NCBI RefSeq assembly: GCF_002855515.1
Contig: NZ_PKRP01000003.1
Coordinates: forward strand, 124,001 to 188,000
From: Rhizobium sp. TH135
GTDB lineage: Bacteria > Pseudomonadota > Alphaproteobacteria > Rhizobiales > Rhizobiaceae
DNA: 64,000 bases
Direction of reading: 5' to 3'
Under the pieces are notes generated by a model. It was not told the DNA's origin and did not search any database. It was given only the letters and a program-made list of their open reading frames with translations. Numbering within the stretch: the stretch's first letter is position 1; each line of letters opens with the position of its first letter. Positions 1 to 64,000 of the stretch are shown in pieces. The position numbers and the translations under genes were made by a program.

Positions 1-446
1 TCCGTGGTCACTTCGCCGCTGCGAGCGTTGAGCCCAAGGCCAAGCTCGTCGAATTCCGCGTTTCCGAAGAAAACCTCATCGATGTCGGCGCGCAGCTGAC
101 CGCGAGCCATTTTGAAGCCGGCCAGCTGGTCGACGTCACGGGCACGACGATCGGTAAGGGTTTTGCCGGTGCCATGAAGCGCCACAACTTCGGTGGTCTT
201 CGCGCGACCCACGGTGTTTCCGTTTCGCACCGCTCGCATGGTTCGACCGGTTCGAACCAGGATCCGGGCAAGGTCTGGAAGGGCAAGCGCATGGCTGGTC
301 ACATGGGCCAGACCCGCGTCACCACCCAGAACCTCGAAGTCGTTTCGACCGATGAAGATCGTGGTCTCATCCTTGTGAAGGGCGCTGTTCCCGGTTCCAA
401 GGGTTCCTGGATCATCGTCCGCGACGCCGTCAAGTCGGCGAAGTAA
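1..446 (+). CDS. rplC: 50S ribosomal protein L3, C-terminal part (5' end outside window)
   Basis: Large-subunit protein that binds near the 3' end of 23S rRNA and is needed early in 50S assembly. The open frame runs from base 3 to a TAA at 444-446 with no start codon in the window, so only about 147 C-terminal residues are seen. The L3 signature region ([20 protein letters not shown]) with its long basic loop and the GKRMAGHMG segment are intact. It is the first gene seen of an S10-type operon and lies 13 bases before rplD, whose Shine-Dalgarno sits in that gap. Confidence 0.97.
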
Positions 447-459
447 GGGAGCCAAGCAC

Positions 460-1080
460 ATGGAATTCAACGTCAAGACCCTCGAGGGCAAGGACGCCGG
501 CAAGGTTTCTCTGTCGGACGAAATCTTCGGTCTGGATCCCCGCGAAGATCTGATCGCGCGCATGATCCGCTACCAGCTGGCCAAGAAGCGCCAGGGTACG
601 CACAAGACCAAGGGCCGTTCGGAAGTTTCCCGCACCGGTTCGAAGATGTACAAGCAGAAGGGCACCGGTCGTGCTCGTCACCATTCGGCCCGCGCTCCGC
701 AGTTCCGCGGCGGTGGTAAGGCTCATGGCCCGGTTGTTCGCAGCCACGCCCATGACCTGCCGAAGAAGGTTCGTGCGCTCGCTCTGCGCCACGCCCTCTC
801 TGCAAAGATGAAGTCGGAAGACGTGATCATCGTCGACAACCTGGTTGCGGCTGAAGCCAAGACCAAGCTGCTCGTCGGTACCTTCGCCTCGCTCGGCCTC
901 ACCAACGCTCTCGTCATCGGCGGTGCCGAAATCGACAGCAACTTCAAGCTCGCCGCTTCGAACATCCCGAACATCGATGTTCTGCCGGTTCAGGGCATCA
1001 ACGTTTATGACATCCTGCGCCGCGGCAAGCTCGTCCTGTCGAAGGCTGCTGTGGAAGCTCTGGAGGAGCGGTTCAAATGA
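460..1080 (+). CDS. rplD: 50S ribosomal protein L4
   Basis: 206-residue L4, a 50S assembly protein whose extended basic loop reaches into the peptide exit tunnel. The loop is visible at about residues 45-90 ([20 protein letters not shown], then [10 protein letters not shown]). The start ATG follows GGGAG by eight bases. In E. coli L4 also represses its own S10 operon; whether this organism does so cannot be judged because the operon leader is outside the window. The stop codon overlaps the rplW start by four bases (ATGA), so the two genes are probably translationally coupled. Confidence 0.98.
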
Positions 1081-1370
1081 CGGATCTTCGCCACTACGAC
1101 GTGATCGTATCTCCGTCGATCACGGAAAAGTCGACCATGGTGTCTGAGTTCAACCAGGTCGTCTTCAACGTCGCCAAGGGTGCCAGCAAGCCGGAAATCA
1201 AGGCTGCTGTCGAGGCTCTCTTCGGCGTCAAGGTCACCGCCGTCAATACGCTCGTCCGCAAGGGCAAGACTAAGCGTTTCCGCGGCTTCGCCGGCAAGCA
1301 GAAGGACGTCAAGAAGGCCGTCGTGACGCTCGCCGAAGGTCAGTCCATCGACGTGTCGACGGGCGTCTGA
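1077..1370 (+). CDS. rplW: 50S ribosomal protein L23
   Basis: 97-residue L23, which lines the exit of the nascent-chain tunnel and serves as the dock for trigger factor and SRP. The N-terminal [13 protein letters not shown] motif and the [13 protein letters not shown] segment are typical. It starts inside the last codons of rplD (four-base overlap) and ends 17 bases before rplB, with the rplB Shine-Dalgarno in that gap. Confidence 0.98.
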
Positions 1371-1387
1371 GGTAGGGAACAAGAACA

Positions 1388-2224
1388 ATGGCATTGAAAA
1401 GCTACAATCCGACGACCCCGAGCCAGCGTCAGCTGGTCATCGTCGACCGCTCTGGCCTCTGGAAGGGCAAGCCGGTCAAGGCGCTGACGGAAGGTCTCTC
1501 CAAGAGCGGTGGCCGTAACAACTACGGTCGCATCACCGCTCGCTTCATCGGTGGTGGTCACAAGCGCACCTATCGTCTGGTTGACTTCAAGCGTCGCAAG
1601 TTCGACGTTGAAGGCACTGTCGAGCGCCTGGAATACGACCCGAACCGTTCGGCCTTCATCGCTCTCGTGACCTACACGGACGGCGAACAGGCTTACATCC
1701 TGGCACCGCAGCGCATCGCTGCCGGCGACAAGGTCATCGCGTCTGAGAAGGCCGTTGACGTGAAGCCCGGCAACACCATGCCGCTGCAGTACATCCCGGT
1801 TGGTTCGATCGTTCACAACGTCGAAATGAAGCCCGGCAAGGGCGGTCAGATCGCACGTTCGGCTGGCACCTACGTCCAGCTCGTCGGCCGCGATGCCGGC
1901 ATGGCGATCCTGCGCCTGAACTCGGGTGAGCAGCGTCTGGTTCCGGGCTCCTGCCTGGCCACCATCGGCGCCGTTTCCAACCCGGACCACGGCAACACCA
2001 ACGACGGCAAGGCCGGTCGCACCCGCTGGCGCGGCAAGACCCCGCATAACCGCGGTGTCGTCATGAACCCGGTCGACCACCCGCACGGTGGTGGTGAAGG
2101 CCGCACCTCCGGTGGTCGCCACCCGGTTTCCCCGTGGGGTAAGCCCACCAAGGGCAAGCGGACTCGCTCGAACAAGTCGACCGACAAGTTCATCATGCGC
2201 TCGCGCCACCTGAAGAAGAAGTAA
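1388..2224 (+). CDS. rplB: 50S ribosomal protein L2
   Basis: 278-residue L2, one of the most conserved 50S proteins, required for subunit joining and the peptidyl-transferase centre. The RNA-binding OB and SH3-like domains are full length and the C-terminal signature ([13 protein letters not shown], then the [14 protein letters not shown] stretch) containing the invariant histidine is intact. Start ATG follows a GGGAA purine run. It lies between rplW and rpsS in the usual S10 order. Confidence 0.98.
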
Positions 2225-2239
2225 GAGAGGTAGTCAGAA

Positions 2240-2518
2240 ATGGCTCGTTCAGTATGGAAAGGCCCGTTCGTCGACGGCTATCTTCTCAAGAAGGCTGAGA
2301 AGGTTCGCGAGACAGGTCGTAATGAAGTGATCAAGATGTGGAGCCGTCGCTCCACCATCCTGCCGCAGTTCGTAGGTCTCACCTTCGGCGTCTACAACGG
2401 CAGCAAGCATGTGCCCGTCTCTGTCAACGAAGACATGGTCGGCCACAAGTTCGGTGAATTCGCTCCCACCCGGACCTATTACGGTCACGGTGCGGACAAG
2501 AAGGCGAAGAGGAAGTAA
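2240..2518 (+). CDS. rpsS: 30S ribosomal protein S19
   Basis: 92-residue S19, which forms a complex with S13 in the head of the 30S subunit and contacts the A-site tRNA region. The N-terminal [16 protein letters not shown] and the [17 protein letters not shown] motif are diagnostic. The gene sits 15 bases after rplB with an AGAGG Shine-Dalgarno and ends two bases before rplV. Confidence 0.98.
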
Positions 2519-2520
2519 CG

Positions 2521-2910
2521 ATGGGCAAGGCAAAAGCCGAACGCCGGCTGAAAGACAACGAAGCGCAGGCAGTCGCCCGCACGATCCGCGTCAGCCCCCA
2601 GAAGCTCAACCTGGTTGCCGCGCTCATCCGCGGCAAGAAGGTCGAGCGCGCTCTCGCTGACCTGGAATTCTCCCGTAAGCGCATCGCAGGCGCGGTCCGC
2701 AAGACCCTTGAGTCCGCGATCGCCAACGCTGAGAACAACCATGATCTCGACGTCGATCAGCTGATCGTCGCCGAGGCCTATGTTGGCAAGTCGATCACCA
2801 TGAAGCGTTTCCACGCTCGTGGCCGCGGCCGCGCTTCGCGCATCGAAAAGCCGTTCTCGCACCTCACCATCGTGGTGCGTGAAGTCGAAGCCAAAGGGGA
2901 GGCCGCATAA
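2521..2910 (+). CDS. rplV: 50S ribosomal protein L22
   Basis: 129-residue L22, which contributes the beta-hairpin that narrows the exit tunnel near L4. The motif [21 protein letters not shown] and the C-terminal [20 protein letters not shown] type segment are present. Its Shine-Dalgarno (AGAGGAAG) is inside the last codons of rpsS. Its TAA stop overlaps the rpsC ATG by one base. Confidence 0.98.
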
Positions 2911-3641
2911 TGGGTCAGAAAATCAATCCGATTGGCTTCCGTCTCGGGATCAATCGCACCTGGGATAGCCGCTGGTTTGCAGACAACGCCGAATATGGCA
3001 AGCTTCTGCATGAAGACCTGAAGATCCGCGCCTACCTCATGGAAGAGCTCAAGCAGGCCGGCATCGCCAAGGTCGTCATCGAGCGTCCGCACAAGAAGTG
3101 CCGCGTCACGATCCACTCGGCTCGTCCGGGTCTGATCATCGGCAAGAAGGGTGCAGACATCGAGAAGCTTCGCAAGAAGATCTCGACGATGACGAACTCG
3201 GAAACGCACCTCAACATCGTTGAAGTGCGCAAGCCGGAAGTCGACGCAACGCTGGTTGCTCAGTCGATCACCCAGCAGCTCGAGCGTCGTATCGCGTTCC
3301 GTCGCGCCATGAAGCGCGCCGTTCAGTCGGCCATGCGTCTCGGTGCCGAAGGCATCAAGATCACCTGCGCCGGCCGTCTCGGTGGTGCCGAAATCGCTCG
3401 TACCGAATGGTACCGCGAAGGTCGCGTTCCGCTCCACACCCTGCGTGCAGACATCGATTACGGTACGGCTGAAGCCGAAACCGCATACGGCATCTGCGGC
3501 GTAAAGGTCTGGATCTTCAAGGGCGAAATCCTCGAGCACGATCCGATGGCATCGGAACGTCGTGCGATGGAGGGCGATGCCCAGGGTCCCGCAAGCCGTG
3601 AACGCGGTGATCGTGGCGACCGTCGCCGCGAGAACGCTTGA
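2910..3641 (+). CDS. rpsC: 30S ribosomal protein S3
   Basis: 243-residue S3 at the mRNA entry tunnel of the 30S subunit, with helicase-like function together with S4 and S5. The N-terminal [20 protein letters not shown] block and a type II KH domain with its GxxG loop ([18 protein letters not shown], about residues 75-92) are clear. The C-terminal tail after about residue 210 is Arg/Gly/Asp-rich, an extension common in alphaproteobacteria. Start overlaps rplV by one base. Confidence 0.98.
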
Positions 3642-3680
3642 TTGAACGCTGGCGAAAGATAAGCTCGGAGAAGTAAGAAA

Positions 3681-4094
3681 ATGTTGCAGCCAAAGCGTAC
3701 AAAGTACCGCAAGCAGTTCAAGGGCCGCATCAAGGGCGTCGCCAAGGGCGGTTTTGATCTGGCATTCGGTGAATTTGGCCTCAAGGCTCTGGAACCGAAC
3801 CGCGTGAACGCTCGCGAAATTGAAGCAGCCCGTCGTGCGATCACCCGCTATATGAAGCGTGCTGGTCGCGTGTGGATCCGCGTATTCCCTGACGTTCCGG
3901 TCACGGCAAAGCCGACCGAAGTTCGTATGGGTAAGGGTAAGGGTTCGGTCGAATACTGGGCATGCAAGGTCAAGCCTGGTCGTATCATGTTCGAGATCGA
4001 CGGCGTATCGGAAGAGATCGCGCGCGAGGCTCTTCGCCTCGGTTCCGCCAAGCTCTCTGTCACGACGCGCTTCGTACAGCGCATTGCAGAGTGA
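3681..4094 (+). CDS. rplP: 50S ribosomal protein L16
   Basis: 137-residue L16, which organises the A site of the 50S subunit. The N-terminal [16 protein letters not shown] and the [18 protein letters not shown] motif are characteristic. A GGAGAAG Shine-Dalgarno lies before the ATG. It is followed 11 bases later by rpmC. Confidence 0.98.
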
Positions 4095-4105
4095 GGAACA
4101 AGTCG

Positions 4106-4306
4106 ATGAAAGCCGTAGATGTACGCGCCATGAGCGCTGACCAGCTGAACGACGAGCTTGCAAAGCTGAAGAAGGAGCAGTTCAACCTGCGCTTCCAGAA
4201 GGCCACTGGCCAGCTCGAGAAGTCTTCCCGTATTCAGGAAGTCCGTCGTGATATCGCACGCGTGAAAACCATTGCCCGCCAGAAGGCGGCAGAAGCCAAG
4301 GCCTAA
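4106..4306 (+). CDS. rpmC: 50S ribosomal protein L29
   Basis: 66-residue L29, a small helical hairpin protein at the tunnel exit beside L23. The sequence [20 protein letters not shown] with the following [17 protein letters not shown] is a typical L29. The ATG at 4106 is chosen over an in-frame upstream start inside rplP because the family begins here and GAGGAACA lies just upstream. It is 12 bases from rpsQ. Confidence 0.97.
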
Positions 4307-4318
4307 GGACCGAGAAAT

Positions 4319-4555
4319 ATGCCGAAACGCATTCTGCAGGGCGTAGTTGTCAGCGATAAGAACGACAAGACCATTGTCGTTCGCGTTGAGCGTCGATTCG
4401 CCCACCCGCTGCTTCAGAAGACCGTTCGCCGGTCCAAGAAGTACAAGGCACATGACGAGAACAACCAGTACAAGACCGGTGACGTCGTTTCCATTCAGGA
4501 ATGTGCACCGATCTCCAAGGACAAGTGCTGGACGGTGATTGCCGCCCAGGCTTAA
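4319..4555 (+). CDS. rpsQ: 30S ribosomal protein S17
   Basis: 78-residue S17, an OB-fold 16S rRNA-binding protein used in early 30S assembly. Conserved stretches are [16 protein letters not shown] and [19 protein letters not shown]. It is the last gene of the S10 segment here: unlike the compact E. coli layout, 228 bases with hairpins follow before rplN. Confidence 0.98.
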
Positions 4556-4567
4556 TTTACGGACTTC

Positions 4568-4594
4568 CTGCGCAAGGGCTTGCACCTTGCGCAG
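4568..4594 (+). other. Perfect 10 bp hairpin downstream of rpsQ
   Basis: CTGCGCAAGG and CCTTGCGCAG form a perfect stem with a seven-base loop, 12 bases after the rpsQ stop. No U-tract follows, so it is not a classic terminator by itself. It could be an RNA-processing or 3'-end-protecting structure. Confidence 0.6.
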
Positions 4595-4620
4595 AAATCT
4601 GTATGAAGCAGGCCACTGGC

Positions 4621-4650
4621 AGAGAACGCTCGGAATCGGGCGTTCTTTTG
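4621..4650 (+). terminator. Terminator-like hairpin between rpsQ and rplN
   Basis: AGAACGCTCG (4623-4632) pairs with CGGGCGTTCT (4637-4646) around a GAAT loop, with one G-U wobble, and the run TTTT ends at 4649. This looks like a moderate Rho-independent terminator or attenuator splitting the ribosomal protein cluster. The short U-tract suggests partial read-through. Confidence 0.6.
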
Positions 4651-4727
4651 CTTTGAGCGCACGGAAGGTCCCTATGGGAAACCACCCTGTATTTATCTTC
4701 CCGCGCACACCAGAAATTTATCATAAG

Positions 4728-4760
4728 CCCGAATAGGGGGCCTCGGCCCAACCGTTCGGG
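4728..4760 (+). promoter_or_regulatory. Leader hairpin just upstream of rplN (candidate control element)
   Basis: CCCGAAT (4728-4734) pairs with GTTCGGG (4754-4760), enclosing a G-rich/C-rich inner part. It ends 23 bases before the rplN ATG, so it could serve as a ribosomal-protein-binding leader or transcript 5' structure. This is inferred from dyad symmetry only. Confidence 0.3.
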
Positions 4761-4783
4761 TTACAACAAGAAGGCGACCTGAC

Positions 4784-5152
4784 ATGATTCAGATGCAGAC
4801 TAACCTCGACGTCGCGGATAATTCCGGCGCACGTCGTGTCATGTGCATCAAGGTGCTGGGCGGTTCTAAGCGCAAGTACGCTTCCATCGGCGACATCATC
4901 GTCGTTTCGATCAAGGAAGCTATCCCGCGCGGCCGCGTGAAGAAGGGTGACGTGATGAAGGCGGTTGTTGTTCGCACCGCCAAGGACATCCGTCGCGCTG
5001 ACGGCAGCGTCATTCGATTCGATAACAACGCAGCTGTTCTTATCGACAACAAGAAAGAGCCGATCGGCACCCGTATCTTCGGACCGGTTCCGCGCGAACT
5101 TCGCGCCAAGAACCACATGAAGATCATCTCGCTGGCTCCAGAAGTACTGTAA
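4784..5152 (+). CDS. rplN: 50S ribosomal protein L14
   Basis: 122-residue L14, which forms part of the intersubunit bridges and binds L19. The N-terminus [20 protein letters not shown] and the [14 protein letters not shown] motif are invariant features. AAGAAGG precedes the ATG. It opens the spc segment after the 228-base gap. Confidence 0.98.
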
Positions 5153-5166
5153 GGGAGCGGGAAGCG

Positions 5167-5475
5167 ATGAATAAGATCCGCAAGGGCGACAAGGTCGTCG
5201 TACTCGCTGGCAAGGACAAGGGCCGTTCGGGCGAAGTCCTCCAGGTCATGCCGAAGGAAGACCGTGCGGTCGTCCGTGGCATCAATGTTGTCAAGCGCCA
5301 CCAGCGCCAGACGCAGACCACGGAAGCCGGCATCATCAGCAAGGAAGCCTCGATCCATCTGTCGAACATCGCGATCGCCGACAAGGACGGCAAGCCGACC
5401 CGCGTCGGTTTCAAGGTCGTTGACGGCAAGAAGGTTCGTGTGGCCAAGCGTTCGGGAGAAGTGATCGATGGCTGA
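5167..5475 (+). CDS. rplX: 50S ribosomal protein L24
   Basis: 102-residue L24, one of the two assembly-initiator proteins of the 50S subunit. The KOW motif is at residues 5-30 ([20 protein letters not shown]), followed by [24 protein letters not shown] precedes the ATG. Its last eight bases overlap the start of rplE. Confidence 0.98.
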
Positions 5476-6025
5476 GGCAAAGTATGAGCCGCGGCTCAAG
5501 GCTGAATACGTAAACCGCATTCGCAAGGCTATGCAGGAGCAGTTCTCCTACGCCAACGAAATGCAGATCCCGAAGCTCGACAAGATCGTGATCAACATGG
5601 GCGTGGGCGAGGCAACTGCCGACTCCAAGAAGCCCACTGTTGCTGCGGCTGACCTTGCAGCGATCGCCGGCCAGAAGCCGGTTATCACCAAGGCCCGCAA
5701 TTCGATCGCTGGCTTCAAGGTCCGCGAAAACATGCCGATCGGCGCAAAGGTTACCCTGCGCGGCGCCCGCATGTATGAGTTCCTGGACCGCCTGGTCAAC
5801 ATCGCGCTTCCGCGCGTTCGCGACTTCCGCGGCCTGAACCCGAAGTCCTTTGACGGCCGTGGCAACTTCGCCATGGGCATCAAGGAGCACATTGTGTTCC
5901 CGGAGATCAACTACGATAAGGTTGATCAGATGTGGGGCATGGACATCATCGTTTGCACGACGGCGACCAACGACGACGAAGCTCGGGCTCTTCTGAAAGA
6001 GTTCAACTTCCCGTTCCGTCAGTAA
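5468..6025 (+). CDS. rplE: 50S ribosomal protein L5
   Basis: 185-residue L5, which binds 5S rRNA with L18 and L25-type proteins in the central protuberance. Conserved parts include the [11 protein letters not shown] segment and [20 protein letters not shown]. It starts inside rplX (eight-base overlap) and is followed by rpsN after 33 bases. Confidence 0.98.
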
Positions 6026-6058
6026 CCGTAACGACGAGCGTAGAAGAGGAACTTCGAT

Positions 6059-6364
6059 ATGGCGAAGACAAGCGCAGTTGAAAAGAACAAGCGCCGCCGC
6101 AAGATTGCCGCGAGCCAGGCCGCAAAGCGTGCCGGTTTGAAGGCAATCATCATGAACCAGTCTCTTTCGATTGAAGAGCGGTTCAAGGCCACCCTGAAGC
6201 TGGCAGAACTGCCGCGCGATGGCTCCAAGACCCGTATTCGCAACCGTTGCGAAGTCACCGGTCGTCCGCGTGCATTCTATCGCAAGCTTGGAATGTCGCG
6301 TATCGCGCTTCGCGAGCTTGGCAACACCGGCAAGGTGCCGGGCGTTGTGAAGTCGAGCTGGTAA
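6059..6364 (+). CDS. rpsN: 30S ribosomal protein S14
   Basis: 101-residue S14 in the 30S head. The C-terminal motif [18 protein letters not shown] is present with a single cysteine, so this is the longer zinc-independent form found in most proteobacteria. The ATG is preceded by AGAGGAACTTCGAT. Confidence 0.98.
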
Positions 6365-6376
6365 GGAGACGCCAAT

Positions 6377-6775
6377 ATGACGATGACTGATCCGTTGGGC
6401 GATATGCTCACCCGCATCCGGAATGGCGCAGCTCGCCGCAAGAGCTCCGTCTCCACTCCGGCCTCCAATCTCCGTGCCCGCGTTCTCGACGTTCTGCAGG
6501 CCGAAGGTTACATCCGTGGCTACAGCCAGGTCGATTACGGCAATGGCAAGTCTGAGCTCACGATCGAACTGAAGTACTACGAAGGTTCTTCGGTCATTCG
6601 CGAAATCGGCCGCGTATCCAAGCCGGGCCGCCGAGTTTATGTCTCGGTTAAGTCCATCCCGCAGGTCGCGAACGGCCTCGGCATCACCATCCTTTCGACT
6701 CCGAAGGGTGTGATGGCCGATCACCAGGCTCGCGAACAGAACGTTGGTGGTGAGGTACTCTGCTCCGTCTTCTAA
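6377..6775 (+). CDS. rpsH: 30S ribosomal protein S8
   Basis: 132-residue S8, a central organiser of the 30S platform. The N-terminal [20 protein letters not shown] and the C-terminal [20 protein letters not shown] with the terminal LCSVF type end match the family. In E. coli it represses the spc operon. AAGGAG precedes the ATG by ten bases. Confidence 0.98.
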
Positions 6776-6816
6776 GACGGGCAGGGGATCTCCATAGCGA
6801 ACAGACAGGAAAAACT

Positions 6817-7350
6817 ATGTCTCGTATCGGTAAAAAGCCCGTTCCGGTTCCGGCTGGCGTGACCGCCTCTGTCGAAGGCCAGAAGGTCTCCGTCAAGGGC
6901 CCGAAGGGTGAACTTTTCTTCGTCGCAAATGACGAAATCTCCGTGAAGCTCGAAGACAACGCTGTTGTCGTACAGCCGATCAACGACTCCAAGGATGCTC
7001 GTTCGAAGTGGGGCATGTCCCGCACGATGATCGAAAACATCCTGAAGGGTGTTAAGGACGGTTACGAGCGCAAGCTCGAAATCAACGGCGTTGGTTACCG
7101 CGCGTCGCTTCAGGGCAAGAACCTGCAGCTGGCACTCGGCTTCAGCCACGACGTCGTCTATGAGCCGCCGGTTGGCATCTCCATCGCTGTTCCGAAGCCG
7201 ACCGAAATCATCGTGTCCGGCATCAACAAGCAGCAGGTCGGCCAGGTTGCCGCCGAGATCCGCGAATATCGCGGTCCGGAGCCCTACAAGGGCAAGGGCG
7301 TCAAGTATGCCGAAGAGCGGATCGTCCGCAAAGAAGGCAAGAAGAAGTAA
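6817..7350 (+). CDS. rplF: 50S ribosomal protein L6
   Basis: 177-residue L6, two tandem alpha/beta domains near the factor-binding region of the 50S subunit. The start [15 protein letters not shown] and the C-terminal signature [20 protein letters not shown] are diagnostic. AGACAGGAAAAACT precedes the ATG. Confidence 0.98.
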
Positions 7351-7362
7351 GGATCGCGCGAA

Positions 7363-7725
7363 ATGGCAAGCAGAAAAGAAGCACTTGTTCGCCGTGCGAA
7401 CCGCGTACGGCGACAGATCAAGGCGGTGGCAAATGGCCGTCCGCGTCTGTCGGTACATCGCTCTTCGAAGAACATCTACGCTCAGATCATCGACGACGTC
7501 GCTGGCAAGACCCTTGCGGCTGCTTCGACCCTCGATGGCGGCCTGAAGGCCGAGCTCAAGACCGGCGCCGATATCGCAGCAGCTGCTGCCGTTGGCAAGC
7601 TGGTTGCAGAGCGCGCCGTCAAGGCTGGCGTGAATGAAGTCGTCTTCGATCGTGGCGCCTTCATCTATCACGGCCGCATCAAGGCTCTCGCCGAAGCGGC
7701 TCGTGAAGGTGGTCTGACCTTCTAA
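7363..7725 (+). CDS. rplR: 50S ribosomal protein L18
   Basis: 120-residue L18, which carries 5S rRNA into the 50S subunit together with L5. The basic N-terminus ([15 protein letters not shown]), the [20 protein letters not shown] block and the ending [20 protein letters not shown] are typical. AAGGATCGCGCGAA precedes the ATG. A 143-base gap with hairpins separates it from rpsE. Confidence 0.98.
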
Positions 7726-7735
7726 GATAGAATTT

Positions 7736-7819
7736 CCACCCGGACTTGCGTTCGGGTGGATTTCCGGCTTTAAGCCGGTCACACCGGATTCCACCTTGAC
7801 CCGACAGGGCAGGGTGGAA
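7736..7819 (+). other. Three successive hairpins between rplR and rpsE
   Basis: CCACCCG/CGGGTGG (7736-7759), CCGGCTT/AAGCCGG (7764-7778) and TTCCACC/GGTGGAA (7789-7819) form three stems in a row. None is followed by a strong U-tract. They may fold a structured intercistronic region that tunes stoichiometry, stability or partial termination in the spc operon. Confidence 0.5.
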
Positions 7820-7868
7820 CTTTGCGTAATCTGCCGATTGCACCCGGAAAAGAAAAAGGAAAAGGACA

Positions 7869-8438
7869 ATGGCACAAGAAAAGCGTGGTTCGCGCGATGA
7901 TCGCCAGAACCGTGAAGAGCGCGACAGCGAGTTCGTCGACAAGCTTGTCGCGATCAACCGCGTCGCTAAGGTCGTCAAGGGCGGCCGTCGTTTCGGCTTC
8001 GCAGCCCTCGTCGTCGTCGGCGACCAGAAGGGTCGCGTAGGCTTCGGCCATGGCAAGGCACGTGAAGTGCCGGAAGCCATCCGCAAGGCAACGGAAGCTG
8101 CCAAGCGCGACATGATTTTCGTTCCGCTTCGTGACGGCCGTACGCTGCATCACGACGTCAACGGCCGTCATGGCGCCGGCAAGGTTCTGCTGCGCTCCGC
8201 CAAGGCCGGTACCGGTATCATCGCCGGTGGCCCGATGCGCGCCGTTTTCGAAACGCTCGGCATGCACGACGTCGTCGCCAAGTCGACCGGTTCGTCGAAC
8301 CCGTACAACATGGTTCGCGCTACGTTCGACGCTCTGAAGCACCAGGTGCATCCGAAGGACGTCGCTGCTCAGCGTGGCCTGAAGTATGCTACCCTCCAGG
8401 CTCGCCGCGCTGCTTCTGGCAACGCTGCTGAAGAATAA
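7869..8438 (+). CDS. rpsE: 30S ribosomal protein S5
   Basis: 189-residue S5, part of the mRNA entry channel with S3 and S4 and important for decoding accuracy. The double-stranded RNA-binding-like motif is at about residues 20-85 ([20 protein letters not shown]) and [18 protein letters not shown] follows. An AAAAGGACA Shine-Dalgarno precedes the ATG. Confidence 0.98.
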
Positions 8439-8452
8439 GAGGAGTCTGAACC

Positions 8453-8662
8453 ATGGCCAAGGCTACGAAGAAGACTGAAGCAAAGACGATCACGGTCGAG
8501 CAGATCGGTTCGCCTATTCGCCGTCCGGCAGTCCAGCGCGCAACGCTGGTCGGTCTGGGCCTCAACAAGATGCACCGGGTCCGCACCCTGGAAGATACCC
8601 CTTCCGTTCGTGGCATGATCCGTGCTGTCCAGCATCTCGTTCGCGTCGTCGACGAGAAGTGA
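8453..8662 (+). CDS. rpmD: 50S ribosomal protein L30
   Basis: 69-residue L30, a small 23S rRNA-binding protein. The segment [20 protein letters not shown] followed by [20 protein letters not shown] is the L30 signature. AGAGGAG precedes the ATG, and rplO follows after 16 bases. Confidence 0.97.
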
Positions 8663-8678
8663 GACGGGGGAAGTCATC

Positions 8679-9158
8679 ATGAAACTGAATGAAATCAAAG
8701 ACAACGAAGGCGCTTCCAAGGAACGTATCCGCGTAGGTCGCGGTATCGGTTCCGGCAAGGGCAAGACCGGTGGTCGCGGTGTAAAGGGTCAGAAGGCTCG
8801 TTCCGGCGTCGCCATCAACGGCTTCGAAGGCGGCCAGATGCCGATCTATCGTCGCCTGCCGAAGCGCGGCTTCAACAACATCTTCGCTTCTGAATACGTC
8901 ACCGTATCGCTCGGCCGTATCCAGACCGCGATCGATGCTGGCAAGCTCGACGCTAAGGCAACGGTTGATGCCGCTTCGCTCAAGGCAGCCGGCGTTATCC
9001 GTCGCGTCAAGGACGGCGTTCGCGTCCTGTCCGGCGGCGAACTGAAGGCAAAGCTCACGATCGAAGTCGCCGGCGCCTCCAAGGTCGCCGTCGAGAAGAT
9101 CGAAAAGGCTGGCGGTTCCATCAAGCTGCTCGAAGCAGCTAAGGAAGCCGCTGAATAA
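8679..9158 (+). CDS. rplO: 50S ribosomal protein L15
   Basis: 159-residue L15, a late 50S assembly protein. The Gly-rich basic N-terminal part ([20 protein letters not shown], from about residue 18) and [18 protein letters not shown] are diagnostic. The ATG at 8679 is chosen over a longer in-frame start inside rpmD because it matches the family N-terminus and follows GGGGGAAG. A strong terminator lies just downstream. Confidence 0.97.
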
Positions 9159-9167
9159 GTGACAGAC

Positions 9168-9200
9168 AATCGCCCGGGGTGCTTCACACCGGGCGATTTT
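9168..9200 (+). terminator. Rho-independent terminator after rplO
   Basis: AATCGCCCGG (9168-9177) pairs with CCGGGCGATT (9189-9198), extended by inner GTG/CAC pairs, and TTTT ends the site. It separates the spc ribosomal genes from secY, so secY-adk probably has its own promoter in 9201-9398 or depends on read-through. Confidence 0.85.
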
Positions 9201-9398
9201 GCTCCCATATGTGAGCCTCACGATCCCAGGACGGAATGGACGTCGTTTCGTCTTCCGGGTCATCTGGAAAACAAGGGTGTGAGGCATGCGGTTGCTCGGC
9301 AACTTCTCCCCGCGCCCTGTTTTCTGAAAAACAGTTTGAACGAATAGCCTCCGGTTCGGACGGGTTCCCGTCGCCGGTCTAGGTTGGCGGAGAATTCT

Positions 9399-10735
<1,337 letters not shown>

Positions 10736-10739
<4 letters not shown>

Positions 10740-11386
10740 GACTGATTCTGTTAGGACCGCCGGGCGCGGGCAAGGGGACCCAAGCCCAGCGGATCGTGGA
10801 GAAGCACGGCATCCCGCAGCTCTCCACCGGTGATATGCTCCGTGCCGCCGTATCGGCTGGCACGGAGGTCGGAAAGCGCGCCAAGGCTGTCATGGACGCC
10901 GGCAAGCTCGTCTCCGACGACATCGTCATCGCCATCGTCTCTGAGCGCATCGATGCGCCCGACTGCGCCAATGGCTTCATTCTCGATGGCTTCCCGCGGA
11001 CGCTTGTCCAGGCGGATGCCACCGAGGCGATGCTGAGCGGCAAGGACCTCGACCTTTCGGCGGTGATCGAGATCCGCGTCGATGATGAGATCCTGGCTGA
11101 TCGAATCGCCGGCCGGTACACCTGCGCCAACTGTGGCGCCGGCTACCACGACGAGAACCTGAAGCCGAAGGTCGACGGTGTCTGCGACAAGTGTGGTTCG
11201 ACCCACTTCAAGCGCCGGCCCGACGATAACAGGGATACGGTCCGCACCCGTCTGCAGGCCTACTACAAGGAAACCTCGCCGCTGATCGGCTATTACCACG
11301 CCAAGGGTAAGCTGCATTCGGTCGACGGCATGGGTGAGATCGATGCCGTCACCGGCGAGATCGAGGCCATCCTGGCCGGGCTCTGA
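10736..11386 (+). CDS. adk: Adenylate kinase
   Basis: 216-residue adenylate kinase, which interconverts ATP + AMP and 2 ADP in the cytoplasm. The P-loop GPPGAGKGT is at residues 7-15, the AMP-binding ILDGFPRT at about 82-89, and the long LID carries four cysteines (Cys130, Cys133, Cys150, Cys153), so it should bind structural zinc. It overlaps secY by ATGA. The position between secY and rpsM is common in alphaproteobacteria and Gram-positives but not in E. coli. Confidence 0.97.
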
Positions 11387-11486
11387 AGCCTGTCAGTTCT
11401 AAGAATCTTCGCGGGGCCGGTTGCTTTTGTCGACCGATTCCGTTAAAGACCGCGCCAACTCGCGACATGACTGCGATCGGCGCGTT

Positions 11487-11523
11487 CTTCCAAAACGTTG
11501 GAAGACCGGGTTCGGTCGTTTTG
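11487..11523 (+). terminator. Hairpin pair downstream of adk
   Basis: CTTCCAA (11487-11493) and TTGGAAG (11498-11504) enclose AACG. A second small stem, ACCG/CGGT, ends at 11516 and is followed by a T-rich stretch. Together they look like a weak terminator or attenuator between adk and rpsM. The rest of the 231-base gap (11387-11617) shows nothing else recognisable. Confidence 0.4.
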
Positions 11524-11617
11524 GTTTGTTGAGAACCCGATTTGTAATTGCGGTCCATCTGGGCCGTGTAACGAGACACCACTTGCCGGATGGCAACTGG
11601 AAGCAAGGAGAATAGGC

Positions 11618-11986
11618 GTGGCACGTATCGCTGGCGTCAACATCCCGACTGCGAAGCGCGTTGTTATCGCGCTGACCTATATTCACGGGATTGGACCGAA
11701 GTTCGCATCGGAAATCATGGAGAAGGTCGGTCTTCCGGCTGAAAAGCGCGTTCACCAGCTGACCGACGCAGAAGTCCTCCAGATCCGCGAAACCATCGAC
11801 CGCGATTACCAGGTCGAAGGCGACCTGCGTCGCGATACCGCGATGAACATCAAGCGTCTGATGGACCTCGGCTGCTACCGTGGCCTGCGCCATCGTCGTG
11901 GTCTGCCGGTTCGCGGTCAGCGCACGCACACCAACGCCCGCACCCGTAAGGGTCCGGCGAAGGCGATCGCTGGTAAGAAGAAGTAA
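11618..11986 (+). CDS. rpsM: 30S ribosomal protein S13
   Basis: 122-residue S13, which forms intersubunit bridges and contacts P-site tRNA. The N-terminus (M)[18 protein letters not shown], the helix-hairpin [13 protein letters not shown] and the C-terminal basic [20 protein letters not shown] are diagnostic. The start is GTG at 11618, seven bases after AAGGAG; the family N-terminus rules out longer forms. Confidence 0.97.
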
Positions 11987-12005
11987 TTTTTCGCGGCATT
12001 GGGAA

Positions 12006-12045
12006 AAGGCAGTGGGCAGCAGGGTGACCTGGTGCTCACTGCCTT
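12006..12045 (+). other. Hairpin between rpsM and rpsK
   Basis: AAGGCAGTG (12006-12014) pairs perfectly with CACTGCCTT (12037-12045) across a 22-base loop that can fold further. There is no U-tract, so it is more likely an intercistronic RNA structure than a terminator. Confidence 0.45.
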
Positions 12046-12114
12046 CATCCTGTTGCCTCGATTGGTGTAGCCGCTGGCATTACGGCGGTGTTTAGATCAA
12101 CTGAAAGGAAGACC

Positions 12115-12504
12115 ATGGCCAAGGAAGCCACACGCGTCCGCCGTCGCGAACGCAAGAATATCTCGTCGGGCGTTGCCCACGTAAACTCGACCTTCAACAA
12201 CACGATGATCACCATCACCGACGCACAGGGCAATGCTATCGCCTGGTCGTCTGCTGGTGCGAAGGGCTTCAAGGGTTCGCGTAAGTCGACACCGTTCGCT
12301 GCCCAGATCGCTGCTGAAGACTGCGCCAAGAAGGCCCAGGAGCACGGCATGAAGTCTCTCGAAGTGGAAGTCTGCGGTCCGGGTTCGGGTCGTGAATCCG
12401 CTCTGCGCGCCCTCCAGGCTGCCGGCTTCATGATCACGTCGATCCGTGACGTGACCCCGATCCCGCACAATGGCTGCCGTCCGCGCAAGAAGCGTCGCGT
12501 CTAA
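12115..12504 (+). CDS. rpsK: 30S ribosomal protein S11
   Basis: 129-residue S11 on the 30S platform near the mRNA exit. Motifs [20 protein letters not shown] and the ending [20 protein letters not shown] match the family. The ATG at 12115 follows GAAAGGAAG; the in-frame ATG 27 bases upstream would add a non-conserved tail. Confidence 0.97.
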
Positions 12505-12601
12505 TCATTCTTCGTCTTGCCGGGCAGGCGGTTCGCCTTCCCGGTGCTTCTCATATTCGGCCGTCACGATTGAATGGTGATGGCGAACGGAAGGTAAAAT
12601 C

Positions 12602-13612
12602 ATGATTCAGAAGAATTGGCAGGAACTGATCAAGCCGAACAAGGTGGAATTTTCCTCCTCCGGCCGCACCAAGGCGACGCTCGTCGCTGAGCCGCTCGAG
12701 CGTGGCTTCGGCCTGACGCTCGGCAACGCTCTGCGTCGCGTTCTCCTGTCGTCGCTTCGTGGTGCAGCTGTTACGGCTGTCCAGATCGACGGCGTTCTGC
12801 ACGAGTTCTCGTCTATCCCGGGCGTTCGCGAAGATGTCACCGACATCGTCCTGAACATCAAGGAAATCGCCATCAAGATGGACGGCGACGATGCCAAGCG
12901 CATGGTTGTCCGTAAGCAGGGTCCGGGCGTTGTAACCGCCGGTGACATCCAGACGGTCGGCGACATTGAGATCCTGAACCCCAACCATGTTATCTGCACC
13001 CTCGATGAAGGCGCAGAGATCCGCATGGAGTTCACGGTCAACAACGGCAAGGGTTACGTCCCGGCCGAGCGCAACCGCGCGGAAGATGCCCCGATCGGTC
13101 TCATCCCGGTCGACAGCCTCTACTCGCCGGTCAAGAAGGTGTCCTACAAGGTCGAAAACACCCGTGAGGGCCAGGTTCTCGACTATGACAAGCTGCTGAT
13201 GACCATCGAAACCGATGGCTCCGTCACCGGTGAGGACGCTGTCGCTTTTGCTGCACGCATCCTTCAGGACCAGCTCGGCGTCTTCGTCAACTTCGACGAA
13301 CCGCAGAAGGAAGCCGAAGAGGAAGCCGTCACCGAGCTCGCCTTCAACCCGGCGCTGCTCAAGAAGGTCGACGAGCTGGAGCTTTCGGTCCGCTCGGCAA
13401 ACTGCCTGAAGAACGACAACATCGTTTACATCGGCGATCTGATCCAGAAGACCGAGGCAGAGATGCTGCGCACGCCGAACTTCGGCCGCAAGTCGCTGAA
13501 CGAAATCAAGGAAGTTCTCGCTTCCATGGGCCTGCACCTCGGTATGGAAGTACCGGCATGGCCGCCCGAGAACATCGAAGATCTCGCGAAGCGTTACGAA
13601 GACCAATATTAA
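12602..13612 (+). CDS. rpoA: DNA-directed RNA polymerase subunit alpha
   Basis: 336-residue alpha subunit. The N-terminal domain (about residues 1-235) dimerises and nucleates RNA polymerase; [18 protein letters not shown] is the hallmark. The C-terminal domain (about 255-325) binds UP elements and activators, with [19 protein letters not shown] and [11 protein letters not shown]-like [18 protein letters not shown] visible. The 97-base gap before it contains a GC-rich hairpin at about 12518-12543. Confidence 0.98.
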
Positions 13613-13620
13613 TAACAGTG

Positions 13621-13644
13621 AAGGCAGCCTCTAAGCCTGCCTTT
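13621..13644 (+). terminator. Hairpin after rpoA
   Basis: AAGGCAG (13621-13627) pairs with CTGCCTT (13637-13643), followed by TCCCC. The U-tract is very short, so it is at best a partial terminator before rplQ. Confidence 0.4.
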
Positions 13645-13728
13645 CCCCGTCAAACTGCGGGCGAATGCCCGTATGTGTCAGGAAACGGCAGCCTCTGAGA
13701 CAGAGCCTGCACTTAAAGGAGAATAGCA

Positions 13729-14151
13729 ATGCGCCACCAGAAAGCCGGCCGCAAGCTGAACCGTACCGCCAGCCACCGTAAGGCGATGTTCGCCAACATG
13801 GCTGCTTCGCTCATCACCCATGAGCAGATCGTCACGACGCTCCCGAAGGCGAAGGAAATTCGCCCGATCGTCGAGAAGCTGGTGACCCTCGGCAAGCGCG
13901 GCGACCTGCACGCTCGTCGTCAGGCGATCTCGCAGATCAAGGACGTCGATGCCGTCAAGAAGCTCTTCGACGCCATCGCAACGCGTTACGCCACCCGCAA
14001 CGGCGGCTACCTGCGCATCATGAAGGCCGGTTTCCGCCTGGGCGACAATGCCGCCATGGCTGTTATCGAGTTCGTCGAGCGCGACGTCGATGCCAAGGGC
14101 GCAGCCGACAAGGCCCGCGTCGCCGCTGAAGCCGAAGCTGAAGCAGCGTAA
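13729..14151 (+). CDS. rplQ: 50S ribosomal protein L17
   Basis: 140-residue L17 near the tunnel exit. The N-terminal [20 protein letters not shown] is diagnostic, and an Ala/Glu-rich tail (about residues 121-140) extends beyond the E. coli length as in other alphaproteobacteria. AAAGGAGAAT precedes the ATG. It closes the alpha segment and is followed by a strong terminator. Confidence 0.98.
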
Positions 14152-14175
14152 GTTTCTTGCCCGTAAGGGAAGGAT

Positions 14176-14209
14176 AAAAAAGCCGGGTGAGCGATCACCC
14201 GGCTTTTTT
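14176..14209. terminator. Bidirectional terminator closing the ribosomal protein cluster
   Basis: AAAAAAGCCGGGTGA (14176-14190) and its exact complement TCACCCGGCTTTTTT (14195-14209) enclose a GCGA loop. The A-run and T-run on both sides let it serve both rplQ and the convergent gene at 14258-14896. Confidence 0.92.
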
Positions 14210-14257
14210 GCGTGTTGTGACTTGGGCGCGCGCCGGGCGGTCGTAGCCTTAGACAGT

Positions 14258-14896
14258 TTATGGTCGCGAGACGCAGCTCGGGTAGGGTGGTTGTTCACCA
14301 GGGACCGCATCGCAGAAGCGCATGGCCAGCATGGGGGCCATCCGCGTCATCCAGCGGTCGGCCTCATCGCTGGCCGGTGTATCGAACGCATCCCCACGTT
14401 CCGCCCATTGTATGGTGATCAGGCCGAAGGGGGCCTGAACCAGCGCGATTAAAGCGGTCTCGCTTTGCGCCTCACTGCCTCCATTCACACGCGGCATCGC
14501 ACCGCAACTCAAAAGGATGACCATCGCCGGTCTGCCATCGATTTGGGTCGGCCCATAGGAGATGGCTGAGAAGGCCTTGCTACACGCTTGTTGAAACGGT
14601 CCCGCCATGTTCTGCGCAGCCTGGTCGAGGGTCACGGTCTGCTTGCCCAGTTTGAGGCCCGTCATCGTGAACATCTGCGACCAGTCGTCGACACTCTCAC
14701 CACTCAGCACCGATTCCTGGATGTAGAACGTGCCCTTCAGATCCTCGAAGCTCGGTGCAAATCCCGGCGGCAATGGATAGACGACGATCTGGCCGAAAAC
14801 CGGTGTAGCCATCATGATCTTGTCTTGCGACCAGACCTGCGGGGCGACCATGAGATAGGCAGCGGTGAGCATCAGTGTCGACAGTACACGCTTCAT
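14258..14896 (-). CDS. Secreted hypothetical protein
   Basis: 212-residue protein with a clear signal peptide at residues 1-24 (MKRVLSTLMLTAAYLMVAPQ, cleavage probably after WSQ), so it is likely periplasmic. The mature part has no motif I recognise; two cysteines sit in the middle and two near the C-terminus (FCDAVPGEQPPYPSC). The start at 14896 was chosen over an upstream ATG because AGGAG lies seven bases before it and the signal peptide begins there. It is convergent with rplQ and shares its terminator. Function unknown. Confidence 0.75.
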   Translation of the reverse strand: MKRVLSTLMLTAAYLMVAPQVWSQDKIMMATPVFGQIVVYPLPPGFAPSFEDLKGTFYIQESVLSGESVDDWSQMFTMTGLKLGKQTVTLDQAAQNMAGPFQQACSKAFSAISYGPTQIDGRPAMVILLSCGAMPRVNGGSEAQSETALIALVQAPFGLITIQWAERGDAFDTPASDEADRWMTRMAPMLAMRFCDAVPGEQPPYPSCVSRP

Positions 14897-15219
14897 CGCT
14901 CGCTCCTGGGGCATGGTCGCGGACCCGAAATTTGTGACGCGGAAATCCCCGTCACGCAATCGGCATTCGTTGAGACCACCAAGAACAGTCCAAGGTCATC
15001 GATGATCGCGGTACGGCAAAGAGGTGGCAGAGTTCGGCATTGGGAGCGGGACGACAAGTCATCGTGCAATCTCCGGCCATGTCTGGCGATAGGCTCCGCC
15101 TGAATTAGAGATTGCAGATCAGTGGATGTACACGGAAACAATTGATCTGCGTCAAGGGAGATCGCCAAGACAGCGCTAACCTCATTCCATCGAATTATCG
15201 ATGTAAGCGAGGTTTCCCC

Positions 15220-15798
15220 ATGGTTGACGCATCCATTTTCAGCAACGACAAGAACCATCTCATTATTCCGCCGCTCTCGACCTTCTATGACCGCATCGCT
15301 CAGCCCATGGCCTGGACGATCTTCCGCCTTGCCGTCGGCGGCATGCTGGTGATCGAGGGATGGCCGAAGATCATGGCGCCCTTCGCCCAGGTCGGCTTTG
15401 TCGAAAAGCTCGGCTTCTACCCGGGCTGGCTCTGGTCCCCGACACTTGCCGTCCTGCAGGTCCTCGGCGGCCTCCTGATCGCGCTTGGCCTTTTCACCCG
15501 CCCGGCAGCGCTGGCCAATGGGGTGATGCTGGCCATCACCCTCTACTTCCACATGGCCAACCCTTACGGCGATGCTTTCCTGACCCAGGCCGGTATCGAC
15601 GCGCTGAAGGCCGGCAGCGAGTTCTTCACCCCGCAAGCCATGGCGCGTCTCGCCGATGGCGGCCACACCTTCCTGCATCAGGTCCAGTCCAAGGCGGAAC
15701 TCGCCTCGCTCTTCTGGACCGGCGGCGCCTTCCTCTTCGCAGCCTTCGGCGGCGGTTATCTCTCGCTCGATCGTCTGATGTTCAGAAAGCAGTTTTGA
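15220..15798 (+). CDS. DoxX family membrane protein
   Basis: 192-residue protein with four predicted membrane helices and the DoxX arrangement: the first helix with RLAVGGMLVIEGWPKI (about residues 31-47), then GFYPGWLWSPTLAVLQVLGG. DoxX-like proteins are often described as putative quinol oxidase or redox-stress membrane subunits, but the biochemical role is unsettled. The ATG at 15220 follows AGCGAGG; an earlier in-frame start would add a non-conserved tail. It stands alone, divergent from the secreted protein gene. Confidence 0.8.
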   Translation: MVDASIFSNDKNHLIIPPLSTFYDRIAQPMAWTIFRLAVGGMLVIEGWPKIMAPFAQVGFVEKLGFYPGWLWSPTLAVLQVLGGLLIALGLFTRPAALANGVMLAITLYFHMANPYGDAFLTQAGIDALKAGSEFFTPQAMARLADGGHTFLHQVQSKAELASLFWTGGAFLFAAFGGGYLSLDRLMFRKQF

Positions 15799-15850
15799 TC
15801 GCAGCCCGATGCATGGACATCCGGTCGAAAGGCCGGATGTACCTTTCATG

Positions 15851-17170
15851 TCAGCCGCCATCCTGGCCGCATTGCCCAGCACGATCCAGCAGGAAAGCGC
15901 GCTCCCGATCATTGCCGCTAAGTGCTGCAGCCGTCTCGAACGCGGTCCGCGCTTCCGCCAGACGCCCCAACCGGAACAGGAAGTCCCCCTTCGCCGCATG
16001 CAGCGGCAGATAGTCCAGGAGCGAGGGCTCTTCCTCGATCTCTGCCAGCAGTGCCAGCCCCACCTCCGGACCACGGGCCTTCGCATGCGCCACCGCCCGG
16101 TTGAGGGCCACGACAGGCGAGGGGCTCCGCTCCAGCAGTCGGTCGTAGAGCGCAGCACTCATCCCCCAGTCCGTGTCTGCAAACCGCGCCGCCCGCGCAT
16201 GCACGGCAGCCAGCGCCGCCTGCAGCGCATAAACGCCATCCGCGCCGCCGAGCTTTCCCACCGCTGCAAGCCCCGCCAGTCCGCGCTGGATCAACAGCCG
16301 GTCCCAGAGCCCGCGGTTCTGAGTTTCGAGCGTCAGCGCACTCCCATCGGCCGCCACCCGCGCCTTGAAGCGTGATGCCTGCAACTCCATCAGTGCCAGC
16401 AGCCCATGCGCCTCCGGTTCCTGTGGTGCCAGCCCCACCACGATACGCCCGAGCCGCATCGCCTCCTCACAAAGCTGCACCCGGATCAGATCCTCGCCAC
16501 GGCTTGCGGCATAGCCCTCGTTGAAAACAAGGTAGATGACCTCCAGCACCGAGGCGAGGCGGGCGTCGCGCTCTTGTCCCATCGGCACCGCGAACGCGAC
16601 ATCGGCATCCCGCAGGATCTTCTTCGCCCGAACGATCCGTTGCGCCACCGTCGTCTCCTGGGTGAGGAAAGCCCGGGCGATCTCCTCCGTGGTCAGTCCG
16701 CCGATGATCTTCAGTGTCAGCGCCGCACGCTGGTCCCGCGAGAGCAGGGGATGGCAGGCGGTGAAGATCAGCGCCAACCGCTCGTCGCCGATCGCGTCGT
16801 CCAGCGCAGCGTCGACGGTCGCATAGTCGTCCGGTCGGTCGGTCTCGATGTCATGGGCAATCGACGCCTCATGCCGCGCCATCATCCGGCGACGCCGCCA
16901 GAGATCGACCGCCCGCCGCTTCGCCGTCGTCATCAGCCAGCCGCCGGGATTGGGCGGCGTGCCGGAGGCGGGCCATGTCGCCAGCGCCGCAACCAGTGCC
17001 TCCTGCGCTAGCTCCTCGGCAAGGCTGAGGTCGCCGACATGTTTTGCGAGCCCGGCGATCAGCCGGACCCGCTCCATGCGATATACAGCCTCGATATCCC
17101 GAGCTGCTGCCTCTGCGCCGACAAAGTGCCGGTTCGCCGAGGAAGTGACCACTTTTCCGTCCCGAGTCAT
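15851..17170 (-). CDS. ECF-family RNA polymerase sigma factor (ECF42-like, with C-terminal TPR-like extension)
   Basis: About 439 residues. The N-terminal sigma-2 region (IEAVYRMERVRLIAGLAKHV, then LAEELAQEALVAALATWP) and the sigma-4 helix-turn-helix (LTLKIIGGLTTEEIARAFLT) are followed by a long helical domain of about 230 residues (MGLAPQEPEAHGLLALMELQ type repeats). This is the architecture of ECF sigma factors that lack an anti-sigma factor and are paired with YCII/DGPF proteins. It is third in a minus-strand operon after the YCII and VOC genes. The start is uncertain: ATG at 17170 is used, but an in-frame ATG at 17215, just past the VOC stop, is also possible. Confidence 0.85.
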   Translation of the reverse strand: MTRDGKVVTSSANRHFVGAEAAARDIEAVYRMERVRLIAGLAKHVGDLSLAEELAQEALVAALATWPASGTPPNPGGWLMTTAKRRAVDLWRRRRMMARHEASIAHDIETDRPDDYATVDAALDDAIGDERLALIFTACHPLLSRDQRAALTLKIIGGLTTEEIARAFLTQETTVAQRIVRAKKILRDADVAFAVPMGQERDARLASVLEVIYLVFNEGYAASRGEDLIRVQLCEEAMRLGRIVVGLAPQEPEAHGLLALMELQASRFKARVAADGSALTLETQNRGLWDRLLIQRGLAGLAAVGKLGGADGVYALQAALAAVHARAARFADTDWGMSAALYDRLLERSPSPVVALNRAVAHAKARGPEVGLALLAEIEEEPSLLDYLPLHAAKGDFLFRLGRLAEARTAFETAAALSGNDRERAFLLDRAGQCGQDGG

Positions 17171-17219
17171 GAGCCGGAGTATGGACACCCCTGCCGCCCG
17201 GTCAACCGGGACCATCGCC

Positions 17220-17648
17220 TCAGGCGTCGACACCGGTCGTGTCGCCGGCAGCGGCGGCTGGGTCCATCCAGAAGATCTCCCAGACATGCCCGTCCGGATC
17301 CTCCACCGACCGGCTCCACATGAAGCCGTGGTCCTGCGGCGGGTTCGGATCCGGACGTCCCCCTGCGGCTGTGGCGGCACTCAGCACCCGGTCGACATCC
17401 GCATGCGCCTCGACTGTCAGCGCCAGCAACACCTGGCTGGTGGCTTTAGCGTCTGCGATAGGCCGTTTCGTGAAGGTGCCGTAATAGTCGTGCGTCAGGA
17501 TCATCACGCCGATCGTGTCGCACAGCATCATGCAGGCCGCATTCTCGTTGGAAAACTGCGGGTTCCGAGTGGCCCCCAGCGCCTCGTAGAAGCGCGTCGA
17601 GGCATCGAGATCGGTGACCGGCAAGTTGATGAAGATCATCTTGCTCAT
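17220..17648 (-). CDS. VOC family protein (glyoxalase/bleomycin resistance fold)
   Basis: 142-residue protein with the vicinal-oxygen-chelate fold: the first beta-alpha unit MIFINLPVTDLDASTRFYEA at residues 4-23 and the closing PDGHVWEIFWMDP near the C-terminus. Such proteins bind a metal and act as lyases, dioxygenases or drug-binding proteins; the substrate cannot be told. It lies between the YCII gene (six bases upstream) and the ECF sigma gene, so it is probably part of the same regulon. Confidence 0.85.
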   Translation of the reverse strand: MSKMIFINLPVTDLDASTRFYEALGATRNPQFSNENAACMMLCDTIGVMILTHDYYGTFTKRPIADAKATSQVLLALTVEAHADVDRVLSAATAAGGRPDPNPPQDHGFMWSRSVEDPDGHVWEIFWMDPAAAAGDTTGVDA

Positions 17649-17654
17649 GGCGTC

Positions 17655-18092
17655 TCAACCCTTGGTCTTCTGCTGCGCTGCCAGCCCCTCCGCCGCCCGG
17701 TCGTGGCTCGCCTGTCCCTCTGGTGTGGCGATCTCGGCGAAGTCTTCCATCTCGTAGAAGGGCCGGATCTCGATCTCGCTCGGTCCCAACATCGGGTTGG
17801 GGCAACGCTTCACCCAGGCAACGGCCTCGTCCATGTCCTTCACCTCCCAGATCCAGTAGCCGGCGACCAACTCCCGGGTTTCTGCGAAGGGCCCGTCGAT
17901 CACCCGGCGATCCGCACCGTCGAAGGCGATCCGCTTGCCCATCTTCGACGGTTTCAACCCGTCTCCGGAGAGCATGATGCCGGCCTGCACCAGTTCCTCG
18001 TTGAACTTGCCCATGTCTTCGAAAAGCTTCGGCGGCGGCATGATGCCTTCTTCGCTGTCTTCAGTCGCCTTCACCATAACCATGACACGCAT
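17655..18092 (-). CDS. YCII/DGPF-domain protein
   Basis: 145-residue protein with the YCII-related fold: MRVMVMVKATEDSEEG at the N-terminus and VIDGPFAETRELVAGYWIWE (the DGPF motif) in the middle. Genes of this family are typical partners of ECF42 sigma factors and were proposed to act in sensing or as targets. Start ATG at 18092 follows GAGGAG by seven bases, so the longer frame is rejected. It is the first gene of the YCII-VOC-sigma operon. Confidence 0.85.
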   Translation of the reverse strand: MRVMVMVKATEDSEEGIMPPPKLFEDMGKFNEELVQAGIMLSGDGLKPSKMGKRIAFDGADRRVIDGPFAETRELVAGYWIWEVKDMDEAVAWVKRCPNPMLGPSEIEIRPFYEMEDFAEIATPEGQASHDRAAEGLAAQQKTKG

Positions 18093-18203
18093 GTCTTCAC
18101 TCCTCTCGTTCTCTGGGCCGCTTTTGCGATCCTGCTTCCCAACGAACGAGCTAAACCGATTTCGACACGGCATGCGAAAAAAATCGTATCAAAGTTGCAG
18201 TGA

Positions 18204-19076
18204 TCACTTCGGAATGTGGATCGTCGCCCGGATATGCTTCAGCGAGGCGACAATGGTGAAGGTCATCATCACCAGCAGCGTCCACGAGCTCCACTTGCCC
18301 AGATGCACCGTCGACCAGGCACCGAGCTGGTTCGGATAGTGCCAGATGGCAAAGAATGTGGAGATGTTCTCCGCCACCCAGATGAAGAAACCGATGAGGA
18401 TGAAGGCAAGCAGCATCGGCATCTGCCGATCCCGATCAAAGGGCCGGAAGGTGACGGTGGTGCGGGCATAGAGCCCGATCGCAAGCGCTGCCAGGTACCA
18501 GCGATAATCGCCGATATAGTGGTGGGTGAAGAAGTTGAGATAGATCGCGAGCGCCACGCCTATGGCCATCCAGTAGGGCGGGTGATGGCGGATCCGGACA
18601 TCCAAGAGCCGCCAGGCCTGGATGATGTAGCTGCCCACGGCCGCATACATGAAGCCGGAAAACAGGGGCACGCCGAGCACCTTGCTATAGGCGAAATCGG
18701 GATAGGACCAAGACTGGATCGCGCCCGACGTCTTGAACACCTCGAGCGCGAAGCCGACGACATGGAAAAGGCAGATCGCCTTCAGCTCGTCCATGGTCTC
18801 GAGCTTCGTCCAGACCATCCAGATCTGGATGGCAAGCGCAATGATCAGCAGCACGTCATAGCGCGGAATGCCGAACACACCTGTGCGCGGTACGACAAAG
18901 ATCGACACGAAGAACAACCCGGCAAACAGGCACGCTCGCGCCTCCTTGATCCCGAACATCACGAACTCGACGACGAAGCGGCTGATGCCGGTGAGTTCCG
19001 GATACGGGGTCTGGTCGATCAGCCTGCGGTCGAGTGCGCTCAAGAGGCCGCTTCGTCCATCTGTCACCAGTGTCAT
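18204..19076 (-). CDS. DUF817 family integral membrane protein
   Basis: 290-residue protein with about eight hydrophobic segments, for example FGIPRYDVLLIIALAIQIWM and MPMLLAFILIGFFIWVAENI. It contains the DUF817 pattern including the segment EVFKTSGAIQSWSYPDFA. The molecular function is not known. The ATG at 19076 is preferred over an upstream one eight codons earlier because GGGG precedes it. It is divergent from the DUF2809 gene across 52 bases. Confidence 0.85.
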   Translation of the reverse strand: MTLVTDGRSGLLSALDRRLIDQTPYPELTGISRFVVEFVMFGIKEARACLFAGLFFVSIFVVPRTGVFGIPRYDVLLIIALAIQIWMVWTKLETMDELKAICLFHVVGFALEVFKTSGAIQSWSYPDFAYSKVLGVPLFSGFMYAAVGSYIIQAWRLLDVRIRHHPPYWMAIGVALAIYLNFFTHHYIGDYRWYLAALAIGLYARTTVTFRPFDRDRQMPMLLAFILIGFFIWVAENISTFFAIWHYPNQLGAWSTVHLGKWSSWTLLVMMTFTIVASLKHIRATIHIPK

Positions 19077-19128
19077 CCCCGACCGCCTTCGCTGTTGCAT
19101 TCCGTTGCAACCTCACTACTAAGCGGCC

Positions 19129-19551
19129 ATGGACGAAATCAAGGCATCGACGTCACTTCGCATACGCCGTCTGGGGATAGCGCTTGCCATCATCGCGTGT
19201 GGTATGGCCTTGAGACTCGGCGGCTACGAGATCGGCCTGCCGTATTTTCTGGTCAAATATGGCGGCTCGACCCTCTGGGGCGCGATGGTCTTCTTCCTCA
19301 TCGCCATGCTCCTGCCGCGACAACCGCTCGCACGCCTGGCGATCCTCGCGCTGGTTATCGCAGCCCTCACGGAGTTCAGCCGCCTTTACCACACGCCCTG
19401 GCTCGACGAATTCCGCCTGACGCTGACAGGCGCGCTCCTGCTCGGACGTATCTTCTCCTTGTGGAATATCGTGGCCTATGGCCTGGGCATCGCCCTGGCA
19501 GCCCTCTTTGAAGCGCGTCGTCTCACGCGCTCCGGCCGGCCGTCGCACTAG
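19129..19551 (+). CDS. DUF2809 family membrane protein
   Basis: 140-residue protein with four hydrophobic helices. The family signature is the C-terminal half, SRLYHTPWLDEFRLTLTGAL followed by LLGRIFSLWNIVAY. Function unknown. It is convergent with msrQ; the two stop codons overlap by four bases, so no terminator lies between them. Confidence 0.85.
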   Translation: MDEIKASTSLRIRRLGIALAIIACGMALRLGGYEIGLPYFLVKYGGSTLWGAMVFFLIAMLLPRQPLARLAILALVIAALTEFSRLYHTPWLDEFRLTLTGALLLGRIFSLWNIVAYGLGIALAALFEARRLTRSGRPSH

Positions 19552-20192
19552 CGGGCAGCACCCGCCATGCGCTTGGCCCTCCGACGCTCCATGATCTTCG
19601 GCCGCACCAGCCGGTAGCCGAGCAGCACGATCGTCACGACGATGTAGAAGGCCGCTTCCGGATCGATCACCTTCAGCGACAGCGCATAGTGCAGGATCGC
19701 CACCAGCAGGATCGGGTAGGTGAGCTTGTGAAGCTTGTTCCACCGTGGCCCAAGCCTGCGGATCGACCACTGGTTCGAGGTCAGCGCGAGCGGGATCAGC
19801 ATCAGAAGCCCGGCCATGCCGAGCATGATATAGGGCCGCTTCAGGATGTCGCCGGCGATCGACGACAGGATCATGCCGCGGTCGAGCGTCAGGTAAACCG
19901 CAAAATGCGCCAGCACATAGTAGAAGGCGAGAAGCCCGAGCGCGCGTCGATAGCTAATTAGATTAATGCCGAACAGATCGCGCAACGGTGTCACGGCAAG
20001 GCCAAGGCAGAGAAACCTGAGCGCCCAGAGCCCCAGAAGATGCTCAAACGCGCGCACCGGATCGGCGCCCAGCCCACCAAAGATCCCGAGATAGAAGGCA
20101 TAAAGCCCCGGCAACAGCCCGACCGCATAAAGCGCCCAAACGGAGGCGGGCTTGTAGCGGGCGGGCAGGGCGGGCATTGCGAGCGAAACCAT
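19548..20192 (-). CDS. msrQ: Heme-binding membrane subunit MsrQ of the periplasmic methionine sulfoxide reductase
   Basis: 214-residue ferric-reductase-like integral membrane protein with about six helices. It passes electrons from the quinone pool or flavin to the molybdoenzyme MsrP for repair of oxidised periplasmic proteins. Candidate heme-ligand histidines are in AFEHLLGLWALRFL, YYVLAHFAVYLTLD and NKLHKLTYPILLVAILHYAL. The ATG overlaps the msrP stop by one base (TGATG), which argues for coupling and rules out the longer frame. Confidence 0.92.
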   Translation of the reverse strand: MVSLAMPALPARYKPASVWALYAVGLLPGLYAFYLGIFGGLGADPVRAFEHLLGLWALRFLCLGLAVTPLRDLFGINLISYRRALGLLAFYYVLAHFAVYLTLDRGMILSSIAGDILKRPYIMLGMAGLLMLIPLALTSNQWSIRRLGPRWNKLHKLTYPILLVAILHYALSLKVIDPEAAFYIVVTIVLLGYRLVRPKIMERRRAKRMAGAAR

Positions 20193-21142
20193 CAGAAGAA
20201 CTTCGTCAGATCCATGCCGTCGTAAAGGCTTGCGACCTCGTCGGCATAGCCGTTGAACGGCAGGGTATCGATGCGCGCTCCGCCGAACAGGCCGTCGGCC
20301 TCGCCGATGCGTCGCTCGGTCGCCTGGCTCCAGCGCGGATGGTCGACGGCGGGATTGACGTTGGCATAGAAGCCGTATTCCGATGGCTGCAGCTTGTTCC
20401 AGGTCGATGGCGGCTCCTGCTCGGTGAGCGTGATCTTGACGATCGACTTGATGCCCTTGAAGCCGTATTTCCACGGTACGACGAGGCGGATCGGCGCGCC
20501 GTTCTGGTTCGGCAGCGTCTCGCCATAAAGCCCGGTTGCGAGGATCGCCAGCGGATGACGCGCTTCGTCCAGCCGCAAGCCCTCGACATAGGGCCATTCC
20601 AGCGCCTGGAAGATGCCGGCCTGTCCCTGCATCTCTTCAGGCCGCACGAGCGTTTCGAAGGCGACATACTTCGCAGACCCCAGTGGCTCCACCCGATCGA
20701 GCAGGGCCGAGATCGGGAAGCCGATCCACGGGATCACCATCGACCAGGCTTCCACGCAGCGCATCCGGTAGACGCGCTCTTCCATCGGGATTTCCTTCAT
20801 GATCGTCTCGATGTCGATCACCTGCGGCTTGGCAACCAGCCCGCCGACTTCGATCGTCCAGGGCCGAGTGGTCAGCGATCCCGCATTGCGCGCCGGATCT
20901 TCCTTGCTCGTGCCGAACTCGTAGAAATTGTTGTAGGTCGTCACATCTTCCTTGGAGGTCAGCTTCTCGTCGAGCTTGTAGATGCTCGGCTTGGCCGCCA
21001 GCGGAGCGGCAATTGCCGGTGCGCCCAGGCCGACCGCCGCAACCCCACCGGCCGCGACGCCCATGAACTGCCGCCGCCTCAGATAGAGCGACTTCGGGGT
21101 AATCTCGGAACTGGCAATCTTCGGCGGGTGGTAAATGGGCAT
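20192..21142 (-). CDS. msrP: Periplasmic methionine sulfoxide reductase catalytic subunit MsrP
   Basis: 316-residue molybdopterin-dependent enzyme exported by the Tat system: the twin-arginine motif RRRQFM is at residues 22-27, followed by a hydrophobic stretch and an Ala-x-Ala cleavage region at about 44-47. The Mo ligand is Cys129 in the conserved [14 protein letters not shown]. It reduces methionine sulfoxide in periplasmic proteins, taking electrons from MsrQ encoded directly downstream. Confidence 0.95.
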
Positions 21143-21299
21143 GGCAGACCTCTTGAGGCTCTCTCTGTCTCTCTAGATAGAAGACGCAAGCATAGAGACC
21201 AGAGTTTCACCGCCGCGAAAAGAAGCAAGGCGGGAACAATTTCGTGTAGGTCTGTCGTCTCGGCAAGCTGTAAGAATCCGCTCGGTTCGCCGACAGCGG

Positions 21300-21905
21300 T
21301 CAGCCGCACCAGGTCTCTTTGTGGCCTTCCCAGCGATGGGCCAGTCCGCGCGCGATCAACGCGTCGCCCACCGAGCGTCCGTCCTGCAGCACCACGCGCA
21401 GCTTGCGGCCATACTGGTCCACGTCCCGCCGCTCCCGGCGCTCCATGGTGAGCCCCCCGGCATTCAGGCTGTTAAGCAGCGCCACCTGTGCCTCGAGCCC
21501 GAGCGTGCGTTCCCGCTCGCATTCCGGGCGCCCGATCTCCGGCGTGTTGATATCAGAGATCCGATATTTCACTGCCCGGTACCAGAAGGTGTCGCCATCG
21601 ACGACGCAATTGACCCGCTGCGCGCCCGAGCAGGTGACGAAGCGCCCCTCGATCGGCTCGGGATGCGGCTCCACGGCGCCGGTGATGCTGTAATCGATCA
21701 ATTTGTTGCCTGCTGGCACAACAAGGTAGGAATAGGGAAGTTTATCGAAATGAATGACGGCGAGTGCGGCGAGGCCGGCATAGAGAAAGACGCGGCGCAG
21801 TTGGTAGAGCGTCTTGAACGGGCTCCAGCGCGGCGCAGGCTCGGGATTGAGCTTCTGGCGGGCATCTTTCAACAGGATCACGCGGGCGGGTTTCCGGGTC
21901 ATCAT
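21300..21905 (-). CDS. Thermonuclease (SNase-like) family protein with N-terminal membrane anchor
   Basis: 201-residue protein. A hydrophobic segment at about residues 37-54 (RVFLYAGLAALAVIHF) suggests membrane anchoring or export. The staphylococcal-nuclease-like domain follows with CVVDGDTFWYRAVKYRISDI, NTPEI, a Glu-rich helix (EAQVALLNSL) and YGRKLRVVLQDGRSVGDALI, the usual order of active-site elements. AAGGAGG lies just before two adjacent ATGs (21905 and 21902); either could be used. It stands alone downstream of ilvD in divergent orientation. Confidence 0.8.
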   Translation of the reverse strand: MMTRKPARVILLKDARQKLNPEPAPRWSPFKTLYQLRRVFLYAGLAALAVIHFDKLPYSYLVVPAGNKLIDYSITGAVEPHPEPIEGRFVTCSGAQRVNCVVDGDTFWYRAVKYRISDINTPEIGRPECERERTLGLEAQVALLNSLNAGGLTMERRERRDVDQYGRKLRVVLQDGRSVGDALIARGLAHRWEGHKETWCG

Positions 21906-22134
21906 GACGCCTCCTTCCGCGGTAAACTCTAATAAACACATCTTGCCGCAGGCTTAAGCCGATCACTCAAATGCGAACGAAGTCGCACGCTCCGTGACCG
22001 CCAGGCGTACCGATTTGCCATTCGATGCTAGTGACAGGTGAGGGCGCATGGCTTAGATCAGTTCCAAAATGGCTGCCTTGCCTTGGCGCCCGGGGTGCAG
22101 GCATGGCGGCGAACAAGCCATCGAGGTGACACCC

Positions 22135-23970
22135 ATGCCCGTCTATCGTTCGAGAACCACCACCCACGGCCGCAACATGGCCGGCGCCCGCGGTCTGTGG
22201 CGCGCCACCGGCATGAAGGACGGCGATTTCGGCAAGCCGATCATCGCGGTCGTCAACTCCTTCACCCAGTTCGTGCCAGGCCACGTCCACCTGAAGGATC
22301 TCGGCCAGCTCGTTGCCCGCGAAATCGAGGCGGCCGGCGGCGTGGCGAAGGAGTTCAACACCATCGCCGTCGATGACGGCATCGCCATGGGCCATGACGG
22401 CATGCTGTATTCGCTGCCGTCGCGCGAGATCATCTCCGACTCGGTCGAATACATGGTCAATGCGCACTGCGCCGACGCCATGGTCTGTATCTCGAACTGC
22501 GACAAGATCACCCCCGGCATGCTGTCCGCTGCCATGCGCCTCAACATCCCCGCGGTCTTCGTCTCCGGCGGCCCGATGGAAGCCGGCAAGGCGATCCTGC
22601 AGGGCCGCAAGGTCGCACTCGACCTGGTCGACGCCATGGTTGCCGCGGCCGACGACAAGATTTCCGATGCCGATGTCGATGAGATCGAAAAAGCCGCCTG
22701 TCCGACATGCGGCTCCTGCTCGGGCATGTTCACTGCCAACTCGATGAACTGCCTGACCGAGGCCCTCGGCCTCTCGCTGCCCGGCAACGGCTCGACGCTC
22801 GCAACTCATGCCGACCGTAAGCGCCTCTTCGTCGAAGCGGGCCACCTGATCGTCGACATCACCCGCCGCTACTACGAGCAGGACGACGGAAGCGTTCTGC
22901 CGCGCAACGTGGCCTCAAAGGCAGCGTTCGAAAACGCCATGGCGCTCGACATTGCGATGGGCGGCTCGACCAACACGGTTCTGCACATCCTGGCCGCTGC
23001 CCATGAAGGCGGCATCGACTTCACCATGGACGATATCGACCGCCTGTCCCGCAAGGTGCCCTGCCTGTCGAAAGTGGCACCCGCCAAGCAGGACGTGCAC
23101 ATGGAAGACGTCCACCGCGCCGGCGGCATCATGCGCATCCTCGGTGAACTCGACCGCGGTGGCCTGATCAACCGGGATTGCCCGACCGTGCATGCCGAGA
23201 CGCTCGGCCATGCAATCGACCGCTGGGACATCACCCGCACCAATTCCGAAACCGTGCGTGAATTCTTCAAGGCCGCTCCGGGCGGTGTCCGCACCACCCA
23301 GGCCTTTTCGCAGTCCTCACGCTGGGAAGACCTCGACACCGACGGCGAAAAGGGCGTCATCCGTTCCGTCGAACATCCCTTCTCCAAGGATGGTGGTCTG
23401 GCGGTCCTCAAGGGCAACATCGCGCTCGACGGCTGCATCGTGAAGACCGCCGGCGTCGATGAGAGCATCCTGAAGTTCTCCGGCCCGGCCCGCGTCTTCG
23501 AAAGCCAGGACGCAGCCGTCAAGGCGATCCTGTCGAACCACATCGTTGCCGGCGACGTTGTCGTCATCCGCTACGAAGGCCCGAAGGGCGGCCCGGGCAT
23601 GCAGGAAATGCTCTATCCGACGAGTTATCTGAAGTCGAAGGGCCTCGGAAAGGTCTGCGCGCTGATCACCGACGGCCGCTTCTCCGGCGGCACCTCCGGC
23701 CTCTCGATCGGCCATGCCTCGCCGGAAGCAGCCCAGGGCGGCGCTATCGGCCTCGTTCGCGAAGGCGACCTGATCGACATCGATATCCCGAACCGCACGA
23801 TCAACCTCGTCGTCGACCCGGCCGAGCTGGAGCGCCGCCGCGTTGAACAGGATGCCAAGGGTTGGTTCCCGGAAGAAAAGCGCAAGCGCAACGTCACGAC
23901 GGCGCTGAAGGCCTACGCCGCCTTCGCCTCGTCCGCCGACAAGGGCGCGGTGCGCCAGCTGCCGGAGTGA
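22135..23970 (+). CDS. ilvD: Dihydroxy-acid dehydratase
   Basis: 611-residue enzyme that dehydrates 2,3-dihydroxy-isovalerate and its methylvalerate homologue in branched-chain amino acid synthesis. It is very close to the E. coli type enzyme. The Fe-S cluster and Mg sites are visible: [12 protein letters not shown] at about residues 118-129 (Cys122, Lys124) and [17 protein letters not shown] at 189-205. The ATG at 22135 follows GAGGTGA and matches the family N-terminus [20 protein letters not shown]; the 22-codon upstream extension is rejected. A strong terminator follows. Confidence 0.97.
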
Positions 23971-23990
23971 GCCACTCGATATCCGATTTG

Positions 23991-24020
23991 AAACCGCTGC
24001 CCCCGGGCGGCGGTTTTTTT
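23991..24020 (+). terminator. Rho-independent terminator after ilvD
   Basis: AAACCGC (23991-23997) pairs with GCGGTTT (24010-24016), extended inside by GCCC/GGGC pairs, and a run of seven T follows. It also sits at the 3' end of the convergent LysR gene. Confidence 0.9.
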
Positions 24021-24984
24021 ATGGGGTAGGGGATGCTTTGGTCGGGCCGACCTGGGCTGCTCCATCCCAGTATGGCGGGGTCCCGATCCGCTCGAACAGA
24101 TACTCGCGGAATGACAGGACCTTGAAGGAGCGCAGGCGATTCTCCGCATGGATCACGTGGATATCGTGCACCACTGTATCGACCGCAGCCACATGGTCCT
24201 GCATCACCGCCTCCAGACGACCGGCTTGCAGATGGTCATGCAGCAACCAAGTCGGGAACAGCACCAGTCCCTGATGCTGCAACGCTGCCTCCACGAGGCT
24301 CTCGGCATTGTTGCTGGTCAGGTTTCCATGAACCTCATGATTGCGAAAATCCGATGTGCTGTCGCGGAAGTGCCATCGCTCCCGTCCGCCCATCCCCTTG
24401 TAGAGCAGGCAGTTGTGTCGCTCCAAATCCTCCGGGGAACCGGGCCTTCCGCGGGAATCGAGATAGGTGGGAGACCCACAGACGACATAGCGCTGCGCCG
24501 CGAGTTTGCGGGCGGTCAAGCTCGAATCCTTGAGCACGCCGATCCGCAGCGTCACGTCCATGCCCTCGGCCACGGGATCGACGACCGCATCGGTTAGCGT
24601 CAACTCCACCTCGACCTGCGGAAATCGGGCCTGATAGCCGGCGAGCAAGGGAGCGATATGTCGCCGGCCGAAGGCGACCGGTGCGTTGATGCGCAACAGG
24701 CCACGCGGTTCGGTGGCAGCCCCGGCCACCTGGTCGGTGGCAATATCGAGTGCAGCAAGAGCATCGCGGACTTCGCTCAGATAGGCGACGCCCGTGTCCG
24801 TCAAAGTCACGGCGCGCGTATGACGATAAAGCAATTTCTGCCCGAGCGCCTGTTCGAGTCCCTGGATGTGCCGCGAGACCGAGGACGGTGGCAGGCCCCG
24901 TCGTTTGGCGGTCGCAGTGAAGCTGCCGGTCGCCGCGACCTCGATGAAGAGACGGAGCGCTAGCAAGGTTATATCATTGCTCAT
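24019..24984 (-). CDS. LysR family transcriptional regulator
   Basis: 321 residues. The N-terminal winged helix-turn-helix (residues 3-62, LRLFIEVAATGSFTATAKRR with GLPPSSVSRHIQGLEQALGQ) is followed by a LysR substrate-binding domain of the CrgA/DsdC-like group. It is divergent from the two YdcZ-like genes with 87 bases between starts, so it probably controls them. That gap contains ATTG and CAAT half-sites around 25011-25033 that could be part of the operator. The effector is unknown. Confidence 0.92.
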   Translation of the reverse strand: MSNDITLLALRLFIEVAATGSFTATAKRRGLPPSSVSRHIQGLEQALGQKLLYRHTRAVTLTDTGVAYLSEVRDALAALDIATDQVAGAATEPRGLLRINAPVAFGRRHIAPLLAGYQARFPQVEVELTLTDAVVDPVAEGMDVTLRIGVLKDSSLTARKLAAQRYVVCGSPTYLDSRGRPGSPEDLERHNCLLYKGMGGRERWHFRDSTSDFRNHEVHGNLTSNNAESLVEAALQHQGLVLFPTWLLHDHLQAGRLEAVMQDHVAAVDTVVHDIHVIHAENRLRSFKVLSFREYLFERIGTPPYWDGAAQVGPTKASPTP

Positions 24985-25071
24985 AGGGCAATTATCTTTT
25001 GAGATTTGGTATTGTTGTTGTCATCATGGCAATAGCTTAGATCGACACCCTTGAACAGCATGGGGTGCCGA

Positions 25072-25506
25072 ATGGGCCAAATAGCAATTTTAATGTTGGT
25101 GGTGGTGTCGGGAATGGGGCTATCCGTCGAGGCGGGCCTGCTCGGTCCACTCGGCGAGGACGTCGGCCACATGGCCGCCACGCTGTCGATCTTTCTGGTC
25201 GGCGCCCTGCTTTTGTCTGTCGCTCTGGTCTTTGCACCCAAACGCAGCCTGTCGAACCTCATGGCCCAACCCCGCTGGTTGCTGACTGGCGGCATCCTCG
25301 GACCCGTCTATGTCATAGTTCTCACTCTCGCGACCCCGGTCATCGGCGTCGGTATCACGATGGTCGGCATCCTCTGCGGTCAGGTGGCGGCCAGCCTGGT
25401 GATCGATCATTTCGGGCTGTTCGGCACCCCGCGCCGACAGATGGACCGTTATCGCCTGTCCGCACTCGCCCTCATTCTCGTCGCACTCGGGATTCTCCAC
25501 TCATGA
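25072..25506 (+). CDS. YdcZ-type (DUF606) DMT superfamily transporter, first half-size subunit
   Basis: 144-residue protein with four or five membrane helices (for example ILMLVVVSGMGLSVEAGLLG and RWLLTGGILGPVYVIVLTLA). The family is a half-length member of the drug/metabolite transporter superfamily that probably dimerises. The ATG at 25072 follows GGGGTG; a TTG seven codons upstream is an alternative. Its stop overlaps the next gene by four bases, and both contain the IDHFG motif, showing internal duplication of the pair. Confidence 0.85.
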   Translation: MGQIAILMLVVVSGMGLSVEAGLLGPLGEDVGHMAATLSIFLVGALLLSVALVFAPKRSLSNLMAQPRWLLTGGILGPVYVIVLTLATPVIGVGITMVGILCGQVAASLVIDHFGLFGTPRRQMDRYRLSALALILVALGILHS

Positions 25507-25955
25507 CCTTCTTGCTTGCCGTAGTTCTCGCTCTGGGCGGAGGTGTCGCGCTCGCGTCCCAATCGTCGATCAACGGTCGCCTCGGCGATGCCGCGGGAGT
25601 TCTGGAAACCGCCTGGCTGACCTTCGTTCTCGGCGCCGCGATCTCATTCCTCTTGTACTTCTTCTTTGAACCACCCCATGCGATGACGCTGGTCACCGCG
25701 CCGAAATGGCAACTGATCGGCGCGCTCTTCGGGGTGGTCTACATTCTCGTCAGCGTGTTTGCGGTACCCCGAGTCGGAATAGCCGCAGCAACGGTTGCAG
25801 TCATCACCGGACAGTTGTCGATGAGCCTGCTGATTGACCATTTCGGCTGGTTGAACAATGCCGCGATCCCGCTCAGCCCCACCCGCTATCTTTCGATCGC
25901 ACTTCTGGCCGGCGCGATGGCACTGATCTATCTCGGCAATCGCCGAAGGGCCTGA
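25503..25955 (+). CDS. YdcZ-type (DUF606) DMT superfamily transporter, second half-size subunit
   Basis: 150-residue membrane protein, homologous to the gene before it: ALGGGVALASQSSINGRLGD, then KWQLIGALFGVVYILVSVFA and GQLSMSLLIDHFGWL. The start ATG (25503) overlaps the preceding stop (ATGA), so the pair is translationally coupled and probably forms a heterodimeric exporter. The substrate is unknown. No terminator is seen in the 60 bases before the convergent aldolase gene. Confidence 0.85.
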   Translation: MTFLLAVVLALGGGVALASQSSINGRLGDAAGVLETAWLTFVLGAAISFLLYFFFEPPHAMTLVTAPKWQLIGALFGVVYILVSVFAVPRVGIAAATVAVITGQLSMSLLIDHFGWLNNAAIPLSPTRYLSIALLAGAMALIYLGNRRRA

Positions 25956-26015
25956 CGATAACCATCGGCGACGGGAAGGAAATCCTCTTCGGTTGAGTCG
26001 GGTGCCGGCAAGCCT

Positions 26016-26780
26016 TCAATCCCGCCAGGAAGGATCTTCCTTATCCAGGCACGACTTCAAATACGCGAAATGCTTCTCCGCCATGCCGCGATAGGGGATC
26101 CACCCGTCCGACGTGCCCTGAGCGATCTCGTCCGACAGCACCGCCAGCGGCTTGCCGGTCGATAGTGCCAGCACCATCGTCTGCGCCGCTTTCTCGAAGA
26201 AGTAGAGGTCCTCAAAGGCATCCGCCACCGTCTCGCCGGCAACCGAGACACCGTGATTGCCCATGACCAGCACAGCCTTGCCGCGGATCATCTCCGCCAG
26301 GCGCTCGCCTTCTTCTGCCGCGTCGGCGATCCCGCCGAAGTCGAGGTCATAGCCGATCCGCCCGAAGAAACGCGCCGTGTTGTTGTCGAGCGGCAGAAGC
26401 GCCGGGTCTTTCAGGCAGGAGAGCGCCACTGCATAGGGCGAGTGGCAATGCAGTATCACCCGCGCCTCCGGCAACATCCGGTGCAGCGTGCCATGCACGG
26501 TCCAAGCCGATGGGTCGGGGGCATTCGGCCGGTTCATCACATCGGGATCATCGGCATCGAGCAGCAGCAGATCGCTCGCCTTGACCGTAGCAAAATGCTG
26601 CCAGCGCGGATTGAGCAGGAATTTCCGCCCATTCGCCGAGACCGCTGCGCTGAAATGATTGCCGACCGACTCGCTCCAGCCGAAGCGATGGCAAAGCCTG
26701 AAGGCAGCGGCAAGATCCTGACGCAGCGTGGTCAGCGCCGCATCGTCGAGCATATCGTTTCTGGAAGCCGCGATGTTCAT
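26016..26780 (-). CDS. Class II aldolase/adducin domain protein
   Basis: 254 residues. The fold is that of fuculose-1-phosphate aldolase and ribulose-5-phosphate 4-epimerase: NHFSAAVSANGRKFLLNPR near residue 41, metal-binding HCHS at about 111-114, and a further histidine in VMGNHGVSVAG. The substrate cannot be told. The start overlaps the stop of the upstream dioxygenase gene (ATGA), so the two belong to one operon and probably one catabolic route. Confidence 0.88.
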   Translation of the reverse strand: MNIAASRNDMLDDAALTTLRQDLAAAFRLCHRFGWSESVGNHFSAAVSANGRKFLLNPRWQHFATVKASDLLLLDADDPDVMNRPNAPDPSAWTVHGTLHRMLPEARVILHCHSPYAVALSCLKDPALLPLDNNTARFFGRIGYDLDFGGIADAAEEGERLAEMIRGKAVLVMGNHGVSVAGETVADAFEDLYFFEKAAQTMVLALSTGKPLAVLSDEIAQGTSDGWIPYRGMAEKHFAYLKSCLDKEDPSWRD

Positions 26781-27913
26781 GCCTTGAACCGTCCTTCCGT
26801 CGTCAGCGCCCGATAGGTCGAGCGCATTTCTTCGCGATCGGCATAGCAGCCGCGCAGATAGCGGTCGCCGCTGGTGGCCGAATAGGCCATGCGGCCATGC
26901 ACGATGCGATGGTTGTCGAACACCATGCATTCCCCGGCCTTCATCAGGAAGCGCATCATGAACTTGTCGTCCTGCAGCATCTTCCCGAAGCGGCAGAAGG
27001 CCGGATAATAGTCGTCGAGCACGGTCTGCGGCAGGTCGAACAGATCGGCCATATGCTGGCTGATCGTGAGGCCGGATACCTCGCCATGTTTGTCGAGCTC
27101 GATCACCCGCTGCCGCGAGCGCATGTCATAGGTGTCGTGTTCGCAGAAGAAGGGAATGTCGATCTCCGACAAGAGCTTGAAGCCCTCAGGATCGATCTCC
27201 CGGAAGGCGTTCGCGACAGCCACGCCGTCCGAATAGATGCTCATGCCGCCCTCGACGGTATTGGCCCGGCAATGCAGGAACTGGATGCCCGGCGCATGTT
27301 CTTCCGCCGGCGTATCGGTATGCAGCTCCAGCGCCTTCGCCGTATAGGCCGTGTTGGTCGGGTTGATATGCGTCTTCACGTCGAAATATTCGCCGAAGAA
27401 GGTCGGACGCACATGCCCCATCAGCTTGACGGTTTCGGTCAGCCCTTCGTTGCTGTCGGGCATGTCCGTCACGATCGTCAGCCCCTCGACGATCATCGCC
27501 TCCAGCCATTCCGCCACCTTCTTCGGATCACGCATCAGTTCAGGCTGTGAGAAGCGCGGGATCTCGGGATAGTGGTCGCTGAACCACGCCTTGCGCGGCA
27601 GATCGGCGGGGTCGGGCCGATGTTTACCCTCGGTATAGAGCGCCAGCAGCGACAGCGGATAGCGCGACACATGGTTCTCGCCCGCCCAGCGGATCACGAG
27701 GCTCCCGTCCTCGATCTCGGCACTGGCAGCGCGCGGTGCAGCCGACAGATGGAAGATGTCGAAGCTGCGCTCGCGCGTCGTGCTGTCGAAGGAGGAGGGG
27801 CAATTGTCGCGCAGCCAGTAGTAATTGAAATAAGCCTGCCCACCCTCGGCAAGCGGCAGATGAAGCCCCTTGTCAGCCAGCGTGACGGCCCCGGTCGCAA
27901 CATGCATATTCAT
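26777..27913 (-). CDS. 2-oxoglutarate/Fe(II)-dependent dioxygenase, gamma-butyrobetaine hydroxylase-like (TauD/TfdA family)
   Basis: 378 residues. An N-terminal DUF971-like part (YYWLRDNCPSSFDSTTRERS, about residues 31-50) precedes a TauD/TfdA domain with the iron-binding facial triad His198-x-Asp200 (LHTDTPAEEHAPG) and distal His339 in NHRIVHGR, whose Arg341 should bind 2-oxoglutarate. This two-part layout is that of gamma-butyrobetaine and trimethyllysine hydroxylases of carnitine synthesis. Start ATG at 27913 follows AAGGAAACGAGCG. It is the first gene of an operon with the class II aldolase and is divergent from a LysR gene. Confidence 0.88.
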   Translation of the reverse strand: MNMHVATGAVTLADKGLHLPLAEGGQAYFNYYWLRDNCPSSFDSTTRERSFDIFHLSAAPRAASAEIEDGSLVIRWAGENHVSRYPLSLLALYTEGKHRPDPADLPRKAWFSDHYPEIPRFSQPELMRDPKKVAEWLEAMIVEGLTIVTDMPDSNEGLTETVKLMGHVRPTFFGEYFDVKTHINPTNTAYTAKALELHTDTPAEEHAPGIQFLHCRANTVEGGMSIYSDGVAVANAFREIDPEGFKLLSEIDIPFFCEHDTYDMRSRQRVIELDKHGEVSGLTISQHMADLFDLPQTVLDDYYPAFCRFGKMLQDDKFMMRFLMKAGECMVFDNHRIVHGRMAYSATSGDRYLRGCYADREEMRSTYRALTTEGRFKA

Positions 27914-28001
27914 CGCTCGTTTCCTTAAGTCTGGACAGCGGAAGAGAAGATCGGATTTGACGATCATCATCCGACTTTGCAGGCGAAGCCAGAGCGATTA
28001 T

Positions 28002-28019
28002 GCTTATACTGAGTTAAGC
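28002..28019. promoter_or_regulatory. Dyad in the divergent dioxygenase/LysR promoter region
   Basis: GCTTA (28002-28006) and TAAGC (28015-28019) form an inverted repeat with eight bases between, directly upstream of the LysR Shine-Dalgarno. This has the size of a LysR recognition dyad and could mediate autorepression and control of the divergent operon. Support is symmetry and position only. Confidence 0.35.
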
Positions 28020-28030
28020 TGGAGGTTAAG

Positions 28031-28957
28031 TTGAGCCGTCTGCCGCCCTTGCGCCTTCTAACCACGTTCGAAGCCGTCGCCCGGCTCGGCTCAATGCGCG
28101 AGGCCGCAACCGCCCTGAACGTCACCCAGCCCGCCGTCACCCAGGCCCTCAAAGCCCTGGAAGACCATGTCGGCGCCGTCCTGATCGACCGCTCGACCCG
28201 GCCGGCAAGGCTCACCGAACCCGGCCAGCAGCTTGCCCGCGCCACCCGCGACGGCCTCGATCTCATCGCCGACACCATCGAAGAAATCCGCACCAGCACC
28301 GGCCTCGAAGACCAGCGCCTCACCGTCGCCTGCACCATGGGCCTCGCCACCCACTGGCTGATGCCGCGCCTCAGCGATTTCTATGCCCGCCAATCCGGCT
28401 TCTTCGTCAACGTTCAGGTCCCGCCCACCGACCTGCCGCAGATGTGGCCCGGCACCGATCTCGTCCTGCGCTACGGGCGCGGCACCTGGACCGACGGTGA
28501 GACGCTCCGCCTCTTCCACGAGACCGTCTGCCCCGTCGGCCGCCCCGCCTTGGTCGAAAACTTACTTGCAAGAGGCGAGGGGCTGGACGCGGCCCCGCTG
28601 ATCCATGTCCGCACCGTCGAGGCGCGCCATTGGGAAGGCTGGACCGACTATCTTGCCCGTCGCGACCTGCCCAAGCCGCGCGGCCCGTCCCACATCTTCG
28701 ACAACTACGTCCAAGCCGTCCAGGCAGCCCTCGACGGCCGCGGTCTGATGCTCGGCTGGCGATCCATCACCGACACCCTCGTCGCCGACGGCAGTCTGAA
28801 ATCCTGGCCCAATGGCGCCCTCAACCTCGGCACCGCCTATTTCGCCACCGTGGCGCCGCCGGCGGCAAAGCGCCCGGCAGTCAGGGCTTTTGTGGCATGG
28901 TTGGGGGAGGGGGCGGAGAGTTCTTTGGCGGCGACTGATCAGCCCCGCCGCCTCTGA
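28031..28957 (+). CDS. LysR family transcriptional regulator (GcvA-like)
   Basis: 308 residues, with the N-terminal motif SRLPPLRLLTTFEAVARLGS and helix-turn-helix AATALNVTQPAVTQALKALE, typical of the GcvA/AmpR-like group, then a substrate-binding domain. The start is a TTG at 28031, five bases after a strong GGAGG; no ATG fits better. It is divergent from the dioxygenase-aldolase operon and is its likely regulator. Confidence 0.92.
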   Translation: MSRLPPLRLLTTFEAVARLGSMREAATALNVTQPAVTQALKALEDHVGAVLIDRSTRPARLTEPGQQLARATRDGLDLIADTIEEIRTSTGLEDQRLTVACTMGLATHWLMPRLSDFYARQSGFFVNVQVPPTDLPQMWPGTDLVLRYGRGTWTDGETLRLFHETVCPVGRPALVENLLARGEGLDAAPLIHVRTVEARHWEGWTDYLARRDLPKPRGPSHIFDNYVQAVQAALDGRGLMLGWRSITDTLVADGSLKSWPNGALNLGTAYFATVAPPAAKRPAVRAFVAWLGEGAESSLAATDQPRRL

Positions 28958-29099
28958 CGGTGCGTTCGCAACGTTTTGCGAATGGAGAGGCGAGGCCGAT
29001 GCCGAGGCCTTCAAGGATCTGTAAATTCTATGTGCAAAAGCGTCGCTAAATAGGCAATTAGGTGAATGCCTATGCGCTGGAAGCTGCTCGACCCAGGCG

Positions 29100-29465
29100 T
29101 CACTTCGGCCGCTGAAGTCCTTCGTAAATGCTGGTGAGCTCCGCCATGCGCACGGCATAAGCCGCAGCGATGCAGTCGAGATTACCCTGGCATTCGCCGC
29201 GCTGCCCCAGCCACTTGATCTGCTGGTCCTGCATATCGCCTCTCGCCCCCATGGCGAGCAGGCCGGAGAGCAGGTCGAAGGTCGTGACCATCTTCACGTC
29301 CATGTCGTTCAACTGCGGGTTTTGGCAAATCGCCTGCTCGTCAGCTGCGAGATCCGGCTTTCTGCAATCGAAACTAGCGGCACTGGCCGGCTGTGCACCG
29401 GCGAGAAGCGGTGCTGCAAGCAGCGCAAAGACAAGGCCGCGCGCGGCGGCTTGGGTGTCGGGCAT
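29100..29465 (-). CDS. Secreted LprI/DUF1311-type protein
   Basis: 121 residues with a signal peptide (about 1-29, ending QPASAAS). The mature part starts SFDCRKPDLAADEQAICQNP, the cysteine pattern of the lysozyme-inhibitor LprI-like N-terminal/DUF1311 family, and has two more cysteines (ECQGNLDC), so two disulfides are likely in the periplasm. The function in this organism is not established. AGGAGG lies six bases before the ATG. Confidence 0.82.
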   Translation of the reverse strand: MPDTQAAARGLVFALLAAPLLAGAQPASAASFDCRKPDLAADEQAICQNPQLNDMDVKMVTTFDLLSGLLAMGARGDMQDQQIKWLGQRGECQGNLDCIAAAYAVRMAELTSIYEGLQRPK

Positions 29466-29597
29466 TGAAACCTCCTCTTTGAGTGCAATTTAGCCGGTGA
29501 ACGTCGGTCCTCGGGCCATCGTTCCATGCAGTCGGCGCAGGTCAGGCCTCACGATACGGTGAGCTGCTATAATCGCGCATTTGATCTTTAGGCCACC

Positions 29598-30665
29598 ATG
29601 CCTAAGTTCGAAGTCATGAACAGAAGAACTCTCCTCGCCGCCATGGCCACCCTGCCGGTCATCTCCACCGCCCGCGCTTTTGCGCAATCGACCGAGCCCG
29701 CGGCACCCCCGGCTTCCGCCAATCTAGAAGCGCTCCGCCCGCGCATCGCGACGCTGCTCGAAGACGCCCGCAGGCTGGATACGCTGGAGACCGTCATCGT
29801 CACCCGCAATAGCGAAACGCTCGGCGAGCGCGCCTATGGCAACAATTCGCTCACCGGCTCCACCAACATCAAATCCGCCTCGAAATGCGTCGTCTCGGCG
29901 CTGGTCGGCATCGCCATCGACAAGGGCCTGCTCGAAGGCGTCGACCAGCGCATCGAAACCGTGCTGCGCTCGGAGTTTCCCGCCAATCCCGATCCGCGCC
30001 TGTCGCAGATCACCATTGGCCATCTCTTGTCGATGCGCTCAGGCCTCGACCGCATGTCCGGACCGAATTACGGCCGCTGGGTCGCGAGCCGCAACTGGAC
30101 GCGCTTTGCGCTCGCCGCCGATTTCGTCGACGAGCCGGGCGGCGGCATGCTGTATTCGACCGCGTCGACCCATCTTCTGTCTGTCATTCTCACCAAGGTC
30201 TCGGGCAAACCGACATTGGCGCTTGCCCGCGAATGGCTGGAGCCGCTGGAAGGGTTCCGCATCGGATCCTGGGATCGCGATCCCCAAGGCTTCTATCTCG
30301 GCGGCAACCAGATGGCCATGACGCCGCGCTCGCTGCATGCCTTTGGCGAACTCTATCGCCGGGGCGGCGTGACCGAAGACGGCACGCGGGTCATCTCGGA
30401 GGCCTGGATCCGCGAAAGCTGGATCCGCCGCACCAATTCCGTCTTCAACGGCGATGGCTACGGCTATGCCTGGTTCCTGAAGGAGATGGCGGGCCAACAG
30501 GTAAATTATGCCTGGGGTTATGGCGGTCAGATGCTTTACATCACCCCAAGCCTGGGTCTCACCGTCGCCATGACATCGAACGAGGCAGCCCCTTCCGCCC
30601 GCACCGGCTATCGTGACGAGCTCCATGGCCTGATGACGCGCATCATCGAAACGGTCGGGGCTTGA
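29598..30665 (+). CDS. Serine hydrolase (class C beta-lactamase/esterase fold)
   Basis: 355 residues with an export signal containing twin arginines (MNRRTLLAAMATLPVISTAR, starting at the second ATG, 29616). The nucleophile motif S-x-x-K is in NIKSASKCVVSALVGIAID, the second motif is YSTAS and a late GYGGQ replaces the KTG-type strand. This pattern is that of 6-aminohexanoate-dimer hydrolase-like and esterase members, so antibiotic hydrolysis is not implied. Either ATG (29598 or 29616) could be the start. It is a single-gene unit divergent from the LprI-type gene. Confidence 0.85.
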   Translation: MPKFEVMNRRTLLAAMATLPVISTARAFAQSTEPAAPPASANLEALRPRIATLLEDARRLDTLETVIVTRNSETLGERAYGNNSLTGSTNIKSASKCVVSALVGIAIDKGLLEGVDQRIETVLRSEFPANPDPRLSQITIGHLLSMRSGLDRMSGPNYGRWVASRNWTRFALAADFVDEPGGGMLYSTASTHLLSVILTKVSGKPTLALAREWLEPLEGFRIGSWDRDPQGFYLGGNQMAMTPRSLHAFGELYRRGGVTEDGTRVISEAWIRESWIRRTNSVFNGDGYGYAWFLKEMAGQQVNYAWGYGGQMLYITPSLGLTVAMTSNEAAPSARTGYRDELHGLMTRIIETVGA

Positions 30666-30772
30666 GCCGGGCAAACGTTATCCCCATCTGCGATTGGTCG
30701 TCCTTGCTTCTGCCTATTTGCCGGAGCAGGAACCGGGTCTAGAACGTCCATGATCGCATGAAGGATCTTTGC

Positions 30773-32175
<1,403 letters not shown>

Positions 32176-32179
<4 letters not shown>

Positions 32180-33489
32180 GTGACCTCTTCGCGCCGCAGA
32201 TGTCGAAGGAAATGGCAGAGCGCCGTCCGCTCGCCGATCGTCTGCGGCCGAAAAACCTGGCCGAAGTCACCGGCCAGGAACACCTGACCGGCGAGGATGG
32301 CGTGCTGGCCCGCATGATCGCGGCGGGCTCGCTGGGATCGATGATCTTCTGGGGCCCGCCCGGCACCGGGAAGACCACCGTTGCCCGGCTGCTGTCGGGT
32401 GAGGCGGGGCTCGCCTTCGAGCAGATCTCGGCGATCTTTTCGGGTGTTGCCGACCTCAAGAAGGTTTTCGAAAGCGCTCGGCTCCGCCGCATGGAGGGCC
32501 GCCAGACGCTGCTCTTCGTGGACGAGATCCACCGTTTCAACCGCGCCCAGCAGGACAGCTTTCTGCCGGTCATGGAGGATGGCACCGTCATCCTGGTTGG
32601 TGCCACGACCGAAAACCCGAGCTTCGAGTTGAACGCGGCTCTTTTGTCGCGGGCGCGGGTGCTCACCTTCAAGAGCCATGATGCCGAGAGCATCGAGACG
32701 CTGCTGAAGCGTGCCGAGGAAACGGAAGCCAAGCCGCTGCCGCTCGACGCGGATGCGCGCGCAACCCTGATCCGCATGGCCGATGGCGACGGTCGCGCCT
32801 CGCTGACGCTCGCCGAAGAAGTCTGGCGCGCCGCCCGCCCGGGCGAGGTCTTCGACACAGAGGGCTTAGGCAAAATCGTCCAGCGCCGCGCACCGGTCTA
32901 CGACAAGGGCCAGGACGGTCACTACAATCTGATCTCGGCGCTCCACAAGGCCGTGCGCGGGTCCGATCCGGATGCAGCCCTTTACTATCTCTGCCGCATG
33001 TTCGATGCCGGCGAGGATCCGCTTTATCTCGGACGCCGGCTCGTGCGCATGGCCGTCGAGGATATTGGGCTTGCCGACCCGCAGGCGCTGGTCGTCTGCA
33101 AAGCCGCCAAGGACGCCTACGACTATTTAGGTTCACCGGAAGGGGAGCTGGCGCTTGCCCAGGCCTGCGTCTATCTCGCGACCGCGCCGAAGTCGAACGG
33201 CGTCTATGTCGCCTACAAGGCCGCCATGCGGGCGGCCAAGGAGCACGGCTCGCTTCTGCCACCCAAGCATATCCTCAACGCCCCGACCAAGCTGATGAAG
33301 GCTGAAGGCTATAACGAGGGTTATCGCTACGATCACGACGAGCCCGACGCCTTTTCCGGCCAGGACTATTTCCCCGAAAAGATGGGACGCCAGACTTTCT
33401 ACGATCCTCCGGAGCGCGGCTTCGAGCGAGAGATAAAGAAGCGCCTCGACTGGTGGGCAAAACTGCGCCGGGAGAGGGGAGGCGGCTAA
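32176..33489 (+). CDS. rarA: Replication-associated recombination protein A (RarA/MgsA, AAA+ ATPase)
   Basis: 437-residue clamp-loader-like AAA+ protein acting at stalled replication forks. The order RPLADRLRPKNLAEVTGQEH, Walker A GPPGTGKTT (60-68), Walker B LLFVDEIHRFN (112-122), sensor ATTENPSFELNAALLSR, and the C-terminal tetramerisation domain ending near LPPKHILNAPTKLMK is full length. It overlaps the protease gene by ATGA; the protease-rarA pairing is common in rhizobia. Confidence 0.95.
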
Positions 33490-33571
33490 GCCGCTTGCCT
33501 ATCGTCATTTCAGCTTAAGCTGCTTTTAAGCGCTATGCCCTAGTGTTCTTGTCCGAACCTAGGGATTGCGC

Positions 33572-35065
33572 ATGCCGAAGAAGACCGAACTGAGCTATCT
33601 GCACGCCGGAGGCACGGAGCCGCCGCGCATTGGCTTGCCGACGCTGGTCAAGCTCTTCTCCCTGGTGCTGATCACGCTCTCGGCGCTGTCGCTGCTTTTC
33701 ATCGGCTACATCGCGTCGCGAAAGGCCGACGATATCGCGGTCGAAAAGCAGATCCTGATGCTGGAAAACGTCCTGCGGGATCGCCACAGCCTTCTTGCCC
33801 GCGATCAGCTGGGTCTGGCGCGCTGGGATCGCTCGGTCAAATACATCACCCTGAAATTTCGCCCCTCTTACGTCGTCGAGGAATTCGTCTCCTCGCTCTG
33901 GTACGATTTCGGCCATGAGCGCAGCTTCCTGATCGGCCCCGGCGGTCGCCTTTTGATGTCGGCCGTTCAGGACGAGGTGGATCTGACCGCCCGTGATCTC
34001 AAGCCCGGCGAGGATCTCAAGGCGATCGCCGAATTGGCGCTCACCCAGCATCACGCCCATCGCACCACGATCGACGGCGGCTATGGCCAGAAGCAGGTCC
34101 CCCCCTCGCAGGTTCATGCCATCGCCGCCTTCGGTTTCGCCGAGATTGACGGTGATGTCATGCTGACCACGGCCATGGCGATCGTGCCCGACGACGGTGA
34201 GGTGGCGCTGCCGGAGGGCGATCCCGTCATTCTGGTCTCAGCCCGGCCGATCGACGCGGAACTCGTTGCCGACATCAACAGCCAGCTCGAATATGGCGGC
34301 CTACAGTTCAACCGCAACAGCGACGGGCTGCTGGCGGTAAAGGGCGTCGATGGTGACACTCTCGGCAGTTTCGACTTTACCCTTTTCAAACCGGGCGCCG
34401 ATATCTGGACACTGGTCGTACCGACCGTCGTCCTGCTTTGCGGTCTGTTGTTTGCCGCCAGCTTCGTGCTCGGCCGCTATATCGGCCGCCTCTCGGAGCG
34501 GCTCGAGGAGAGCGAGCGCCGCAACCGCGAACTTGCCCATCGCGATGCCCTGTCCGGGCTTGCCAACCGCCTCTGCTTCGACAAGGCGCTGAACGAGGCC
34601 GCCGACCGGCTTGCCCATGCGCCCTTTGCGGTGATCGCGAGCGATCTCGACCGCTTCAAGGCCGTCAACGATCTCCACGGCCATGGCGCCGGCGACGAGG
34701 TCATCCGCGTGGTGGCCGATCGGCTGCGGGAGGCCGTCGGCGAATACGGGCTGGTCGGGCGCGTCGGCGGTGACGAATTCGTCGTGCTGATCAACGCCTT
34801 CCGCGACCGTCCGCGCCTTGCGATGCTGGCCCAGCATATCATCACCTCCATCTCCCAGCCGATCACGCTCTCGAGCGGCGCGGTGGTGGATATCGGCATC
34901 AGCCTCGGCATTGCGATTGCGCCTGAAAACGGTGCAGCGGCCCGCCCGATCATGGCGATTGCCGACCGGGCGCTTTACGCCTCCAAGCAAGGCGGCCGCG
35001 GTCGGGCCTTCTTCGCCGAGGATTTGGCCCCGGAAGAGGAGGAGCCGGCGGTCGATGCGGCCTGA
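33572..35065 (+). CDS. Membrane diguanylate cyclase with CHASE4-like sensor domain
   Basis: 497 residues. Membrane helix 1 (about 24-46), a periplasmic CHASE4-like domain (about 50-275, with RDQLGLARWDRSVKY), helix 2 (about 280-301), then a GGDEF domain with the signature GGDEF at 399-403 and DLDRFKAVNDLHGHGAGD before it. It should make cyclic di-GMP. At the place of the inhibitory RxxD site the sequence is GEYG, so product feedback inhibition is probably missing. The ATG at 33572 follows AGGGA. Its 3' end overlaps the amine oxidase gene by 11 bases. Confidence 0.9.
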   Translation: MPKKTELSYLHAGGTEPPRIGLPTLVKLFSLVLITLSALSLLFIGYIASRKADDIAVEKQILMLENVLRDRHSLLARDQLGLARWDRSVKYITLKFRPSYVVEEFVSSLWYDFGHERSFLIGPGGRLLMSAVQDEVDLTARDLKPGEDLKAIAELALTQHHAHRTTIDGGYGQKQVPPSQVHAIAAFGFAEIDGDVMLTTAMAIVPDDGEVALPEGDPVILVSARPIDAELVADINSQLEYGGLQFNRNSDGLLAVKGVDGDTLGSFDFTLFKPGADIWTLVVPTVVLLCGLLFAASFVLGRYIGRLSERLEESERRNRELAHRDALSGLANRLCFDKALNEAADRLAHAPFAVIASDLDRFKAVNDLHGHGAGDEVIRVVADRLREAVGEYGLVGRVGGDEFVVLINAFRDRPRLAMLAQHIITSISQPITLSSGAVVDIGISLGIAIAPENGAAARPIMAIADRALYASKQGGRGRAFFAEDLAPEEEEPAVDAA

Positions 35066-36470
35066 TCTGATCCGCCGCAGGCTACTCCTTCTGCTCGCCG
35101 CCACCGCCGGCCTGTCGACCGCGTGGTCAGTTCGCGGTGCCCTGGCGCAAACCTCGCCGCCAACCTCAAGCGGTGCGGCTGCGACAAGCTCCGATGCCGG
35201 CAAGGGGCTGAAGGTCATCGTCGTCGGCGCTGGCATGGCGGGTCTCTCAGCCGCTACGACTCTCGCCGAGGCCGGTGCCGAGGTGATTATCCTCGAAGCC
35301 CGGGACCGGATCGGCGGTCGTATCTTCACCGACCGCAGCCTCGGGGTGCCAATCGAACACGGGGCCAACTTCATCCACGGCTTCAACGGCAATCCGGCAG
35401 CTGAGCTCGCGGCAAAAGCCGGCGCCACGCCCTTCTTCATCGACCAGGAGCGCTGGCAGCTCTTCCAGCCCGGTGGCGTCGAGCCCGAGGACTTCGAGAT
35501 CGACGATGTCTTCGACGATCTCGAGCAGATTGCCGAGAAAGCCGTCGAGGAGGCCGATGGCGATGGATCCGTGTCGCTGCTCGATGTCATCGAGCTTCTC
35601 GACCCGGCCCTGCTTCAGGAGCCGATTGGCAACTGGGCGCTCACCGATACCTATGAGGGCGAGTTTGCGGCAGCCCTGTCGCAGATTTCGGCCCTGCATG
35701 TCGATGCCGGCGAGATGTTCGACGGGCCGGACGCCGTGCTCCGCGAAGGTTATGACCGCCTGCCGACATTCCTGGGCAAGGGGCTCGATATCCGCCTCCG
35801 CCATCCGGTCAATCGCATCCGCCACACGCAGGATGGCGTCATCGTCGAAACGGAAAATGGCCGCTTCGAGGCCGATCATTGCATCGTCACCGTGCCGCTC
35901 GGCGTTCTCAAGGCGGGGCGCATCGCCTTTGATCCGCCGCTGCCGGAGCCGCAGCAGAAGGCGATTGCCGCCATCGGCTTCGGCCAGCTGGCCAAGGTCT
36001 CGGTTGCTTTCGACGCGGCCTTCTGGCCGAAGGACCAGCATTTCCTGGGCTATGCCGGGAATGACCGTGGCCGGTTCGCCGACATGCTGAACCTGATGTC
36101 GATCCAGGATGCGCCTGTGCTGACGCTGATCGCAAGCGGCGATTACGCAGCCCATGTCGACGCCATGGATGAGGCGGCTCTTGTCGCCGATATCACGGCG
36201 GTGCTGCGCGACATGTTCGGGGATGACGTGCCAGAGCCGAAAGCGATCGCCCGCCATGCCTGGTCGACCGATCCCCATGCGCTCGGGGCCTACTCCTTCC
36301 CCGCTGTCGGTGCAGAGCCTGCCGATCACGACACGCTGTCAAAACCTGCAGGCCCGCGCCTTCTGCTGGCAGGCGAACATGTGAGCGCCGACTATTTCGG
36401 CACGGTGCATGGCGCGATGCTGAGCGGTGAACGGGCGGCCAGGGAGGTCCTTGCAGATCGCAAGGGCTAG
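35055..36470 (+). CDS. Exported flavin monoamine oxidase family protein
   Basis: 471 residues. An N-terminal signal with a basic stretch (DLIRRRLLLLLAATAGLSTA; possibly Tat) is followed by the FAD-binding Rossmann motif VIVVGAGMAGLSAATTLAEA at about 54-73, the GG motif in RDRIGGRI, and the closing FAD segment LLLAGEHVSADYFGTVHGAM. The family oxidises amines or polyamines to aldehydes with H2O2 release. The ATG at 35055 lies inside the cyclase gene, after GGAGGAG; a much longer frame inside that gene is rejected because the signal peptide begins here. Confidence 0.88.
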   Translation: MRPDLIRRRLLLLLAATAGLSTAWSVRGALAQTSPPTSSGAAATSSDAGKGLKVIVVGAGMAGLSAATTLAEAGAEVIILEARDRIGGRIFTDRSLGVPIEHGANFIHGFNGNPAAELAAKAGATPFFIDQERWQLFQPGGVEPEDFEIDDVFDDLEQIAEKAVEEADGDGSVSLLDVIELLDPALLQEPIGNWALTDTYEGEFAAALSQISALHVDAGEMFDGPDAVLREGYDRLPTFLGKGLDIRLRHPVNRIRHTQDGVIVETENGRFEADHCIVTVPLGVLKAGRIAFDPPLPEPQQKAIAAIGFGQLAKVSVAFDAAFWPKDQHFLGYAGNDRGRFADMLNLMSIQDAPVLTLIASGDYAAHVDAMDEAALVADITAVLRDMFGDDVPEPKAIARHAWSTDPHALGAYSFPAVGAEPADHDTLSKPAGPRLLLAGEHVSADYFGTVHGAMLSGERAAREVLADRKG

Positions 36471-36529
36471 TCCGCTCTCCGCCGATTACGCGGGGTGAAG
36501 GGCAGTGGCCAAGGGGAGGGGTGAAGGCC

Positions 36530-36841
36530 TCAAGAGGCCTTCTGCTTCGGCTGCACGGCAGGGGCCGCGATCATCTTGACCTTGGATTCGGCCAGCCCGT
36601 GATGGCCTTCCATATCGACGATCATGTGCCAGTGGCCGCTTTCCGGAATGACGATCTTGAGCGGCGATTTCTTCGCCACGCCGCCGAGAAACTTGTAATC
36701 GAGCGTTTCCTTGAAGCGCTGGAAATTCGTCGGCGTCATCAGCCGCACATTGTTCACGGCCGACAGCGTCACCTCGATAATGGTGCCGGCGCGCTGTTCC
36801 TTCAGGTCGTAATGGGTGAAGCGGAAGGTCGGTTTGGACAT
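36530..36841 (-). CDS. DUF1883 domain protein
   Basis: 103 residues with the DUF1883 signature: FTHYDLKEQRAGTIIEVTLS, NVRLMTPTNFQRFKE and IVIPESGHWHMIVDMEGHHG. The domain is a small beta fold of unknown role, in other bacteria sometimes fused to TIR domains. It is convergent with the amine oxidase gene and stands alone. Confidence 0.85.
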   Translation of the reverse strand: MSKPTFRFTHYDLKEQRAGTIIEVTLSAVNNVRLMTPTNFQRFKETLDYKFLGGVAKKSPLKIVIPESGHWHMIVDMEGHHGLAESKVKMIAAPAVQPKQKAS

Positions 36842-36995
36842 TTCGCTCGGGTCTCCGTCCAGTCTTTTAATCTATCGTAATGTACCGCAAGGCCGTTAAG
36901 GAAGCGTTGGCCGGAGGGTGCCGAAGGGCCGGGCAGGGCGGACTTTTTTGGGACGCTGCGTTTAGCGGAATGAAAGAGGGACCTGCGTGTGCGAG

Positions 36996-37026
36996 GCCCA
37001 TCTCCCCCTTGGTGGGGGAGATGGGC
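36996..37026. repeat. Palindromic element with 13 bp perfect stem
   Basis: GCCCATCTCCCCC (36996-37008) and GGGGGAGATGGGC (37014-37026) form a perfect inverted repeat around TTGGT. The sequence has the character of the short intergenic palindromes that are abundant in rhizobial genomes. No U-tract follows. Confidence 0.7.
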
Positions 37027-37043
37027 TCCGCGCATTCCTAGCC

Positions 37044-37155
37044 CCCCATGCTGAGGTGCCCTCGCAAAGCGAGGGCCTCGAAGCATCCCTCGATGATGCT
37101 GTATCTGTGGCCTCGTCCTTCGAGGCCCGACTGTGTCGGGCACCTCAGGATGAGG
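37044..37155. repeat. Composite inverted repeat, RIME-like intergenic element
   Basis: The left arm (37051-37083, CTGAGGTGCCCTCGC then GGGCCTCGAAG) and the right arm (37118-37147, CTTCGAGGCCCGAC then GTCGGGCACCTCAG) are inverted copies. Each arm is itself a hairpin, and about 34 bases lie between. This double-hairpin layout resembles the rhizobial intergenic mosaic elements; the family name is from memory of such motifs, not from a search. Confidence 0.65.
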
Positions 37156-37344
37156 GGTGACCTATCGATGTCAAAAACCCCAAGCTTCGCCGCCGGTCGG
37201 GATTGCTCCCTCCGGGTCGGTTCATGCTTGTCTCGGACGAGGCGCCAGAAGCAACCTGTCTAAGTAGTTTTATGTGGCTCCTTCCGGCGCCCCGTTCGGC
37301 GTCTATTCCCGCTGCATGCGTCTCTCTGGCAAGGCGACGACGGT

Positions 37345-37380
37345 CTTCGGTCCTCGGGTCAGGCCCGAGGATGACCGAAG
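37345..37380. repeat. Single CCTCGGGTCA-type palindrome
   Basis: CTTCGG-TCCTCGGG and CCCGAGGA-TGACCGAAG are inverted copies around TCAGG. The core is the same TCCTCGGG/CCCGAGGA palindrome that forms the ends of the three larger elements at 37928-38812, so it may be a solo end of that family. Confidence 0.65.
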
Positions 37381-37927
37381 ATTGACCGGGCGCGGGTCCG
37401 GCTGCGGCGTCACATGATGACGCTTCAGCCTGGCCGGTGGCCCGGGAGGTTCCCGCCGGATGGTGCACCATTCCGACCGGGACCCTCGCCCGGGGGATGA
37501 TCGTCTGGCCATTGGCGGCCCGGCGCTCATCCCCGCCGTTTGTTTCGCCCCGCTGTCTGGATGTTCGCGACAGCGCTGGCGCCTTGTCTGTGTGCCTCTG
37601 AGGCACGTCCTTCCGATCAGGGGTTTCAGGCGTCGGGCATCCGACCGTTCACCATCACTTCCACCCCTTCGTCCGGAGGGAGACCGTTGCAGCAGGCCGG
37701 GGTTTTAGGTCTGCGACAACCCTCCATCCCGGCGCCGGCCCCGCCTCGCCTGACATCGCATCGTCAGGTGTATCCGAGGGCGGGACGGGGATGAGTGTAA
37801 AAGGGTGCAAATGGTGGGGGATGAAAAAACATGTCGGGGTTTGATTTTGTTCGGGATTTTGTCAAACTCGTCCCCCCCTTTTTTTCGGAAGACGGAGTGG
37901 TTTGAGGTGACTGTCTGGCCTCGGAAG

Positions 37928-38091
37928 GCTTGTGTCTGGATCCTCGGGTCAAGCCCGAGGATGACGACCTTCCTAGAGTGGAAGAGGGTATTCTCCTCAT
38001 GCGCTGTGCGATGGGAGCGGTGGAGGAGGATACCAGCCGCTCCCCCTCACTCCGTCATCCTCGGGCTTGACCCGAGGATCCAAACACAAGC
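37928..38091. repeat. MITE-like composite palindromic element, copy 1 (complete)
   Basis: A 164-base element with inverted ends: it begins GCTTGTGTCTGGATCC and ends GGATCCAAACACAAGC, and each end carries the TCCTCGGG-TCAAG-CCCGAGGATGACG palindrome (37941-37966 and 38055-38079). The interior also has inverted GGTATTCTCCTC and GAGGAGGATACC, so the whole unit can fold into one long interrupted stem. It stops 11 bases before the GIY-YIG start codon. It carries no coding capacity. Confidence 0.75.
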
Positions 38092-38102
38092 ACACTGCAC
38101 GC

Positions 38103-38384
38103 ATGGCGGGATATGTCTACATCGTCACCAGCCACAAACGCGGCACGCTCTATATCGGTGTGACATCCGATCTGGAGCGGCGGATCTACGAGCATCGGGA
38201 AGGCCAAACGCCGGGCTTCGCCTCCAAGTATGGCTGTCGGCAACTGGTCTGGTACGAGGAGCATGACCGCATTGGAACGGCGATCCAGAGGGAGAAGTCG
38301 CTAAAGCGCTGGTATCGGCAGTGGAAGATCGAGCTGATCGAGGGGTTCAATCCTGATTGGCGGGATTTGTATTTCGAGTTGTGA
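38103..38384 (+). CDS. Small GIY-YIG nuclease family protein
   Basis: 93-residue single-domain protein with GIY-YIG hallmarks: GYVYIVTS at residues 3-10, LYIGVTSDLERRIYEHREG at about 16-34 (the YIG element with catalytic Arg), and a conserved Glu in TAIQREKSLKRWYRQWKIEL. Members of this small family are of uncertain role, possibly DNA repair or mobile-element nucleases. The ATG at 38103 is chosen because the conserved MAGYVYI begins there; the upstream 12 codons lie in the palindromic element. The gene is boxed in by copies of that element. Confidence 0.88.
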   Translation: MAGYVYIVTSHKRGTLYIGVTSDLERRIYEHREGQTPGFASKYGCRQLVWYEEHDRIGTAIQREKSLKRWYRQWKIELIEGFNPDWRDLYFEL

Positions 38385-38411
38385 GGCTGTGCTTTCCGCC
38401 GCTGGTGAAGG

Positions 38412-38556
38412 GCTTGTGTCTGGATCCTCGGGTCATCCTCGGGTTAAACCCGAGCACGAGGATGACGACCGTTGGGGGAGTGGAAGGGTATTCTCCGCAG
38501 GCCTTGTGCTGTGAAGACGGTAGGGAAGAAGACCCAGCAGCGCCCCCATGCTCCGT
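38412..38556. repeat. MITE-like composite palindromic element, copy 2 (right end missing)
   Basis: It starts with GCTTGTGTCTGGATCCTCGG like copy 1, contains an extra nested TCATCCTCGGGTTAAACCCG palindrome as in copy 3, then GGTATTCTCCGCAGGC, and loses similarity after CTCCGTGAGG at about 38556. The right inverted end is absent, probably lost in the tandem duplication. Confidence 0.65.
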
Positions 38557-38633
38557 GAGGGCTGGCGGGATTTGGCATTACGAGTTGATGTTAGGGTTCC
38601 GGTGGCACTTGTGCCAGTCGCTGCCGCTGAAGG

Positions 38634-38812
38634 GCTTGTGTTTGGATCCTCGGGTCATCCTCGGGTTTAACCCGAGGACGAGGATGACGACTTTAGGGGA
38701 GTGGCTGGGTATTCTCCTCAGGCGTCGTGCGATGAAGACGGTAGAGGAGGATACCTGCAGCCTCCCCACCCTCGGTCATCCTCGGGTTTGACCCGAGGAT
38801 CCAAACACAGGC
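38634..38812. repeat. MITE-like composite palindromic element, copy 3 (complete)
   Basis: A 179-base element beginning GCTTGTGTTTGGATCCTCGG and ending CCGAGGATCCAAACACAGGC, with internal GGTATTCTCCTC and GAGGAGGATACC in inverted orientation as in copy 1. An additional nested palindrome in its left arm makes it 15 bases longer than copy 1. Confidence 0.72.
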
Positions 38813-38900
38813 CTTTTCGTTCACTTCAGCCTTCGATTTTGCAACCTTTCCTACAAAAGGGAGAGGTGTGGGTTAGAAGAGGTAGCTAGCCCCCATTAAT

Positions 38901-39908
38901 TCAGCCTCTTCGGCAGTGCGAAACTATATCGATCTGTGAAGACGCGTTACGTAAACTGAGCTTTTCAGGAATTTCAGTAGAATTCAAAGACGTAACCAGT
39001 GAGGGTGGCGCCTCGACGCCACTACCCATTATTTTTACAAATTTGTAACTAAGGTCTTGGCGTGTCATTACCTTCACATCCACTAGTCTACTGCGACGCT
39101 TTTCTTCCAGCCATGCGCCAATTATGGTTATTCTCGGCTGTTGGAAAAAGTCTCTAGTGAATGACAGGCATGCATCAATCTCTATCGCTGCGTTCATCGT
39201 TTTTAGGTACATGCCAGAGAGATTGGAGAACATCTGGTCGCTAGGCTGGGTTCTGACCGTCTTAACAGCGTAAATGAATTGCTCGATAAGGGTGAGGCGT
39301 TGGGAGAGTTGCCGCAAATTCCTGATCGATTCAGGCTCGGCAATCGTGGTGATTATAGTGTGATGTTCAAAGTCGCGTTGCCTTGTCGCGCTGCCGCCGA
39401 CTGATTTGATCTCGGACTGAAGAAGACGCCCTTTATTTCTTTGAAGATGGTTCATCAACTCAGTTACAGGTGCCTCGTAACGAAGGTGGATGTCAGCCCA
39501 TGCACGCTCCACATGGAAAACGATGGGCTTGTAGGAATTTATCCACGCTTCTACGGGTTCGATTGAGTTAGCCACTTCGAGGATTAAAAATCGGTCGAGA
39601 GCCCTCTTCGTCTTTGCCCGCAATTCCCCGGCGCATCGGCTCATCACGTCATTACCGAAGAACTCCTTCGCGCACGTGCTGCCAAAAAGTATTCTGTCAC
39701 CGCTTCCCAACAGACCAGTGATCCCATTTTTATGTCGGTGGGAGCCGCAGATGTGGCAGAAAATCTTGTGCTTTGCGCTTCGGTAAACGTTATCGAACAT
39801 CACCGCTTGGGGACGTTCGCTAAGCCTGATCTTAGGCCTCAACTGCTCTTGTTGATAAGGATCATCTGTAAACAGACGTTCATGGCGCAGGTAATCCCGA
39901 AAATGCAT
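38901..39908 (-). CDS. Hypothetical protein with a possible zinc-binding treble-clef motif
   Basis: 335 residues of no family I recognise. Near residues 51-80 it has C-x2-C (FCHICGSHRHKNG) and a later cysteine in FGSTCAKEFFG, a pattern that could bind zinc. The rest is mostly helical and charged (ELRAKTKRALDRFLILEVAN; LRQLSQRLTLIEQFIYAVKT). Base composition is clearly more AT-rich than its neighbours and it lies beside repeats, suggesting recent acquisition. GGAG lies before the ATG. Confidence 0.65.
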   Translation of the reverse strand: MHFRDYLRHERLFTDDPYQQEQLRPKIRLSERPQAVMFDNVYRSAKHKIFCHICGSHRHKNGITGLLGSGDRILFGSTCAKEFFGNDVMSRCAGELRAKTKRALDRFLILEVANSIEPVEAWINSYKPIVFHVERAWADIHLRYEAPVTELMNHLQRNKGRLLQSEIKSVGGSATRQRDFEHHTIITTIAEPESIRNLRQLSQRLTLIEQFIYAVKTVRTQPSDQMFSNLSGMYLKTMNAAIEIDACLSFTRDFFQQPRITIIGAWLEEKRRSRLVDVKVMTRQDLSYKFVKIMGSGVEAPPSLVTSLNSTEIPEKLSLRNASSQIDIVSHCRRG

Positions 39909-39966
39909 CCAGAGCTCCAGTTCGCTTTATGTTACATATTCGTATATCTTTCGTTCCGCCTTGCAC

Positions 39967-39994
39967 TTCGGCCCGAGGTTTCCCCCGGGCCGAA
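39967..39994 (-). terminator. GC-rich hairpin downstream of nrdJ
   Basis: TTCGGCCCG (39967-39975) and CGGGCCGAA (39986-39994) form a perfect 9 bp stem 23 bases after the nrdJ stop (read on the minus strand). The U-tract is missing, so termination may need Rho; the hairpin could still define the transcript end. Confidence 0.45.
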
Positions 39995-40016
39995 ATCTCA
40001 CTCAAATCTCAGCTAA

Positions 40017-43000
40017 TCAGCTGCACCCGCTCGTCGCGCCACACGTGTCGCACTTCTCGCAAGTGCCGTTCCGCACCATCGTGAAGTTCTGGCATTCCGA
40101 GCACATGTTGCCCGTATAGCCTTGCGCGATCGAGCGCATGCGGCGCGAGGCCTCGAGCTTCTTGGCGTCGGCCTTGGCGGCTGCTGCCTCGTCGGCGGCG
40201 GCGTCGGAGAAGACGCTTTCCGACGCGATCTCCTCGGCCAGTTCCACGGCGCGCTCCTCGTAGTCGCGCTTGAAGGACACGACTTCAGAGGTGGCAACAG
40301 CGGTCGTCACTTCGAGCTTGCGGGCAGTGGCGCCCGAAGACGAGAAGGCGGTGACGGTGGCCGAGGCCTTGGCGGGGGCGGCGGTTGCTGCACCCTTGGG
40401 CTCGGCGCTGGCGGCTGCCGGCATGTGGCTGGAGACGAGCGTCGGCTTGTAACCGCGGGTCAGACCCTTGGAAACGACGTCAGCCTTGCCTTCCTTCATG
40501 CCGCGGCCAAGCGCCGTGGTCGAGAAGTCCGAGGTGTCGACATGCGCGAGGTCGTGGCGACCGAGATAGGAGATCGCCAGTTCGCGGAAGACGTAGTCGA
40601 GGATCGACGTCGCATTCTTGATCGCGTCGTTGCCGGTGACCATGCCGGCCGGCTCGAACTTGGTGAAGGTGAAGGCGTCGACATATTCCTCGAGCGGCAC
40701 GCCATACTGCAGGCCGAGCGAGACGGAGATGGCGAAGTTGTTGATGAAGGCGCGAAGGGCCGAGCCTTCCTTGTTCATGTCAAGGAAGATCTCGCCGAGA
40801 CGGCCGTCGTCATATTCGCCGGTGCGCAGGAAGATGGTGTGACCACCGATCTTGGCCTTCTGGGTGTAACCCTTGCGGCGGGTCGGCAGCTTTTCCTGTT
40901 CGCGCACGACGCGGTCGACGATGCGCTCGACGATGCGTTCCGTGATCGTGACCGCCTGGGCCGCCATCGGCTGCTGCAGCAGTTCGTCTACGCCGTCCTC
41001 GTCATCCTCGTCCTCGATCAGCGAGGCGTTGAGCGGCTGGGAGAGCTTCGAGCCGTCGCGGTAGAGCGCGTTGGCCTTCAGTGCCAGCTTCCAGGACAGC
41101 ATGTAGGCGGAGCCGCAATCTTCGACGGTGGCTTCGTTCGGCATGTTGATCGTCTTGGAGATCGCACCCGAGATGAACGGCTGGGCCGCTGCCATCATGC
41201 GGATGTGGGATTCGACCGAGAGATAACGCTTGCCGATCTTGCCGCACGGATTGGCGCAATCGAAGACGGGCAGGTGCTCCTTCTTGAGGAAGGGGGCGCC
41301 TTCAAGCGTCATCGCACCGCAAACGTGGATGTTGGCGGCCTCGATGTCCTTCTTCGAGAAGCCCATGTGGTCGAGCAGGTTGAAGCTCATGTCGGCGAGT
41401 TGCTCGTCGGAGACCTTCAGGGTCTCCTTGAGGAAGTCGGCGCCGAGCGTCCACTGGTTGAAGACGAACTTGATGTCGAAGGCAGCCTTCAGAGCTCCGT
41501 TGACGGCTTCGATCTTCTCGTCGGTGAAGCCCTTGGCCTTGAGCGTCGAGGGATTGATGCCCGGCGCCTGGTTCAGGTTGCCATGGCCGACGGCATAGGC
41601 GTCGATCTCGGCGATCTGGCTTTCCGAATAGCCAAGGGTGCGCAGCGCTTCCGGAACGGCAGCGTTGATGATCTTGAAGTAACCGCCACCGGCGAGCTTC
41701 TTGAACTTGACGAGCGCGAAGTCGGGCTCGATGCCGGTCGTGTCGCAGTCCATGACGAGACCGATCGTGCCGGTCGGGGCGATAACCGAGACCTGGGCAT
41801 TGCGGTAGCCATGCTTCTCGCCGAGTTCCAGCGCCTTGTCCCAGGCAGCCGTTGCATGGGCGATCAGGGCCGGATCCGTGCATTCGGCGTGGACCAGCGG
41901 CACGGGATTGACGGAGAGGCCTTCATAGCCGTCCGACAGGCCGAGCGCTGCGCGGCGATGGTTGCGGATGACGCGCAGCATGTTGTCGCGGTTCGGCGCA
42001 AAGCCCGGGAAGGGGCCGAGTTCCGAAGCCATTTCGGCTGACGTCGCATAGGAGACGCCGGTCATGATGGCGGTCAGCGCACCGGCGATGGCACGGCCTT
42101 CGGCGCTATCATAGGGGATGCCCGAGGACATCAAGAGGCCGCCGATATTGGCATAGCCGAGGCCGAGCGTGCGGTATTCATAGGAGCGTTCGGCGATCTG
42201 GCGCGACGGGAACTGCGCCATCATGACGGAGACTTCGAGCACGACGGTCCACAGACGAACGGCGTGTTCGTAGTCGGCGATGTCGATGTTCTTGGTCTTC
42301 TGATCCTTGAAGCGGAGCAGGTTGAGCGAAGCCAGGTTGCAGGCCGTGTCGTCGAGGAACATGTATTCCGAGCACGGGTTCGATGCGCGGATCGGGCCGG
42401 CTGCCGGCGAAGTGTGCCAGTCGTTCATCGTCGTGTTGAAGTGGAGGCCCGGGTCTGCCGATGCCCAGGCGGCATAGGAGATCTTGTCCCAGAGGTCGCG
42501 GGCCTTCAGCGTCTTCATGACCTTGCCGTCCTTGCGGGCGGTGAGGTTCCAGTCGCCATCATTCTCGACGGCGCGCAGGAAGTCGTCCTTCAGCGAAACC
42601 GAGTTGTTGGAGTTCTGGCCGGAGACGGTCAGATAGGCTTCCGAATCCCAGTCGGTGTCATAGGTCTTGAAATCAAGATCCTTGTAGCCCTGCTGGGCGA
42701 ACTGGATGACGCGCTTGATGTAGTTTTCCGGAACCTGGTCCTTCTTCGCGGCCTTGATTTCGCGCTTGAGGGCAGGGTTCTCGTTCGGGTCGAAGCAAGC
42801 GCCGTTGTCAGCCTCGCAGTTGACGCAGGCCTTCATGATCGCCTTGAGGTGCTTGGCGACGATCTTGGAGCCGGTGACGAGGGCGGCAACCTTCTGCTCT
42901 TCCTTCACCTTCCAGTCGATATAGGCTTCGATATCCGGATGGTCGATGTCGACAACGACCATCTTCGCCGCGCGACGGGTGGTACCACCAGACTTGATAG

Positions 43001-43799
43001 CGCCGGCTGCGCGGTCACCGATCTTCAGGAAAGACATGAGGCCGGACGAGCGACCGCCGCCGGAAAGCTTTTCGCCTTCACCGCGCAGATAGGAGAAGTT
43101 GGAGCCGGTGCCGGAGCCATACTTGAAGAGACGGGCTTCGCGGACCCAGAGGTCCATGATGCCACCTTCGTTGACCAGGTCGTCTTCGACGGACTGGATG
43201 AAGCAGGCATGCGGCTGCGGGTGCTCATAGGCCGACTTGGACTTGACGAGCTTGCCCGTGAAGGGGTCGACATAGAAATGGCCCTGGCCGGGGCCGTCGA
43301 TGCCATAGGCCCAGTGCAGGCCGGTGTTGAACCACTGCGGGGAATTCGGTGCGACGCGCTGGGTGGCGAGCATGTAGGAGAGCTCGTCCTTGAAGGCGGC
43401 AGCGTCTTCTTCGGAGGAGAAATACTTGCCCTTCCAGCCCCAATAGGCCCAGGTGCCGGCCAGGCGATCGAAGACCTGGCGAGCATCGGTTTCCGAGCCA
43501 TAACGCTCGTTTTCAGGAAGCGAGGCAAGTGCCTTCTCGTCGGCAACCGAGCGCCAGAGGAAGGAAGGAACATCATTCTCCTCAACCTTCTTCAGGATCT
43601 TCGGCACGCCGGCCTTGCGGAAATATTTCTGAGCGAGAATGTCCGCTGCCACCTGGCTGAACTGAGCGGGCACGTCGATGTCGGCAAGACGAAATACGAT
43701 TGAGCCGTCGGGGTTCTTGATCTCGCTGATGGCCTTGCGGAACTCGATCTCCGCGTAAGCGGACTGTCCCGGTTTGGTGAAGCGACGTTCAATGCGCAT
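40017..43799 (-). CDS. nrdJ: Vitamin B12-dependent (class II) ribonucleoside-diphosphate reductase
   Basis: 1260-residue adenosylcobalamin-dependent ribonucleotide reductase that makes deoxyribonucleotides without oxygen. Visible are the N-terminal catalytic part with [20 protein letters not shown], candidate redox cysteines Cys199 ([11 protein letters not shown]) and [20 protein letters not shown], the [19 protein letters not shown] block, and a C-terminal cysteine-rich zinc-ribbon-like tail ([15 protein letters not shown]). The length agrees with the long rhizobial NrdJ. Its promoter region carries NrdR-like boxes. This implies dependence on cobalamin when it is the main reductase. Confidence 0.96.
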
Positions 43800-43922
43800 C
43801 TGCCTATGTCCCTCGATCTAGGGCGCCGAAAACCGGCGCGTAAATATTGCTTCGGTCGCACGGTAAAGTCGCGCAGCCGTTGACTTGGTCGTCCGTCAGG
43901 TGATTCATCCGGAGATGATGGC

Positions 43923-43969
43923 ACTCTGTATATTGTGGTGATGGTGGCTGCAAACACTAAATATAGTAC
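43923..43969 (-). promoter_or_regulatory. Two NrdR-box-like operators, 31 bp apart, at the nrdJ promoter
   Basis: ACTCTGTATATTGTGG (43923-43938) and ACACTAAATATAGTAC (43954-43969) both match the known NrdR consensus (ACAC, an AT-rich core, then GTGT) closely. Their starts are 31 bases apart, three helical turns, the usual spacing for cooperative NrdR binding. On the minus strand a TTTGCA (43949-43954) and a TATACA (43927-43932) separated by 16 bases form a plausible -35/-10, and the boxes cover both. NrdR is thus a likely repressor of nrdJ when dATP is high. Confidence 0.72.
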
Positions 43970-44197
43970 TAACAGATTATTGCCGCCAGACCCAGACCCC
44001 CTGCCGGGCGGTCAAAAATCGCACAAATTTCCTGTCGCGGACGACGTCGTCAGAACGTCGTTCCACCTCAAAGAAAGCCGCCACAATGTTTGATGAAACC
44101 CGGCCTCGTTATGCCCGGTCCAGTCGCCGCCGCAACAGGGTCCATTAACATCGTCCCGACTGATTCCGTCAAGGGGTGGTCTGTGAAGGAAATGTTA

Positions 44198-44213
44198 ACG
44201 CTATATGTTGTGG
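44198..44213. promoter_or_regulatory. Third NrdR-box-like sequence
   Basis: ACGCTATATGTTGTGG matches the NrdR consensus at most positions but has no partner at a 31-base spacing. It may be a distal site or chance similarity. Confidence 0.35.
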
Positions 44214-44220
44214 TGTTAGA

Positions 44221-44230
44221 TTGTGGATAA
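44221..44230 (-). promoter_or_regulatory. Perfect DnaA box
   Basis: TTGTGGATAA is the exact complement of the strong DnaA box TTATCCACA with one more matching base. It lies in the nrdJ-receptor intergenic region, about 420 bases upstream of nrdJ. Single boxes control some ribonucleotide reductase genes in other bacteria; a role here is inference. Confidence 0.5.
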
Positions 44231-44636
44231 CGGGCAAAAGAGCGAAGTCACGGGAATGACACGGCTTTCTCGTGCGGTGTGACGCAAGGGTCAGCAGATG
44301 TTGTGGCAGCAATCAATTGTCACAGTCAGAATTTCGTGTCGAAACGAGCTGGTTTGCAGGGCCGAGCCACTATTTCGGCGCTCTTTCGGCCACTTCGAAT
44401 CGGACAGCGAAAAAGCTGGGGATGACACACTGCACACATCACGGGCTTGACAGGCGCTGGCAGGCCCTCGGGTGTCGGTCCATACCCTGTATTTCCTATG
44501 CGTAATTCCTCTATTTCGCATCAACGAAATGGAAACATGTCCCGTGTAGTGAGGAAGGTGATCAGTATGGAATGAGCTCCATGCACGGCCGCACAAGGCC
44601 GCCTGCCAGGATGGCGGGTCGCACGGAGTAAGTTTC

Positions 44637-46547
44637 ATGAGTATTGCCAATCTTTCCATTCTGAAAAAGGTCAGCCTTGTCGTGGTGCTGATGGGCGTGG
44701 CGGCTGCGGCAATTGCAGCGGTCGGCGCAAGCGGTCTGTCCTCGCTGGGATCGGCCCTCAAGGACACCGGCGCGCGCGAAGAGGTTGCCCGCGAGGCGAT
44801 GGACCTGCGCGTCGACATCATCGCGATCTCGCGCATGACATACCAGCTGGCGCTGGCGCCGGAAAAGGCCGCCGACTTCGCCGCTGAAACCGACAAGCGG
44901 TCTTCCGAAATGCTCGCTCGCCTGCCGAAGATCGCAGCAACCGCGGATGCGACGGAAACCCAGCTGCTGGGCAAGATCAAGACGACACTCGACGCCTATT
45001 TCGCCCAGATCCGCGCCATGGTGGCAGTTGCCGCCACGCCGGCCGGCCAGGATCTCGCCGTGATGAAGACGGAACTCGGCAAGGCGCTCGACGCCCAGAA
45101 GGTGGTGACGGCCGCGGTAAAGGAATACTCGACCTACTCCGCCGACACGCTGAAGGGCTCGCGTGAAAACGCGCTGTCCGCCTCCGGCTTCACCATGCTG
45201 CTCCAGGTCGTGACCGCGGGCGTGTGCATTCTCGCCGGTGTGGCCATCAGCTTCCTGCTCGCCCGCCGCGGCATCGTCAACCCGATCCGCAGCCTGACCT
45301 TGATCATGTCCGAAATGGCATCTGGCAAGCTCGGCAGCGCCATCCCCGGGACCGACCGCAAGGACGAGATCGGCGAAATGGCCCGTGCGCTGGAAGTCTT
45401 CCGCACCAATGAAGAGCAGATGCGCGCCATGGAAGCCCAGGAAGCCGCACTGCATGCCCAGAGCCGCGACCTGCAGACCTCGATCAGCGGCATTGTTGCT
45501 GCGGCCGCTGCCGGTGACTTCTCCAAGCGTATCTCCAAGACCTACGAAGATGCCGACCTGCAGCGCTTTGCAGCCTCGGTCAACGAACTGGTCGAAAGCG
45601 TCGACCGTGGCGTCTCGGAAGTTCGCCGCGTGATCGCAGCGCTTGCCGATGCCGACCTGACGCATGAGATGCAGGGCCAGTTCCAGGGCGCGTTTGCCGA
45701 ACTCCAGGGCAACGTCAACCAGACCATGGCCGTCCTGCGCCAGACCATGCAGAACATCCTGACTGCCGCCGGCACCATCACCGGCAACTCCGGCGAACTG
45801 TCGTCGGCTGCCAACCAGCTTGCCCGCCGCACCGAGCAGCAGGCCGCTTCGCTCGAAGAGACTGCCGCAGCGCTCGAGGAAATCACCACCACGGTGAAGA
45901 CCTCGACCGTGCGTGCCAAGGAAGCCTCGCACATGGTCGACGAGACCAAGTCGAGCGCCGGCAAGTCGGGTGATATCGTTCGCAACGCGATCGACGCCAT
46001 GGGCCGCATCGAGCAGTCCTCGCAGAAGATCAGCCAGATCATCTCGGTCATCGACGAAATCGCCTTCCAGACCAACCTTCTGGCACTGAACGCCGGTGTC
46101 GAGGCAGCCCGTGCCGGCGAAGCCGGTCGTGGCTTCGCCGTCGTCGCCCAGGAAGTGCGTGAACTGGCCCAGCGTTCGGCAAATGCCGCCAAGGAGATCA
46201 AGACCCTGATCAACACCTCGGCCGACGAGGTGAAGGGTGGCGTGTCGCTGGTTCTGTCGACTGGCGAAGCGCTGAAGGAGATCGAATCGCTGGTCAATCG
46301 CGTCAACGACCACGTCGTGACGATTGCCCGTGCCGCCGAAGAACAGTCGGCAGCGCTTGGCGAGATAAACACCTCGGTCAACCACATGGACCAGATGACC
46401 CAGCAGAACGCTGCCATGGTCGAAGAAACCACGGCTGCCAGCCAGGTGCTTGCCGGCGAAGCTCGCCAGCTGCAGGCTCAGCTCGCCCGCTTCAAGCTCG
46501 AAGGCGGCGCATCGTCCGGTTCTGCCAGCTACCGCACGGCAGCCTGA
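44637..46547 (+). CDS. Methyl-accepting chemotaxis protein
   Basis: 636-residue chemoreceptor. Membrane helix 1 at about 10-32, a periplasmic helical bundle of about 155 residues, helix 2 at about 187-209, then HAMP domains (two HAMP-like stretches, [20 protein letters not shown] and a second at about 280-345) and a signalling domain with the conserved hairpin tip [20 protein letters not shown] followed by [20 protein letters not shown]. No C-terminal CheR-tethering pentapeptide is seen. The ligand is unknown. GGAG precedes the ATG and a terminator follows. Confidence 0.95.
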
Positions 46548-46577
46548 GCCAAGGCTCCGGATTACCGGTCACAACAC

Positions 46578-46605
46578 AAGGCGCCGCAGCGATGCGGCGC
46601 CTTTT
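46578..46605 (+). terminator. Rho-independent terminator after the chemoreceptor gene
   Basis: AAGGCGCCGCA (46578-46588) and TGCGGCGCCTT (46593-46603) pair perfectly around GCGA and end in TTTT. Confidence 0.9.
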
Positions 46606-46715
46606 GCGTTTGTATGATGGAACAGGCAGTGTGACCGGGCATTGAGGTCGTGACCCAAGCTCGGGCAGGGGCCGGCCGATCCGAGCCGGCTGTTTACATG
46701 AAGGAAGACGGGATC

Positions 46716-47345
46716 ATGCATCTGTTGTTGTTGGGCGCTACCGGGCTTGTCGGCAGTCATGTGCTGGAACTGGCGCTCGCCGACCCGCGGGTGACCGCGG
46801 TGACCGCTCCGGCCCGCAAGCCTCTGCCGTCCCGACCGGGATTGTCCGCACCCATTCTGGACTTCGACAAGCTTCCGCAGGATCCGTCGATCTGGACCGC
46901 GGATGCGGTGATCTGCGCGCTCGGCACCACGCTCAAGTCCGCCGGATCGCGCGAGCGCTTCCACCGCGTCGACCACGACTATCCGGTCGAGATTGCCAAG
47001 CTGGCAAAAGTTCATGGAGCCAGGTGCTTTGTGCTCAACTCGGCCAAGGGGGCCGACATCAAGTCGCTCTTCTTCTACAGCCGGGTGAAGGGCGAGACGG
47101 AGCGGGATATCCTGGCACTCGGTTTCGAGCGCACCGTGCTGGTTCGTCCCGGCCTGATAGACGGTCCGCGTCCTGAGCCACGGCCCATGGAGCAATGGGC
47201 AGGCAAAGTGCTTTCGGTTTTGAAGCCGGTCCTGCCTTCATCCATGCAGGCGAACCGGCCGGAGGCCATCGCCCGCGCCATGCTCGATGCTGCCATCTCG
47301 GCGGCACCTGGCGTGACCGTCGTGCCGTCCGAGAAGCTGGTGTGA
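46716..47345 (+). CDS. NAD(P)-binding oxidoreductase (atypical SDR, HTATIP2-like)
   Basis: 209 residues with the Rossmann motif LLLLGATGLVGSHVLELALA at residues 3-22 and the segments AVICALGTTLKSAGSRERF and FFYSRVKGETERDILALGFE, as in HTATIP2/TIP30-like atypical short-chain dehydrogenases. The substrate is not known. The ATG at 46716 is preferred because AAGGAAGAC precedes it and the Rossmann fold starts directly; an ATG six codons upstream is possible. Single-gene unit. Confidence 0.82.
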   Translation: MHLLLLGATGLVGSHVLELALADPRVTAVTAPARKPLPSRPGLSAPILDFDKLPQDPSIWTADAVICALGTTLKSAGSRERFHRVDHDYPVEIAKLAKVHGARCFVLNSAKGADIKSLFFYSRVKGETERDILALGFERTVLVRPGLIDGPRPEPRPMEQWAGKVLSVLKPVLPSSMQANRPEAIARAMLDAAISAAPGVTVVPSEKLV

Positions 47346-47381
47346 CAGCGAGGGACGGCATCGACGGGTCTTCCATGGCCT

Positions 47382-48209
47382 TTAGTTGAAGCGACCGAGC
47401 GGTAGCTGACGGCGGATGCCAGCGACATCAGGCACCTCGATGCGCCGATAGCGCGCCTCGACGAAGTTATAAATGCCGAAGGCGGCGAGACCCACTGCGA
47501 CCACGGCATAGATGACGCTGCCGAACGGAAGGCTCTGCACCCAGGCCAAGGCATCGGCCATGCCGCCTGCCTGCTCCGGGTCGACGGTGAAGCCGGCATA
47601 GACGAAGAAGACGCCGACGATGGCGAAGACCGCTCCGCGTGCAACAAGGCCGTAGATGGAGATGAGCACGGCCGGCGAGTTCTTCTCCGCATCAAGGTCC
47701 AGATATCGACCGAACCGGCGTTTGATCCCCTTCATGGCAGTGACCACGCCGCCGATGACGAAGCCGATGCCGATGATACCGGCGAGATATCGGCCGAAGG
47801 GCTGGGCCATGACCCAGGCGGCCAGCCCCTCTTCGCCACCGGACCCGCCACCACCCGACATCTGCAGGGCCATCATCAGGCTGGTGACAGCAAGGCCCGC
47901 ATAGGTGATGGCACTGCCGAAGAGCGCCGCGCGGATCGCATAGCCCTTGAGGTCATCATCCTGGCCATCGGCGTTGGCGAGCGACTGGGCGAGCCGCCAG
48001 ACAACGAAGCCGGCAAGTCCGAGCCCGATCAGGCCAATCCAGATCCGCCCGAAAGGCTGCTGCAGGATTGCTGATAGCGCCGACTGTGTATCCGGCCTGC
48101 CGCCGGCAAAGCTGGAAAACAGGGCCAGTGCCGCAATCAGCAGGAAGACGATGCCGCGTGCGCTGTAGCCCGCCCGTGCAAGCAAGTGAAATTTCGACCG
48201 CGTGTTCAT
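47382..48209 (-). CDS. DUF1206 domain membrane protein
   Basis: 275 residues, six hydrophobic helices arranged as three internal repeats of two helices, each repeat including a LARAGYSARGIVFLLIAALA-like start and a PFG-containing loop (QPFGRIWIGLIGLG; QPFGRYLAGIIGIG; LPFGSVIYAVVAVG). Function unknown. The ATG at 48209 follows AAGGAGAGGG, and the longer upstream frame is rejected. Confidence 0.85.
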   Translation of the reverse strand: MNTRSKFHLLARAGYSARGIVFLLIAALALFSSFAGGRPDTQSALSAILQQPFGRIWIGLIGLGLAGFVVWRLAQSLANADGQDDDLKGYAIRAALFGSAITYAGLAVTSLMMALQMSGGGGSGGEEGLAAWVMAQPFGRYLAGIIGIGFVIGGVVTAMKGIKRRFGRYLDLDAEKNSPAVLISIYGLVARGAVFAIVGVFFVYAGFTVDPEQAGGMADALAWVQSLPFGSVIYAVVAVGLAAFGIYNFVEARYRRIEVPDVAGIRRQLPLGRFN

Positions 48210-48369
48210 GGAAGCCCTCTCCTTATGTCCGAAGAGAACGGAGAAGAAAGGGGGGGGGTTCCGTGGCGCCCACATTGATCACGCCAGGCCGGGCCTTCTT
48301 TGCATGCCCAGCGGAACCGACAGCTGAAGCCAGGGGTTAGCCGCAAAGGCAATCAAATTGGAGCATCCG

Positions 48370-48534
48370 ATGGCGCTGGAACCAGGACAGGATGGCGGGG
48401 AGCCACGCGATGACACCGATTATGCCTCACGATCCGACGGCGGGGCCAAACCCGGCGTCGTGCTCTCTGCCTGGTCGCTTGTCATCGGCGGCCTATTTCT
48501 GGTGCTGGTCCTCGGCGGACTGATCCTCATCTGA
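48370..48534 (+). CDS. Small single-span membrane protein
   Basis: 54-residue open frame, MALEPGQDGGEPRDDTDYAS at the N-terminus and one hydrophobic segment (SLVIGGLFLVLVLGGLILI, about residues 35-53) reaching the C-terminus. Codon use is like that of the genes around it. No strong Shine-Dalgarno is seen, only a GGAGCATCC upstream. It lies 28 bases before the ArsR operator. Similar short tail-anchored proteins are common in rhizobia, but no function can be given. Confidence 0.5.
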   Translation: MALEPGQDGGEPRDDTDYASRSDGGAKPGVVLSAWSLVIGGLFLVLVLGGLILI

Positions 48535-48562
48535 GAGCGATATCCGCGAGGCTTGGAATTGT

Positions 48563-48578
48563 TCAACCATATGGTTGA
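48563..48578. promoter_or_regulatory. ArsR-type operator, site 1
   Basis: TCAACCATATGGTTGA is a perfect 16-base palindrome upstream of the ArsR gene, of the kind bound by ArsR regulators paired with SRPBCC proteins. It is repeated at 48602-48619. Confidence 0.75.
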
Positions 48579-48598
48579 CAATGGTCCATTGCAGGCGC

Positions 48599-48973
48599 AT
48601 GTTCAACCACATGGTTGAATTATCAGAACACCCCCTCGATACGATCTTTCACGCGCTGGGCGACCAGACCCGTCGCCGCATGCTGGCGGCCCTGTCCAAG
48701 GGCGAACTCAGCGTCGGCGAATTGGCGGAGCCATTCGCGATGTCGCTGGCCGCGGCCTCCAAGCACATCAAGGTGCTGGAGACGGCCGGCCTGATCCGCC
48801 GTGAGGTCAAGGGGCGCACCCATCTCTGCCGTCTGGAACCGGGGCCTCTTGCCGGCGCTCACCAGTGGCTGAGCGACTACGAGCACTTCTGGGCCGGCCG
48901 GCTGGATGTCCTCGAACGGCTCCTCCGTGCGGAGGATGCCGCATTCACCCGAGAGCAAACCGATGGAGAATGA
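48599..48973 (+). CDS. ArsR family transcriptional repressor (metal-independent type)
   Basis: 124 residues with a winged helix-turn-helix: IFHALGDQTRRRMLAALSKG, ELSVGELAEPFAMSLAAASK and HIKVLETAGLIRREVKGRTH. No metal-binding cysteines are present, so it belongs to the SRPBCC-linked group that senses something other than metals. The ATG at 48599 is used; an ATG at 48611 lies inside the second operator. The stop precedes the SRPBCC start by two bases, so the two are one operon. Confidence 0.9.
   Translation: MFNHMVELSEHPLDTIFHALGDQTRRRMLAALSKGELSVGELAEPFAMSLAAASKHIKVLETAGLIRREVKGRTHLCRLEPGPLAGAHQWLSDYEHFWAGRLDVLERLLRAEDAAFTREQTDGE
48602..48619. promoter_or_regulatory. ArsR-type operator, site 2, overlapping the start of the gene
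   Basis: TTCAACCACATGGTTGAA is an 18-base palindrome with one central mismatch, identical in its arms to site 1, 39 bases downstream. It lies within the first codons of the ArsR gene. Binding here would block its own transcription. Confidence 0.75.
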
Positions 48974-48975
48974 CG

Positions 48976-49509
48976 ATGACGGAAAGACTTGGCATCAACC
49001 CCTATGGCCGGCTGAGCGAGCCGGCGACGCTGGTGATCGAGCGCCTCTTGCCCGGCCCCGCCTCGCGGATCTGGCGCTATCTCACCGATGGCGAGATGCG
49101 TCGCAAATGGCTGGCGGCCGGCGCCATGGAAGAAAAGGCGGGCGCTGCCTTCGAACTGGTCTGGCGCAATGATGAACTCACCGACCCGCCCGGCCACAGG
49201 CCGGATGGTTTTGGCGAGGAAATGCGGATGAAGAGCCGCGTTCTCGAAGTGCAGCAGGACAAGCGTCTCGTCTTCACCTGGGGCGAGAGCGGCGAGGTGG
49301 CCTTCGATCTCAAGGCTGAAGGCGCCGAGGTGTTGCTGACGGTGACGCACAGGCGGATTTCGGACCGCGCCAATTTGCTGATGGTCGGCGCTGGCTGGCA
49401 CATGCATCTAGACATACTCTCAGCCAAGCTGAACAGCACGAAGGCAGAGCCCTTCTGGGATGGCTGGCTGGCCTTGAAGGACGACTATGATCGCCGCCTG
49501 CCAGCCTGA
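48976..49509 (+). CDS. SRPBCC/AHSA1 domain protein
   Basis: 177 residues with the START-like ligand-binding fold: LVIERLLPGPASRIWRYLTD, GEMRRKWLAAGAMEEKAGAA, and the C-terminal helix HLDILSAKLNSTKAEPFWDGW. Such proteins are the usual partners of ArsR regulators and bind hydrophobic ligands; the ligand is unknown. Two ATGs, 48970 (overlapping the ArsR stop) and 48976, are equally possible. A convergent terminator follows. Confidence 0.87.
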   Translation: MTERLGINPYGRLSEPATLVIERLLPGPASRIWRYLTDGEMRRKWLAAGAMEEKAGAAFELVWRNDELTDPPGHRPDGFGEEMRMKSRVLEVQQDKRLVFTWGESGEVAFDLKAEGAEVLLTVTHRRISDRANLLMVGAGWHMHLDILSAKLNSTKAEPFWDGWLALKDDYDRRLPA

Positions 49510-49542
49510 GGCTGGAGCGTCCGTATCTACACGACGCAAAAG

Positions 49543-49574
49543 CAAGGCCCTCCGGAGTGATCCGGAGGGCCTTG
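49543..49574. terminator. Bidirectional terminator between the SRPBCC and dehydrogenase genes
   Basis: CAAGGCCCTCCGGA (49543-49556) and TCCGGAGGGCCTTG (49561-49574) pair perfectly over 14 bp around GTGA. The T-run is short on the plus strand (TCGTTT), but the position between convergent genes supports a terminator. Confidence 0.8.
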
Positions 49575-49601
49575 TCGTTTCAACAGTTGCCGATCAACCG
49601 A

Positions 49602-51245
49602 TTAGGGCTGTGCCGGTGCCGGCGGGCGGGCATCCTGAACCGCACCTTCCGGGGCGGTTGCCGGGACATCCGTCTGGGGCGGCGTCGGCGGAGCAAGCGT
49701 TCCGTCACCGGTATTAGCGGGTGCGTCCGGTGTCGGCGCGACAGCCGGATCTTCGGCCGGCGCTGTGGTAGACGGCGCTGGGGCAGGCGGAGTAGCACCC
49801 GTGGCGGGCGCTGTGCCTTCAACGGCATCGCCGGCTGCGGCCTGTTCCGCGGCCACCGGAGAACCCGCCGGCATCTGGTCGGTGCCGAGCGGCGCGGCGA
49901 GGGCGGTTGCCCCTTCGGCGGCCACACGCCAGACCGTATTGCCGGCGTCGTCGGCGATCAGAAGCGCGCCTGTGCCATCAAAGCCGACGCCGACAGGGCG
50001 ACCGCGGGCCTCTTCTTCGGCGTTCAGGAAGCCCGTGACCACATCGCGTGGTTCACCCGTCGGTCGGCCATTTTCGAAGGGCACGTAAAGCACCTTGTAG
50101 CCGTTGAACTGATCGCGGTTCCAGCTGCCGCGATTGCCGACAAAGGCACCGTTGGCAAAGTCCTGAGGCATGGCTGTGCCCATGGAGAAGGCGAGGCCCA
50201 GAGCCGCGACGTGGCTCGAGAGCGCATAGTCAGGCTTGATGGCCTGTTCGACCATGTCAGGCCGCGGCGGATGCAGGCGCGGATCGACATGCTGGCCATA
50301 GTAAGACCAAGGCCAACCGTAGAAGCCGCGATCCTGGACCGAGGTCATGTAGTCGGGAACGAGGTTGGGACCCAGTTCGTCGCGCTCGTTGACGACGGTC
50401 CACAGCGCACCGCTTTCCGGGTTGAAGGCAAGGCCATTCGGGTTGCGCAGGCCCGATGCGTAAACACGCGAGGCGCCGGTTTCCCGGTCGATCTGCCAGA
50501 TGGCGGCGCGACCCTTTTCGGCTTCCAGCCCGCGTTCGCCGGCATTGGAGTTGGAGCCGACCGAGGCGTAGAGGAAACGACCATCCGGGCTGAGCGCCAG
50601 ATCCTTCGTCCAGTGGTGGTTGATCGGGCCACCGGGCAGGGGTGTGAGCACCTGCGGCGGCGTGGTGATCTCGTTCTGGCCGAGCTGGTAATCATAGGCG
50701 AGCACGGCGTCGGCGGCCGCGACATAGAGCGTGTCGTCAACGAAGGCGAGGCCGAAGGGCGAGTTGAGATCCTTCAGGATGTCGTGGCGCTCATCGACCG
50801 TGCCGTCGCGGTCTGTGTCGCGCAGGAGGGTGATGAGATTGGTCGGTTTGCCGCCGCCACCGCCACCCGAGGCGATCGACATGATGAAGCCGCGGATGAC
50901 GTCCTTCGGCCGCTCGACCGGCTTGCCGGGTGGTGCCTTGCTCTGCACGACCAGCACGTCGCCATTCGGCAGCGTGTGCACGGTGCGCGGATTGGCGAGA
51001 TCATTGGCATAGGCCGTGATCGTGAAGCCCTCGATGACATCAGGCGTCTCGTTGTCACCCCAGCCGACGACCGGCGCGACCTTGAGATCCGGCACCAGCG
51101 ATTGGCTCGGTTCCGGAAGAACCGGATCGGGGCCGATCTGGCTGGTGATGTCGAAATTGTCATTGTCGTCGCTGCAGCCTGTCAGTGCGATGATGAGGAC
51201 GGCTGTGGACGCGAGCGCTGCATGGCGCAGGGTATGGCGGTTCAT
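49602..51245 (-). CDS. Lipoprotein sorbosone dehydrogenase/PQQ-dependent sugar dehydrogenase-like protein
   Basis: 547 residues. The signal peptide ends in a lipobox (IIALTGCSDDND, Cys at about residue 24), so it is a lipoprotein. The middle is a six-bladed beta-propeller of the glucose/sorbosone dehydrogenase family: GFTITAYANDLANPRTVHTL, SPFGLAFVDDTLYVAA, HHWTKDLALSPDGRFLYASV, GLRNPNGLAFNPESGALWTV, then RGRPVGVGFDGTGALLIADD. About 95 C-terminal residues form a Pro/Ala-rich low-complexity tail. The ATG at 51245 follows GGAGAACACC and overlaps the DUF2231 stop (ATGA). Substrate and PQQ use are inferred from the family. Confidence 0.85.
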   Translation of the reverse strand: MNRHTLRHAALASTAVLIIALTGCSDDNDNFDITSQIGPDPVLPEPSQSLVPDLKVAPVVGWGDNETPDVIEGFTITAYANDLANPRTVHTLPNGDVLVVQSKAPPGKPVERPKDVIRGFIMSIASGGGGGGKPTNLITLLRDTDRDGTVDERHDILKDLNSPFGLAFVDDTLYVAAADAVLAYDYQLGQNEITTPPQVLTPLPGGPINHHWTKDLALSPDGRFLYASVGSNSNAGERGLEAEKGRAAIWQIDRETGASRVYASGLRNPNGLAFNPESGALWTVVNERDELGPNLVPDYMTSVQDRGFYGWPWSYYGQHVDPRLHPPRPDMVEQAIKPDYALSSHVAALGLAFSMGTAMPQDFANGAFVGNRGSWNRDQFNGYKVLYVPFENGRPTGEPRDVVTGFLNAEEEARGRPVGVGFDGTGALLIADDAGNTVWRVAAEGATALAAPLGTDQMPAGSPVAAEQAAAGDAVEGTAPATGATPPAPAPSTTAPAEDPAVAPTPDAPANTGDGTLAPPTPPQTDVPATAPEGAVQDARPPAPAQP

Positions 51246-51679
51246 GGTGTTCTCCAGGCATCGGCCGCGCGCTGGTCTGCCGTGAGGTAGACGCAAGCAA
51301 TCATGGCAATCACGGTGACGGTCGAGGCGATGAGGCCGTAGGGCACGATGGCGGTCCAGCCGTCACCGGCATGGATGAAGCTGTTGAGGATGGCGAGAAC
51401 CAGAATGCCGATGAAGGCAAGCGAAGCCGGCCAGCGCGGACGAAGCGCACGGGTGGCCGGTCGGGCCAGATCGATGAGCCCGGCAAGCACGGCGAGCGCG
51501 CCGAAGATCAGGCCGAAGAACAGCAGCCAGTCGGAGAAGTTGCTCCACATCAGATGCGACGTCCGCCAATAGAGGATGTCGGTGATCAGCGTCAGGGTGA
51601 AGCAGACGAAGGGGAAGGGGGCGAAAAGTGCTGAAAACGGATAGGCGTTTCCGGCTGCGGGCGGAGAATGGATGGCCAT
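51242..51679 (-). CDS. DUF2231 membrane protein
   Basis: 145 residues, four hydrophobic helices (YPFSALFAPFPFVCFTLTLI; SDWLLFFGLIFGALAVLAGL; ASLAFIGILVLAILNSFIHA; YGLIASTVTVIAMIACVYLT). DUF2231 proteins are possible heme or redox-linked membrane proteins often beside PQQ-dependent dehydrogenases. It overlaps the following dehydrogenase by ATGA and may provide its electron path to the membrane (inference). Confidence 0.85.
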   Translation of the reverse strand: MAIHSPPAAGNAYPFSALFAPFPFVCFTLTLITDILYWRTSHLMWSNFSDWLLFFGLIFGALAVLAGLIDLARPATRALRPRWPASLAFIGILVLAILNSFIHAGDGWTAIVPYGLIASTVTVIAMIACVYLTADQRAADAWRTP

Positions 51680-51783
51680 GGCGATCTCGATCTGGAGGGA
51701 TGGGATACCTAAGCCAGACGACCGAGCGCCGGTTTTGTTCCGTCTTTCAGCCGTGGCGTCACACCCGAGAGAAATGCAGGCAC

Positions 51784-51813
51784 AAAAAAGCCCGCGGCGA
51801 TGCGCGGGCTTTT
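51784..51813 (-). terminator. Rho-independent terminator downstream of the xanthine phosphoribosyltransferase gene
   Basis: AAAAGCCCGCG (51786-51796) pairs with CGCGGGCTTTT (51803-51813) and on the minus strand the stem is followed by TTTTTTG. It ends the gene at 51837-52334. Confidence 0.88.
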
Positions 51814-51836
51814 GGGGTGATAAAGGAGGAGAGCTG

Positions 51837-52334
51837 TCAGCCCTTCGAGCCCTTGGCGATCGGCTCCTGATAGGTGAAGCCCATGTCCCAGGGGAAGTAG
51901 ATCCAGGTGTCCTGGGAGACTTCGGTGACGAATGTGTCGATGGTCGGAACGCCCTTCGGCTTGGCGTAGACGCAAGCGAAATGCGCCTTCGGCATCATCT
52001 GGCGGACTTCAAGAGCGGTCTTGCCGGTATCGGTCAGATCGTCGACCACGAGCACGCCTTCGCCGCCATTCACCATCAGCTCGGCGGTAATGCCCTTCAG
52101 GAGGTTCATTTCGCCCTGGTTGACATAGTCATGATAGGAGGCGACGCAGACCGTCTCGATCAGGCGGATGTTGAGTTCGCGCGAGATGATCGCCGCCGGC
52201 ACCAGACCGCCACGGGTGATGCAGACGATGGCGCGGAATTCCTGGCCGAGGCCGGCAAGGCGCCAGGCAAGCGCACGGGCATCGCGGTGGAACTGGTCCC
52301 AGGAGACGGGGAAGGCTTTATCGGGAAGAGACAT
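51837..52334 (-). CDS. gpt: Xanthine phosphoribosyltransferase
   Basis: 165-residue purine salvage enzyme that converts xanthine (and guanine) plus PRPP to nucleotides. The PRPP-binding motif [16 protein letters not shown] is at about residues 94-109, preceded by [20 protein letters not shown]. It matches the E. coli Gpt family in length and layout. The upstream 235 bases to the stress protein gene contain no gene. Confidence 0.93.
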
Positions 52335-52569
52335 GGAAAGAGGGCTCCGCTGGCTGGATGATATCGTCCGCGCCGGATTGCGGCGCCATGGACCGGATCC
52401 TTGGGCGGGCCGCCAAATGCGCGGTCCTGAAACGCGTTTCGCGCGGCAGGTACCGCGCGAAGCTCGTCCCCGAGGGGCTCCAGTCTTTGGCCGTTGCTAT
52501 TAGCGGGAATCCGAAGCCTCTGGCAAGGCCCGTGTTCCATCCTGCTTGGCGCCCTTATCTCTGCCCAGA

Positions 52570-53412
52570 TCAGCGCGACAGAAGCGTCAGCGCCGTCATC
52601 GAATCGAGCAGAGTGCGGGTAACGCCGCCAAACAGCATTTCCCACCAGCGCTTGTTGCCATAGGCACCCATGACCAGGAGGTCGATGGAACTGTCCGACA
52701 GGCGGTTCTCGATCGCCAGGGCCGGTGCAAGGCCGGTCTTTTCCGACGCGGTGAGCGTGACATTGATTCCGTGGCGGGCAAGCGACGCGGCGATCTCGGC
52801 GCCGGCCATCGAGCCTGTCTGGGTGGCGGTGTCGGAGGCATCGACCGTGAAGATCTCGACCACTTCGGCGGCTTTCAGGAACGGAAGTGCGTCGAAGGTG
52901 GCGCGGGCCGCCTCCCGCGAGCCGTTCCAGGCGACGAGCACCCGGCGGATCGGCTTCGGCTCTTTCAGGATATGCGGGATCAGCAGCACCGGGCGTCCGC
53001 TTTCGAACAGGAAGCTCTCGAGTTCCGAGCGCGTCTCGGACAGCATTCCGGTTTCGCCCTGGGCGGCGATGACCAGATCGACGCTGCGGGCGCTGTCGAT
53101 CAGCGAGGTCGAGTTGAAGCCTGAGGACGTGACGAAGCTGCGCCATTCATGCGAGAGCCCCTCGCGGGTGCCGATCTCGCGAAAGATCTTCTCGACGCTT
53201 TCGGTTTCCTGATGCGCCATATCCTGCAGCGCCTGCACGGTCGCAGGGTCCGGGATCTCCATCGGTGCGACGAGCGGCACCATGGCGACGGCTTCCGCAT
53301 GCGCGCCGATCACATGCGACTGGAACTGGTTGGCGATGGCGACGGTGAAATCCGTCACCTGGCGCGTGGTCTTCGGGGTGTCCAATATGGAAAGAAGTGT
53401 CCGGTAACCCAT
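52570..53412 (-). CDS. Universal stress protein, tandem UspA type
   Basis: 280 residues with two UspA domains: the first (MGYRTLLSILDTPKTTRQVT to about 145) is degenerate, and the second (RRVLVAWNGSREAARATFDA and the nucleotide-binding GxxG-type tail DLLVMGAYGNKRWWEMLFGG) is well conserved, so ATP binding is likely in the second half. GGGAGACG precedes the ATG. It stands alone. Confidence 0.9.
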   Translation of the reverse strand: MGYRTLLSILDTPKTTRQVTDFTVAIANQFQSHVIGAHAEAVAMVPLVAPMEIPDPATVQALQDMAHQETESVEKIFREIGTREGLSHEWRSFVTSSGFNSTSLIDSARSVDLVIAAQGETGMLSETRSELESFLFESGRPVLLIPHILKEPKPIRRVLVAWNGSREAARATFDALPFLKAAEVVEIFTVDASDTATQTGSMAGAEIAASLARHGINVTLTASEKTGLAPALAIENRLSDSSIDLLVMGAYGNKRWWEMLFGGVTRTLLDSMTALTLLSR

Positions 53413-53518
53413 GGTCGTCTCCCTTCGCGGCCCTTATGTATTGTCCGCATGAGATAACTATGGGTTCCGTTACGTTGTTCCGCCTTGACCTCGGTCAAGT
53501 CGGGAGGGGCCTGACAGC

Positions 53519-54304
53519 TTAGGCGACCTCGCCGGTGCCGAGATCGCGCTTGGCAGCCGCATCCTTCCCCGAACGCAAGGCCTCGATCATCGCCTCGACA
53601 TCGGCCGCTGCCGCATCGACCACTGCCTGGTCGCGCGCCCTGACGATCAGTTCGGTGGAGAAGCGAATGCCGTCAAAATGCGGATAGGAGCCGATCGAGG
53701 TCTCCGGATGCGCCTTCTGGATGGCGCCGAGCGCGGTTCCGATATCGCCCTCGCCGAAGGGGCAGGGGATGGAGCGGGACAAAACCCGCTGGCCGGCCGG
53801 CAATGTGTCGATCACATGCGCCATCATCGCCTGGAAGACCTGCGGCACGCCCGCCATCACATGCACATTGCCGATGATGAAGCCCGGCGCCGTCGAGACC
53901 GGGTTCGGGATATGGCGGCTGCCTTCCGGCATGCGCGCCATGCGCTGGCGCGCCTCGGTGAATTCCAGCCCGCGTCCCGCATACATGTCGCCGAGCAGCT
54001 TCATGGCGGCGGGATCATGCAGGCAGGGGACGCCGAAAGCCTTGGACACGGCATCCGCCGTGATGTCGTCATGCGTCGGGCCGATGCCGCCCGAGGTGAA
54101 GACGTAAGTGTATTTGGCGCGAAGCGCATTCAGCGCCTCGACGATCGCATCCTCCTCGTCTGAGACGATGCGCACCTCTTTCAGATCGATGCCGGCGACT
54201 GTCAGGAGATCGGCGAGATGGCCGATATTCTTGTCCTTGGTGCGGCCGGACAGGAGTTCGTCGCCGATGGCGAGCATCGCGGCGGTCTTGATCGTGGAGG
54301 TCAT
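53519..54304 (-). CDS. CinA N-terminal/molybdopterin-binding domain protein
   Basis: 261 residues: AAMLAIGDELLSGRTKDKNI and VFTSGGIGPTHDDITADAVS are the MoaB/CinA-type signatures. The C-terminal nicotinamide-nucleotide deamidase domain of full-length CinA is missing, so this is the short competence/damage-inducible protein A form, possibly with ADP-ribose pyrophosphatase-like activity. Single gene; terminator not seen. Confidence 0.88.
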   Translation of the reverse strand: MTSTIKTAAMLAIGDELLSGRTKDKNIGHLADLLTVAGIDLKEVRIVSDEEDAIVEALNALRAKYTYVFTSGGIGPTHDDITADAVSKAFGVPCLHDPAAMKLLGDMYAGRGLEFTEARQRMARMPEGSRHIPNPVSTAPGFIIGNVHVMAGVPQVFQAMMAHVIDTLPAGQRVLSRSIPCPFGEGDIGTALGAIQKAHPETSIGSYPHFDGIRFSTELIVRARDQAVVDAAAADVEAMIEALRSGKDAAAKRDLGTGEVA

Positions 54305-54499
54305 GGATGAGGTCCTATGGGATGGGGCAGGCGGTTGAAGGCTTAGAGGTTACCGTTTTGTGTCTGAGAAGAGAAGTAAAGGCGGTGTTTGATTGAACAG
54401 TGCGTTCCCGAGGGCATGACTGGTCGCAACCGTGGAATGCGCTACATCTGGCTCATCCATTCAGCGCGGCGGGTCCGCATGTTCAAAGGGAGATACGAC

Positions 54500-55096
54500 A
54501 TGGCCAAGGTACTGGTTCTCTACTATTCCGCTTACGGTCACATCGAGACGATGGCTTACGCCGTTGCCGAAGGCGCAAAGTCGGCTGGCGCCGACGTCAC
54601 CGTCAAGCGCGTTCCCGAACTGGTGCCGGACGACGTGGCCAAGGCTTCCTACTACAAGATGGACCAGCAGGCCCCGATCGCCGACCCGTCCGAACTCGAC
54701 CAGTATGACGCCATCATCGTTGGCGCCGGCACCCGTTACGGCACGGTCGCCTCGCAGATGCGCAATTTCTGGGATCAGACCGGTGGCCTCTGGGCGCAGG
54801 GCAAGCTGACCGGCAAGCTCGGCTCGATGTTCACCTCGACCGCCACCCAGCATGGCGGCCAGGAAACCACGATCATGGGCTTCATTCCGACCTTCCTGCA
54901 TCACGGCATGCTCTATGCCGGCCTGCCTTACGCCTTCCAGGGTCAGATGGGTGTGAGCGAAGTCATGGGCAACTCGCCCTACGGCGCCTCGACGATCACG
55001 GCCGGCGACGGTTCGCGCCAGCCCTCCGAGATCGAACTCGAAGGTGCCCGCTACCAGGGCGCCCATGTCGCAAAGCTGGCTGCCAAGCTCGCCTGA
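54500..55096 (+). CDS. wrbA: NAD(P)H:quinone oxidoreductase, WrbA
   Basis: 198-residue flavodoxin-like enzyme that reduces quinones by two electrons with NAD(P)H. The FMN-binding start [20 protein letters not shown], the [20 protein letters not shown] segment and [20 protein letters not shown] are diagnostic. The ATG at 54500 follows GGGAGATACGAC, so the longer frame is rejected. A terminator follows. Confidence 0.95.
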
Positions 55097-55118
55097 GTTC
55101 TGCACAGACGACAATCCA

Positions 55119-55149
55119 GAAAGGCGGGGCTTCATGCTCCGCCTTTTTT
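55119..55149 (+). terminator. Rho-independent terminator after wrbA
   Basis: AAGGCGGGGC (55121-55130) pairs with GCTCCGCCTT (55136-55145) with one G-U pair, and TTTTTT follows. Confidence 0.88.
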
Positions 55150-55262
55150 CTTGCGCGCGCTTCTGTCGCGGGGCAATCGTTAAAATGCGACCGGTTTGCA
55201 AAACGGTCTCTTCAGCGTTGTGATGCATGCTGCTGGTTGTAAAGCATAACCGGATACATGCC

Positions 55263-55541
55263 ATGAACCAGCCAGCAGTGACCCAGCCCGAACGTCGTCG
55301 CCAGCCCCGTCTCAGGGCCTTGAAGGCCGGCCGTGCCATTCTGCCCGGCGGCCACTCCACCTTCGACTGCATGATTCGCAACATTTCGCCCGTTGGCGCA
55401 AAAGTGACCTTCGAATCGACCGCCGACATTCCTCCCCAGTTCCGCCTCCGCTTCGACGACGGCACAATCCATGACTGCGCCGTCAAATGGCGAAGCGAAC
55501 GCGAAATGGGCGTGGAATTCCTGGACGCACTCGCCAGCTGA
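55263..55541 (+). CDS. PilZ domain protein
   Basis: 92 residues forming a single PilZ domain, the receptor fold for cyclic di-GMP. The binding motifs are visible as RRRQPRLRALK near residues 11-21 (RxxxR) and NISPVGAKV at about 42-50 (D/N-x-S-x-x-G). It could read the signal made by diguanylate cyclases such as the one at 33572-35065. The ATG at 55263 is preferred because PilZ proteins begin just before this motif. Confidence 0.85.
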   Translation: MNQPAVTQPERRRQPRLRALKAGRAILPGGHSTFDCMIRNISPVGAKVTFESTADIPPQFRLRFDDGTIHDCAVKWRSEREMGVEFLDALAS

Positions 55542-55622
55542 GTGATCGAAGACACGCCGCAGGCCGCCCACACCTGCCGCCGCCCTTGACGCATCCGCCG
55601 AACTGATCGAAAACGCCCGCAC

Positions 55623-55707
55623 GCGGACGTGGCGAAACTGGTAGACGCAAGAGACTTAAAATCTCTCGGCCTTGGTCATGCGGGTTCGATCCCCGCCGTC
55701 CGCACCA
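55623..55707 (+). tRNA. tRNA-Leu (anticodon UAA)
   Basis: 85 bases with an encoded CCA. The acceptor stem GCGGACG pairs with CGTCCGC, the anticodon stem AGAGA/TCTCT holds the loop CTTAAAA with anticodon TAA, and a long variable arm of leucine type precedes GGTTCGATCC of the T arm. Its 3' end is the left boundary of the integrated element. Confidence 0.95.
55691..55707 (+). repeat. attL: 17 bp tRNA-end copy at the left boundary
   Basis: CCCCGCCGTCCGCACCA, the 3' end of tRNA-Leu, is repeated exactly at 63071-63087. This is the expected crossover repeat of an element inserted into the tRNA gene, leaving the tRNA complete. Confidence 0.88.
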
Positions 55708-55770
55708 CTACAAAGAAAACCCTTGTAGTTTCAGATTGTTGATTGATATCAGAGCTTTTCAGACGCCCAT

Positions 55771-55792
55771 CGCTACAAAGGGCGCTACAAAG
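55771..55792 (+). repeat. Left arm-type integrase site
   Basis: CGCTACAAAGGGCGCTACAAAG contains two direct CGCTACAAAG units just before the integrase gene and matches 62988-63009 in 20 of 22 bases. Another CTACAAAG and an inverted CTTGTAG lie at 55707-55729. These are likely core-adjacent arm sites of the recombination reaction. Confidence 0.65.
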
Positions 55793-55793
55793 C

Positions 55794-57482
55794 ATGGTTT
55801 CGATGACGACACTTAGCAGAGCACCGAACGGGGATTGGTTCGCTAGGAAGGCTATCCCCAAGGACATTCGGGAAGAATACAAATCAGCCTATGGCGTTTC
55901 CCAAGAGGAACGGTTCAGACGCCCCGCAGCCATGAGCGCGAATGCCGCCAAAGCCGAGTTGCGGGATTGGGACGCCACTATTGCCCAGCGGATTGAGAAA
56001 TTAAGGGCCGTGAACTCGGGCGCTGTCCTTGACCTCACTCCACGCCAGATAAGCGCCCTTTGTGGTGAGTGGTACTCTTGGTTCACCTCAAGCCGAGAAG
56101 AAGACCCGGGCAGTCCCGAGACATGGGAAAGTTTCCATGAGCGTCTGATGTCCGCCTATGACGGCATTGCTGGGACCGAAGACATTGAGGACATTGACAG
56201 CATCCCCATGGTGAAGCGCCGCGTTCATGCCCGGGTGCTGGAGATTGGGGAGGTCGCAAGCTTCCTTGCGGAGAAGCAGACACGCCTTTCACCGACCGCG
56301 ATGGATGCGTTCCTGTCGGCAGTGAAGACTGACCTTGTCGCTGCTCTAGCCCTCCTTCGCAGACGGGCGGGAGGTGACTACTCCCCTGATGAACGGCTAT
56401 CACGGTTCGGTAATTCAGTCAGCTTTGAGGTTGGCGCTAGGAAAAAGAAGCTGGCTGGTCAGGACAGTTGGCAAGCCTTTAGCGCTTGGGTAAAGGAACG
56501 AAACCCAGCACCAGCTACCGTGACACGTTGGCGTAGCGTGTTCATGAACCTCAATGACCATTTCGACAAACGCGACGTTGCCCTTATCACTGCCGATGAC
56601 GCCGTGGCATGGAAGGACACGCTGCTGACCGAGGATCGTAGCGCCCGCGTGGTCAACGAGGTTTGGATCAGGTCTGTGGTAACTGTATTCAACTGGCTGG
56701 TTACAAACAAGAAACTGGACAAGAACCCTTTTAGTGGTGTTCGCGTTGCCGCTGGAAAGAAGATGAAAAGGCGGGAACGGGCGTTCAGGGCGGATGAATG
56801 GAAGGCAATACTACGGGCAACCCTCGACCCCAACCTCACGAGGGTTAAGGCTGACAAGGCAGCCGCCCGCCGCTGGGTTCCTTGGCTATGCGCTTATACC
56901 GGCTCCCGCCCCGGAGAAATGACCCAACTGCATGGATCAAGCGTTTATCGGGAGGATGGTCACTGGATCATCGAAATCACCCCGGATGACGGTTCAGTCA
57001 AGGGTTCGTCGTGGCGCAAGGTTCCGATCCATGAACATCTGATCGAGCAGGGCTTTCTGGACTTCGTTCGGGGGAAGGGACAGGGACCATTGTTCTATGA
57101 TCCCAATGAAAAACGGAGAGAAAGCACGGACCCCTTGAAGCCGGTTCGTGCCCCTCATGTCATTGTTCGCCAGAAGCTTGGGGAATGGGTCCGTCAGGAT
57201 GTTGGTGTGACCGATCCTGACATTTCCCCAAACCACGCTTGGCGTCATACGTTCAAGCGGATCGCCGCAAGGGCCGGGATAGAACGGCGGTTCAGGTTCG
57301 CCTACTGTGGCCATGAGACGGACGAGGTTGGAGACATCTACGAAATCCCAACGTTGGACGATATGGCCAAGGAACTAACGAAGTTCCCCCGCTACGACCT
57401 GACAGAAGAAGCGGAGGCACAGGACAGCGAGCCGGTTGAGGAACTCTACCTTGATCCTGACGAAGCGAGTGCAAGCGGATAG
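55794..57482 (+). CDS. Tyrosine-type site-specific integrase (DUF6538-type N-terminus)
   Basis: About 562 residues. A DUF6538-like N-terminal part (RAPNGDWFARKAIPKDIREE) precedes a SAM-like domain and the catalytic domain with Arg in YTGSRPGEMTQL, the box HAWRHTFKRIAARAG, and His-x9-Tyr in CGHETDEVGDIYE, the usual tyrosine recombinase catalytic set. It begins 87 bases after tRNA-Leu and is followed in frame by an antirepressor remnant. Start ATG at 55794 or the one nine bases later; no strong Shine-Dalgarno is visible. Confidence 0.92.
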   Translation: MVSMTTLSRAPNGDWFARKAIPKDIREEYKSAYGVSQEERFRRPAAMSANAAKAELRDWDATIAQRIEKLRAVNSGAVLDLTPRQISALCGEWYSWFTSSREEDPGSPETWESFHERLMSAYDGIAGTEDIEDIDSIPMVKRRVHARVLEIGEVASFLAEKQTRLSPTAMDAFLSAVKTDLVAALALLRRRAGGDYSPDERLSRFGNSVSFEVGARKKKLAGQDSWQAFSAWVKERNPAPATVTRWRSVFMNLNDHFDKRDVALITADDAVAWKDTLLTEDRSARVVNEVWIRSVVTVFNWLVTNKKLDKNPFSGVRVAAGKKMKRRERAFRADEWKAILRATLDPNLTRVKADKAAARRWVPWLCAYTGSRPGEMTQLHGSSVYREDGHWIIEITPDDGSVKGSSWRKVPIHEHLIEQGFLDFVRGKGQGPLFYDPNEKRRESTDPLKPVRAPHVIVRQKLGEWVRQDVGVTDPDISPNHAWRHTFKRIAARAGIERRFRFAYCGHETDEVGDIYEIPTLDDMAKELTKFPRYDLTEEAEAQDSEPVEELYLDPDEASASG

Positions 57483-57819
57483 AGCCGTGCGCTTGGCTGT
57501 GGCAATCCGTGGTTCGTTGCGGCTGATGTCTGCCGCGTCCTTGAAATCCAGAACGTGAGCAACGCAGTCAGACCGCTCTCTTCTGATGAGGTGACCCTTC
57601 ATCAGGTAAAGGGTCAACGCGGCCTTCCTATGAAGCTTATCTCCGAGGGTGGCCTCTACAAGCTGCTCATGCGCTCCGGCAAACCGGGCCCGCAAGTTCT
57701 GAGACTGGGTCACCCGTGAAGTCCTCCCGTCTATCCGCAACGATGGCATGTGCGTGATCGTTGAGGAGAAGGTCAGCGTCGTCCCGTTGCGGCCCGTCTC
57801 GATATGCGCTTGTCTGTGA
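57483..57819 (+). pseudogene. Phage antirepressor (Bro-N domain) remnant
   Basis: Directly after the integrase stop and in its frame the sequence reads GNPWFVAADVCRVLEIQNVS with ISEGGLYKLLMRSGKPG, the typical Bro-N/antirepressor fold, up to a TGA at 57717. In another frame from 57703 it continues DWVTREVLPSIRNDGMCVIV to a stop at 57819. The original gene is thus frameshifted and has no start codon. It marks a phage origin for part of the element. Confidence 0.82.
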
Positions 57820-57852
57820 GCCGTGATGGGACGAAGTTCATGGGGCACGGCT

Positions 57853-58311
57853 ATGAGCATGAGTGTGGGCAACGACGGACCTAAGAACCAATGGGGCCGC
57901 AAATGGCTGCTGCGCGGAGCGCGGTTTAGTTTGCTCGTTGGGCTGCTCGCTGGTGGAAAACAAGCGTGGGACGACTTCTCAGACTATCAGGAAGACGTGA
58001 GGCGGACCGTCACCTCTCAGTTGGGCTATGAATGCGCGGCCCGTCTGGCAGATGACATCCTCACGCCAAATCAGAACGACTTTGGCAACATCAACGTTCG
58101 CAAGTTTGGTTGTGCAACGGATGACTTCTACGTTTCAATGAAGGAGATCCGGGACGTAAGGAGCGGAGCGATGAGGTTCGTTCCTTTCAAGAAAGCCTTC
58201 TACCCGATCTCGGTCTTAATAGCTTCGATCTTGGGGGTGGTGGCCACACTCCTGCTGGCGGCTGTCGCTGTTGTCAGTCTGAAAGCGTTGCATTGGGCTT
58301 GGGGTAGATAG
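57853..58311 (+). CDS. Hypothetical membrane protein
   Basis: About 152 residues. One hydrophobic segment lies near the N-terminus (about 22-35, RFSLLVGLLAGGK) and a stronger one near the C-terminus (AFYPISVLIASILGVVATLL). Between them is a soluble part with two cysteines (YECAARLADD, KFGCATDD). No family is recognised. The start is uncertain among three closely spaced ATGs; 57853 is used. Confidence 0.55.
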   Translation: MSMSVGNDGPKNQWGRKWLLRGARFSLLVGLLAGGKQAWDDFSDYQEDVRRTVTSQLGYECAARLADDILTPNQNDFGNINVRKFGCATDDFYVSMKEIRDVRSGAMRFVPFKKAFYPISVLIASILGVVATLLLAAVAVVSLKALHWAWGR

Positions 58312-58517
58312 CGGACTGGCTAAGCCTTGACGATTTCCATTTGCCGCAGCGTCAGCAGCTGATCCACCCACGACTGCAACTGTCCCACGCGTGGGTTAAA
58401 TACATGTTTTTGTTGACATAACTCTGATTTTCATTTCTTCTTCGCCTGACCTTCGAAGGACATCACGCCCCTCTGTGGGCCTTATTTGCAACGGGCACAA
58501 AGCCCGAAGGAGAAGTC

Positions 58518-58694
58518 ATGCGCTGGAATATCGATGTTTTGGGTTTGAAGCTGTTGGTCGAGGTCGCCGGGACTCACTGGGCCTATGTCAGCACGAACTC
58601 GTTCGAGGCCTTTTGGTCGAGACATGAGCGGTTCGAGGGGAAGAATGGCGGGGTCCGACACTGGTGTTTCGACAGGAAAGGCAGTGCAGCCTGA
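58518..58694 (+). CDS. Small hypothetical protein
   Basis: 58 residues, beginning MRWNIDVLGLKLLVEVAGTH and ending in a basic, Trp-containing tail (FEAFWSRHERFEGKNGGVRH). AAGGAG lies six bases before the ATG, which is the best reason to accept it. Nothing is known of its role; it lies in the accessory element. Confidence 0.55.
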   Translation: MRWNIDVLGLKLLVEVAGTHWAYVSTNSFEAFWSRHERFEGKNGGVRHWCFDRKGSAA

Positions 58695-58832
58695 GGGCAA
58701 GGGCCGATTGCCACCCCTATAGGGAAGAGGCACGAATGCCCCTCACATAGGGAGAGAGAAGGCCGGTCTATGTGACCACTCGACACCCGAGAGTTGGCCT
58801 CTGTCCCGCTCACGTTTCCATTGTCAGCTTAG

Positions 58833-58865
58833 CCCCGTGGTCCTGCGACTGCGGGGTTTCTTTTT
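58833..58865 (+). terminator. Terminator upstream of the ParB-like gene
   Basis: CCCCGTGGTC (58833-58842) pairs with GACTGCGGGG (58847-58856) including two G-U pairs around CTGC, and TTTCTTTTT follows. It probably ends the transcript of the small genes to its left. Confidence 0.7.
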
Positions 58866-58912
58866 GGTCGGTGGTGGAGACGACAACAACAAAACGAACA
58901 TCATGACAATCA

Positions 58913-59800
58913 ATGGAAACAACGATGACGACCGAGGAACACAATGCGCCCTCATTGGAGGGTTTCGGAACATTACCGGCTGATTTGCCGTGGCGAGATC
59001 CTGCCGACATACTGAAGGTGTTGGGAGAGGTGAAAGCTACGGGGCGCGACGATCCCGCCAAGCCAGACAGGATCAATCCTAATGACCTGCTCCACATCGA
59101 AGCCCTGTTTCAGGCACGGGGAGCGGGGGAGATCGATAACAGACACGTTGAGAGCCTGCACTACACCCTGACCACTGGGGACGATCTGAGACCCATCTCT
59201 GTTTGGAGATGCGGTGGCTCGATCATCCTCCTTGATGGCCATCATCGCGTGAAGGCCTACAAGCTGTATCGGAGGCGGACCGGGAAGCCGGTGACGATCC
59301 CTGTCAGTTGGTTTGAAGGCACACCTCAAGACGCACTAGCTTTCGCCACTGGTTCTCACCTCGACATCAAGCTTCCCCTCACATCGGCACAGAGGAGCAA
59401 CCACGCATGGATGCTGGTCTGCCTTGGGATCTACTCCAAACAACAGGAGAGCAAGCTTACGGGACTTCCTACCAGCACCATCGGCAACATGCGGAAGGTG
59501 AGGAAGGAGTTGCTGAAGGCGGATCAAACGCTGCCTTCGGCTTGGAATGCGGCTCTGTCGTTGGCCAAGGGCCGAACATGGAAGATGGATTTAGATTGGG
59601 AGGATGTCGTGGAGCAGAAGGCGAAGGAATACGCTGACAGAATACAACGAGCCGTTGGCCCCCAGTTTTTCAAGAACACGGAGATCATGGCGGCTACCAT
59701 TGAGAAGCTTTGCCCGGGCAGGGTCGAGGACATCATACGGCTGCTTTCTGAAGGCGATCTGGATGGCTTCACCGACGACGAGGAAGAAGCCGACTTCTGA
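58913..59800 (+). CDS. ParB/sulfiredoxin-fold domain protein
   Basis: 295 residues. The ParB-N/Srx fold is seen at about residues 75-150 with DLRPISVWRCGGSIILLDGH, the signature DGHHRVKAYK at 108-117, and a helical C-terminal half that may bind DNA (TSTIGNMRKVRKELLKADQT). Fold members are CTPases for partition, nucleases, or phage and island regulators; which one applies here is unclear. A palindromic DNA site lies directly downstream. ATG at 58913 or at 58925 could be the start. Confidence 0.78.
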   Translation: METTMTTEEHNAPSLEGFGTLPADLPWRDPADILKVLGEVKATGRDDPAKPDRINPNDLLHIEALFQARGAGEIDNRHVESLHYTLTTGDDLRPISVWRCGGSIILLDGHHRVKAYKLYRRRTGKPVTIPVSWFEGTPQDALAFATGSHLDIKLPLTSAQRSNHAWMLVCLGIYSKQQESKLTGLPTSTIGNMRKVRKELLKADQTLPSAWNAALSLAKGRTWKMDLDWEDVVEQKAKEYADRIQRAVGPQFFKNTEIMAATIEKLCPGRVEDIIRLLSEGDLDGFTDDEEEADF

Positions 59801-59807
59801 AGCCAAG

Positions 59808-59842
59808 GGTGTACATTTCTAGAGGTGTACATCTTGTACACC
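59808..59842. promoter_or_regulatory. GGTGTACA repeat and palindrome after the ParB-like gene
   Basis: GGTGTACA occurs at 59808-59815 and again at 59824-59831, where it faces TGTACACC (59835-59842) across three bases. The inverted pair plus an extra half-site is the shape of an operator or a partition site. It lies between the ParB-like gene and the next gene, so either could use it. Confidence 0.6.
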
Positions 59843-60056
59843 CCGCCCCCTGACCGGCACCTCTTGCCACCCTTGCCGGTTACCCTTCGTGACCCCTTAT
59901 CGGGTTCCCTCTATTGCCTTCTTCGAGGTCGAGCCTGACGAGGGGTCACGATGTTTTGCCGCAAAAATTCTTTCCCCCAATCATATAGAGAGCCATAGCG
60001 ATGCCCCCCCCCCTCTAGGGGCTGGTGCTTGCTCGTCGCGTCTTAGAAAGGACACC

Positions 60057-60464
60057 ATGGACGAAAGCAACATTCTGATCGATCTCCGCTGGGGTGACGA
60101 CTACGAGGCAAGAGCCCATGATCATTATGGTCAGCAGCACCAGCTCCAGAAGATCCCTCAGCGGTCGGACGACGAAGCAGCGCGTCAGGCGAAGCTGGAG
60201 AAGAGGCAGGCAGCATATCAGGCGAAGCAGAAGCGGAAGCTGGAGCGCATCAAGGAGCGTTACAGGACAGACCCTGACTTTCGAGCCAAGAGGTTGGAGG
60301 TCAGCCGTGAGGCGAACAAGAGGCGTTACCACAGTGACCCTGAATATCGGCAGCTGGTACTTGATCGAAGTCGCACCGCTAAGAGGCGCTGCAGCACCCC
60401 AGAAGGCACACCAGTGCCAATAGACCACGCCCTAGTGACTCCCTCGGTCTGGGCTCGGGAATAG
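60057..60464 (+). CDS. Hypothetical basic, helical protein
   Basis: 135 residues, very rich in Arg, Lys, Glu and Gln, and probably coiled-coil. It has two related repeats, RYRTDPDFRAKRLEVSREAN and RRYHSDPEYRQLVLDRSRTA, of a Y-x-x-D-P-x-[FY]-R type seen in several phage and plasmid proteins. The ATG at 60057 follows AAAGGACACC. A run of ten C lies at 60004-60013 upstream but outside the gene. Function unknown, possibly nucleic-acid binding. Confidence 0.6.
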   Translation: MDESNILIDLRWGDDYEARAHDHYGQQHQLQKIPQRSDDEAARQAKLEKRQAAYQAKQKRKLERIKERYRTDPDFRAKRLEVSREANKRRYHSDPEYRQLVLDRSRTAKRRCSTPEGTPVPIDHALVTPSVWARE

Positions 60465-60499
60465 TGTCACATGAATGGTCATTGACTTTTGGAACTGAT

Positions 60500-60531
60500 G
60501 GTGCCACAAAATCTTAGAGTCATATGGCACC
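60500..60531. promoter_or_regulatory. 32 bp dyad before the resolvase gene (res-like)
   Basis: GGTGCCA (60500-60506) and TGGCACC (60525-60531) form an inverted repeat of the size of a serine-resolvase subsite, 16 bases before the resolvase ATG. It may serve as recombination and autoregulatory site. Confidence 0.55.
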
Positions 60532-60546
60532 TTCGGAGCTTCACCC

Positions 60547-61107
60547 ATGCCCTCTACCATCATCGGCTATGCCCGCACCTCGACCCTCGATCAGACCTAT
60601 GGCCTTGCTGCCCAGCTTCGCGATCTTGAAGATGCAGGCTGTGAGAAGGTGTTTCAGGAACAGGTTTCCTCGGTGGATAAGAACCGGCCAGAACTGGAGC
60701 GGGCCATGGAGTATGCCCGCGAGGGTGACGTGTTCATCGTCACCAAGCTGGACCGCCTTGCCCGTTCGATGCCCGATCTAGTCAGGATCAGGGATACGCT
60801 TCAGACCAAGGGCGTAACGCTAAAGATCCTGACCCTCGGGATCGACACCTCCACACCGACAGGCAAGCTGATGATGAACCTCCTCGGCTCCATTGCGGAG
60901 TTTGAACGGGACATCATGCTTGAGCGTCAGAGGGAGGGGATCGCGAAGGCGAGGGAGGAAGGCAAGTACAAGGGCAGGGCACCAACCGCGCAGCGAAAAG
61001 CCGATGAAGTGAGGAGGATGAAGGCTGAGGGCAAGACGATCGATCAAATAGTTGTGGATTTAGAGATTAGCAGATCGAGCGTTTTCAGGGCGCTTAGAGC
61101 GGAATAA
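60547..61107 (+). CDS. Serine recombinase (resolvase family)
   Basis: 186 residues with a catalytic resolvase domain: catalytic Ser12 in IGYARTSTLDQ, KLDRLARSMPDL and LLGSIAEFERDIMLERQREG, and a C-terminal helix-turn-helix (TIDQIVVDLEISRSSVFRAL). It resembles Tn3-type resolvases and invertases. GGAG lies eight bases before the ATG. It may resolve dimers or invert DNA in the element. Confidence 0.92.
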   Translation: MPSTIIGYARTSTLDQTYGLAAQLRDLEDAGCEKVFQEQVSSVDKNRPELERAMEYAREGDVFIVTKLDRLARSMPDLVRIRDTLQTKGVTLKILTLGIDTSTPTGKLMMNLLGSIAEFERDIMLERQREGIAKAREEGKYKGRAPTAQRKADEVRRMKAEGKTIDQIVVDLEISRSSVFRALRAE

Positions 61108-61253
61108 TCTCGCCTCCGTTTATTGGGGAACGATAATGTGTTTTCGAACTGTCAAAACCTTGCTTGGCGTTCTATTTGATACAGCCGAATGTTGTGTGCG
61201 GCCCAGACAAATTCGGTCTATTCTTAGGACGGAACAGAGAGGGAATAGACAGC

Positions 61254-62273
61254 GTGGCGATACCAGAATTCTCCCGACAGACCGCTGAGGTCCTTGCCCG
61301 TCGCGCCCGATATCTCTGCTCAAATCCTGATTGTGGCATCAACACTGTTGGTCCAAACTCGTCAGATGATAAAGCGACTACCATTGGCGAAGCCGCTCAT
61401 ATCTTTGGTGCCAAGCCCGGGTCGCTTCGGTACGACCCCACAATGTCAGATGCTACACGCGCAGAGATCACCAATGGTATTTGGCTCTGTCGCAACTGCC
61501 ACGGTCTTGTTGATCGTGACGCAGTTCGGTTTCCTTCTGAATTGCTTTTTGCGTGGCGAAAAGAGCATGAGGAGCGTGTGCTTCTTGAGCTAGGTACGCG
61601 AGGGGATCGCATTCGACATGAGGTCGAAAAGGCCTCGTTCCACTTTCTTAGTGCGTATTCACCTATCATCCAGCGGATAGCGATCGATAAAGCGGCCGGA
61701 TGGGAGTGGCGCCTAGCGGCGGAATTGTTGAGGCAATTCACCACACCACATCTGCGGCGTTTCAATGATCTCGTTGCAGGGGACTACTACAGACCATACC
61801 CACTTGTTCAATCGGGTGAGTTTATCCGGTGGATACAAGAGCGAACCCAGGTGATGTCCAATTTGGTAGGGCCACTTCCACGCCTGTTCGAACGTCTTAC
61901 CGAAGCATTTGGTAAGCCGGGAGAGGCTGGAGATGCTGAGGAGATACACCACGTCTGTATGTTGATCGGTGCGGCCCTAGGAGAGTTTGTCAATCATGAG
62001 GAAGTTCTTCGGTTCACACTGCTTCCCGAGGAAGGGGAGGAGTTGCGATGGACCCTGATCGATGTGGTAGGCAGCAATCTCGCGCAACTTGTCGAGTTGC
62101 CGACTAAGCTAGACGAAATGGTCGCTCTGATCGGAACAGATCACGGCGGTACTAAGGAAAACCCTCGCATTTTGGACTGGCGGGCGGTCTTTGACCTGCC
62201 TGATGACATGGTTGAGAACTTCAACAACGCGCTTGTCCGTTATGAGCGGAGTGTACAGATGGGAATAGCCTGA
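61254..62273 (+). CDS. HNH endonuclease-domain protein
   Basis: 339 residues. An HNH domain at the N-terminus is seen as YLCSNPDCG (Cys22, Cys27), GEAAHIFGAKPGS (His49) and NGIWLCRNCHGLVD (Asn74, Cys79, Cys82, His83), with both the zinc ligands and the catalytic histidine. The remaining 230 residues are a helical domain I do not recognise. Start is a GTG at 61254, after AGAGGGA; the longer TTG frame is rejected as it starts before this motif. It faces the R-x4-H gene convergently, so the pair may be a defence or toxin unit. Confidence 0.83.
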   Translation: MAIPEFSRQTAEVLARRARYLCSNPDCGINTVGPNSSDDKATTIGEAAHIFGAKPGSLRYDPTMSDATRAEITNGIWLCRNCHGLVDRDAVRFPSELLFAWRKEHEERVLLELGTRGDRIRHEVEKASFHFLSAYSPIIQRIAIDKAAGWEWRLAAELLRQFTTPHLRRFNDLVAGDYYRPYPLVQSGEFIRWIQERTQVMSNLVGPLPRLFERLTEAFGKPGEAGDAEEIHHVCMLIGAALGEFVNHEEVLRFTLLPEEGEELRWTLIDVVGSNLAQLVELPTKLDEMVALIGTDHGGTKENPRILDWRAVFDLPDDMVENFNNALVRYERSVQMGIA

Positions 62274-62310
62274 GTGGATTTATGCCACGTTTCGCAGGCA
62301 GTTTGTTTTT

Positions 62311-62886
62311 CTATGGGGATGGTTCGGAATCGTCCTCTACCAGTGCCCGCTTCGCGCCATATGGCTGAGGTGGACCAACAAATAGCCGCGCAAGACTGCT
62401 GGAAAATGCCGCCTTGCGTCTTTCCAACTCGAGTGACAAGCCGTTGACCTCTTCTGTCTTGTCTACGAGTGCCTCAATGCGGGAAATGCAGGCGTCTTCG
62501 TTCCAATAGACCTCCTGCAAACTCACCTTCTTTTTGACGCCGTTTTTGAAAAAAGTCACGCCCCTTTGATGGGGCATTGGGCCAAACTGGCTATGCGCTA
62601 CCATGCACCGCTCGCCATATGGGGGCATCAAGCCATCCAAGACCGTATGGTACTTCTTCTGCTGCTTCTCATTGAAAGTAGCTAGGGCGATCGCTGACTG
62701 GAGTATGTTCACCTTGTTCACAAAGCTGATGTTGGCGGTGGTTGCCACCATCTGCATGTAGTCGAGGTCCAAGGCATTGCCGATCGCTTCGTTGACTGCC
62801 TGCTCAACCTCAGCCCAGTGATGGAGGTAAAGTCCAACTAGGGTAAAGCATACAGTCTCATCATCGAGTTTGCCGATATCGATCAT
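62311..62886 (-). CDS. Hypothetical protein with HEPN-like R-x4-H motif
   Basis: 191 residues, all-helical by appearance. YGERCMVAHSQFGP at about residues 90-103 gives Arg93-x4-His98, the pattern of HEPN RNase active sites, preceded by a long helical part (EVEQAVNEAIGNALDLDYMQ). This is suggestive only; no adjacent antitoxin nucleotidyltransferase is seen. It is convergent with the HNH gene across 37 bases. The Shine-Dalgarno is weak. More AT-rich than the core genes. Confidence 0.6.
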   Translation of the reverse strand: MIDIGKLDDETVCFTLVGLYLHHWAEVEQAVNEAIGNALDLDYMQMVATTANISFVNKVNILQSAIALATFNEKQQKKYHTVLDGLMPPYGERCMVAHSQFGPMPHQRGVTFFKNGVKKKVSLQEVYWNEDACISRIEALVDKTEEVNGLSLELERRKAAFSSSLARLFVGPPQPYGAKRALVEDDSEPSP

Positions 62887-62987
62887 AAGGGTACCGCAAG
62901 TCTCGCAGATCAGAAACGAATCGAGGACTGTGCCTCGTGTTGACCGACCATAGCATAAAGCCCGTTACCCTGACCTCCGTTGCCCTC

Positions 62988-63009
62988 CGCTACAAAAGGC
63001 GTTACAAAG
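62988..63009 (+). repeat. Right arm-type integrase site
   Basis: CGCTACAAAAGGCGTTACAAAG, matching the left arm site in 20 of 22 bases and in the same orientation. A further shared 9-base word, TGATATCAG, occurs at 55744-55752 and 63038-63046. The rest of 62887-63070 contains no gene. Confidence 0.65.
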
Positions 63010-63070
63010 AGCCGTCAGGGCGTTCGAAATAGCTCAATGATATCAGTGTGTCAGGCGGCTCCATCCGGTC

Positions 63071-63087
63071 CCCCGCCGTCCGCACCA
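63071..63087 (+). repeat. attR: 17 bp tRNA-end copy at the right boundary
   Basis: CCCCGCCGTCCGCACCA is identical to the 3' end of tRNA-Leu at 55691-55707; the bases just before it differ. It marks the right end of the integrated element, after which core chromosome resumes. Confidence 0.88.
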
Positions 63088-63214
63088 TGAATCCAATCCC
63101 AAGCCGCAATCCTGGATGAGACTCTCCGCCAAAAATGGCTGCAGTCCCGGCCCCCGCGATTTGTCATTGTCCAGACGATATCAGGCGAGGGCCAGGTTTC
63201 GCAGGGCGTGGCCA

Positions 63215-64000
63215 TCAAGCTTTTGCGCGCAGGCGGCGGATCAGGGGGGCCGCAATCTGGACCACCAGGATTGTCACGGCTCCAGCGAGGATGCCGAGGA
63301 CTGCCTGTGCGGCGGATGTTGCGAGCCAATGCAAAACGCCCGCCAGGGAACTGGAGGTGCTGGCGACACGGGTGGCCACGGCCTCGATCAGATGTTCGGG
63401 GCCGTGCAGGCCGAACTCGGCGATCCCGTGGACCAGAATGCTGCCTCCAACCCAGAGCATGGCAGCGGTTCCGACCATCGCCAGGCCCTTGAGCAGGTAA
63501 GGAACGCCAGCCACGAGACCACGACCGATGGGTTTGAGGAAGCCATGCGAGGATCCGGCAAGTGCGAGACCTGCATCATCTGCCTTCACGATCAAGGCGA
63601 CCACACCGTAGACCAGGATGGTGATGAGGATGCCGACGGAAGCCAAAACTGCAGCCTGCGTATAGATGTTGGATAAGGCGACGCTGGCGAGTGTCAGCGC
63701 CATGATCTCGGCCGAGAGGATGAAGTCGGTCCGGATCGCACCGGACACTTTCTGGTCTTCCAGGGCAACGGGGTCCAGAGTGCCAGAAACCGCCGCCTCA
63801 TGATCATGGGCGCCATGCGGCATCACGACCTCGTAAAGCTTCTCTGCCCCTTCGTAGCAAAGATACAGACCGCCCAGCATGAGCAGCGGTGTGATGGACC
63901 ACGGCGCGAAATAGCCGAGAATCAGTGCCGCGGGGAGCAGGAACAGGAGCTTGTTGCGCAGCGATCCCAGCGCGATCTTGCCGATGATGGGCAGTTCGCG
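63215..64000 (-). CDS. DUF808 family membrane protein (5' end outside window)
   Basis: The frame is open to the right edge of the window (about 261 residues seen), reading RELPIIGKIALGSLRNKLLF at the edge. Several membrane helices (LLFLLPAALILGYFAPWSIT and ILAGAVTILVVQIAAPLI) and the LGGLYLCYEGAEKLYEVVMP motif are typical of DUF808 (YedI-like) proteins. In Gram-negative bacteria the family is of unknown function. It ends about 130 bases after attR, which is the original chromosomal neighbour of the tRNA. Confidence 0.85.
   Translation of the reverse strand, partial: RELPIIGKIALGSLRNKLLFLLPAALILGYFAPWSITPLLMLGGLYLCYEGAEKLYEVVMPHGAHDHEAAVSGTLDPVALEDQKVSGAIRTDFILSAEIMALTLASVALSNIYTQAAVLASVGILITILVYGVVALIVKADDAGLALAGSSHGFLKPIGRGLVAGVPYLLKGLAMVGTAAMLWVGGSILVHGIAEFGLHGPEHLIEAVATRVASTSSSLAGVLHWLATSAAQAVLGILAGAVTILVVQIAAPLIRRLRAKA

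Follow-up and report, generated by a model that had tools for sequence, protein, structure and literature searches.

The window analysed here is a 64,000-nucleotide stretch of DNA from Rhizobium sp. TH135. At positions 37928-38812 it contains a small GIY-YIG nuclease gene set among palindromic elements, and this arrangement raises the question of whether the nuclease moves the palindromes around it or is simply found in their company. The preliminary description reported elements of 164 and 179 bp and a truncated third, all with inverted ends, and coordinates and arms confirm them (Table 1). They likewise confirm the placement of the gene between elements: the ORF begins 11 bases past copy 1 and stops 27 bases short of the truncated copy. 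The inner inverted repeat of that description (GGTATTCTCCTC / GAGGAGGATACC) is located in copy 1. The terminal arms of copy 1 are 39 nt each and 97% complementary, and each end reads TGG-ATCCTCGGG-TCAAG-CCCGAGGAT-GACG or its reverse complement, a palindrome of 30 nt. Since each end is a palindrome with a CGTC tag, copy 1 amounts to two REPs with their CGTC tags turned inward. Elsewhere in the TH135 genome the element recurs at C10:328089 (96%), C10:47170 (85%), and C8:551873 (44-nt end only), and the GIY-YIG genes of this genome include one close and one 43% relative. No Rfam family reaches its gathering score within 36800-39300. A 335-aa ORF on the minus strand (38901-39908) adjoins the elements and is without a Pfam or NCBIfam match.

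Table 1. Features of the window at and around the GIY-YIG gene.
Feature	Position	Strand	Remark
~720-nt multicopy noncoding repeat	37169-37890	+	separate entity; 3' end carries element copy 1
CGTC-REP in one hairpin of the ~720-nt repeat	37349-37375	-	
Element copy 1	37928-38091	.	164 bp; two CGTC-REPs, inverted, CGTC inward, around an inner inverted repeat
CGTC-REP, left arm of copy 1	37937-37966	-	
Inner GGTATTCTCCTC	37987-37998	+	pairs with 38023-38034
Inner GAGGAGGATACC	38023-38034	-	pairs with 37987-37998
CGTC-REP directly upstream of the GIY-YIG gene	38053-38082	+	
GIY-YIG nuclease gene	38103-38384	+	93 aa, stand-alone catalytic domain
Truncated element copy, rearranged REP	38412-38556	.	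downstream side of the GIY-YIG gene
Element copy 3	38634-38812	.	179 bp; REP at right end on +

The palindromes themselves are composed of the CGTC tag, a 9-bp stem (ATCCTCGGG), a CTTGA loop, the second arm (CCCGAGGAT), and a CCA tail. As set out in the accessible text of Di Nocera 2013 (PMC3733652), the CGTC superfamily of REPs is defined by a CGTC or TGTC tag, a stem of 8-9 bp starting with AT, a loop of 4-5 nt, and a CCA tail; its dimers are known, and it is present in alphaproteobacteria. The window REPs have all of these in common with the superfamily, the AT-start stem and the dimers included, with the tag unpaired and the CCA-type tail opposite to it. The TH135 genome contains 17 copies of the window-type REP within 2 mismatches, a low number for a REP family; several of them are paired, 90-115 bp apart, and the family is thus dispersed and often dimeric. 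Judged by their sequence, the window palindromes are REPs of the CGTC superfamily. CGTC-REPs are found in many bacterial genomes and, as of 2013, were without an associated enzyme. In the available portion of the source they are reported to "apparently lack a dedicated transposase", and it was proposed either that the CGTC-REP transposase has vanished or that many enzymes move these REPs (PMC3733652). In contrast to the superfamily as described there, a specific gene partner is found here.

The 93-aa product of that gene matches Pfam PF01541 (E=1.2e-17) and contains the features that define the GIY-YIG superfamily: the GIY...YIG motif, a central Arg, and a C-terminal Glu. Residues Y6, Y17, G19, R27, H31, and E64 are invariant across 29 aligned family members. 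An AF2 model (mean pLDDT 94.9) finds its nearest solved folds in UPF0213 1zg2 (E=1.4e-4) and Slx1 6seh (E=1.3e-2), and the protein is predicted to be a stand-alone GIY-YIG nuclease of the Slx1/UPF0213 fold. Prokaryotic Slx1-like/UPF0213 nucleases (PDB 1zg2, 1ywl, 6seh) are alike in their stand-alone fold of ~90 aa and in their catalytic residues, and the accessible text of PMC1564403 cites a predicted role for them in double-strand break repair. Pfam gives only the GIY-YIG match and an overlapping T5orf172 match, with no separate DNA-binding domain, and neither an HUH motif nor the catalytic tyrosine of Y1 transposases is present by the same search. The clade of the window protein has a C-terminal NPxWxDLY segment. 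PADLOC returns nothing convincing (best E=0.022), and PHROGs no match at E <= 0.001; a phage origin is rejected, with 1 distant match among 50,697 phage records.

The palindrome-bracketed gene is one case of a wide pattern. Family matches at E <= 1e-10 are present in 31 of 60 related genomes, where a first look revealed REPs similarly placed on both sides of many matched genes. Among alphaproteobacterial genomes, 86 of 289 have a family match. The alphaproteobacterial set consists of 80 of the best 100 matches outside the TH135 genome (ranks 2-101), with flanks of up to 6 kb; 11 matches within ~1.4 kb of a contig start were left out, as were 9 others for space. These loci were chosen and fetched before any flank was scanned, and 77 of them are usable, one being without an open frame and two lying too near a contig edge. 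A strict script, which looks for a 9-bp stem, requires the tail, accepts a REP within 250 bp, and misses REPs with 4-nt loops, detects a REP on at least one side of 41/77 genes versus 32/486 control ORFs, and REPs on both sides of 22/77 genes versus 0/486 control ORFs from the same loci. With a relaxed script the corresponding counts are 56/77 versus 47/486 for at least one side and 40/77 versus 1/486 for both sides, counts that are not blind, since this script was written after the flanks of missed alphaproteobacterial loci had been seen. On shuffled flanks it scores 0/154. By the relaxed script, REP density is 3.57/kb within 250 bp of the gene and at most 0.15/kb in bins beyond 1.5 kb.

The strict counts and those from a second, named set are the safer ones; each detector was run equally on its own controls. 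The named set is made up of the best 80 of 573 confirmed matches, whose flanks were unseen when the script was written. Here REPs lie on at least one side of 53/80 genes (58/484 control ORFs) and on both sides of 33/80 (4/484), and the two-sided records include metagenome-assembled Neisseria, Deltaproteobacteria, Nitrospirota, Planctomycetes, and Parcubacteria. Of the 25 loci listed by a phylum-wide search, 24 are usable, with REPs on at least one side at 21/24 and on both sides at 14/24, figures to be set against only 4 control ORFs. Plasmid records with matches number 45; 11 loci were scanned, and the script found REPs at 5/8 and 2/3. The relaxed script detects no REP at 21/77 alphaproteobacterial and 27/80 named genes. 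Missed loci whose flanks were inspected by eye often have hairpins with longer loops or other tags, as in Mesorhizobium, which are not counted. CT-tailed REPs are missed as well: the second gene of G026 scored none, though its flanks show one on each side.

A sister subfamily of small GIY-YIG proteins of similar size gives a different picture. Of its 18 loci 17 are usable, and 0/17 have a REP within 250 bp on either side; its label, 'UPF0213-like', comes from a shorter, weaker match. Thus, the window clade is REP-flanked whereas the sampled sister subfamily is not, and of the GIY-YIG groups tested only this clade is bracketed by REPs. These counts bear on the idea that chance or ascertainment is at work, small intergenic genes simply sitting where REPs accumulate. 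REPs are indeed intergenic, but the control ORFs (1/486 two-sided) and the sister subfamily (0/17) contradict this explanation, to which we give practically no credence. The preliminary description had held that a gene no closer to the copies than chance would speak against its proposal; the bracketing exceeds that expectation by a wide margin (40/77 versus 1/486). On a Planktothrix plasmid, the neighbours of the gene are a type IIL restriction gene on one side and, on the other, drmA of a DISARM system; palindromes close by, judged by eye, are of another type.

The order of the unit is as follows: CGTC-hairpin-CCA, a short leader, the GIY-YIG gene, and TGG-hairpin-GACG. The nearest flanking REPs have opposite orientations in 35/40 of the two-sided alphaproteobacterial cases, 26/33 of the named, and 10/14 of the phylum-wide ones. 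Two REPs at one gene agree at 0.892 of their stem positions (n=40), versus 0.591 for REPs at different genes in one genome (n=22) and 0.587 between genomes. When partners were shuffled within 4 multi-copy genomes (11 genes), the observed match was reached in 57 of 20000 shuffles. Because stems match within a gene and not between paralogues, each paralogue in one cell carries its own matched pair. We also tested for a global link of protein sequence with REP stem sequence, and reject it as weak beyond close relatives: overall the Mantel r is 0.256, but it falls to 0.132 below 70% identity, where the highest of 500 shuffles is about the same, and to 0.053 below 60% identity (null sd 0.037).

The unit appears to be mobile: genes of this kind are found at many sites. 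By tblastn, 22 genes 72-100% identical to the window gene fall into 12 context groups, that is, groups with no common flanking ORF at >=60% identity; flanks of 3-6 kb were compared, shorter on one side at two loci (661 and 919 bp), so a few of the 12 groups could be one site. At the left edge, homology ends within 3 nt of GTC in 72/168 cross-context comparisons, extends beyond the REP in 30/168, and ends inside it in 66/168. At the right edge it ends at the GAC tag in 18/100 alignments, beyond it in 2, and before the REP in 80. Counted by context pair, the edge is at the tag in 23/45 pairs on the left and 6/21 on the right, the comparisons not being independent of one another. In the window, the recurrent left edge of the DNA common to genes at unrelated sites is the CGTC of the REP at 38053-38082. 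Since the common DNA often extends as far as CGTC and so covers the whole of the upstream REP, the REP appears to travel with the gene.

Sites with and without the unit are found at two independent loci. At one Sphingobium plasmid site with both flanks covered, the unit is present in 7/11 plasmids and absent from 4/11. In an alignment of three with and four without the unit, TYG64 has a single exact hairpin, CCGTCACCCCGGG-TCAAG-CCCGGGGTGACGG, formed from the outer arms of the two REPs; in TYG74 this fused hairpin is degraded, and the two other gene-less plasmids have a different sequence. In the Sinorhizobium gltA-lpxB gap, the unit is present in 1 record and absent from 3, and the one gene-less site that was aligned (K101) has a single hairpin there. 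The fused hairpin at gene-less sites could be a plain deletion between palindromes. In the gltA-lpxB gap of S. meliloti Ak57, a 3' gene fragment between its own REPs lies beside a full unit, in the manner of tandem or degraded copies. In Azospirillum lipoferum the gene is placed in the sufB-sufC gap and flanked on either side by REP pairs. Family nuclease genes occupy a sufB-like/sufC-like gap in both this species and G026 (the latter by eye), making the gap a possible recurrent site.

A single palindrome at a gene-less site is what the target of a homing-like gene might look like. In such a scheme, the gene is a selfish one: the nuclease cuts uninterrupted palindromes and its gene is copied in by break repair through the REP arms; the REPs would be the target and would multiply by other means. 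Some of the gene-less sites at the two loci are indeed a single palindrome, the arms of which flank the gene when it is present; REPs occur without the gene, and GIY-YIG homing endonucleases exist (PMC1564403, in its accessible text). However, the common DNA often takes in the full upstream REP up to CGTC, two of the four gene-less Sphingobium sites are without such a hairpin, and the Pfam search gives no separate DNA-binding domain. We consider it unlikely both that the gene homes in this way and that the REPs are just its target. The known homing endonucleases I-TevI and I-BmoI resemble the window protein in having a catalytic GIY-YIG domain and, if the nuclease is the mobiliser, in driving the mobility of their own gene, but they have a separate DNA-binding domain (NUMOD etc.), of which none is found in the 93-aa protein. 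The window unit also differs from them in having no intron or intein and in having palindromic ends that travel with the gene.

The preliminary description had called for empty sites in sister strains. Gene-less sites are available at the two loci above, but the home locus does not provide clean boundaries: as an exact empty site it is rejected, its gene-less genomes differing too much. Of the nine fetched genomes of the genus without the gene at the home locus, eight have no element match of >=60 bp, whereas 3/3 fetched genomes with the gene there have elements. At this locus, the gene-less G018 has a single REP of another type, and G027 has the long repeat and the element but no gene. For the R. 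tumorigenes and CIAT894 plasmids, there is no gene-less site among the matches listed. No target-site duplication is seen by eye in the unit flanks or at the gene-less sites, few of which are informative.

The reading that we favour, and hold to be somewhat better than an even chance, is that the window contains a REP-bounded mobile unit, of a class that is widespread, in which the nuclease is a hairpin-nicking mobiliser. The nuclease would be a structure-specific enzyme of the Slx1 kind; an Slx1-like fold next to hairpins suggests recognition of hairpins or cruciforms, and the REP would presumably be recognised as a hairpin in the single-stranded DNA of a fork or as a cruciform. Nicking would then occur at the CGTC boundary, with cut site, strand, and polarity all presumed, and the 3'-OH ends would be processed by host replication or recombination. 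In this way the unit as a whole might be excised or copied elsewhere, as might bare REPs and REP dimers with the same ends. To our knowledge, no covalent intermediate is expected of GIY-YIG chemistry, so strand transfer would need help. In this the nuclease would be unlike the HUH enzymes of REPtrons, which form a covalent intermediate (PMC8266576, accessible text). The preliminary description had proposed the nuclease as mobiliser by analogy with REP-associated transposases. That analogy, together with the bracketing, the clade specificity, and the CGTC edges, makes it the leading candidate for the mover of gene and palindromes; the moving itself is what we infer from them, as are the spread of bare REPs by this protein rather than another enzyme and the direction of the presence/absence events. 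What speaks against the nuclease as mover is that REPs persist in genomes without the gene and that no target-site duplication is seen.

The analogy is a good fit. REPtrons, which consist of GTAG-REPs and RAYT/TnpA-REP, likewise have small palindromic repeats with an unpaired tetranucleotide tag that occur as monomers or inverted dimers, and a nuclease gene that has REPs of its own type on both sides, with paralogues having distinct REPs (PMC3733652 and PMC8266576, in the portions accessible). However, the REPtron tag is GTAG and that of the window unit CGTC, and the REPtron enzyme is an HUH tyrosine transposase, whereas the window protein is a GIY-YIG protein of 93 aa with no HUH domain found. 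Most of the window-type units sampled are alphaproteobacterial, and records of other phyla are also among them. Thus, the REP-bounded unit may be regarded as analogous to RAYT REPtrons, with an unrelated nuclease, and is not filed as one. Tsy transposons also have a GIY-YIG nuclease gene within a bacterial mobile element, one that affects transposition, but it is a tyrosine recombinase that carries out Tsy transposition; the nuclease is dispensable, and no REP ends are described in the accessible text (PMC10293859). MITEs are likewise short noncoding elements with inverted ends; the window elements differ from them in that no target duplication is seen, the ends are hairpins, and no DDE transposase partner is identified.

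A link between a GIY-YIG gene and REPs is not stated in the open literature searched, with subscription papers and preprints lying outside that search. It is absent from the accessible text of PMC3733652, PMC1564403, PMC8266576, PMC12306157, PMC5082802, PMC10969869, PMC9465073, PMC4046053, and PMC10293859. A small, specific candidate with matched substrates makes CGTC-REP mobility a question for the bench. If the favoured reading is true, REP mobility has a second solution, different in its chemistry, and the small genes that now bear no more specific name than 'GIY-YIG nuclease family protein' or 'excinuclease ABC subunit C' would be drivers of selfish elements.

Within the genus of the window, the number of elements may have another source, the ~720-nt noncoding repeat. 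Besides the one at 37169-37890, own-genome copies are present at C10:327330, C8:551934 (minus strand), C6:160409, and C10:46419. The 3' end of the repeat carries the whole 164-bp element in 3/5 of these copies and its first 44 nt in 1/5. With the element at the 3' end of four of five repeat copies, its number here may reflect the repeat, and may owe more to it than to the nuclease. Of 36 genomes searched, all of them in the genus of the window, 15 match the repeat, at up to 10 places when fragments are counted; outside the genus, loci give only short or weak matches. An RNAalifold consensus of 12 copies has 169 pairs, 19 of them with compensatory changes, and a net covariation of +1.92, which is slightly unfavourable; the repeat may be a structured RNA. 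In these 12 aligned copies, the REP in one hairpin is present, absent, or flipped (by eye). REP-like palindromes vary in presence inside the otherwise conserved repeat, at the G010 repeat start and in the TH135 genome, and in a single one of the 12 copies an extra 20-nt palindrome follows TTGTC.

It is worth weighing whether the 164-bp elements owe their spread in the genus to the ~720-nt repeat, travelling at its 3' end, with no part played by the nuclease. Along with the four of five own-genome copies, two gene-less cases argue for this: in G017 the repeat lies beside REP dimers with no gene, and in G027 repeat and element occur without a home-locus gene. On the other hand, 8/9 gene-less home loci are without the element although 8/9 keep the repeat or pieces of it, the 3/3 fetched genomes with the home-locus gene do have elements, and CGTC-REPs are widespread outside the genus, where matches to the repeat are short or weak. 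Such a local origin is a serious alternative that we hold to be less likely than not.

If the nuclease of the favoured reading also spreads bare REPs, then REPs away from the gene become relevant. REPs of exactly the window type (A-type), lying away from any clade-A gene, are present in 6/7 genomes of the genus with such a gene and in 9/29 without one (p = 0.013). REPs of the second type (B-type) are present in 7/7 genomes with a clade-B gene (a pseudogene in one case) versus 15/29 without (p = 0.029); the second G026 copy was placed in clade B, being 95% identical to a clade-B member. The total REP count, which includes flanking REPs, has a median of 11 in the 17 genomes with a gene and 5 in the 19 without (p = 0.012). 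The gene is absent from G017, a genome with 20 REPs within 2 mismatches. The preliminary description had taken numerous copies in genomes without this clade as an argument against its proposal, and on this the result is mixed: A-type REPs favour genomes with the gene, 6/7 against 9/29, yet are found in genomes without it too.

REPs that persist without the gene would be expected if the gene were a passenger, either cargo or a palindrome-processing repair nuclease, with another enzyme or replication slippage spreading the CGTC-REPs. The closest solved folds, of the UPF0213 and Slx1 kind, fit such a role, as does the varying presence and orientation of REPs inside copies of an unrelated noncoding repeat, and in Tsy transposons the GIY-YIG nuclease is only an accessory to the tyrosine recombinase (PMC10293859, accessible text). 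However, it is self-mobilisation rather than housekeeping that predicts the absence of REPs from the sister subfamily (0/17), the matched pairs, the 12 contexts, and the CGTC edges, and a passenger role is improbable in our estimation. The favoured reading may be carried further, to a new class of transposable element whose sole protein is a GIY-YIG nuclease of ~90 residues that would recognise the CGTC-tagged hairpins at its own ends and mobilise both itself and the many orphan CGTC-REPs and REP dimers; we advance this tentatively, as a little short of an even chance. With the same reserve, at slightly under even odds, the nuclease would be the missing mobiliser of the CGTC superfamily in Proteobacteria and other phyla, independent of HUH transposases.

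The TH135 genome also contains three pairs of REPs of a CTTGT type, with CGTC outward, at C7:750700-750826, C8:558727-558861, and C10:131829-131949. The pairs are ~120-135 bp long, have largely different interiors, and contain no gene, an arrangement that is REPIN-like. Their ends are the same as those of the gene-bearing units of another nuclease clade.
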